NCBI GenBank assembly: GCA_003331605.1
Contig: QOPD01000002.1
Coordinates: 182,188-214,924, forward strand
Direction: 5' to 3'
DNA: 32,737 nucleotides
Source of the DNA: SAR86 cluster bacterium
GTDB lineage: Bacteria; Pseudomonadota; Gammaproteobacteria; Magnimaribacterales; TMED112
In this document: positions 1 through 32,737 of the stretch, one piece after another
How positions within the stretch are numbered: the first letter of the stretch is position 1
Layout of the letters: each line of letters starts with the position of its first letter
Program-made: the position numbers and the translations under genes
The notes under the pieces: generated by a model
Database searches by the model: none
What the model was told of the DNA's origin: nothing
What the model saw: the letters and a program-made list of their open reading frames with translations, nothing else

Positions 1-1
1 C

Positions 2-517
2 CAGAAGATTGTTATTGACTACAGCGGCAGAACATCCTTGAAAACACTTAAAAGCAGCGAATGCATTGAGCCATTCCAAGAATTTTGCACTAGGAAAAAC
101 TTATATTCAGCCTTTTATGTTAATGAGCTTATTAATTGCATGGTAAAGTCAAATGAAGATCCAATAGAAATATTTAATCTTTATGAGCAATGCATAATTC
201 AATTATATGGTGATAGTGATACTAATATTGTCCTGCGAAATTTTGAGTTTAATATGATGAAAGTTTTGGGGTACGAAATAAATCTTCATTCGGACTATAG
301 GAGTGGAGATCCATTGGATGCTAATTCATTTTATACTTATGCTCCTCAAATGGGCTTTACTGTTTCAGATAGTGGGTATGACGGAGAACAATTAATTGAA
401 ATTAGAGAAAAAAAATTTAGTAAAAAAAATTTGGAATTAGCGAAACAAATAATTAAACAGACTTTAGACTTTTATTTTGAAGAGTTGAATATTAACAGCA
501 GAAGTTTTTTTAGATGA
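2..517 (+). CDS. recO: DNA repair protein RecO, 3' part (start lies outside window)
   Basis: RecO mediates RecF-pathway recombination: it anneals ssDNA and, with RecR, loads RecA on SSB-coated DNA. The frame is open from base 2, so the N-terminal OB-fold is cut off by the window edge and the TTG at 38 is not the true start. The visible 171 residues align by eye with the second half of E. coli RecO: a 'LKTLKSSE' strand, the helical 'LYSAFYVNEL' segment, 'LRNFEFNMMKVLGYEINL', a 'SGDPLD' turn, and a C-terminal 'NSRSFFR' like E. coli 'KSRELFR'. The stop overlaps the acpS start as ATGA. In many gammaproteobacteria pdxJ lies between recO and acpS; here it is absent. Confidence 0.9.
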   Translation, partial: QKIVIDYSGRTSLKTLKSSECIEPFQEFCTRKNLYSAFYVNELINCMVKSNEDPIEIFNLYEQCIIQLYGDSDTNIVLRNFEFNMMKVLGYEINLHSDYRSGDPLDANSFYTYAPQMGFTVSDSGYDGEQLIEIREKKFSKKNLELAKQIIKQTLDFYFEELNINSRSFFR

Positions 518-870
518 TCAAAGGAATAGGCACTGATTTAGTTGAACAATCAAGAGTTGCAGCTCTACTATCAAAATATGGCCAGAAGTTCCTCAACAAA
601 ATTTTATCAAAAAATGAAATTTTCCATGTTGAGAAATACAGTAGTGAGAATAAGTTGAATTTTATTTGTTCTTCATTTGCAGCTAAGGAAGCTTTTGTAA
701 AGGCATTAGGCACTGGTTTTAGAGGTATTTACCCAAACCAAATGACCTATCTTAAAAACGATGAGGGTAAACCTTCTCTTAATATTGAAAAACCAATTAA
801 TTATTCTATTCATCTATCAATATCTAATGTCGCTGGATATACTTTGTCTTTTATAGTTCTTGAGGAATGA
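514..870 (+). CDS. acpS: Holo-[acyl-carrier-protein] synthase
   Basis: AcpS transfers 4'-phosphopantetheine from CoA to the conserved serine of apo-ACP, here the AcpP encoded at 6350. The 118-residue length is typical. The N-terminal 'GIGTDLVE' motif carries the Mg-binding aspartate (D8) and the 'SFAAKEAFVKALGTGF' motif carries the second metal ligand (E59). The ATG overlaps the recO stop (ATGA) and the gene's stop overlaps the adk ATG in the same way, so translation is probably coupled along the run. Confidence 0.95.
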   Translation: MIKGIGTDLVEQSRVAALLSKYGQKFLNKILSKNEIFHVEKYSSENKLNFICSSFAAKEAFVKALGTGFRGIYPNQMTYLKNDEGKPSLNIEKPINYSIHLSISNVAGYTLSFIVLEE

Positions 871-1499
871 GAATAATACTATTAGGAATGCCAGGTGCTG
901 GAAAAGGCACACAAGCTCAAATAATTGAGGAGGAGCTTGCTATCGCTAACATTTCAACCGGAGCGATTCTAAGAGAGGTCAGTAAATCAAAATCTGATCT
1001 TGGCCAAAAAGTTCAATCCTATTTAAACTCTGGGCAACTTGTCCCAGATGAAATAATTATTGAAATGTTAGTTCAAAGAATATCCAAAGATGATTGCAAT
1101 AATGGCTTTATTCTTGATGGCTTCCCAAGAAACATTGAACAGGCAAAGTCATTAGATCAAGCAGGTGTCAGCATAGATTTAGTAATTTACTTAAAGATTC
1201 TTGAAGAACAAATTATTGAGCGTATGTCTGGGAGAAGAATACATTTGGCTTCAGGACGCTCATACCATACCACTTTTAACCCACCAAAAGTTGATGGGAA
1301 AGATGATCTAACCGGAGAGGATCTGATTCAAAGATCTGATGACAAGCCTGATGTCATTAGAAAGAGGCTAGAGGTTTATTTTAATGAGACAGAACCAATG
1401 CTAGATTTCTATAAAAATAGGGATATACAATTTCATGAGATTGACGCATCAGAGTCTGTAAAAGCAGTTACAGAAAAAATACTCAAGATCATAAATTGA
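867..1499 (+). CDS. adk: Adenylate kinase
   Basis: Cytoplasmic ATP + AMP to 2 ADP phosphotransferase. The P-loop 'GMPGAGKGT' is at residues 7-15, the AMP-binding region has 'STGAILR' near 30, 'DGFPRN' is at 84-89, and the long-form LID starts at 'GRRIHLASGRSYH' with 'DDLTGEDLIQRSDD' after it. There are no zinc-binding cysteines in the LID, as in Gram-negative enzymes. The length of 210 residues is close to E. coli Adk. The start overlaps acpS as ATGA, and the TGA stop overlaps the TTG start of tsaB. Confidence 0.97.
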   Translation: MRIILLGMPGAGKGTQAQIIEEELAIANISTGAILREVSKSKSDLGQKVQSYLNSGQLVPDEIIIEMLVQRISKDDCNNGFILDGFPRNIEQAKSLDQAGVSIDLVIYLKILEEQIIERMSGRRIHLASGRSYHTTFNPPKVDGKDDLTGEDLIQRSDDKPDVIRKRLEVYFNETEPMLDFYKNRDIQFHEIDASESVKAVTEKILKIIN

Positions 1500-2065
1500 A
1501 CCTTCTAGCATTAGACCTTACAAATGAAATTCATTACATTGCAGTTAGATTCTTTGGAAAAGAATATTCGCTTGAGTTCACAGAGAACAATAGATCCAAA
1601 AGGAACGACTGGAACAAAAAAATTGACGAAATTTATAACAAAATTCCAAATTTTGACCTAAAAAAAATTGATGCAAACATTTATGCAGCAGGCCCTGGTT
1701 CATATACAGGCGCCAGATTGGCATATACGTTTTTTAGCACCCTCGAGTACATCAACAATACTCCTTTTTACGCAGTATCAAATCTAGAGGCAATGAACAT
1801 TGAGTGCCCTGATGCCGTCCCTTTCTTTGCAAACAATAATAAAGATTTCTTTTTTAGAATTAATGGAGAAGACAAACATACCAATGATATTAATGAGATA
1901 CAAGCTTTGAGGAAAAAGCTTATCGGTTTTGAACACAATAAGGATTTGGTTGATCTAGTTATCCCCAAAAATGTAGTTGTAAGAAATATTCTTGAGAAAA
2001 AAAATTTAAAAAGTGGAGAAAACTACCCCAACTATATTAAAGAATTAGCTTATAAGAAATTGTGA
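1496..2065 (+). CDS. tsaB: tRNA threonylcarbamoyladenosine biosynthesis protein TsaB, short form
   Basis: TsaB (YeaZ) is the ASKHA-fold partner of TsaD in making t6A37 on ANN-decoding tRNAs. The N-terminal 'LLALDLTNE' strand and the hallmark 'AAGPGSYTGARLAYTF' motif (family: GPGSFTGLR) identify it. At 189 residues it is about 40 shorter than E. coli TsaB and the second half is poorly conserved. The best start is TTG at 1496, which overlaps the adk stop; no ATG lies at the right place before 'LLALD'. The divergence fits a protein whose main role is dimerisation with TsaD, which must be encoded elsewhere. Confidence 0.85.
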   Translation: MNLLALDLTNEIHYIAVRFFGKEYSLEFTENNRSKRNDWNKKIDEIYNKIPNFDLKKIDANIYAAGPGSYTGARLAYTFFSTLEYINNTPFYAVSNLEAMNIECPDAVPFFANNNKDFFFRINGEDKHTNDINEIQALRKKLIGFEHNKDLVDLVIPKNVVVRNILEKKNLKSGENYPNYIKELAYKKL

Positions 2066-2829
2066 TGGAAAGTTTATCATTAATCCAAATTTTAATTTTG
2101 TCGATAATTCAGGCTCTTACAGAGTTTCTGCCAATATCAAGTTCTGCACATTTGCTCTTGCCCAGTAAGATACTGGGATGGCCAGATCAGGGCCTTTTCT
2201 TCGATATTGCAGTTCATTTTGGCAGTCTTTTTGCTGTAATAATTTATTTTTGGAAAGAACTCACAAATATTAAGTTTTACACTTCAAAGTTGTTCCTTTT
2301 GATTGTGATAGCTACTGTTCCTCTTGTATTAGCAACATTGTTTATTGATGAACTTGGCAGCTACAGATGGTCAATTCAAACAATAGCTATATCTAACTTG
2401 ATTTTTGCTGCACTTTTGTATTTGAGCACCATTGTTGGCAATAATACAAAATTTAATAAAGATATGACTATCCTGCACGCAGTGGGTATTGGTATTTGGC
2501 AAATTTTTAGCGCTATTTCTGGAGCATCAAGGTCTGGAACAGCTATTACTGGAGCATTGTTTTTTGGCTATAGAAGAGAGGATGCAGCTAAATTTTCAAT
2601 TTTACTTTCTATCCCCACAATAATGGGCGCCCTTATTTTTATTATATCAAAAAATAGTTCTTTAAAAGAAGATGTATATATTTTAGATGCATTTATACCA
2701 TTTTTAACGACATTTATAGTATCTTATTTCTGTATAAAATGGTTTATTTCATTCGTTAAAAGAGTTGGTTATCTGCCATTCATAATTTATAGGGTTGTTT
2801 TGGGGGGATTTCTTTTGTGGCTGATATAA
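2065..2829 (+). CDS. uppP: Undecaprenyl-diphosphatase UppP (BacA)
   Basis: Inner-membrane enzyme that dephosphorylates undecaprenyl pyrophosphate to recycle the lipid carrier of peptidoglycan synthesis. The two family motifs are present: 'QALTEFLPISSSAHLLLP' near the N-terminus with the catalytic glutamate, and 'SGASRSGTAITGALFFG' near residue 155 with the essential arginine. Several hydrophobic membrane helices span the protein, and about 254 residues is near family length. The ATG at 2065 overlaps the last base of the tsaB stop; a GTG one codon upstream is the alternative. The 3' end overlaps rsmJ by 13 bp. Confidence 0.95.
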   Translation: MESLSLIQILILSIIQALTEFLPISSSAHLLLPSKILGWPDQGLFFDIAVHFGSLFAVIIYFWKELTNIKFYTSKLFLLIVIATVPLVLATLFIDELGSYRWSIQTIAISNLIFAALLYLSTIVGNNTKFNKDMTILHAVGIGIWQIFSAISGASRSGTAITGALFFGYRREDAAKFSILLSIPTIMGALIFIISKNSSLKEDVYILDAFIPFLTTFIVSYFCIKWFISFVKRVGYLPFIIYRVVLGGFLLWLI

Positions 2830-3530
2830 GCGATATCTGTTACAAGGAGAACTTTAAAGATAAAGCAATAATTCTTGCAGAAAAGTACTCTTTGAAGTTA
2901 AGTCCTCTCGCTGCAAAACAACCATATTTGCATTTTAGTGAAAATCCACATATTAAATTTAAAGATAAAAAGATTATAAGTTCTTTCAGATCTGGTTCTT
3001 TCACCAACAGGATTAAAAATTTCCAACGTGAATCACATTTAAAAAAAGCCATCGGTTATGGTGGTGAAAGTTCAAAAAAGATTTTGGACTGCACTGCAGG
3101 ATTGGGTCATGATGCATTTATCCTTGCTCTGTTAAGACAAAATGTAACTGTTGTCGAGAAAAATAAGGGTTTGTGCATATTATTTGAGCTTGCTTTAGAA
3201 AACTTGCCACAAACTTCTTATTTTCAAGAGGCAAAAGAGAGGATTACAATTATTAACGATGATTCTGCATCTTTTGTAGACAAATTGTTAGAATACGATG
3301 TTATATACGTCGACCCAATGTTTGAGGATAGAGGGACTGCTGGAAGATCAGGTGTGATGAGCTTAATTTCAGATTATTTAGACGATTTCACCGATGTTTC
3401 AGATGTTCTTATTGGGTCGAAATTTAATAGATTGGTAATTAAAAGACAAAAACAGTTTAAGCAGTCTAGCAATATTGCGCCAAGCTTCATTCTTAGTGGC
3501 AAATCAATCAACTTTCATGTATTTATTTAA
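2817..3530 (+). CDS. rsmJ: 16S rRNA (guanine1516-N2)-methyltransferase RsmJ
   Basis: SAM-dependent methyltransferase for G1516 of 16S rRNA. The SAM-binding motif 'LDCTAGLGHDAFILA' is at residues 90-104, an acidic 'VVEKN' follows at about 112, and the catalytic-type motif 'DVIYVDPMFEDR' is at 161-172, as in the YhiQ family. At 237 residues it is close to the E. coli protein (about 250). The start is GTG inside the end of uppP; no better start precedes the conserved region. It ends the overlapping run that begins at recO. Confidence 0.88.
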   Translation: MADISDICYKENFKDKAIILAEKYSLKLSPLAAKQPYLHFSENPHIKFKDKKIISSFRSGSFTNRIKNFQRESHLKKAIGYGGESSKKILDCTAGLGHDAFILALLRQNVTVVEKNKGLCILFELALENLPQTSYFQEAKERITIINDDSASFVDKLLEYDVIYVDPMFEDRGTAGRSGVMSLISDYLDDFTDVSDVLIGSKFNRLVIKRQKQFKQSSNIAPSFILSGKSINFHVFI

Positions 3531-3553
3531 ATCTAGTTATTTTAAATTTTTTT
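3525..3553 (+). terminator. Weak AU-only terminator-like hairpin after rsmJ
   Basis: A 7-bp all-A/T inverted repeat (ATTTAAA at 3525-3531, TTTAAAT at 3541-3547, 9-nt loop) is followed directly by a T run. It overlaps the rsmJ stop region and lies before the DUF805 gene. Without G/C pairs the stem is weak, so termination is only a possibility. Confidence 0.3.
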
Positions 3554-3570
3554 GATGTTAGTATGTTGAG

Positions 3571-4101
3571 ATGAATTTCGCACAAGCTTTAGATTCCGCC
3601 CTAATCAAAAACTATAAGACATTTAAAGGCAGGGCTTGCCGTGCAGAATGGTTTTATTTTCTGCTATTTAGTGTTGGCCTCACAATTTTACTATCAATTA
3701 TAGGAGGCATTGTCTCTGTTGCTGGGTTGGATGTTGAATACCTTGCAACTTTAAGCGAAGAACAGGCTGCAGAGTATTTACTTGAAAGCCCTCAGTTTGA
3801 GTACCTCAAATGGATAAGTATTGTTGTAGGTCTTTTGCTGTTTGTTCCATCTCTTTCAGTTACTGTAAGAAGACTTCAAGATTTAAACTATTCATTTTAT
3901 TGGGCAATCCCATATTTTCTAACAAGTGCAGCCGCATTAATAATTAGCTTTGACCCATTAGCTGAGCTTGCTCAAAGGCTTGGTGGAGCAGTTAATCTAG
4001 TAAGTATTGTTTATATTCTCGTCTTTTTAAGGAAGGGCTCTTACGGTCCAAATAGGTTTGGAGAAAACCCTTTTGAAGAATCTCCTAAAGATACTTACTA
4101 A
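3571..4101 (+). CDS. DUF805 family membrane protein
   Basis: Inner-membrane protein of the DUF805 (YhaH/YiiR-like) family, whose function is unknown. It begins with the usual amphipathic 'YKTFKGRACRAEWFYF' segment (residues about 15-30), has about four hydrophobic helices, the central 'VRRLQDLNYS' loop and a C-terminal 'GSYGPNRFGENPF' tail typical of the family. Between helices 1 and 2 it carries a charged insert of about 25 residues ('LSEEQAAEYLLESPQFEY'), a common variation. It follows rsmJ by 40 bp, possibly with its own promoter, and its stop overlaps the stop of the convergent ybjQ-like gene by 4 bp. Confidence 0.88.
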   Translation: MNFAQALDSALIKNYKTFKGRACRAEWFYFLLFSVGLTILLSIIGGIVSVAGLDVEYLATLSEEQAAEYLLESPQFEYLKWISIVVGLLLFVPSLSVTVRRLQDLNYSFYWAIPYFLTSAAALIISFDPLAELAQRLGGAVNLVSIVYILVFLRKGSYGPNRFGENPFEESPKDTY

Positions 4102-4415
4102 TCTTCTACAACTACACCAGTACCATAAGCGACAACTTCAGATGCTCCCTGAGCTATAGTGCTTGATTGAAGACGAAAGGCAATTATTGCATTGGCTCCT
4201 TTTGCAGTTGCATCCTGTTTCATGCGCTCCACGGCCTGATCTCTCGTTTGCTGAAGAAGTCTAGAATATTCTTCAACTTCACCTCCAATGATATTTTTTA
4301 AAGAAGCGAAAACATCAGCTGCTGCATTTCTTGCTCTAGCGGAACTCCCCTTTACATAACCAATGGTTTTTATTATTTTTTTATCTTCTATTTTCTCAGA
4401 AGTAGCAATTATCAT
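4098..4415 (-). CDS. YbjQ/UPF0145 family protein (putative heavy-metal-binding domain)
   Basis: A 105-residue cytoplasmic protein of the YbjQ (DUF74) family; members form small oligomers and were named for a predicted metal-binding role that is not established. The pattern is clear: a 'TIGYVKGSSARARN' strand and turn, helix 'LKNIIGGEVEEYSRLLQQTRDQAVERMKQDATAKGANAIIAFRL', then 'VVAYGTGVVV'. It is convergent with the DUF805 gene and divergent from rpmF across a 62-bp spacer. No clear Shine-Dalgarno sequence precedes the ATG. Confidence 0.88.
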   Translation of the reverse strand: MIIATSEKIEDKKIIKTIGYVKGSSARARNAAADVFASLKNIIGGEVEEYSRLLQQTRDQAVERMKQDATAKGANAIIAFRLQSSTIAQGASEVVAYGTGVVVED

Positions 4416-4477
4416 TCAGATATTATTGACTAAATTCCTTCCAATTCCAAATTAAAAAATATAGAATTCAAGTCTTT

Positions 4478-4687
4478 ATGGCAGTACAAAAAAGCAAAAA
4501 GACAAGAAGCAGAGTTGGCATGAGGAGATCTCACGATGCCTTATCTTCAAACTCTCTTTCAACAGATCAAGTAAGTGGTGAAAAGCACTTGAGACACAAC
4601 ATGTCATCAGATGGGTTCTACAAAGGAAGATTAATAAAAGATCTCAAGAAGAAAGAAAAAGAGCCTGACGAAGAGATTCAGCAGTAA
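4478..4687 (+). CDS. rpmF: 50S ribosomal protein L32
   Basis: Small basic protein of the large ribosomal subunit. The N-terminus '[22 protein letters not shown]' is diagnostic, and, as in other gammaproteobacteria, there are no zinc-ribbon cysteines. It has 69 residues with an acidic tail, slightly longer than E. coli L32 (57). No Shine-Dalgarno is visible; a TAGAAT box at 4462-4467 ends only 10 bases before the ATG, so the mRNA may be nearly leaderless. It is followed 5 bp later by fabD: the plsX and fabH genes that usually stand between are absent. Confidence 0.96.
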
Positions 4688-4692
4688 ATCCC

Positions 4693-5625
4693 ATGAGTTT
4701 TTCATTTCTTTTCCCTGGTCAAGGGTCTCAATACAGTGGTATGTTCAAGGAGCATTTTGAAGAATTCCCTGAATTTTCAGAAATATTAGGACAAGGCGAA
4801 GAGTTTTACAAAGAGGACTTAAAAGATATTATCTTTAAGGAAGACCCAAGATTATCTGATACTTACTATACCCAACCAATTTTATTGCTAATGAGTTATG
4901 CGCTTTATAAGGTTTGGGATAAACACGGTTGCCCCAATCCAAAGGTAAGTGCTGGACATAGCTTAGGAGAGGTATCTTCATTGTTATGTGCAGGTTCTTT
5001 CTCGTTATCAGACGCGCTTAAGCTTATAAAATACCGAGCAAGTTTTATGATCGAAAGTAAAGGCGAAATGAAGACAAAAATGTCGGCTGTATTAGGTTTA
5101 GAAGGCGACAAAATAGTCGATATTTTAAAAAACAGAAGAGCAAATTTTCTTGAGGCAGTCAATCTAAATGCACCGCAGCAGACAGTCATTGCTGGTAATG
5201 CAGACGAGGTTGAAGCAATAAAAGAGCTGTTCAAGACAGAGGGGGCAAAAAGAATCATAGACTTGGCTGTCTCTGTTCCTTCGCATTCATCTTTAATGGA
5301 TATAGCATCGTCAAAACTAAAATTAGTTTTGGATGACATAAAAATAGATGAACAAAAATTTCCAACAATTCAAAATTATGATTCCAAAGTTTCTATTTCA
5401 GGAACAGAAGTTAGGCACAGGCTAGCTGAACAAATTTCTAATCCTGTTCAATGGGTAGAATCGATGAAAAAATTAAAAAAATATTCTTTAAATGAGCACC
5501 TTGAGATGGGTCCTGGGAAAGTTCTTTGTAGTCTAGCGAAGCATAATAGGCTAAGTGGCTCCTTTTCAGCCCTAGATAATATTGATACATTTAAAGAGAA
5601 AATTTCAGAATATGGACAAAAATAG
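4693..5625 (+). CDS. fabD: Malonyl-CoA:ACP transacylase
   Basis: Moves malonyl groups from CoA to holo-ACP to feed fatty-acid elongation. The sequence has the oxyanion-hole 'FPGQGSQY' at 7-14, the nucleophile elbow 'AGHSLGEVSSL' with S90, the substrate arginine in 'KYRASFM' (R115) and the catalytic histidine in 'VSVPSHSSLM' (H198), and ends with 'EMGPGKVLCSL'. Its length of 310 residues is typical. It overlaps the start of fabG by 14 bp and works with the AcpP encoded downstream. Confidence 0.97.
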   Translation: MSFSFLFPGQGSQYSGMFKEHFEEFPEFSEILGQGEEFYKEDLKDIIFKEDPRLSDTYYTQPILLLMSYALYKVWDKHGCPNPKVSAGHSLGEVSSLLCAGSFSLSDALKLIKYRASFMIESKGEMKTKMSAVLGLEGDKIVDILKNRRANFLEAVNLNAPQQTVIAGNADEVEAIKELFKTEGAKRIIDLAVSVPSHSSLMDIASSKLKLVLDDIKIDEQKFPTIQNYDSKVSISGTEVRHRLAEQISNPVQWVESMKKLKKYSLNEHLEMGPGKVLCSLAKHNRLSGSFSALDNIDTFKEKISEYGQK

Positions 5626-6313
5626 AGTTTTAATCACTGGCGGTAGCAGAGGAATAGGACAAGGGCTGTGCGATGCATTTCTCTCAGATGGTTATGAGGT
5701 TTTGGCCACTTGTCGAGATGCATCACAAATGACTTCAAAGGACAAGAATCTGATTTATGAAAGCTTGGATATCTCTAACCCAATTTCTTTAGAGCAGTTT
5801 AAGTCTGTTGTTGATGATTTTAAGCCCTCCGTGTTAATCAATAATGCGGGCATTACAAAGGATAATATATTTCTACGAATGTCTGATGAGGAATGGACAG
5901 AGGTCGTAAATACAAACCTCACAGGCACTTTTAGGGTTACTAAGCTCGTTGCAAAGTTAATGTTAAAAGCCAAGTGGGGCAGAATCATAAATATAAGTTC
6001 AATTTCCGGGATTATGGGCAACCCAGGTCAAACAAATTATTCTGCCTCCAAAGCAGGGATAGATGGTTTCACAAGATCGCTTGCCAAAGAATTGGGTGCT
6101 AGAAATATAACAGTTAATTCTATTTCTCCTGGTTTTATTGAAACCGACATGACCAAGGGACTTATTGATGAGATTTTAATAAAAAAAATACCTTTGGGAA
6201 GGGCAGGTCAAGTTAGTGATATTGCTTCTATTGCCTTATTTTTAGCATCGGAGAAAGCTAACTATATTACTGGACAAACATTAGTGGTTGATGGCGGACT
6301 ATTTATGAAGTAA
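5612..6313 (+). CDS. fabG: 3-oxoacyl-[ACP] reductase
   Basis: NADPH-dependent short-chain dehydrogenase that reduces beta-ketoacyl-ACP. The cofactor motif 'TGGSRGIG' is at 9-16, 'NNAG' at 77-80, and the catalytic triad is S130, Y143 and K147 in 'ISSISGIMGNPGQTNYSASK'. The C-terminus 'ITGQTLVVDGGLFM' is standard. The ATG at 5612 gives 233 residues and the expected N-terminus; a start 30 bp upstream would only add residues inside the fabD coding region. It is translationally overlapped with fabD. Confidence 0.96.
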   Translation: MDKNRVLITGGSRGIGQGLCDAFLSDGYEVLATCRDASQMTSKDKNLIYESLDISNPISLEQFKSVVDDFKPSVLINNAGITKDNIFLRMSDEEWTEVVNTNLTGTFRVTKLVAKLMLKAKWGRIINISSISGIMGNPGQTNYSASKAGIDGFTRSLAKELGARNITVNSISPGFIETDMTKGLIDEILIKKIPLGRAGQVSDIASIALFLASEKANYITGQTLVVDGGLFMK

Positions 6314-6349
6314 AGTACGCCTTTTAAGAGACTTAATTTTGGAGAAATT

Positions 6350-6583
6350 ATGAGCGAAGTTCTAAATAAAGTTGTAGACATTGTTTGTGATCGACTTTCA
6401 GCAAACAAAGATGACGTTAGCCCTGAGTCTTCTTTTGTAGAGGATCTAGGAGCAGACTCACTAGATACCGTAGAACTAGTTATGGCTTTCGAAGAAGAAT
6501 TTGAGGTAGAAATTCCTGATGACGAAGCCGAAAGAATCACTACAATTCAAAGTGCAGTTGAGTGGATCGAAAGCAATAGCTAA
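6350..6583 (+). CDS. acpP: Acyl carrier protein
   Basis: Carrier of acyl intermediates in fatty-acid synthesis. The 77-residue acidic protein has the phosphopantetheine site '[18 protein letters not shown]' with S37 and the usual four-helix layout. A good Shine-Dalgarno (GGAGAAATT before ATG) precedes it, the strongest in this operon, in line with the high ACP level needed. AcpS (514) would modify it. The fabF and pabC genes that often follow acpP in gammaproteobacteria are not present. Confidence 0.97.
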
Positions 6584-7544
6584 GAAAACACTCGTTGTAA
6601 CAGTCATAATTGGAGTTCTGCTTTTCACGGCAAAACTCAGCTATTCGGTAAATCAAAAAATACCTCTCATTGAAGAAAATGCCTCTTTTGTTATCAAAAA
6701 AGGGGAGACCTTCAATTCTGTCATTGAAAGAATAAGTGCGGAGTTCGGTACATCGGATCTATTTTGGACAAAGTTGGTCTATAAAATTCATGGCACACCT
6801 ATTGTGAAAGCTGGTCGATATAACATTTATCCTGAAACAAGGCTAAACAAACTAATAGATCGATTCTCTGAAGGAGATATTGAAAGGTTTAGATTCACAA
6901 TTATAGAAGGGACTATTGCATCTAGAGCAGCTTTTAAGCTAAAGGATATCATTGAAATTAATAATTTAGATATAGTTTTAGATGAAGAGATAAAAGCATT
7001 CTTTTCTAAGGAAGCAGTACTTTTTCCTGATACTTATTTTTTTTCTGACAGTGATGACTTAAAGAGAGTTCTGCAATCCTCGCAAGAGTCATTGAAGCAA
7101 TATTTACAGGATTTGTGGCAACAAAAACCTGCTAGCAATCCCTTAAAAACACCTGAAGAAGCTTTAGTGCTTGCATCAATGATTGAAAGGGAGGCCATGC
7201 TCACCTCAGAGCAAGAAACCATAGCGTCTGTTTTCCTTTTTAGGTTAGTTAAAGGAATGAGATTACAGTCCGACCCAACATCTTCCTATGGATATTACCA
7301 AGATTATGGCGAAAAGATTGGTAGAAAAGTTCTCGTAGACCAAAATGAATTTAATACTTATAAGATCGATGGTCTTCCACCAAGCCCTATATGCTACCCT
7401 TCAAAATCTGCAATTGAAGCTGCTATATTATCTGTTCCTGGTGAGTATCTATTTTTTGTTGCAAAAGGGGATGGGTCCCATGTATTTTCAAAAAACTACG
7501 AAGATCACAATAAAGCTGTAAAAAAATATATTTACAGTAAATAA
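6558..7544 (+). CDS. mltG: Endolytic murein transglycosylase MltG
   Basis: Inner-membrane lytic transglycosylase that cleaves nascent glycan strands (YceG family). A hydrophobic anchor ('[17 protein letters not shown]') is near the N-terminus, followed by a LysM-like part ('[17 protein letters not shown]') and the YceG core: 'EGTIASR', 'FPDTYFF', the catalytic glutamate in '[10 protein letters not shown]', '[12 protein letters not shown]' and '[25 protein letters not shown]', ending '[19 protein letters not shown]'. The start is uncertain: TTG 6558 is given because the ATG at 6519 would overlap acpP by 65 bp; GTG 6552 is equally possible. Its place before tmk and holB is conserved. Confidence 0.92.
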
Positions 7545-7551
7545 TATATCG

Positions 7552-8166
7552 ATGTTTATTTCTTTTGAAGGAATCGAAGGTTCCGGTAAATCAACCCAAA
7601 TACAATTACTTAAGGAGTTTTTAAACCAAAAAGGTTTGAATCCTGTTGTTATTCGTGAACCTGGTGGTACACAAATAGGGGAGAAAGTAAGAGATATTTT
7701 CCTAACAAAAACTAATGAGTATTTTGATCCTTTAACGGAAGTTTTATTGCTCTATTCATCACGTAAACAGCTCGATACCAATGTAATTAAACCAGCACTC
7801 AGTGCTGGTAAGATTGTTATTGCAGACAGGTTTGCAGATGCAACTATAGCTTACCAAGCTTATGGAAAGAGTGTCCCCAAAGACTTTATTGCTCAATTGC
7901 ATAGTGACTTAGAAATAACCAACCCCGATCTAACTTTCTTTATTGATATCTTACCAGAATTATCAAAAGCTAGAATTTCAGATCGTGAATCAGATAGAAT
8001 GGAAAGTGAATCTATTAAATTTTTTTCTAAAGTTAGATCAGGCTATCAAGCCTGTGCCAAGGATGCTGAAAGAGTAATAACTATTGGGGGAACAGATTCA
8101 ATTGAAGATATTTTTGTCAAAATTAAAGAGGCGGTAGCAAAAAAATTAAATGTATCAATGGAATAA
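7552..8166 (+). CDS. tmk: Thymidylate kinase
   Basis: Phosphorylates dTMP to dTDP. Walker A 'GIEGSGKST' is at 7-15, 'REPGGTQIGEKVRD' (substrate binding) at 35-48, the DRx motif is 'DRFADATIAYQAYG' at 92-105 (DRF where DRY/DRS/DRF occur in the family), and the LID is 'SDRESDRMES'. Its 204 residues match the usual length. The last 17 bp overlap the start of holB, the same pairing as in E. coli (yceG-tmk-holB). Confidence 0.96.
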   Translation: MFISFEGIEGSGKSTQIQLLKEFLNQKGLNPVVIREPGGTQIGEKVRDIFLTKTNEYFDPLTEVLLLYSSRKQLDTNVIKPALSAGKIVIADRFADATIAYQAYGKSVPKDFIAQLHSDLEITNPDLTFFIDILPELSKARISDRESDRMESESIKFFSKVRSGYQACAKDAERVITIGGTDSIEDIFVKIKEAVAKKLNVSME

Positions 8167-8956
8167 AGATTTTTTAGCGTATCCACCAAAAATTCAGCCT
8201 AAAACAATTTTTTATGGCAGCACTGGAGATGATATTCATAAAATTGTTTCAGCTCTTGTTCTTAAGCACTTAGACCAAAAATACAAAAAAGAAATTAAAC
8301 CAACCCAAAACTTGGATGACTTAGCGCTACCAAATTTCTTTTTTTTAAAAAAAGAAGAAGGGAAATCAAATATCCCGATTGAGGAAATAAGAAAACCAAA
8401 GGAATTTCTGAATTTAAAAAGCACTTTGGGTAAAATGCTTTACATTCAAGGCGGACAAGATATCCGAATTGATGGTTACAATGCTTTGTTAAAAGCAGTT
8501 GAGGACTCAGATTCATCAACTTTTATTTGGATCTCCACTGAGAGCTTAAAATCAATCCCAGCTACCATTTTAAGTAGATTTGATCAGATAAAAATTCCAT
8601 CTCCTAAAAGTGCCAGCATTAAAGAATATTTTGAGCAAAATAAAATTAAATTTGATAATGAGATGCTGACTTTTGTGATCCAAAACCCAAGTGTAATGAT
8701 GATGGATGATTTTCACTTATTGGTTAAAAGATTTGATCAAGTCTTGAAATCAAAAGACATAGCTTCAATTGAAAAATCTGAATTTAAGCTATTCCTTGAC
8801 TACCTTATATTCAATAACAAACATAGGATAGGCTCAGATCAAAAGCAAGCAATAAAGAGGCTTAACGTTTTAACAGAAGCAAAAAAATCCTTACTCTCGG
8901 CTCACAACCTAAGTCTTGATGTGATTCGGCTGAGAGTTACTTCTTGTCTCGATTAG
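8150..8956 (+). CDS. holB: DNA polymerase III delta' subunit, divergent short form
   Basis: Clamp-loader subunit that supplies the arginine finger in the gamma-complex. Position after tmk and the core 'KMLYIQGGQDIRIDGYNALLKAVED' plus 'IPATILSRFDQIKIP' (the SRC-motif region, here SRF at 142-144, arginine kept) support delta'. It is unusually degenerate: 268 residues against about 330, the P-loop region is 'YGSTGDDIHK' with no GKT/S, and there are no four cysteines of the zinc module that E. coli delta' has. Delta' does not need to hydrolyse ATP, so these losses can be tolerated. It ends in a 20-bp convergent overlap with the amidase gene. Confidence 0.8.
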   Translation: MYQWNKDFLAYPPKIQPKTIFYGSTGDDIHKIVSALVLKHLDQKYKKEIKPTQNLDDLALPNFFFLKKEEGKSNIPIEEIRKPKEFLNLKSTLGKMLYIQGGQDIRIDGYNALLKAVEDSDSSTFIWISTESLKSIPATILSRFDQIKIPSPKSASIKEYFEQNKIKFDNEMLTFVIQNPSVMMMDDFHLLVKRFDQVLKSKDIASIEKSEFKLFLDYLIFNNKHRIGSDQKQAIKRLNVLTEAKKSLLSAHNLSLDVIRLRVTSCLD

Positions 8957-10445
8957 GTCTTGGAAAGAAAGAGTTTTCATGCTCAAATGCATAAGCAAAA
9001 TTAATAATCTTTGCTTCCTCCCAAGCTGAGGCAAAAAATGACAATCCGACCGGCAAGCCTTCTACGTAATCAAGAGGGATAGTTATGTGTGGATAACCTG
9101 CAACCGCTGATAATCCGCCATTACCCCAAGAAAGCCCATTAAAGCCTCTAGAATCGCCATTTTCATGATCAGTTTTCCATGCTGGATTTCTGGTAAGTCC
9201 TACCAGACCATCAAGGTTATTCCTCTCTAATAAACCATCAATTTGGTTTTGAGCTCTCGACACAATTAGTTCAACGCCTTTTTGATACTTCTCTTCATCT
9301 GTTGCTGCAGCGCTATCAAGAAAGATTTCATGCCCAAAATGTTTTAAGACACTTTCAGAATTTTCTTCATTAAAAGCGATTAAATCAGACAAACTATTCA
9401 TGCTCGATGCATTTGATTTTAGGTATTTATTGACTCCTTCTCTAAATTCATAAAGCAATACATAGTATTCATTATCCCACTTGTAGTTGCTTTCAATATC
9501 AAAGTTAACTCTAAGCACTTCTGCTCCTAATGTGGTAAGGATTGCTTCGGATTTTTCTAATAACACTTTTTCATATTCAGAAACTTCTTCCGGAAATATG
9601 AGACCAACTCTTTTTCCAAGGAGTGATTGCTTGCTCATACTTAGCAGGGCTTTGAAATCATAATCTTTTGGAATATTTTTTGTTGCCGGATCTTTAGGGT
9701 CTGTTCCAGATATGGCGTGAAGAACTGCAGCTGCATCACTTACATTTCTCGCCATTGGTCCAGCTGTATCTTGTGTTTCAGAGATAGGAATAATTCCATC
9801 TCTGCTTACTAAACCAACTGTAGGCTTAATTCCAACAATACCATTTATTGAGGCAGGACAGCTAATTGAACCGTTTGTTTCTGTACCTATTGCAACTGGA
9901 ACAAGGCCTTCAGCAACAACTGCTGCACTACCTGAACTTGATCCGCATGGGTTGTAGCTTAAATCGTAAGGATTATTGGTTTGTCCTCCATAACTTGACC
10001 ACCCGCTGGTTGAAGGATTGCCTCTGAAGTTAGCCCATTCCGATAAGTTTGCCTTACCAGCCAAGACAAAGCCAGAATCTTTTAGTAGTTTTACTATGTG
10101 TGCGTCATCTTTGGGAAAGTTATCAAGCATTGCCAATGATCCTGCAGTATTTGCAAGACCAACCGAATCAATATTGTCTTTAATGATTATTGGCACGCCT
10201 CGCCATTCTGTTCTTCTGCTATAAACAAAATTCTTATAAAGGTCTTGATCAGAATAAAGGGCAATTACAGCATTTACATCACTATCTGCTTCTTCCAGGT
10301 AACTTAGGTACTCTTTATAAAAGGCTCTTTTATTGTTTGAGCTATCAAGCAACTGTTTAAATTCATCCAGCGATAAATCTTTAAAATTATTTTCGCTGTA
10401 TGCAAGGAAAGATATGAGACAAAAAAAGATGGTTCTACTTAACAT
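8937..10445 (-). CDS. Secreted amidase (amidase signature family)
   Basis: Hydrolyses an amide bond to acid and amine or ammonia; the substrate cannot be told from sequence. An N-terminal signal peptide ('[17 protein letters not shown]') implies export. The amidase-signature Ser-cisSer-Lys triad is readable: K89 in '[10 protein letters not shown]', S169 in '[14 protein letters not shown]' and nucleophile S193 in '[13 protein letters not shown]'. The length (502) fits the family, e.g. GatA-like or peptide amidases; the signal peptide rules against GatA. It lies downstream of torF and amtB on the same strand, suggesting a role in freeing ammonium outside the cytoplasm (inference). Its start codon lies inside a strong terminator hairpin. 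Confidence 0.92.
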
Positions 10446-10456
10446 AGAACCATCTT
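10421..10456 (-). terminator. Intrinsic terminator overlapping the amidase start codon
   Basis: On the minus strand a perfect 12-bp inverted repeat (AAGATGGTTCTA at 10456-10445, loop TGTTAAG, TAGAACCATCTT at 10437-10426) runs straight into five further T residues (10425-10421). This is the shape of a rho-independent terminator. The amidase ATG (10445-10443) starts at the last base of the first arm and runs into the loop, so the hairpin would both stop read-through from amtB and hide the translation start. Confidence 0.8.
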
Positions 10457-10491
10457 ATAAAATTTATGGTAATTTTCTAGTACAATGAATT

Positions 10492-10549
10492 AGAGAGAGT
10501 GTTTAAATTAAAATACAAAGGGCTATATGATTAAATCTAAACTCTCTCT
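10492..10549. repeat. Long-range inverted repeat downstream of amtB
   Basis: AGAGAGAGT (10492-10500) and its exact complement ACTCTCTCT (10541-10549) are separated by 40 bp, with further partial A/T complementarity inside. It sits just 3' of the amtB stop and before the amidase hairpin. No T run follows on the minus strand, so it is not a standard terminator; it may protect the amtB mRNA 3' end. Confidence 0.5.
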
Positions 10550-10562
10550 CCAAACTCAATGA

Positions 10563-11810
10563 CTAAAACTCTGGGTACGCCTCAACACCTATTTCTTCAG
10601 CATCCAACCCTTTCTTTTGAATTTCGTCAGAGGCTCTAACTGGAGCTACCAGATTTAGCAAAAATAGGAATGCATAGGTCAATACAAAGCCCCAAAGCAC
10701 AATTGAAACAACGCCATATAGCTGAGAACCAAATGTAGCTTCCGCATTAGTAAATGGCACAACCATGACACCAAATATTCCAGCTGCTCCGTGGGCGGAA
10801 ATAGCACCTACAGGATCATCAACCTTAAAGAATTGTTCAAATACAACCAATGCACCATAACAAATTAGACCGCCAACTGCTCCAATTAAAGTAGCTTCAT
10901 AACCACTTGGAGATAATGGGTCTGCTGTTATTGAAACTAGTCCTGATATGGCACCATTTAATGCATAAATGATATTGGTTTTTTTGAAGAACACTCTAGC
11001 AACTACTAAACATGAAATAACGCCCCCTGCAGCAGCCATATTAGTATTTAGGAATACTTGAGCTACAGCATTAGCGTTTTCAACGTCTTGTATTGCAAGC
11101 TGTGATCCACCATTAAAACCAAACCAACCCAACCAGAGAACAAAAGTTCCCAATGCAGCAATTGGAATATTTGCACCATAAAGTTTCTTCGTTTCAGCTA
11201 CAGGGAAGAGTCCATAACGTTTACCTGACACCTTGCCATACTTACCAAGTCTTGGACCAATAAATATTGCTGCAGCTAAGGCACATGCAGCTCCAATTAA
11301 ATGGACTGTTCCTGAACCAGCAAAATCTGAATAGCCATCTTGTTTCAAGAATCCGCCACCCCAATTCCAGAATCCTTGTACAGGATAAATGAAAGCTGCT
11401 ATAAAGACGACCAAAGCAAAAAATGGCCATTGGTTCATTCTCTCAGCAACAGCACCGGAAACAATTGAGCAAGCTGTGGCAACAAAAACTACCTGAAAGA
11501 AAAAATCAGCAGATTCTGAATAACCATAACCATCAACAACCGTATCAGCAGTAGTGCTTCCAAAACTAAAGTCATAAGCTGGCACTATTGTACCAGCAGG
11601 AACATCACCTGGGTACATCACCATGTAGCCACACAACAAATACATGAAGCATGCAATTGAATAAAGGCCGATATTTTTCGTAACTATCTCAGCCGTATTT
11701 TTTCTTCTGACAAGACCTGCCTCAAGCATAGTAAAGCCCGCTGCCATCCACATGACTAAAGCAGCAGTTATCAGCATATATAACGTATTTAAAGCGTATC
11801 CTATTTCCAT
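10563..11810 (-). CDS. amtB: Ammonium transporter (Amt family)
   Basis: Trimeric inner-membrane channel that takes up ammonium. The 415-residue protein has about 11 hydrophobic helices. The twin pore histidines are present: H170 in 'GSGTVHLIGA' and H340 in 'GAISAHGAAGIFG'. Other Amt marks are 'MEAGLVRRKN'-like 'LEAGLVRRKNTAEI' (30-42), 'GFWNWGGGFL' and 'WFGFNGGS'. There is no leader peptide. It lies 9 bp after the torF gene, so the two share a transcript that begins with a glutamine riboswitch. No glnK (PII) gene is adjacent, unlike many bacteria. Expression is expected to fall when glutamine is plentiful. Confidence 0.96.
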   Translation of the reverse strand: MEIGYALNTLYMLITAALVMWMAAGFTMLEAGLVRRKNTAEIVTKNIGLYSIACFMYLLCGYMVMYPGDVPAGTIVPAYDFSFGSTTADTVVDGYGYSESADFFFQVVFVATACSIVSGAVAERMNQWPFFALVVFIAAFIYPVQGFWNWGGGFLKQDGYSDFAGSGTVHLIGAACALAAAIFIGPRLGKYGKVSGKRYGLFPVAETKKLYGANIPIAALGTFVLWLGWFGFNGGSQLAIQDVENANAVAQVFLNTNMAAAGGVISCLVVARVFFKKTNIIYALNGAISGLVSITADPLSPSGYEATLIGAVGGLICYGALVVFEQFFKVDDPVGAISAHGAAGIFGVMVVPFTNAEATFGSQLYGVVSIVLWGFVLTYAFLFLLNLVAPVRASDEIQKKGLDAEEIGVEAYPEF

Positions 11811-11819
11811 ATTAGCCCT

Positions 11820-12416
11820 TTAAAATGATGCTCCGACAGTAAAAAATAGCCCGTCTTCATCTTCTAGTCCTGATGCACTATCGGCAGTAAATGAGCTATA
11901 ACCCAAAGACGCGTCATAATCACCTAAAGAAAATCCGTAACCGACTAAAAAGTTAGATCCTGTGTCTTCGTAATCTCCATAAGAAAATGAGAAATCACCA
12001 AAACCATATGATATGTCGTAATAGTCTCCAAACTCATCGCCAAGGTAGTATGAGAAACCGACACCGGCATATGACAATGCAACGTAGATTTCTGAAAAGT
12101 CGGCATCTGTTACTTCAGGATAAGCATAATTGATGTAACCAACATCCCATCCAAGACCACCATCGGTTTCACCTGCGTAACCTAGATAGGTATCAAGCTC
12201 AAGACCTGCACCACCAAAAGCAACATTAGAACCCCAAGTACCAGCATAAAAGCCACCTTCAGAGCTATAATCAAATCCACCACTGTACGCGGGAGCATCC
12301 ATAGTTTGGGACATCCCTCGCCAGAAGTAATTTGATGAAAATGAAAAGTTCGAGGACACACCTGCAAACACATTCAACGTTAGAAATATGGCTAAAGCCA
12401 TCATTCCTTTTTTCAT
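11820..12416 (-). CDS. TorF family putative outer-membrane porin (Gcw_chp/TIGR02001)
   Basis: A 198-residue predicted outer-membrane beta-barrel. A signal peptide ('MKKGMMALAIFLTLNVFA') is followed by the family hallmark 'SSNYFWRGMSQT', alternating Gly/Tyr/Ser strands such as 'FSFSYGDYED', and a terminal phenylalanine (the BAM insertion signal). Family members are often next to ammonium transporter genes; the natural substrate is unknown. A strong RBS (AAGGAG) stands before the ATG. It is the first gene after the glutamine riboswitch and terminator, and may let ammonium or small N compounds reach AmtB. Confidence 0.9.
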   Translation of the reverse strand: MKKGMMALAIFLTLNVFAGVSSNFSFSSNYFWRGMSQTMDAPAYSGGFDYSSEGGFYAGTWGSNVAFGGAGLELDTYLGYAGETDGGLGWDVGYINYAYPEVTDADFSEIYVALSYAGVGFSYYLGDEFGDYYDISYGFGDFSFSYGDYEDTGSNFLVGYGFSLGDYDASLGYSSFTADSASGLEDEDGLFFTVGASF

Positions 12417-12456
12417 AAAAACATCTCCTTATTAAAAATAAGTGTGTTAAGAATCG

Positions 12457-12488
12457 AAAAAGGGCTAAACCTTCATAGTTTAGTAGCC
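12457..12488 (-). terminator. Riboswitch expression platform: intrinsic terminator
   Basis: On the minus strand, directly after the aptamer, GGCTACTAAAC (12488-12478) pairs with GTTTAGCC (12470-12463) through an 8-bp stem with a 2-nt bulge, followed by C and five T (12461-12457). The hairpin ends 40 bp before the torF start. It is the likely switch by which the glutamine aptamer controls read-through into torF-amtB. Confidence 0.8.
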
Positions 12489-12541
12489 GCGTTCCTTCAG
12501 CTTTCGCTTACTTCCGTCCTCATAAGAGGATGAACGATTAG
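12487..12541 (-). promoter_or_regulatory. Glutamine riboswitch (glnA RNA motif)
   Basis: Read on the minus strand, this matches the glnA RNA aptamer closely: ATCGTTCATCC (5' side of P1), a small CCTC-TTAT-GAGG hairpin, the invariant core GACGGAAGTA, an AGC-GAAA-GCT hairpin, then GAAGGAACGCG, whose GAACG closes P1 with CGTTC. The glnA motif is established as an L-glutamine sensor in cyanobacteria and marine metagenomic DNA. It lies about 70 bp before torF, and a terminator follows it at once. Glutamine most likely turns torF-amtB off, though the direction of control cannot be proved from sequence. Confidence 0.93.
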
Positions 12542-12558
12542 ACGCTGCTCCTTTTTTG

Positions 12559-12623
12559 CCATGGAGTATGGTTTAACTTTTAACCCATGTTATATGGGCT
12601 CCTTTTAACCCATGGAGTATGGG
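12559..12623. repeat. Array of three CC(C)AT-N5-ATGG(G) palindromes, 25-26 bp apart
   Basis: Three short palindromes stand in a row: CCAT-GGAGT-ATGG (12559-12571), CCCAT-GTTAT-ATGGG (12584-12598) and CCCAT-GGAGT-ATGGG (12609-12623). Their centres are 26 and 25 bp apart, and GCTCCTTTT stands before the first and third. As DNA they could be operator sites between the divergent torF and gltB promoters; as minus-strand RNA they would form three hairpins upstream of the riboswitch. No regulator is identified. Confidence 0.7.
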
Positions 12624-12660
12624 GATAAAAAATATCTTCTTTATAAACACTATTTATAAA

Positions 12661-12690
12661 TTAACATAAGATAAATTAATGCTGTAGAAT
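12661..12690 (+). promoter_or_regulatory. Candidate sigma-70 promoter for gltBD
   Basis: TTAACA (12661-12666), an 18-bp spacer, and TAGAAT (12685-12690) match the sigma-70 boxes at 5 of 6 bases each. The start of transcription would be near 12697, leaving a leader of about 39 nt before gltB, which lacks a clear Shine-Dalgarno. Confidence 0.55.
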
Positions 12691-12701
12691 GTAAATGTCA
12701 A
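12673..12701 (-). promoter_or_regulatory. Candidate sigma-70 promoter for the riboswitch-torF-amtB transcript
   Basis: On the minus strand a perfect TTGACA (12701-12696) is followed after 17 bp by TAATTT (12678-12673), a poor -10. Transcription would start near 12666 and give a leader of about 250 nt containing the three hairpins, the aptamer and the terminator. It overlaps the gltB promoter face to face. Confidence 0.4.
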
Positions 12702-12735
12702 TAAAAAATTTACATAAAGTCGAAAAAGCAACAAA

Positions 12736-15700
12736 ATGAATGAGCATTTAGATCACAAAGACAATTGCGGCACTGGATCTATCTTTAATATCTCAAATCA
12801 ACCTGACCACAAAATAATAACAAGAGCTCTAAAATCTCTAATCAGCATGAAGCATCGTGGAGCCGTTTCTCATGATGGTTTAACGCCAGATGGCTGTGGG
12901 CTCCTTTTAGATCTAGACAAGAATTTTTTTCAAAAGGTGATGTTGGATGAACAAAATAAAATTTTACCTACTAATTTTGCAATTGGAGTTTTTTTCGTCA
13001 ATAAAAATTACGACTTTGAGCCAGAAATGCTAAAAATATGTGCTCAGCATTCGCTTGAAATACTGGGCACAAGAATACTTAAAACAAACTCAAAAATTCT
13101 TGGCAAAGAAGCAGCCAATTCTATGCCAGATATTTTGCAGCTATTTGTTAAAAGCAAAAATCCAAAAGTTGAGTTTGAAGTAGCTCTTTTTAAAGCAAAG
13201 AAATATTGTGATACACACCTCGATGCAGAAAAAAATAGTTATTGTGTTAGTTTCTCAAGCGAAACAATAGTCTACAAAGGTCTAGTGCAGCCTGAAGTTT
13301 TTGCCAATTTTTACTCTGACTTGACAGACAGCAGTTTTAAAACTGCATCGGCAGTTTTTCACGTTAGATTTTCCACAAATACTTCGCCTAAATGGCATCT
13401 AGCGCAACCTTATAGAGTGCTAGCTCACAATGGTGAAATTAATACCATTAGTGGTAACAGAAATTGGGCTCTAGCAAGGACTAAAGCATTTAATTCTACA
13501 AGATTAGGAGATATGAAAGACTATCAACCCCTCATTGGTCAAAGTGGCTCTGACTCATCTTCTTTGGACCATATTCTTGATTTATTTCGCGTTGGAGAAA
13601 TTAAAATTGCCCGTGCAGCTAGAATGTTGATTCCTCCATCTTGGCAAAATACAGATTTAATGGATCCAGATGAAAAAGCTTTTCATGAGTTTAATTCCAT
13701 GCATATGGAAGCTTGGGATGGTCCAGCATTGATTTGTTTTCAATCTAAAGATTACACCTGTTGTTTTCTAGATAGAAATGGGTTGAGACCAGCAAGAATA
13801 GAGCACTTTTCCGATGGTAGTGTGAGTATTGCCTCTGAAGTGGGCACTAACCTAAAGTCAAACATTAAGGTTAGAAAAACCGATAGGTTAGGCCCTGGTG
13901 GGTTAATTTTATTTGATCGAGCTCAGAGAAAAGTTCTTACAAACGATGAAGTAGATAAAGAACTTTCAGAAGCTATGCCCTACAGATTGTGGCTTAAAGA
14001 CCACTCTAGACATTTAGAAGCAAATTTACATGAATATTCTGGGCCGCAAATGAAGGAAATTTCCGATGCATATTTCGCTGAAGCATCAAAAAACTTTCAA
14101 CTAACAAGAGAGGAATCATTGAATATCTTTCATACTGCTGAAGAGAGTAATGAGCCTACAGGGTCTATGGGAGATGATACGCCTTTGGCTCCTATCAGCA
14201 GCAAGGTAAGATCAATCTATGATTATTGTCGTCAAAAATTTGCTCAGGTAACCAATCCTCCTATCGACTCTTTACGCGAAAAATCAGCGATGTCTCTTGA
14301 GACATGCATTGGTCCTGAGCGCAATATCTTTGAAGAGACCAAAGAACATGCTTCTAGAATAGTAGTAAATTCGCCAATTCTTTCCCATAAGAAATACAAT
14401 CTTTTACTCAAAAGCAAAAAGTTTAAGCTAAAGAAATACGCTCTAGAGTATTCGCGAAGTTTGGGGCTAGAAGAAGCTATGAGCCTTCTTTTGCAGGAAA
14501 TGCTATATGACGTTAAAAATGGTACTGGAATAGTTGTTTTGGATGAAAGACAAATATCGAGTAATAATCCTGTCATCCCTGCGCTTTTAATTACATCAGC
14601 CCTACATAGTGCTCTTATAAAGCAAAATTTAAGAGTTGCATGCAATATTGTTGTGAACTCAGCTTCTGCGCGTGATAATCATCAAATTTCTTGCCTAATA
14701 GCATTCGGGGCAACATGCGTTCATCCATGGCTAGGCCTGCAAGCTGTGCTAAAAAATGCAAAAAAAACTCAAACCGATCTAAGCAAAACAGAGCTATGTG
14801 TATCTTACAGACGTGCATTGAATAAAGGATTACTTAAAATTATGTCAAAAATGGGCATATCCAACGTATCCAGCTACCGAGGTTCAAGACTGTATGATGT
14901 GGTTGGTTTTTCAAAAAAAATGAGAAAAATGTGTTTTTCAGAAATGCATTCAAGTATTGATGGTGATTGCTTTAATGATATTCACGAGAAGATACTTGCT
15001 GTTTTAGACTCCAACCTTGATACAAGTCCTGTAGCCACCGGATTACACAAATACACATCCAATGGTGAGCAGCACGCATTTAACCCAGACGTGGTGTTGC
15101 AGTTGCAAAATGCACTGTCGTCTGGATCCTTTAGTGAGTTCAAAAATTTCTCTAGTTTGGTAGAAAATAGATCGCCGCTAGCTGTGAGAGATTTTTTTAA
15201 TGTTAAGTCAAAAAAAGACCCAATTGCTATTTCTGAGGTAGAGCCGATTGAATCAATTCTTCAAAGGTTTGATTCTGCAGGAATGAGTTTGGGTTCTTTG
15301 TCGCCTAAGGCTCATGAAACACTGGCAGCAGCAATGAATAGTCTTGGTTGTAGATCCAATTCAGGAGAGGGTGGAGAAGATCCAGCAAGATACAACACAC
15401 ATTTATCCTCTAAGATAAAACAAATAGCATCAGGCAGGTTTGGAGTTACCCCAAGTTATCTTGTAAATGCAGAAGTTTTGCAAATAAAAATTGCCCAAGG
15501 TGCAAAACCAGGAGAAGGTGGTCAGTTGCCTGGCACAAAAGTTGACCCTTACATTGCTCAACTTCGACACTCAAAACCAGGAGTAACACTTATATCACCA
15601 CCACCTCACCACGATATTTATTCCATTGAGGACCTGGCCCAACTTATACATGATTTAAAACAGATTAACGATCAGGCAATGGTGTCTGTAAAGCTAGTAT

Positions 15701-17136
15701 CAGAGCCTGGTGTTGGGATTATTGCTGCAGGAGTCGTAAAGGCCAATGCAGATTTTATAACTATTTCTGGTCACGACGGTGGCACAGGAGCAAGTCCAAT
15801 ATCATCAATAAGGCACGCTGGATCCCCATGGGAAATTGGTATGCATGAGGTACAAAACATATTATTGGAAAGCAATTTAAGATCCATGGTAAAGCTGCAA
15901 ACAGATGGGGGCTTGAAAGTGGGTTTAGATGTTATCAAAGCGGCAATCTTTGGAGCTGATTCCTTTGGTTTTGGCACAGCACCTATGATTGCTATGGGGT
16001 GTAAATACCTTAGAATTTGCCATCTCAATAACTGTGCGACTGGAGTGGCTACTCAACACATCAAAATCATTGATAAACAATTTGATGGAGAAGTTGAGAA
16101 GGTGCGGAATTATTTTTTATTAGTCGCGCAAGAAGTGCGTGAATATCTAGCTCAGCTTGGCTATAAGTCTCTTAACGAGATTATTGGAAAGACAAATTTA
16201 TTGCATTTGAAACCAGATACAAAGTCAAAGGCAGAAAAACTTGGACTTGCCACATTAAAAGAGAGATTCAGGCCCAATAAAAAACAGCACTGTACAGAAC
16301 CAAACAAATTGAACCTATCTCTTAACGACCATTCCTTATCAGAATTAATACAACAAAAAACCACTCAAAACATCAAAAAAGGGAAGGGTGGGTCTTATAC
16401 ATTCAAGATTGGCAATACTCATAGATCTATTGGTGGCAGATTATCTGGTGATATTGCCAGAAAATACGGAGATGACGGCTTCCCAGAAACGCTAATATTA
16501 AATTTTTCAGGCATAGCAGGGCAATCGTTTGGGTGCTGGAACCCCAAAGGCATTGAGATGAAGCTCAAGGGTTTTGCAAATGATTACGTAGGTAAGGGCA
16601 TGAATGGAGGAAAAATAACTCTTATACGACCCAGGGGCATGCAAGAGGACCGCTCTGTAGTTATGGGCAACACTTGCTTATTTGGTGCGACTGGAGGTGA
16701 GCTTTATGGCAACGGAATTGCTGGTGAACGGTTTGCTGTAAGAAATTCTGGGTGCAAAGCTGTAGTTGAGGGTGCAGGAGATCATTGCTGTGAATATATG
16801 ACTGGTGGAGAAGTTATTGTGTTGGGCAATGTAGGACATAATTTTGGAGCTGGGATGACAGGTGGTTTTGCATATATTCTCGATGAAGACAGAAGTTTTG
16901 TAGATAAATGCAACAAAGAATCTGTAACTTTTAATCGCATCACTAACCAAGAGATGGAAGCCCATAAATCTTACCTTAAAGATAGAATTTATTGTCATCT
17001 TAAAGAGACTGGCAGTGAAGTTGCACAAAAAATTATGGCTGACTTTGATAAATATCAAAGCAAATTTTGGATTGTTACTCCAAATGCAGAAAATTTAGCC
17101 AGAATAATTAAAAATACTAGAGAGGAAGCAGCTTAA
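12736..17136 (+). CDS. gltB: Glutamate synthase (NADPH) large subunit
   Basis: With GltD it turns glutamine + 2-oxoglutarate into two glutamates (GOGAT), the second step of ammonium assimilation. The N-terminal class-II glutaminase domain begins at C11 in 'DNCGTG', which becomes the nucleophile after removal of a short propeptide. The central and FMN domains follow, with 'SNSGEGGEDPARY' and 'KPGEGGQLPGTKV', then the 3Fe-4S cysteines C1089, C1095 and C1100 in 'CKYLRICHLNNCATG', and the C-terminal glycine-rich beta-helix ('YVGKGMNGGKI', 'GMTGGFAYILDED'). 1466 residues is full length. The stop overlaps the gltD ATG (TAATG). Confidence 0.97.
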   Translation: MNEHLDHKDNCGTGSIFNISNQPDHKIITRALKSLISMKHRGAVSHDGLTPDGCGLLLDLDKNFFQKVMLDEQNKILPTNFAIGVFFVNKNYDFEPEMLKICAQHSLEILGTRILKTNSKILGKEAANSMPDILQLFVKSKNPKVEFEVALFKAKKYCDTHLDAEKNSYCVSFSSETIVYKGLVQPEVFANFYSDLTDSSFKTASAVFHVRFSTNTSPKWHLAQPYRVLAHNGEINTISGNRNWALARTKAFNSTRLGDMKDYQPLIGQSGSDSSSLDHILDLFRVGEIKIARAARMLIPPSWQNTDLMDPDEKAFHEFNSMHMEAWDGPALICFQSKDYTCCFLDRNGLRPARIEHFSDGSVSIASEVGTNLKSNIKVRKTDRLGPGGLILFDRAQRKVLTNDEVDKELSEAMPYRLWLKDHSRHLEANLHEYSGPQMKEISDAYFAEASKNFQLTREESLNIFHTAEESNEPTGSMGDDTPLAPISSKVRSIYDYCRQKFAQVTNPPIDSLREKSAMSLETCIGPERNIFEETKEHASRIVVNSPILSHKKYNLLLKSKKFKLKKYALEYSRSLGLEEAMSLLLQEMLYDVKNGTGIVVLDERQISSNNPVIPALLITSALHSALIKQNLRVACNIVVNSASARDNHQISCLIAFGATCVHPWLGLQAVLKNAKKTQTDLSKTELCVSYRRALNKGLLKIMSKMGISNVSSYRGSRLYDVVGFSKKMRKMCFSEMHSSIDGDCFNDIHEKILAVLDSNLDTSPVATGLHKYTSNGEQHAFNPDVVLQLQNALSSGSFSEFKNFSSLVENRSPLAVRDFFNVKSKKDPIAISEVEPIESILQRFDSAGMSLGSLSPKAHETLAAAMNSLGCRSNSGEGGEDPARYNTHLSSKIKQIASGRFGVTPSYLVNAEVLQIKIAQGAKPGEGGQLPGTKVDPYIAQLRHSKPGVTLISPPPHHDIYSIEDLAQLIHDLKQINDQAMVSVKLVSEPGVGIIAAGVVKANADFITISGHDGGTGASPISSIRHAGSPWEIGMHEVQNILLESNLRSMVKLQTDGGLKVGLDVIKAAIFGADSFGFGTAPMIAMGCKYLRICHLNNCATGVATQHIKIIDKQFDGEVEKVRNYFLLVAQEVREYLAQLGYKSLNEIIGKTNLLHLKPDTKSKAEKLGLATLKERFRPNKKQHCTEPNKLNLSLNDHSLSELIQQKTTQNIKKGKGGSYTFKIGNTHRSIGGRLSGDIARKYGDDGFPETLILNFSGIAGQSFGCWNPKGIEMKLKGFANDYVGKGMNGGKITLIRPRGMQEDRSVVMGNTCLFGATGGELYGNGIAGERFAVRNSGCKAVVEGAGDHCCEYMTGGEVIVLGNVGHNFGAGMTGGFAYILDEDRSFVDKCNKESVTFNRITNQEMEAHKSYLKDRIYCHLKETGSEVAQKIMADFDKYQSKFWIVTPNAENLARIIKNTREEAA

Positions 17137-18530
17137 TGTCCGAGAAAAATTTTGAATTTTTGAATTTAGAGAGACAAGAGCCAAAGCTTAAAGCTGTTGA
17201 GGTTAGAAAAGTAGATTTTAGAGAAATTTATGAAGACCAAACAATGGAAAATGCAGTTTCACAATCCAGCAGATGTCTTGATTGTGGTAATCCTTACTGC
17301 CAGTGGAAGTGTCCACTACACAATAAAATACCGGAGTGGTTAAAACTGCTTGAACAATCATCAATAGAGGAAGCAGCAGACTTATGTCACGAAACGAATG
17401 CCTTTCCAGAAATATGCGGACGCATATGTCCACAAGACAAACTATGTGAAGGCGCATGCACCCTTAACACCGGCTTTGAAGCGGTGACTATTGGACAACT
17501 AGAGAAGTACATCACCGATACCGCTCTTAGCAAAGGCTGGAAACCAAAAAAGTACATGTCAAAAAATACCAAACACCATATTTCAATAATTGGTGCTGGG
17601 CCAGCTGGATTAGCGTGTGCAGAAAGCCTTATTCGTCGAGGAATATCTTGCACTGTTTATGACAAGCACAAACAGATAGGAGGACTATTAACTTATGGAA
17701 TTCCAGAATTTAAATTGGAAAAAAAGATTGTTCTCAAGCGAAGGCAATTGCTTGAAGAGTTGGGTGTAAAGTTCGTTTTAAATACCGAAGTTGATACAAA
17801 GAAACTTGCTCAGATTGAGAACAACAGTGATGCTGTGTTTTTAGGTTTGGGCACCTATGAGTCCATCAAGGGTGATATCGAAGGCATTAATAAAAATGGC
17901 GTTGTTGAAGCACTACCTTACTTAATAAAAAATACCGAGTATTTGATGGACCCAGAAGATGCAGAAAAAATTGATTTTGCTAATCAAAGGGTAGCTGTGT
18001 TGGGTGGTGGAGATACAGCTATGGACTGTGTGCGGACAGCACTGCGTCAACAAGCAAAGAGCGTTACCTGCATCTATCGTAGAGACCAAGAAAATATGCC
18101 GGGATCTACTAAAGAAATTAAAAATGCGATGGAGGAGGGCGTTAAATTTCTCTTCAACACACAGCCTCTTGAAGTAGGTGGCAATGGTTCGGTCACCAGC
18201 CTGAGGGTATGCGAAACTAAGCTAGGAGAGCCTGACGACAGTGGGAGGCAGCGCCCTGAAGTCATTCCAGGATCTAATCAAGACATAGAGGTAGATAAGC
18301 TCGTGATTGCTTTTGGTTACCAAGCAGATCTACCGGATTTTATTCTTGAGAAGAATGTAAGCACAACAAGCACAGGTTTAATTGAGCTAAAGGGCGATGA
18401 ATTTAGATATCAAACCTCAAATCCTAAGTACTTTGCAGGCGGAGATATGGTTATAGGATCGAGTCTAGCAGTGCATGCAATAGCGCATGGCCGAGATGCA
18501 GCTAAAGAAATAATAAAATTCTTAAATTAA
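17136..18530 (+). CDS. gltD: Glutamate synthase (NADPH) small subunit
   Basis: Passes electrons from NADPH through FAD and iron-sulfur centres to GltB. The N-terminal 4Fe-4S cysteines C47, C50, C55 and C59 are in 'RCLDCGNPYCQWKCP', with a second cysteine set in 'EICGRICPQDKLCEGACTL'. FAD binding is shown by 'IGAGPAGLACAESL' (about residue 150) and NADPH binding by 'VLGGGDTAMDCVRTA' (about 288). A C-terminal 'YFAGGDMVIGSSLAVHAIAHGRDAA' completes the FAD fold. 464 residues is typical. It is translationally coupled to gltB and followed by a strong terminator. Confidence 0.97.
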   Translation: MSEKNFEFLNLERQEPKLKAVEVRKVDFREIYEDQTMENAVSQSSRCLDCGNPYCQWKCPLHNKIPEWLKLLEQSSIEEAADLCHETNAFPEICGRICPQDKLCEGACTLNTGFEAVTIGQLEKYITDTALSKGWKPKKYMSKNTKHHISIIGAGPAGLACAESLIRRGISCTVYDKHKQIGGLLTYGIPEFKLEKKIVLKRRQLLEELGVKFVLNTEVDTKKLAQIENNSDAVFLGLGTYESIKGDIEGINKNGVVEALPYLIKNTEYLMDPEDAEKIDFANQRVAVLGGGDTAMDCVRTALRQQAKSVTCIYRRDQENMPGSTKEIKNAMEEGVKFLFNTQPLEVGGNGSVTSLRVCETKLGEPDDSGRQRPEVIPGSNQDIEVDKLVIAFGYQADLPDFILEKNVSTTSTGLIELKGDEFRYQTSNPKYFAGGDMVIGSSLAVHAIAHGRDAAKEIIKFLN

Positions 18531-18563
18531 ATGGGTGGTTGATTCTAACCACCCATTTTTATT
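18531..18563 (+). terminator. Rho-independent terminator of gltBD
   Basis: A perfect 10-bp stem (ATGGGTGGTT at 18531-18540, loop GATTCT, AACCACCCAT at 18547-18556) is followed by TTTTATT. It begins at the first base after the gltD stop. This is the clearest terminator in the window. Confidence 0.95.
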
Positions 18564-18641
18564 CAATAATCTAGATTAATACAAAAAACTAATAAAATGA
18601 TAAGAAATTTAAGTGAAATCAATAAAATATTAGGAATAACG

Positions 18642-18661
18642 GCTTATATCAACGTATAAGC
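18642..18661. other. Orphan hairpin in the gltD-membrane protein spacer
   Basis: GCTTATA (18642-18648) and TATAAGC (18655-18661) form a 7-bp inverted repeat with a 6-nt loop, followed on the plus strand by AATTTTATT. It lies in the AT-rich stretch between two terminators (18557-18690) where no gene is evident. It may be a weak terminator or a protein-binding site. Confidence 0.35.
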
Positions 18662-18690
18662 AATTTTATTGGAATTCAGGGGGAGATGTT

Positions 18691-18723
18691 AAGAATAATA
18701 AGAGTAGGGGGCTTGTAGCCCCC
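18691..18723 (-). terminator. Rho-independent terminator of the small membrane protein gene
   Basis: On the minus strand GGGGGCT (18723-18717), loop ACA, AGCCCCC (18713-18707) is a 7-bp G/C-rich stem 5 bp after the gene's stop codon. A T-rich tract (TACTCTTATTATTCTT) follows. The strong stem suggests that the single gene is its own transcription unit. Confidence 0.85.
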
Positions 18724-18728
18724 AATAA

Positions 18729-19112
18729 TTATTCTTTCTTACCCCAAACTAATCCCAATTGAAGAATTAGGATAGATAGACTGACAATCCAATTAATTGG
18801 ACCACCAGGTGCAAGTACAGAATCAGCTGCGGATTGAATACGGGATCCAGCAGAAGACCCAACATCAATAAGTTGAGTTGCATAAACATCCATAACAATA
18901 GCAGCTTGCATATAAGTAAAGAAAAATGTGCATGCTGTACCTAAACAATAAAGTGAGATAAAGATCTTAGGCAACAAGGGAGCTTTAGCATCATCATAGA
19001 CTCCTCTAGCGAGGCGGAAACCTAACCATATAAAAATGGCAGATCCAACAAAGTACATTCCATTACTTATTAGGAATACATAAAACAAATTAAGTAATTC
19101 ATATTCACTCAT
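18729..19112 (-). CDS. Small membrane protein of unknown function
   Basis: I do not recognise this 127-residue protein. It shows three hydrophobic spans, at about 8-33, 48-75 and 105-123. A short basic/acidic loop ('RLARGVYDDAKAPLLPK') separates the first two; a small, Ser/Ala/Gly-rich loop containing 'SSAGSRIQSAADSVLAPGGP' precedes the third; the C-terminus is charged ('GKKE'). The start is ATG 19112, because GGAGG stands 7 bp before it; a 19-codon upstream extension is open but lacks an RBS. The gene has a perfect RBS, its own terminator and no operon partner, which suggests strong, separate expression. Direct repeats and palindromes lie upstream. Confidence 0.75.
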   Translation of the reverse strand: MSEYELLNLFYVFLISNGMYFVGSAIFIWLGFRLARGVYDDAKAPLLPKIFISLYCLGTACTFFFTYMQAAIVMDVYATQLIDVGSSAGSRIQSAADSVLAPGGPINWIVSLSILILQLGLVWGKKE

Positions 19113-19177
19113 AAAATTCCTCCAAAAATTTATACATTTAATATTGTCAAAGGGTAGGTTAAATATCAATTACCTTC

Positions 19178-19213
19178 AAACAAATGTTACTTGCCTGTAA
19201 ACAAATGTTACAG
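19178..19213. repeat. Paired 13-bp direct repeats with 21-bp period, upstream of the small membrane protein gene
   Basis: AAACAAATGTTAC occurs at 19178-19190 and again at 19199-19211, exactly 21 bp apart (two helical turns, same DNA face). The second copy is part of a palindrome, CTGTAA-N7-TTACAG (19195-19213). This is the layout of a dimeric regulator's operator. It lies 66-101 bp before the start codon of the minus-strand gene. Confidence 0.65.
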
Positions 19214-19235
19214 TAATGTCATATCTATATATTCG

Positions 19236-19251
19236 CATAATATATATTATG
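19236..19251. repeat. Perfect 16-bp AT palindrome
   Basis: CATAATATATATTATG is its own reverse complement over all 16 bases. It lies in the 257-bp gene-free spacer 19113-19369, 25 bp from the direct repeats. It may be a second regulator site or an AT-rich promoter element; the rest of the spacer is AT-rich with no gene seen. Confidence 0.45.
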
Positions 19252-19369
19252 TTAAATAATATAGGATAAAGTAATTTATTAGTAAAAGCTTGGAAAAGCC
19301 TTTATAAATTGGTTATTAGGTTTGTAGGTCTTTTAGAAATTAAATTTATTTAACATAATATGGAAGGTC

Positions 19370-19852
19370 TTATGAGTACCATGCATGTTTTCCAAATATA
19401 TTCCTTTCTACGGGTTTATTTGTCTCCATGTATAGCTTTAGTCCCCCTACAACACTATTAAGGTATGCCTGAAGCTTCGGTTTTATGTAAAAAGACCATG
19501 CTAACCATCTTATTAACCGGTTTTTAAATGGAATAATTGGTTTTACTTTTATATTCAATGTTGATGATTTTTTATCTCCCTTTACTAACCAGCGTACATG
19601 CGCTAATTTGCTGTTAACTCCTATGTCTAGTGCATATCCTGAATCATTCCATTCAAGAAATTTACGTTTGTATGTCAAACCATTTAAATACTTAACATAA
19701 TCTATGGATTCTTCACCAGACCATCTCTCTACACGATTTTCTTTGCAAAAAGGATGAAAGTTTACCAGATTGCCTGGCTTTCTAATTTCTTCTAGTAGCT
19801 TATTTCTACTGACTTTTATGGATTTTTCGGACTCTACAAATATCTCTTTCAT
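19370..19852 (-). CDS. SRPBCC (START/polyketide-cyclase-like) family protein
   Basis: A 160-residue soluble protein with the look of an SRPBCC ligand-binding domain: an N-terminal strand 'FVESEKSIKVSRNKLLEEI', the helix and turn 'GNLVNFHPFCKEN', a series of alternating strands ('YALDIGVN', 'AHVRWLVKG', 'STLNIKVKPI') and a long C-terminal helix 'LQAYLNSVVGGLKLYMET' ending 'ERNIFGKHAWYS', a tail seen in related proteins. The ligand is unknown. Its start overlaps the end of the GNAT gene by 47 bp, so the two are probably translated together from the transcript that begins at the esterase lipoprotein gene. Confidence 0.65.
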   Translation of the reverse strand: MKEIFVESEKSIKVSRNKLLEEIRKPGNLVNFHPFCKENRVERWSGEESIDYVKYLNGLTYKRKFLEWNDSGYALDIGVNSKLAHVRWLVKGDKKSSTLNIKVKPIIPFKNRLIRWLAWSFYIKPKLQAYLNSVVGGLKLYMETNKPVERNIFGKHAWYS

Positions 19853-20351
19853 AATATCTTATTGCATAATTAGGATTAAATTCCTTTTCAAATACCGCTT
19901 TAAACCCCATTTTTTCATGAAAATTTACTGATTCTTCATTGAATGGTTTAACATTAACTTCTGCACATATTTTAATATCGTCATTTTTGTTTAAATCAAT
20001 AATTTTTTTATATAAAAAAGTCCCTAATCCCTTATTTTTAAACCTATTTGCAATACCAATTCTGTCAACATAAAAAAACTTATTATGCTTCTTTTTGAAA
20101 TACTCATAATTCTTTGATTCATAGGAAGTCTTTTCATCAAAACAAATCATGAAACCACAGATTTCATTGTCATTGGTTATATAGGTGCTGTATTTAGACA
20201 TGGAGAGCAATCTTTTAAGGTTATCAATCTTTTCTAAAGGCCCTAAAAATGGTGCATATGATTCGTTAAGCGTAAAAATCTTTTTAAGAATTGCCTCATC
20301 TGCATTTTTCAAGTCAAAAGCTTTAATTCTATTCATCTCAGTTATTTCCAT
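19806..20351 (-). CDS. GNAT family N-acetyltransferase
   Basis: Transfers an acetyl group from acetyl-CoA to an amine; the substrate is unknown. The GNAT core is visible: strand 'YITNDNEICGFMICFDE', the acetyl-CoA loop 'DRIGIANRFKNKGLGTFLYKKI' (motif A, R-x-x-G-x-G pattern), strand 'ICAEVNVKP' and 'NEESVNFHEKMGFKAVFEKEF' (motif B). It has 181 residues. It follows the large lipoprotein gene by 13 bp and overlaps the SRPBCC gene. An internal ATG six codons in is an alternative start. Confidence 0.85.
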   Translation of the reverse strand: MEITEMNRIKAFDLKNADEAILKKIFTLNESYAPFLGPLEKIDNLKRLLSMSKYSTYITNDNEICGFMICFDEKTSYESKNYEYFKKKHNKFFYVDRIGIANRFKNKGLGTFLYKKIIDLNKNDDIKICAEVNVKPFNEESVNFHEKMGFKAVFEKEFNPNYAIRYYERDICRVRKIHKSQ

Positions 20352-20364
20352 AGATTAAGTAGCC

Positions 20365-22539
20365 TTAATCATTCTGGTAATATTCTATATTCTTAAAGTC
20401 AACAGTTGCTTCAATGCTGTCATTAGGAATATTCCATCCATTTGGTGAGAATGATGTGTCAATTTCTTCCCAATTTGAGGATCGCATTATTTGATTAAAT
20501 TCATCATAAAATTCCTGCTCTGAGAGGCCTAAATGTAGTTCAAGAGCTCCCCAAAAGCCATATTCATAATAATCTTCAGGAATTTTTTTTAAAACTACCT
20601 CCCATGATGATCTATGAGCCATAAAATGAATTGGTGCAAAAGGTGCCAAATCATTCTCACAGTCATTGTTATTATGCCCATTCTCTGGGTATCCATCAGA
20701 ATGCTCAAACCCTAACTCCCAATTACTACAATCATTTAGTTCATGATTAGTATGACCTTCCCAGTCCGTATAAGGCCCTGGCGATTGTATTCTTTGGGAA
20801 AACCACCAGAAGGAGGATTTTCTTCCATTCATATGGTATGAAATAACATTTTCAATTGCTTCTGAATCGTATTGATCTAAAAAGTCTAGGTTGGACCAAT
20901 TTGACCTTATCCACCAAAATTCGGCAGCCATCGCAGCTCCTTCTATCCACCACCAAGGAGCATGGACACTTTGATTTGGATCATCAGCAGGAGCACTTTG
21001 GTAGTCTAAACCCCTATCTAAAGCATGCGCACTTTGATAATGATGAAAATATTCATGTTGCATATGTTGAACAATTTCCAATTCAATTTCATAGTCCTCT
21101 GGGAAGTAATTTGGGTCATTTGCTGCATGGCTTTCAAGAAGAAAACTTTTCCATACCATACACGTTGAGTGTTGTTCATAATTTTCATTTTTTTCCCAGC
21201 CATTTGGATTTGCACCAGACAAACAACTTGAAACATTCCTAAGTTCTTCTGTGGTATAGCCCCCTTCCCAACCGTTGTAGCGTAGTTCAATAAGCCTGTT
21301 CATAACTGGTTGATTAATTACATCAGGACCCCCTTCATTGAAAACCATGTAGTTGTAGTTCATATATCCACCAAAGGACTTATTGAGTGCATTCTGAACT
21401 AGCTCCTCCCGATCAATGTAATATTCCTCAATATCAGTGCTGAAGACTGCCCATTGTTCTGGGTCCGATTTAGGCTGATTGAACCCCTCTGAAATAAGTT
21501 TGGCAGTTGCTGCATTTGGAATTGCAGTGACAGAAGGAGATGTTGTATCAGCGATGAGTCCACTGGTATCAAAACGCGAAAGAAAATTCCAGATTTCCAA
21601 AGAGCCATTAATGTCACTGTTACTATATGAACCTTCTTGGTATACGGGCCAATTATGATCAAAGCCCTCAAGAGCAATCCATTCTACTTCAACATCATTT
21701 AGGCAATCTGTATGGGAGGTGCCTGTCCAGGTAAGCCCATCAGAATTATTGTCATTACCGTAACTAATATCTGTCTGCTCGCAGCTATTAAAATCCTTCC
21801 AAAAATTTATTACATCTTCAATAGGCTCATGGTTTTCACTGCCATCTGGGGAAATCCAACCGTCGTTTTCACCGTGTATATGTATTACAGGCATAGGATG
21901 CACTGATTGACAAGTAGCTATGGTTCCAATGTCCATTGAACCCGATACTGATGCTACTGCGGCAATCTTTTCACTTAAGTTACAGGCTAGGCTATATGCC
22001 ATAAAAGCACCATTGGAAAATCCGGTTACATAGACTCGCTCTAGGTTTATATTTAAATCAAGATCGTTCGAGAGAGAGTCTATTACGAAACTTATAAAAT
22101 CATTATCACAAACATCTAAAGTTCCACATTGCCCAGAAAACCAACCAGTAGAGCCTTTATTTTCGGCAACAGTCCCTTGAGGAAATACAACGGCAAAATC
22201 CTTCTCTTCAGCTAAATCTACAAAGCTGGTATACGAGAGATTTGCTTCTGCGGTGTCATCTCCACCGTGAAGGCTTATTAACAGCGCAAGGTCGTCTGAT
22301 ATAGACAAGTAATCTGAAGGTAAATAATAAGAGAATTCTCTATCCAATTCATCATGGTTAACGTTGCAAGCAATCACAACTCCATAATCTACTGAACTTG
22401 AGCATTGCGGTCCCTCAGGCGCTGGTGTGGGTGCAGGAGTTGGTGCAGGAGTAGGGCTCGGCACTGGTTCTGAAACGCCTCCTCCTCCACCACAAGCTGT
22501 AACTAATGTTAATCCTAATAATGTTAGAAAATATCTCAT
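20365..22539 (-). CDS. Lipoprotein: CE1-type esterase domain fused to a gluzincin-like metallopeptidase domain
   Basis: A 724-residue envelope protein. The signal peptide ends in a lipobox ('VTAC', C16), followed by a poly-Gly and PTPAP-repeat linker (17-42). Residues about 48-325 are a PHB-depolymerase/feruloyl-esterase (LpqC-like) alpha/beta hydrolase: oxyanion region 'ISLHGGDD', 'STGWFSGQCG', nucleophile S175 in 'VTGFSNGAFMAYSLAC', D226 in 'HGENDGW' and H295 in 'GFDHNWP'. Residues about 335-724 form a second domain with HEYFH (495-499) and a downstream E533 in 'PWWWIEGAAMAAEFWW', the HExxH...W-x-E-G layout of MA-clan gluzincins. The substrates are not known; surface polymer breakdown is an inference. 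It heads an operon with the GNAT and SRPBCC genes. Confidence 0.8.
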   Translation of the reverse strand: MRYFLTLLGLTLVTACGGGGGVSEPVPSPTPAPTPAPTPAPEGPQCSSSVDYGVVIACNVNHDELDREFSYYLPSDYLSISDDLALLISLHGGDDTAEANLSYTSFVDLAEEKDFAVVFPQGTVAENKGSTGWFSGQCGTLDVCDNDFISFVIDSLSNDLDLNINLERVYVTGFSNGAFMAYSLACNLSEKIAAVASVSGSMDIGTIATCQSVHPMPVIHIHGENDGWISPDGSENHEPIEDVINFWKDFNSCEQTDISYGNDNNSDGLTWTGTSHTDCLNDVEVEWIALEGFDHNWPVYQEGSYSNSDINGSLEIWNFLSRFDTSGLIADTTSPSVTAIPNAATAKLISEGFNQPKSDPEQWAVFSTDIEEYYIDREELVQNALNKSFGGYMNYNYMVFNEGGPDVINQPVMNRLIELRYNGWEGGYTTEELRNVSSCLSGANPNGWEKNENYEQHSTCMVWKSFLLESHAANDPNYFPEDYEIELEIVQHMQHEYFHHYQSAHALDRGLDYQSAPADDPNQSVHAPWWWIEGAAMAAEFWWIRSNWSNLDFLDQYDSEAIENVISYHMNGRKSSFWWFSQRIQSPGPYTDWEGHTNHELNDCSNWELGFEHSDGYPENGHNNNDCENDLAPFAPIHFMAHRSSWEVVLKKIPEDYYEYGFWGALELHLGLSEQEFYDEFNQIMRSSNWEEIDTSFSPNGWNIPNDSIEATVDFKNIEYYQND

Positions 22540-22589
22540 CTGGTAAAATTAAGTAGACTCTAACATCATGAAAAAATTTTTACAAAAAA

Positions 22590-22617
22590 GTGACATTTCG
22601 CTTTCAAGGAGTAGAAT
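22590..22617 (+). promoter_or_regulatory. Candidate promoter of infA
   Basis: GTGACA (22590-22595), a 16-bp spacer and TAGAAT (22612-22617) are good sigma-70 boxes. The -10 ends only 9 bases before the infA ATG, so the transcript would be almost leaderless. The AAGGAG at 22606-22611 lies before the -10, too far from the ATG to act as RBS. Confidence 0.5.
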
Positions 22618-22626
22618 AGGCAACTT

Positions 22627-22845
22627 ATGGCAGGAAAAGACACAATAGAGATGCAGGGTGTGGTTATTGAGGTGCTTCCTAATACTGTTTTTCGTGTAAA
22701 GCTTGAAAACGACCACGTTATTACCGGCCACATATCTGGAAAAATGCGTAAGAACTATATAAGAATCCTGAATGGTGACAAAGTTACTGTAGAGCTGTCG
22801 CCTTATGATTTAAGTAAAGGCCGCATAACCTTTAGAACTAAATAG
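22627..22845 (+). CDS. infA: Translation initiation factor IF-1
   Basis: A 72-residue S1-type OB-fold protein that binds the 30S A site. The sequence is close to E. coli IF-1: '[48 protein letters not shown]' through '[13 protein letters not shown]'. It is divergent from the esterase lipoprotein gene and its 3' end overlaps the convergent clpA by 8 bp. The infA-clpA neighbourhood is common in gammaproteobacteria. Confidence 0.97.
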
Positions 22846-25057
22846 ACGTTACTTTTGATTTAACTGTTAATTTAAGGCCTTTTGTCGTCATTTTTGCTTG
22901 TATTGTGTCACCTCTCTTTGCCTTATCTTGTATGAGGTAATTTGCTACTGGTTTCTTAATTTCTTTTTCCACGATTCTAGCTATTGGTCTTGCACCTAAT
23001 TTGTTATCGGTATTCTTCAAAAGTATCATTTTTACAACACTATCATCGTATTCAAAATCAATTCCTTTCTTGTTTAATTTTGCTTGAAGTTCTATTAAAA
23101 ACTTATCAACCACTGAATTTAGATCAGTTGTTTGAAGTTTATTAAAATTCACTATTCCATCTAATCTATTTCTGAATTCTGGTGTGAAGACCTTGGAGAC
23201 AGCTTTTTCAAACTTATCTTCATTTTGCTGTTCAATGAAACCAACAGAATCGCTTTCAGCCTCTATTGCCCCTGTATTTGACGTCATCACAATCATTGTA
23301 TTTTTGAAGTTAACATTTCTTCCATTACTGTCTGTCAATGTTCCGTAATCTAAAACTTGCAATAAGATATTAAACACATCAGGATGAGCTTTTTCTATTT
23401 CATCTAAAAGCAGCACAGAGTACGGCTTTTTATTGATTTCTTCAGTCAACAAACCGCCTTGCTCATAACCAACATAACCAGGAGGTGAGCCTATTAGCTT
23501 CGATACAGTGTGGCGTTCCATGTACTCAGACATATCAATCCTTACAAATTCAATGCCCATAAAAAAGGCAAGCTGCTTTGTTAATTCAGTCTTTCCAACA
23601 CCAGTTGGACCGGTAAACAAGAATGAACATATTGGTTTATCATCGCTACCAATACCTGCTTTAGCAGTTTTAATAGCACTAACAACTGAATCGATTGCCT
23701 TATCTTGACCAAATATCACCGATTTAAGGTTTGAATCTAAGTTATTTAAATTCTCCTTACTGCTTGCAGTTAGCTGCATTGGTGGAATATTTGTAATGCT
23801 TGAAATTAGGTTTTCTATATCGGATTTTCGTATTACATTGCCAGTTTTTTTATTGAGTTTCTTCACTGATCCAGCTTCATCAATGAGGTCTATTGCTTTG
23901 TCTGGTAGCTTAGAGTCCTGCAAATACTTGTTTGAGAGCTCTACGGCTGATTTAAGAGCCTCTTTTGAATAAGATACCATATGATAGGCTTCAAACTTGT
24001 TCTTTAAGCCCTCGAGGATTCTAAGAGCCTCATCTGTACTTGGTTCATCAATTTGAATTTTCTGGAATCTTCTCGACAGCGAATTGTTTTTTTCAAAAAT
24101 CTGCCTATATTCTTTGTAAGTTGTTGCGCCTATGCATCTAATATCGCCTTTAGCCAATGCTGGTTTTAGTAAGTTCGATGCATCTAGTGCACCTCCTGAT
24201 GCTGATCCAGCACCAATAATTGTGTGGATTTCATCGATAAAGAGGATTATTTTTTCATTCTTTTTGAGATATTCGGTAAGTGATTTCATTTTTTTCTCAA
24301 AATCACCTCTGTACTTTGTGCCTGACACTAGACTGCCGACATCAAGGGCCATTACCTCGTAATCTGCAAATATTTCAGGGCATTTTTCTTCTTGTATGGC
24401 CTTTGCTAAACCCTCTGCAATGGCTGTCTTACCGACCCCTGACTCGCCAACAAGTACTGGATTATTTTTTCTCCTTCTGCCAAGCACTTGAAACAATCTT
24501 TCAGTGGTATCTTCACGACCGATTAGCGGATCTATTTTCCCCTCTTTTGCTTGTTGATTAAGATTGGTTAAGAAATCTGGATGAGATTCAGTAACTTCTT
24601 TGGTTTCTTCTGTGTTTTCTTCTGTTTCAACGGCAGTATCTCTTCCATGGGAAATATACTCAACAACATCCAATCTGCTAATGTTTCGCCTGTTTAGAAT
24701 AAAAACGGCATAGCTTTCTTTTTCCGAAAAAATTGCGGCAAGCAAGTTTTCTCCATGAACCTCAGTTTTCCCACTGGATTGAACGTGAAAAATAGCTCTT
24801 TGCAATACTCTTTGAAACGCCAGAGTTGGCTGTATTTCCTTATTTTCCTTAGTTTTCGGTACGTTTTTGTTAATGTATTCTTTAACTTCTTTTTGAAGGC
24901 TGCTGATATCTACTGATAAAGATTCAAAGATTCTCCTTGCTGATTCCTCCATAGTGAGCATCAGTAAGAGGTGTTCAATTGTGACAAATTCCTCTTTGTT
25001 TTCAGAACAATCTTTAAAGAGTTGGTTTAATGTATTTTCTAATTCTTTCGAAAGCAT
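22838..25057 (-). CDS. clpA: ATP-dependent Clp protease ATP-binding subunit ClpA
   Basis: Unfoldase of the ClpAP protease. It has the double Clp N-domain (1-140), an acidic linker ('[13 protein letters not shown]'), AAA1 with Walker A 'GESGVGKT' (204-211) and Walker B '[10 protein letters not shown]', and AAA2 with 'GPTGVGKT' (near 484) and '[15 protein letters not shown]'. The ClpP-docking loop reads 'SVGFIEQ', where E. coli ClpA has IGL; V-G-F is a conservative change. Its 739 residues are near the usual 758, and the absence of a ClpB middle domain separates it from ClpB/ClpC. It follows clpS by 13 bp. Confidence 0.96.
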
Positions 25058-25070
25058 ATAGTTAATATAT

Positions 25071-25394
25071 CTAATCTTTTATCAATTCTTCAATATCTGT
25101 TTTCAAAGGATGTTCATTTTGTTTTGAAAATTGATTGATTTGCTGCGATTTTGTCTCAGCAATTTCCCTTGAAAATGAGCCGCAATAGCCTTTTCCTTCA
25201 GTATGGATTTGAAGCATCACTTCTGTTGCTTTCGCATGATCATATCCAAAGAATTGTTGAATAACGTAGACAACAAACTCCATTGGCGTGTAATCATCGT
25301 TAAAGAAAACTACTGCAAAGCGTGCTGGTTTTTCGATTTCAAGAATTGGATCTTCAAGCTCAACGCTTCCAGATGTGTACTCTTTTTGTGACAT
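25071..25394 (-). CDS. clpS: ClpS adaptor protein
   Basis: N-recognin that delivers N-degron substrates to ClpA. The core is typical: 'FAVVFFNDDYTPMEFVVYVIQQFF', 'ATEVMLQIHTEGKGYCGSFSREIAETK' and 'NEHPLKTDIE'. The NDDYTPMEFV segment includes the residues that read the N-terminal amino acid. It has 107 residues. It lies 9 bp after icd and 13 bp before clpA on the same strand, so icd-clpS-clpA look like one operon. Confidence 0.96.
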   Translation of the reverse strand: MSQKEYTSGSVELEDPILEIEKPARFAVVFFNDDYTPMEFVVYVIQQFFGYDHAKATEVMLQIHTEGKGYCGSFSREIAETKSQQINQFSKQNEHPLKTDIEELIKD

Positions 25395-25403
25395 TCAGAA
25401 TTT

Positions 25404-26657
25404 TTAGAAGTTTTTGATCAGAAGTTCACCAAATTTTGAGCAGCTTACTTCTTCAGCATCATCTATTAGTCTCGCAAAATCATAGGTTACTGTTTTGTCT
25501 TGAATGGTTTTTTCCATTCCTTGGATGATCAAATCTGCTGCTTCGAACCAACCCATATGCCTTAACATCATCTCAGCTGAAAGGATTAAAGAGCCTGGAT
25601 TTACCCTATCTTGTCCTGCATATTTAGGCGCTGTGCCATGCGTTGCCTCAAATACGGCAGTCTCATCACCTAGATTTGCTCCCGGTGCTATGCCTATGCC
25701 TCCTACTTGAGCAGCCAATGCATCTGATAAGTAATCACCATTAAGGTTAGGTGTTGCCAGAACATTGTACTCAACCGGCCTTAGAAGACATTGTTGTAAA
25801 AAAGCATCGCAAATTACATCGTTAACTATAATTTCTTTGCCAGTATTTGGATTTTTGAACATCATCCATGGCCCCCCATCAATTTCAACTCCGCCAAACT
25901 CTTTAGCAGCAAGCTCATAACCCCAGTCTCTGAAGGCGCCCTCAGTAAATTTTTGGATATTTCCTTTATGTATCAAAGATACAGAGTCTCTGTTGTTCTG
26001 TATTGCATATTCAAACGCTTTTCTAATTAGGCGCTTACTACCCTCTTCCGATATTGGCTTAATACCTATTCCACAGCTCTCTGGAAACCTAATTTTCTCA
26101 ACACCGTATTGCTCTTGAAGGACCTTAATTAATGACTTTGCTTCTTCTGTATCTGCTTTGAATTCAACACCTGCATAAATGTCTTCAGAGTTTTCTCTAA
26201 AAATCACCATATCAACTAGTTCAGGTCTCCTTACTGGACTTGGAGTACCATCAAAATACCTCACTGGTCTTTGGCACACATAAAGATCAAGTTGTTGGCG
26301 TATGGCAACGTTTAAGGATCTTATGCCACCACCAACCGGTGTTGTGAGGGGCCCTTTGATAGACAGAATGTACTCTCTGCAAGCGTCTAATGTTTCTTGT
26401 GGAAGCCATTCATTGTCGCCGTATACCTTAACGGATTTTTCTCCACAAAATATTTCCATCCAACTTATAGCTTTTTTACCGCTGTAAGCTTTATCCACAG
26501 CAGCATCAATAACTTTTTTCATTACAGGAGTAATATCAACTCCAATACCATCGCCCTCGATGAATGGAATAATAGGATTATCAGGGATATTTAACTTACC
26601 GTTTTTGTAAGATATTTTTTCACCCTTCGCTGGAACTTTAATTTTTGATGTACCCAT
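25404..26657 (-). CDS. icd: NADP-dependent isocitrate dehydrogenase
   Basis: TCA-cycle enzyme: isocitrate + NADP+ to 2-oxoglutarate, CO2 and NADPH, supplying the 2-oxoglutarate used by GltBD. The 417-residue product aligns by eye along its length with E. coli Icd: '[15 protein letters not shown]', '[17 protein letters not shown]' with S114 (the residue phosphorylated by AceK in E. coli), '[16 protein letters not shown]', 'DWGYELA', '[13 protein letters not shown]', and '[13 protein letters not shown]' whose Lys-Tyr favours NADP. The start is ATG 26657; an open 33-codon upstream extension is not homologous. It is divergent from mnmA. Confidence 0.96.
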
Positions 26658-26676
26658 AGACCTAAAATTTGGCTTG

Positions 26677-26705
26677 ATTATACTTAGATTTGCACTAAAT
26701 ATTAA
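26677..26705 (-). promoter_or_regulatory. Candidate sigma-70 promoter of icd-clpS-clpA
   Basis: On the minus strand TTAATA (26705-26700), a 17-bp spacer and a perfect TATAAT (26682-26677). The start would be near 26670, giving a leader of only about 13 nt before the icd ATG, with no strong Shine-Dalgarno. Confidence 0.55.
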
Positions 26706-26724
26706 GCTTTTATGAAGAAATGTT

Positions 26725-27864
26725 ATGCAAAATAACAAAAAGGTCATAGTTGGCATATCTGGAGGCGTAGATTCCTCTGTTTGTGCACTTATGCTTAAAA
26801 GCGCAGGTTTCGATGTTCAAGGTGTTTTTATGAAGAATTGGACTAATTCTGCACCCAACATTGAATGCACTACTGAGAAGGATTTTGCTGATGCGGAGGC
26901 AGTCTGTGATCAAATAGGGATACCCCTTCATCAAGCTAATTTTTCTGGGGACTATTGGGACCGCGTATTTAAGAAATTTTTGTCAGATCACAACGAGGGC
27001 CTAACGCCAAATCCAGATATCTTATGCAATAAAGAAATAAAATTTAGAGCATTTTTAGACTATTGCTTGGAAATAGGCGCTGACTACATAGCCACAGGAC
27101 ACTACGTTAGAGTTGATAATAGTGGCTCATCAGCAAGGCTTTTAAGAGGGATTGATCCTACAAAAGATCAATCTTATTTCTTACATCAAGTCACGGGGAA
27201 AGATCTTGCCAAATCCTTGTTTCCTCTGGGTGAACTTACCAAGGAACAGGTTAGACAAATTGCCAAAGACAACAAGCTAATTACAGCGGGAAAGAAAGAT
27301 TCTGTTGGGATATGTTTTATTGGAAAAAACAAATACAACGACTTCATTGCTAATTTTCTTGGCAAGGATCCAGGCGCAATATTGGATGAGGAAGGGAATG
27401 AATTGGGTGTTCACGATGGTTTGATGTATTTCACTCTTGGTCAAAGGCAGGGCATTGGGCTTGGAGGCATTAAAGGCAAGGAACAAGATTCTTGGTACGT
27501 AGCCCATAAAGACACACAATCAAAAGCTTTGACAGTTGTTCAGGGTAGAGATCATCCACTGCTTTTTAGTGACGGTTGTTATGTTGAGGATGTTCAATGG
27601 GTCAACGAAAACAATCAAGAAGAGCTTAATTGCGAAGTCCAGATAAGATATCAGTCGCAGCCAGTGAAAGCACAACTAAAAAAATTAACTAATGGTTATA
27701 AAATAATTTTTGCTTCGCCACAGTTAGCGGTAACGCCTGGTCAGTCCGCAGTGATCTATCAGGGAGACGACTGTTTGGGCGGTTCAGTAATTAAAGACAG
27801 AATTTCTTCGGACTTTTATAGCTGGGCAGATAATCGAGGTTATAATTACCAAGTCTATGGATGA
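26725..27864 (+). CDS. mnmA: tRNA-specific 2-thiouridylase MnmA
   Basis: Makes s2U34 in the wobble position of tRNA-Lys, -Glu and -Gln using sulfur relayed by the Tus system. The ATP-PP loop '[10 protein letters not shown]' is at 10-19, and the two catalytic cysteines are C101 ('[12 protein letters not shown]') and C197 ('SVGICFIGK'). 'GHYVR', 'DQSYFLHQ' and '[13 protein letters not shown]' are also typical. It has 379 residues. It overlaps purB by 8 bp; the hflD gene often found between mnmA and purB in gammaproteobacteria is missing. Confidence 0.96.
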
Positions 27865-29209
27865 CAGTCAGCTGAGGAACCTGTCCCCTCTCGATGGAAG
27901 ATATCACGATAAAACTAAAGTAACTCGTGAGATTTTTTCTGAGCTCGGCTTAATCAAGGCACGAGTTAAAGTTGAAGCTCTGTGGCTTTCCTATTTTTTG
28001 AATAATTTCAGACCAAAACTACTTAATGAAGAAATCAGCTCCTTGCTGACCAATCTTGCATCAAACATACCCGATGAGTTGGCTTTACGTGTTAAAGAAA
28101 TTGAGCAAACAACCAATCACGATGTAAAAGCAGTTGAGATTGCCATAGCAGAACAATTGAGTGGCCAAAGCAGCATTCAGAGTTTAGTGCATATATTTTT
28201 AACTTCTGAAGACGTCAATAGTGCTAGTCATGCATTAATGCTAAAAGATGGGAACGAGGCTTTAATTGCATTGCTTGAAAGCCTCTTAATTGACATAAAA
28301 GATTTAGCAGCAAATACTGCCGATATTGCCATGTTGGCAAGAACTCATGGTCAGCCAGCCTCCCCTACCTCTCTGGGCAAGGAGTTGAATGTCTTTGCCA
28401 CAAGAATTGAAAAAGAACTACAGACATTAAAAAATCAAAAAATGTACGCCAAATGGGGTGGTGCTACAGCAAACTACAACCCACACGTGCTCGCTTATCC
28501 AGATGAAGACTGGGTTAAGCATTCTCAAGATTTTATGGCTGGTATGGAGCTAGAGCTAACAACGGTTTCAACGCAAATTGAGCCACATGATTATATGGCT
28601 GAAGTTTTTCAAAATGTCGTCAGGGTCAACAATGTGCTATTGGATTTTGCACAAGACGTCTGGTCTTACATTGCGTTTGATTATTTCAAGCTCAAGGTAG
28701 TGAAAGATGAAGTGGGCTCTTCAACTATGCCACACAAAGTAAATCCAATCGATTTTGAAAATGCCGAAGGCAATCTTGGGCTATCATCAGCACTTTTAAA
28801 CCATTTGGCTAATAAGCTCACCCAATCACGCTTGCAGAGAGATCTCTCAGATTCCACTGCTTTACGCAATATTGGTTCTGCGTATGGTTATTTGGAAATA
28901 GCTTTGAGCTCATTAAAAAAAGGCGTTGCAAAATTAGAACCAAACAACATCAAAATTAAAGCAGACCTTGAGGATCGGTATGAGATACTTGCTGAAGCAT
29001 TGCAAAGTTTTTTAAGACTTGAGGGCAACAGCGATGCATATAATGCAATCAAAGATCTCAGCAGAGGCGCATCAATGAACAAAGAGGTTTATGAGAAGGC
29101 TGTTAATGAGCTAGTTGCAGATGCCAAACATAAAGAAATTCTATTGAAACTTAAACCAGAGACGTATGTTGGTTTGGCTTCAATATTAGCAAAGGAAGGA
29201 AAAAAATGA
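27857..29209 (+). CDS. purB: Adenylosuccinate lyase
   Basis: Cleaves SAICAR and adenylosuccinate in purine synthesis, releasing fumarate. The fumarase/aspartase-superfamily signature 'GSSTMPHKVNPIDFENAEGN' contains the catalytic serine loop; 'TTNHDVKAVE', 'TSEDVNSASHALML' and 'ARTHGQPASPTSLGKE' carry the other active-site residues. It matches the long proteobacterial PurB type, with 450 residues. It overlaps mnmA upstream, and its stop overlaps the aceB start as ATGA. Confidence 0.96.
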   Translation: MDDSQLRNLSPLDGRYHDKTKVTREIFSELGLIKARVKVEALWLSYFLNNFRPKLLNEEISSLLTNLASNIPDELALRVKEIEQTTNHDVKAVEIAIAEQLSGQSSIQSLVHIFLTSEDVNSASHALMLKDGNEALIALLESLLIDIKDLAANTADIAMLARTHGQPASPTSLGKELNVFATRIEKELQTLKNQKMYAKWGGATANYNPHVLAYPDEDWVKHSQDFMAGMELELTTVSTQIEPHDYMAEVFQNVVRVNNVLLDFAQDVWSYIAFDYFKLKVVKDEVGSSTMPHKVNPIDFENAEGNLGLSSALLNHLANKLTQSRLQRDLSDSTALRNIGSAYGYLEIALSSLKKGVAKLEPNNIKIKADLEDRYEILAEALQSFLRLEGNSDAYNAIKDLSRGASMNKEVYEKAVNELVADAKHKEILLKLKPETYVGLASILAKEGKK

Positions 29210-30783
29210 GTGTGAAATTAAAATTTGATATGCCGCCAGAGGCAGAAGTGATTTTTAACCAAGACGCCTTAAAGTTTCTTGAGAGCTTGCATAATAAATT
29301 CGATGGCCGAATCAAAGAAGTTCTTGAGACTAGAGTAAAAAGACAGGAGAAATTTAACAATGGCTTGTTACCGGATTTTCTTTCTGAAACAGAAGACATT
29401 CGTTCATCCGATTGGCGTGTTCGAGATATTCCCAATGACCTCCTAGATAGAAGAGTTGAAATCACTGGTCCCGTCGATAGAAAAATGGTTATTAACGCGC
29501 TAAATGCCGATGTAAAGGTATTCATGGCAGATTTTGAAGACTCCCTAAGCCCTACTTGGGAAAACGTAGCTTTGGGGCAAAAAAACCTCTACGACGCAGT
29601 CAGAAAAACAATCAATTTTGAGAACCCTGACAATGGCAAGAAATACAAACTGAACGATGATACAGCAATACTTATGTGTCGAGTTCGAGGCTTGCACCTG
29701 CCAGAAAAAGCCATTGAAATTAACGGCGATAACCCTTTTGGGTGTTTGTGTGATTTTGGACTTTATCTATTACATAACGCTAAAGAGCTTATGAATAACA
29801 ATACCGGACCCTATTTCTATGTGCCTAAACTTCAATCGCACCTTGAGGCAAGATTATGGAACGAAATAATTGATTACTCTGAAGACTATCTCAATCTACC
29901 GAGAGGCACGGTTCGCGTGACATGCCTAATTGAAACATTGCCAGCAGTTTTTGAAATGGATGAGATTTTGTATGAGCTTAAAGACCACATAGTAGCGCTA
30001 AATTGTGGCCGCTGGGATTATATTTTTAGCTACATTAAGACCTTTCAAAATTCACCGGATAGACTCTTACCAGATCGCTATCAGGTCGGCATGAATCAAC
30101 CTTTCCTCAATGCCTATTCAAGACTTTTAATCAAAACTTGTCACCGTAGAGGCGCTTTTGCTATGGGGGGAATGGCAGCCTTTATCCCTTCCAAAGACCC
30201 AGAAGAAAACAAAAAAGTTACTGAAAAAGTTATGGCCGACAAAATGTTGGAGACTCAGAATGGCCATGATGGGACTTGGATTGCTCATCCTGGGTTATCT
30301 GATATTGCCAACAATGTTTTTTCCAACGCTTTTGAGGCGGGCAATAGCAATCAAATACATATGCTCAGAGAAGAAGATGAAATTACAGCAGAAGATCTAA
30401 TCACACCATGCGGTGGGGATTTTACCGAAGGCTGTTTTAGAGCCAATATTAGAGTTTCCTTGCGTTACATCGAAGCTTGGTTAAGAGGCGTGGGCTGTGT
30501 GCCAATTTACGGATTAATGGAAGACGCCGCAACCGCTGAGATATCTAGAAGCTCTTTGTGGCAGTGGGTAAAGCACGGTGTCACCATGGATTCGGGCGTT
30601 GTTGCTTCAAAAGCATCATTTGAAAAAATGCTGGACGAAGAATACAATGTTGTCCAAGAAGAGGTTGGGCAGAGCTCTTTGGCATCAGGTAAGTTCCTTG
30701 AGGCTAAAAAATTATTAAATGATTTAGTGTTAAGCGAGGAATTAACTGATTTCCTTACATTGCCCGCATATAGGAGTATATAA
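29206..30783 (+). CDS. aceB: Malate synthase A
   Basis: Condenses glyoxylate with acetyl-CoA to malate, the second step of the glyoxylate shunt. It is of the A type: 525 residues with the signature 'VFMADFEDSLSPTWENV', 'MCRVRGLHLPE', 'YFYVPKLQSHLEARLWNEI', 'LIETLPAVFEMDEIL', 'ALNCGRWDYIFSYIK' and the C-terminal 'MEDAATAEISRSSLWQW'. The ATG overlaps the purB stop, and the aceA ATG follows the aceB stop with no gap, so purB, aceB and aceA are probably cotranscribed. Confidence 0.96.
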   Translation: MSVKLKFDMPPEAEVIFNQDALKFLESLHNKFDGRIKEVLETRVKRQEKFNNGLLPDFLSETEDIRSSDWRVRDIPNDLLDRRVEITGPVDRKMVINALNADVKVFMADFEDSLSPTWENVALGQKNLYDAVRKTINFENPDNGKKYKLNDDTAILMCRVRGLHLPEKAIEINGDNPFGCLCDFGLYLLHNAKELMNNNTGPYFYVPKLQSHLEARLWNEIIDYSEDYLNLPRGTVRVTCLIETLPAVFEMDEILYELKDHIVALNCGRWDYIFSYIKTFQNSPDRLLPDRYQVGMNQPFLNAYSRLLIKTCHRRGAFAMGGMAAFIPSKDPEENKKVTEKVMADKMLETQNGHDGTWIAHPGLSDIANNVFSNAFEAGNSNQIHMLREEDEITAEDLITPCGGDFTEGCFRANIRVSLRYIEAWLRGVGCVPIYGLMEDAATAEISRSSLWQWVKHGVTMDSGVVASKASFEKMLDEEYNVVQEEVGQSSLASGKFLEAKKLLNDLVLSEELTDFLTLPAYRSI

Positions 30784-32064
30784 ATGAATTTAAGTGACCA
30801 AGTCGCTGCGTTAAAGAAAGATTGGGCTGAGAACCCAAGATGGAAGCATGTTAAAAGACCGTATTCAGCAGAAGAAGTCGTCAGGTTAAGAGGATCATTA
30901 CAGCCTGAATGTACGTTAGCTAGGAGAGGATCTGAGAAACTTTGGAATTACCTACACACTGAGGATTACATAAACTGTTTGGGGGCATTGACCGGAGGTC
31001 AAGCTGTGCAGCAGGTTAAAGCTGGAGTGAGAGCGATTTATCTCTCAGGCTGGCAAGTAGCCGCCGACAACAACTCTGCCGGTACCATGTATCCCGATCA
31101 ATCACTGTATCCTGTTGATTCAGTGCCTAAAGTTATTAAACGTATCAATAATGCTTTCAGACGTGCCGATCAAATTGAATGGTTAAATACCAATGGCGAA
31201 CCAAAAATAGACTTCTTTGCCCCAATTATTGCCGATGCTGAAGCTGGTTTTGGCGGCAATCTCAATGCCTTTGAGTTAATGAAGCGCATGATTGATGCTG
31301 GGGTATCTGGGGTGCACTTTGAAGATCAATTGGCCAGTGTTAAGAAATGCGGTCATTTGGGCGGCAAGGTATTGGTCCCAACCCAAGAAGCCGAACAAAA
31401 ATTGATTGCTGCAAGGCTTGCAGCCGATGTATCCAACACTCCTACTATTTTGATTGCTCGCACCGACGCCGACGCCGCAGATTTAGTAACTTCAGATATT
31501 GATGACAGAGATCTACCCTTCTTAACCGGTGAAAGGACTTCAGAGGGTTTCTTTAGGTCCAATGCTGGTATGGATCAGGCCATTGCTAGAGGATTGGCTT
31601 ATGCACCCTATTCTGACCTTGTGTGGTGTGAAACATCAAAACCTAGCCTTGAGGAAGCCAAAAAATTTGCTGAGGCAATCAAGAAAGATCATCCAGAAGT
31701 TATGTTGGCATATAATTGTTCGCCTTCATTTAACTGGAAGAAGAACCTCGATGACGCAACCATTGCCAAATACCAGAAAGAGCTCGGTGCCATGGGATAC
31801 AAATTCCAATTCATCACTTTAGCGGGTATTCATTCAATGTGGCACGGTATGTTTAGTTTAGCAAAAGAGTACGTATCCGATGGTATGACAGCTTATGTTA
31901 AGCTGCAGGAGAAGGAGTTTGCCGATGCTGAAAAAGGCTATACTTTTGTGTCCCATCAACAAGAAGTTGGCACAGGCTACTTCGATGCAGTCAATAATTG
32001 CGTGCAAGGCGAAGAGAGTTCAACTTCTGCTCTGAAAGGTTCCACCGAAGAAGAGCAGTTCTAA
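30784..32064 (+). CDS. aceA: Isocitrate lyase
   Basis: Splits isocitrate to glyoxylate and succinate. The catalytic motif '[14 protein letters not shown]' has C189; 'GWQVAADNN', '[12 protein letters not shown]', 'HFEDQLAS', '[12 protein letters not shown]' and 'YNCSPSFNW' are typical. Its 426 residues match the E. coli-type (short) enzyme. An AGGAG stands 8 bp before the ATG inside the end of aceB. It competes with Icd, encoded by the divergent operon at 26657, for isocitrate. No aceK follows; a cupin gene comes next after a 50-bp gap. Confidence 0.97.
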
Positions 32065-32088
32065 AATTTGTAATTTTTTTGTTTTCAT

Positions 32089-32114
32089 AGGACACTCTTA
32101 ATAAGGAGTGTTCT
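32089..32114 (+). promoter_or_regulatory. Hairpin covering the ribosome binding site of the cupin gene
   Basis: AGGACACTC (32089-32097), loop TTAATAAG, and GAGTGTTCT (32106-32114) make a 9-bp stem with one G-U pair. The AAGGAG Shine-Dalgarno (32103-32108) is half in the loop and half in the stem, and the ATG follows the stem at once. The fold could limit translation or respond to temperature or a ligand; it has no T run after it, so it is not a terminator. Confidence 0.55.
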
Positions 32115-32477
32115 ATGAGCAAAATAGTAAAAAAATCGTTTTCCAATCCCGACGTAAAACCAGACTTTCCTAAAGTCGATGCCAGAACTTTAGAAATGGG
32201 CGATGGCGTCAAAGTATCAAGAGTCGTTGCCGAGCATGGCTGGAAGTGGTCGGAATGCGTCAAACCCAGCATCGGAACTGATAGCTGCCAAGCTTCGCAC
32301 ATAGGTGTGCTAGCTAAAGGCACGATGACCGTTAGAATGGACGATGGGACAGAAGTTAATTATGAGGCTGGTGATGCCTATATGATTGGTCCTGGTCACG
32401 ATGCTTGGATTACCAGTGCTGAAGGTACAGAGGCTTACGAAGTCTCGTTTGATAAAGCCGATATTTGGCACGATTAA
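32115..32477 (+). CDS. Cupin-domain protein
   Basis: A 120-residue single cupin. Motif 1 is represented by 'SHIGVLAKGTMTVRMDDG' and motif 2 by 'YEAGDAYMIGPGHDAWI'; the histidines could bind a metal. The upstream 'HGWKWSECVKPSIGTDSCQ' segment is typical of a small cupin family found in diverse bacteria whose function is not known. It lies after aceA on the same strand but with its own hairpin-masked RBS. The gene to its right is convergent, 11 bp away. Confidence 0.85.
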   Translation: MSKIVKKSFSNPDVKPDFPKVDARTLEMGDGVKVSRVVAEHGWKWSECVKPSIGTDSCQASHIGVLAKGTMTVRMDDGTEVNYEAGDAYMIGPGHDAWITSAEGTEAYEVSFDKADIWHD

Positions 32478-32488
32478 AGTAATTAAGG

Positions 32489-32647
32489 CTAGTCTTTAAC
32501 TTTGCCACAGACTTGGCAGGTTTGACCTTTTGAAAGATAAACCCCACCACAGCTGGGACTTAAGGGTTTGTTTTTTAGGATTAGACCTATTCCCATACCT
32601 GCAATGGACAGGGCTACAACGATGATGGCTAAAATGGCGTTGGTCAT
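32489..32647 (-). CDS. nqrM: NqrM-like small membrane protein (Na+-NQR maturation)
   Basis: A 52-residue protein. It has one membrane helix (about residues 4-24), then 'KNKPLSPSCGGV' and 'CQVCGK'. This matches the NqrM (DUF539) layout: a single helix, a 'KP..GSCGG' motif and further cysteines, used to deliver iron for the Fe centre between NqrD and NqrE. Cysteines are at 33, 44 and 47. Its ATG overlaps the stop of an apbE-like gene as ATGA, and apbE-nqrM is the known order at the end of nqr operons. The identification rests on motif and context, since the protein is short. Confidence 0.7.
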   Translation of the reverse strand: MTNAILAIIVVALSIAGMGIGLILKNKPLSPSCGGVYLSKGQTCQVCGKVKD

Positions 32648-32736
32648 GGGAATATCTTACCCCAATTGGCTGATTGCTTCGAGCTCCCATCAAGGAGGAT
32701 AAAAAATACCGCCAAATCGTTGGCCTCTGCTAATGC
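32644..32736 (-). CDS. apbE: FAD:protein FMN transferase (ApbE), last 30 codons only
   Basis: The minus-strand frame entering from the window end encodes 30 residues, 'ALAEANDLAVFFILLDG' then 'SKQSANWGKIFP', and stops at 32644. The helix-strand pattern and the final 'S..W...F' resemble the C-terminus of ApbE, which attaches FMN to NqrB and NqrC. Overlap with the NqrM-like gene supports this. The rest lies outside the window, so it stays provisional. Confidence 0.6.
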   Translation of the reverse strand, partial: ALAEANDLAVFFILLDGSSKQSANWGKIFP

Positions 32737-32737
32737 T

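Follow-up and report, generated by a model that had tools for sequence, protein, structure and literature searches.

The leader of a porin–ammonium transporter operon, torF-amtB, carries a glutamine riboswitch aptamer in a bacterium of SAR86, an abundant group in the ocean, belonging to a genus in which PII and NtrC were not found. It is probable, at roughly 0.75, that a riboswitch made up of pseudoknots, aptamer and expression platform, and turned off by glutamine, replaces the PII/NtrC circuit on torF-amtB and glnA. From its 5' end, the torF-amtB mRNA would present three small pseudoknots followed by one glutamine aptamer of type 1, a short expression platform and the torF gene. On binding glutamine, the riboswitch would most likely lower the expression of both the porin and the ammonium transporter, and tandem copies of the riboswitch would act likewise on glutamine synthetase; with the riboswitch on both mRNAs, the cell would thus read its nitrogen status directly as glutamine. 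The ancestral circuit presumed to have been replaced comprises torF-glnK-amtB with PII and GlnD, and glnA-ntrB-ntrC with sigma-54. It was lost in the genus of this bacterium (hereafter the focal genus) and, seemingly independently, in a second SAR86 genus.

The torF-amtB leader and its glutamine aptamer

The window, i.e., the whole stretch of DNA that was analysed (32,737 nt), contains the following features.

10563-11810 (-): amtB, ammonium transporter of the marine subtype, 415 aa (TIGR03644, 540 bits, above cut-off; PF00909)
11820-12416 (-): torF, TorF-family putative porin, 198 aa (TIGR02001, 98 bits; PF09694)
12425-12430 (-): torF Shine-Dalgarno sequence AAGGAG, read from the sequence and kept in the leader alignment
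12457-12488 (-): terminator-like hairpin of 8 pairs with a 3-nt bulge, then U5; weak, not conserved
12464-12471 (-): GGUUUAGC, part of a conserved post-aptamer block, with the potential to form an 8-bp helix with GUUAAACC (12570-12577)
12486-12538 (-): Glutamine-I (glnA) riboswitch aptamer, RF01739, with P1 formed by 12536-12532 and 12494-12490
12548-12571 (-): PK3, H-type pseudoknot CCAU-A-CUCC-AUGG-CAAAAAA-GGAG (pseudoknot scan, covariation)
12574-12597 (-): PK2, H-type pseudoknot CCAU-A-UAAC-AUGG-GUUAAAA-GUUA (pseudoknot scan, covariation)
12599-12622 (-): PK1, H-type pseudoknot CCAU-A-CUCC-AUGG-GUUAAAA-GGAG (pseudoknot scan, covariation)
12673-12701 (-): candidate sigma-70 promoter TTGACA-17-TAATTT, identified by eye and from the alignment; weak
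12736-17136 (+): gltB, glutamate synthase large subunit, divergent, without an aptamer of its own (NF008730, 1925 bits)
17136-18530 (+): gltD, glutamate synthase small subunit (TIGR01318, 626 bits)

The cmscan of the whole window returns a single match above the gathering cut-off, RF01739 at 12486-12538 (-), scoring 71.5 bits where the gathering score is 35, with an E-value of 3.2e-14 and full coverage of the model (1-53 of 53). This confirms the near-consensus glnA aptamer that the preliminary description had read in the minus-strand leader, and the TIGR02001 and TIGR03644 matches likewise bear out the porin–ammonium transporter pair that it had placed downstream. P1, P2 and P3 as well as the conserved cores GACGGAAGUA and GAAGGAACG are all present in the alignment to RF01739. 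Over the 14 orthologous leaders, the covariation sought in relatives is found in P2 and P3, as two-sided (compensatory) changes, but not in P1, which is invariant. The aptamer lies 70 nt before torF-amtB, and its leader position before a nitrogen gene is the same in relatives. The Glutamine-II riboswitch (RF01704) reaches 19.1 bits, below its cut-off of 33, in a match that partly overlaps the glnA aptamer. The aptamer is a new member of the known class RF01739, and L-glutamine is its presumed ligand.

The divergent gltBD genes do start on the opposite strand, at 12736 (+), as first described, but nothing was found that ties them to the riboswitch in this genome. The sigma-70 promoter candidate is rated weak because its exact site is missing from the list of the consensus scan. 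Between this candidate and PK1, the torF leaders share an AT-rich conserved element with the direct repeat TTTATAA..TTTATAA (window 12623-12680 (-)), which is also found in the L013, L021 and L047 leaders and may serve as an operator or as another promoter.

The host, at first called apparently gammaproteobacterial, is a SAR86 gammaproteobacterium, with a genome of 939 kb that is 97% complete and holds five aptamers in all. Besides the one in the window, two tandem pairs are present.

L035, 13655-13777: tandem aptamer pair before a class I glutamine synthetase (gene at 12164-13570)
L035, 5356-5461: tandem aptamer pair before a 43-aa ORF

The 43-aa ORF of this locus (L035:5200-5470 (-)) is basic; aptamers in other SAR86 precede different small ORFs of 54, 46 and 71 aa, the last of them DUF4177-like. 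Throughout the focal genus, the targets are torF-amtB (14 leaders) and GSII or GSI (about 18), with GSII and amtB forming a single operon behind aptamers in three genomes (G010, G014 and G017). The glutamine synthetase appears to have been swapped under a conserved riboswitch leader, being of class I in G000 and G008 and GSII in the rest of the genus (leaders L002 and L009 compared with L008, L011, L012 and others).

Across the order, 41 of the 61 genomes contain an aptamer match. The aptamer is rare in the class: of 369 genomes sampled across Gammaproteobacteria, only 3 gave a match, namely the host genome, one other SAR86 and the small G344, which belongs to another family. When named genomes were scanned by pattern, it also turned up in cyanobacteria and, before an ammonium transporter, in SAR11/SAR116-type alphaproteobacteria. 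The remark that the riboswitch is best known from cyanobacteria is fair, yet it leaves aside these alphaproteobacterial amt leaders and the marine amt/glnA aptamers reported in 2010.

Several further arrangements were observed. Aptamers before DUF4278-like small proteins (L056, L057, L058, L059 and L060, from G025, G023, G050, G030 and G027) have their GGAAGUA and GAAGGAACG cores separated by a conserved insertion, very roughly 60 nt long, and possibly represent an enlarged variant; their scores drop to 27-35 bits, and most are therefore missed by Rfam. In other streamlined gammaproteobacteria, aptamers precede gltB (L023, L028 and L029 from G038, G029 and G032; L218 and L220 (G344); L139; L147) and, in G344, also gltD. 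A putative protein of about 477 aa, resembling the circularly permuted ATP-grasp type, follows the aptamers of L022, L026 and L099, and in L099 an alpha-E-like ORF comes next. Five alphaproteobacterial amt leaders (L062, L079, L086, L101 and L124) have a second aptamer-like element about 20 nt after the first, with the core UCGG, not ACGG. Some of the aptamer contigs titled Betaproteobacteria, Kiritimatiellaceae, Porticoccaceae and others (L070, L088, L094, L128 and L136) look misassigned; L070, likely one of these, encodes a SAR86-type 54-aa ORF.

Loss of the PII/NtrC circuit in two SAR86 genera

Among the 21 genomes of the focal genus, which are mostly incomplete metagenome-assembled and single-cell genomes but include several that are more than 90% complete and two single contigs, PII was found in none, against 36 of the 40 other SAR86 genomes, and NtrC above the cut-off likewise in none, against 33 of 40. 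RpoN (sigma-54) and GlnD, both found in other SAR86, were also detected in none of the 21. The preliminary description had reported no glnK nearby; this holds, and no glnK occurs anywhere in the host genome. GlnE is missing from all 61 genomes of the order and, for that reason, is uninformative as a further lost regulator.

Orthologous amtB genes (57-62% identical) in 31 PII-bearing SAR86 are preceded in every case (31/31) by a PII gene, glnK, about 30-50 nt upstream on the same strand, and in the three cases checked (L211, L212 and L216) torF lies just before glnK. The order torF-glnK-amtB is therefore ancestral there, and the focal genus lacks glnK between torF and amtB. In 32 of the 33 NtrC-bearing genomes, ntrC is preceded on its own strand by GSII at a distance of about 1.1-1.3 kb, a spacing that is that of a glnA-ntrB-ntrC operon with the intervening ntrB presumed. 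Both neighbour counts were obtained by comparing listed coordinates. Together with the absence of PII, NtrC, GlnD and RpoN, the removal of glnK from the operon gives strong comparative support to the initial proposal that glutamine sensing stands in for PII/NtrC control. In three genomes (G029, G032 and G038), the NtrC homologues occupy a frame of about 260 aa in which matches to the model are confined to its receiver (1-154) and C-terminal (372-463) parts; the AAA+ domain looks missing, and no RpoN was detected there.

A second genus, g10 (G034 and G058), likewise lacks PII, NtrC, GlnD and RpoN. Two aptamers precede GSII in this genus (L007), and three tandem aptamers precede torF-amtB, without glnK, in L080 and L167, which were placed in g10 by their near-identical leaders. 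Tandem aptamers also lie before a protein resembling a TonB-dependent receptor (L039, L040, L076 and L150), and it is possible that outer-membrane uptake is under glutamine control in g10. An aptamer at glnA or amtB is thus found in both PII-less genera (2/2) against none of the 14 others (p = 0.008), whose aptamers precede DUF4278-like or other small proteins, gltB, or the 477-aa protein.

In a tree of AmtB, g10 branches with the PII-bearing SAR86 (99/96), apart from the focal genus (99/98); glnK was therefore apparently lost from this operon twice, and the tree speaks against torF-amtB having passed recently from one PII-less genus to the other. Independent losses behind the replacement number only two, and as the pseudoknot described below is common to both genera, the leader could have moved between lineages, so that the cases may be only partly independent. 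A GSII cassette as the transferred unit was set aside, since GSII occurs throughout the order and is therefore no marker of transfer; a SAR86 phage as carrier of the leader was also considered, and viral contigs gave no exact match.

Tandem pseudoknots and the expression platform

Three tandem 24-nt units at 12548-12622 (-), 10-85 nt before the aptamer, can each form an H-type pseudoknot. Its first stem is CCAU/AUGG, and the loop CUCC (UAAC in the middle copy) pairs with GGAG (GUUA) past an A-rich linker, both sides of the second stem of PK2 being changed relative to PK1 and PK3. Among 26 distinct copies, taken from the two PII-less genera, 97% of the pair cells are standard, and three of the four pairs of the second stem show two-sided changes (CUCC/GGAG, UUCC/GGAA, CCCC/GGGG, UAAC/GUUA, GUC/GAC). 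At 0.282, the covariation score exceeds that of every slid version (at most 0.071), and the two interleaved stems of an H-type pseudoknot are maintained by compensatory changes. Of the 43 sites returned by a pattern search of the 61 genomes, 4 are stray; the remaining 39 belong to the two PII-less genera, where an aptamer follows each within about 120 nt. A sequence-free scan, for which the leaders were grouped by hand, detects knots in 31 of the 38 leaders of these genera against 2 of 115 other aptamer leaders, and the arrangement PK-PK-PK-aptamer is kept in all 14 torF-amtB leaders seen in the focal genus. No Rfam family matches the pseudoknots. BMV3 UPD-PK1 (RF01108) shares the short H-type topology, but its match is weak and at chance level (13.4 bits, E 6.9), far under the gathering score, and it differs in organism, sequence and context.

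RNA is favoured over a DNA operator as the functional form of the repeats because three second-stem base pairs are compensated. AUG-GGU-UAA mini-ORFs in the repeats were rejected, as the frame is lost in relatives. The pseudoknots probably take part in switching. A serious alternative, to which we assign somewhat less than even odds, is that they merely stabilise the mRNA or bind a protein while the aptamer alone controls the genes. Such a role would agree with their compact H-type form, whose very short loops and A-rich third loop leave little room for a ligand, and their tandem repetition fits a structural or protein-binding element. Moreover, an intact copy is missing from the g10 torF leaders and from two glnA leaders, and the pseudoknot is therefore not indispensable. 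Their near confinement to the glutamine-aptamer leaders of PII-less SAR86 (4 of 43 sites stray) suggests instead a role in nitrogen control, not in general stability. It is rather improbable that the tandem pseudoknots constitute a second, undescribed sensor or logic element beside the glutamine aptamer, with the torF-amtB and glnA leaders integrating two inputs, the second being, for example, a protein or a further nitrogen or carbon signal. If true, this would amount to PII-like integration by RNA alone.

The expression platform is less well defined. An 8-bp hairpin with U5 right after the aptamer, which the preliminary description took for the controlling terminator, is present in the sequence (hairpin 12463-12488 (-), U5 12457-12461), but it is weak (-5.9 kcal/mol) and is not listed on the minus strand by the consensus terminator scan. 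Over the 14 leaders, 57% of its cells are paired with no two-sided change, and it is complete in two only (G000 and its near twin G008); the conserved stable hairpin with U run of an intrinsic terminator was not found in the orthologous leaders, and terminator control as first proposed is not supported by conservation. Transcription attenuation, in which glutamine-bound P1 would let this hairpin form with U5 and stop transcription before torF, is unlikely: hairpins in the other leaders are no more stable than about -1.4 to -3.6 kcal/mol, or are absent, and the U run is missing in several aligned leaders. The location of hairpin and U5 directly 3' of P1 is what such a mechanism would call for, and nearly all relatives could form a shorter AAGG-CCUU hairpin followed by a variable U run. 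An anti-terminator pairing the A-run of PK3 with the U-run was rejected (71% of cells, broken in many leaders).

The conserved post-aptamer block CUAUG..AAGGUUUGACCCUUU can form either the short AAGG/CCUU hairpin or the 8-bp pairing with GUUAAACC. The latter offers a translational switch, which we regard as tentative: a helix between GUUAAACC (PK2/PK3) and the post-aptamer GGUUUGAC/GGUUUAGC would rival the pseudoknots and alter access to the torF Shine-Dalgarno sequence, and in the glnA leaders a related arrangement would sequester the Shine-Dalgarno sequence of those leaders locally. The GGUUUAGC/GUUAAACC helix, which spans the PK2/PK3 junction and encloses the aptamer, is possible in 14 of 14 leaders, and the 5' half of PK3 is complementary to GGAGAUG at the torF Shine-Dalgarno sequence in most of them. 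Minimum-energy folds, from energy models without pseudoknots, pair the Shine-Dalgarno sequence in a helix after the aptamer in many glnA leaders, and translational control is therefore plausible. However, the changes in the long-range helix are one-sided only and mostly G-U-compatible, with no covariation signal and no advantage over shuffles, and no conserved anti-Shine-Dalgarno sequence for torF is proven. We lean, with low confidence, towards a translational or mixed platform for the torF-amtB leader. That the aptamer is a conserved relic and amtB now constitutive is highly improbable: streamlined marine bacteria do show little regulation overall (PMC13198564), but P1 is invariant and P2 and P3 are compensated over a divergent genus, and the leader architecture is near-invariant.

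Relation to known systems and significance

Weinberg et al. 2010 (PMC2864571) reported the aptamer class and, in marine sequences, its association with genes for glutamine synthetase and ammonium transporters. A 2018 review describes glutamine riboswitches as cyanobacteria-restricted and the links to glutamine synthetase, PII and ammonium transporter genes as apparently confined to environmental sequences (PMC6316151), and a 2022 paper presents a glutamine riboswitch in an OM43 phage (PMC9004378). Our literature search found no report of glutamine riboswitches in SAR86. The class and the marine amt/glnA link have thus been known since 2010, and the SAR86 host, the regulatory swap and the pseudoknots are new. 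The SAR86 leaders share with the Glutamine-I motif (RF01739) the aptamer sequence and structure, the single and tandem arrangements and the marine glutamine synthetase/amt links; they differ from its known cases in the host without PII/NtrC, the upstream pseudoknot array and a platform unlike that of cyanobacterial gifB. In SAR11/SAR116-type alphaproteobacteria, too, an ammonium transporter gene follows glutamine aptamers, of which there are often two, but it belongs to a different amt subfamily, the first aptamer lies about 160 nt from the gene, there is no torF and no pseudoknot array was found.

The cyanobacterial gifB/IF17 riboswitch contains the same aptamer class, and SAR86 relatives also have aptamers before DUF4278-like small proteins. 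The cyanobacterial riboswitch responds to glutamine by inducing an inhibitor of glutamine synthetase (PMC6316151), whereas the SAR86 targets encode uptake and assimilation proper; a response in the off direction is therefore expected. On these physiological grounds glutamine probably turns expression off, although gifB of Synechocystis, the best-studied member of the class, is turned on by glutamine (PMC6316151). Compared with glnK-amtB and the NtrBC control of glnA, the targets and the signal (glutamine or nitrogen status) are the same, but the focal SAR86 lack the protein sensors and the RNA would sense in cis.

The finding assigns riboswitches on amt and glutamine synthetase genes, so far environmental-only (PMC6316151), to named organisms and adds a covariation-supported RNA motif that matches no Rfam family. 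It also touches a broader issue, since nitrogen regulation in streamlined ocean bacteria without PII is an open question. Smith et al., in a study cited in PMC13198564, reportedly raised it in 2013 for SAR11, asking how PII-less streamlined ocean bacteria regulate nitrogen assimilation. SAR86 offers a natural before-and-after, with relatives that carry torF-glnK-amtB and glnA-ntrBC on one side and two genera with a riboswitch on the same genes on the other, so that one can test directly whether RNA took over from a central protein signalling circuit.
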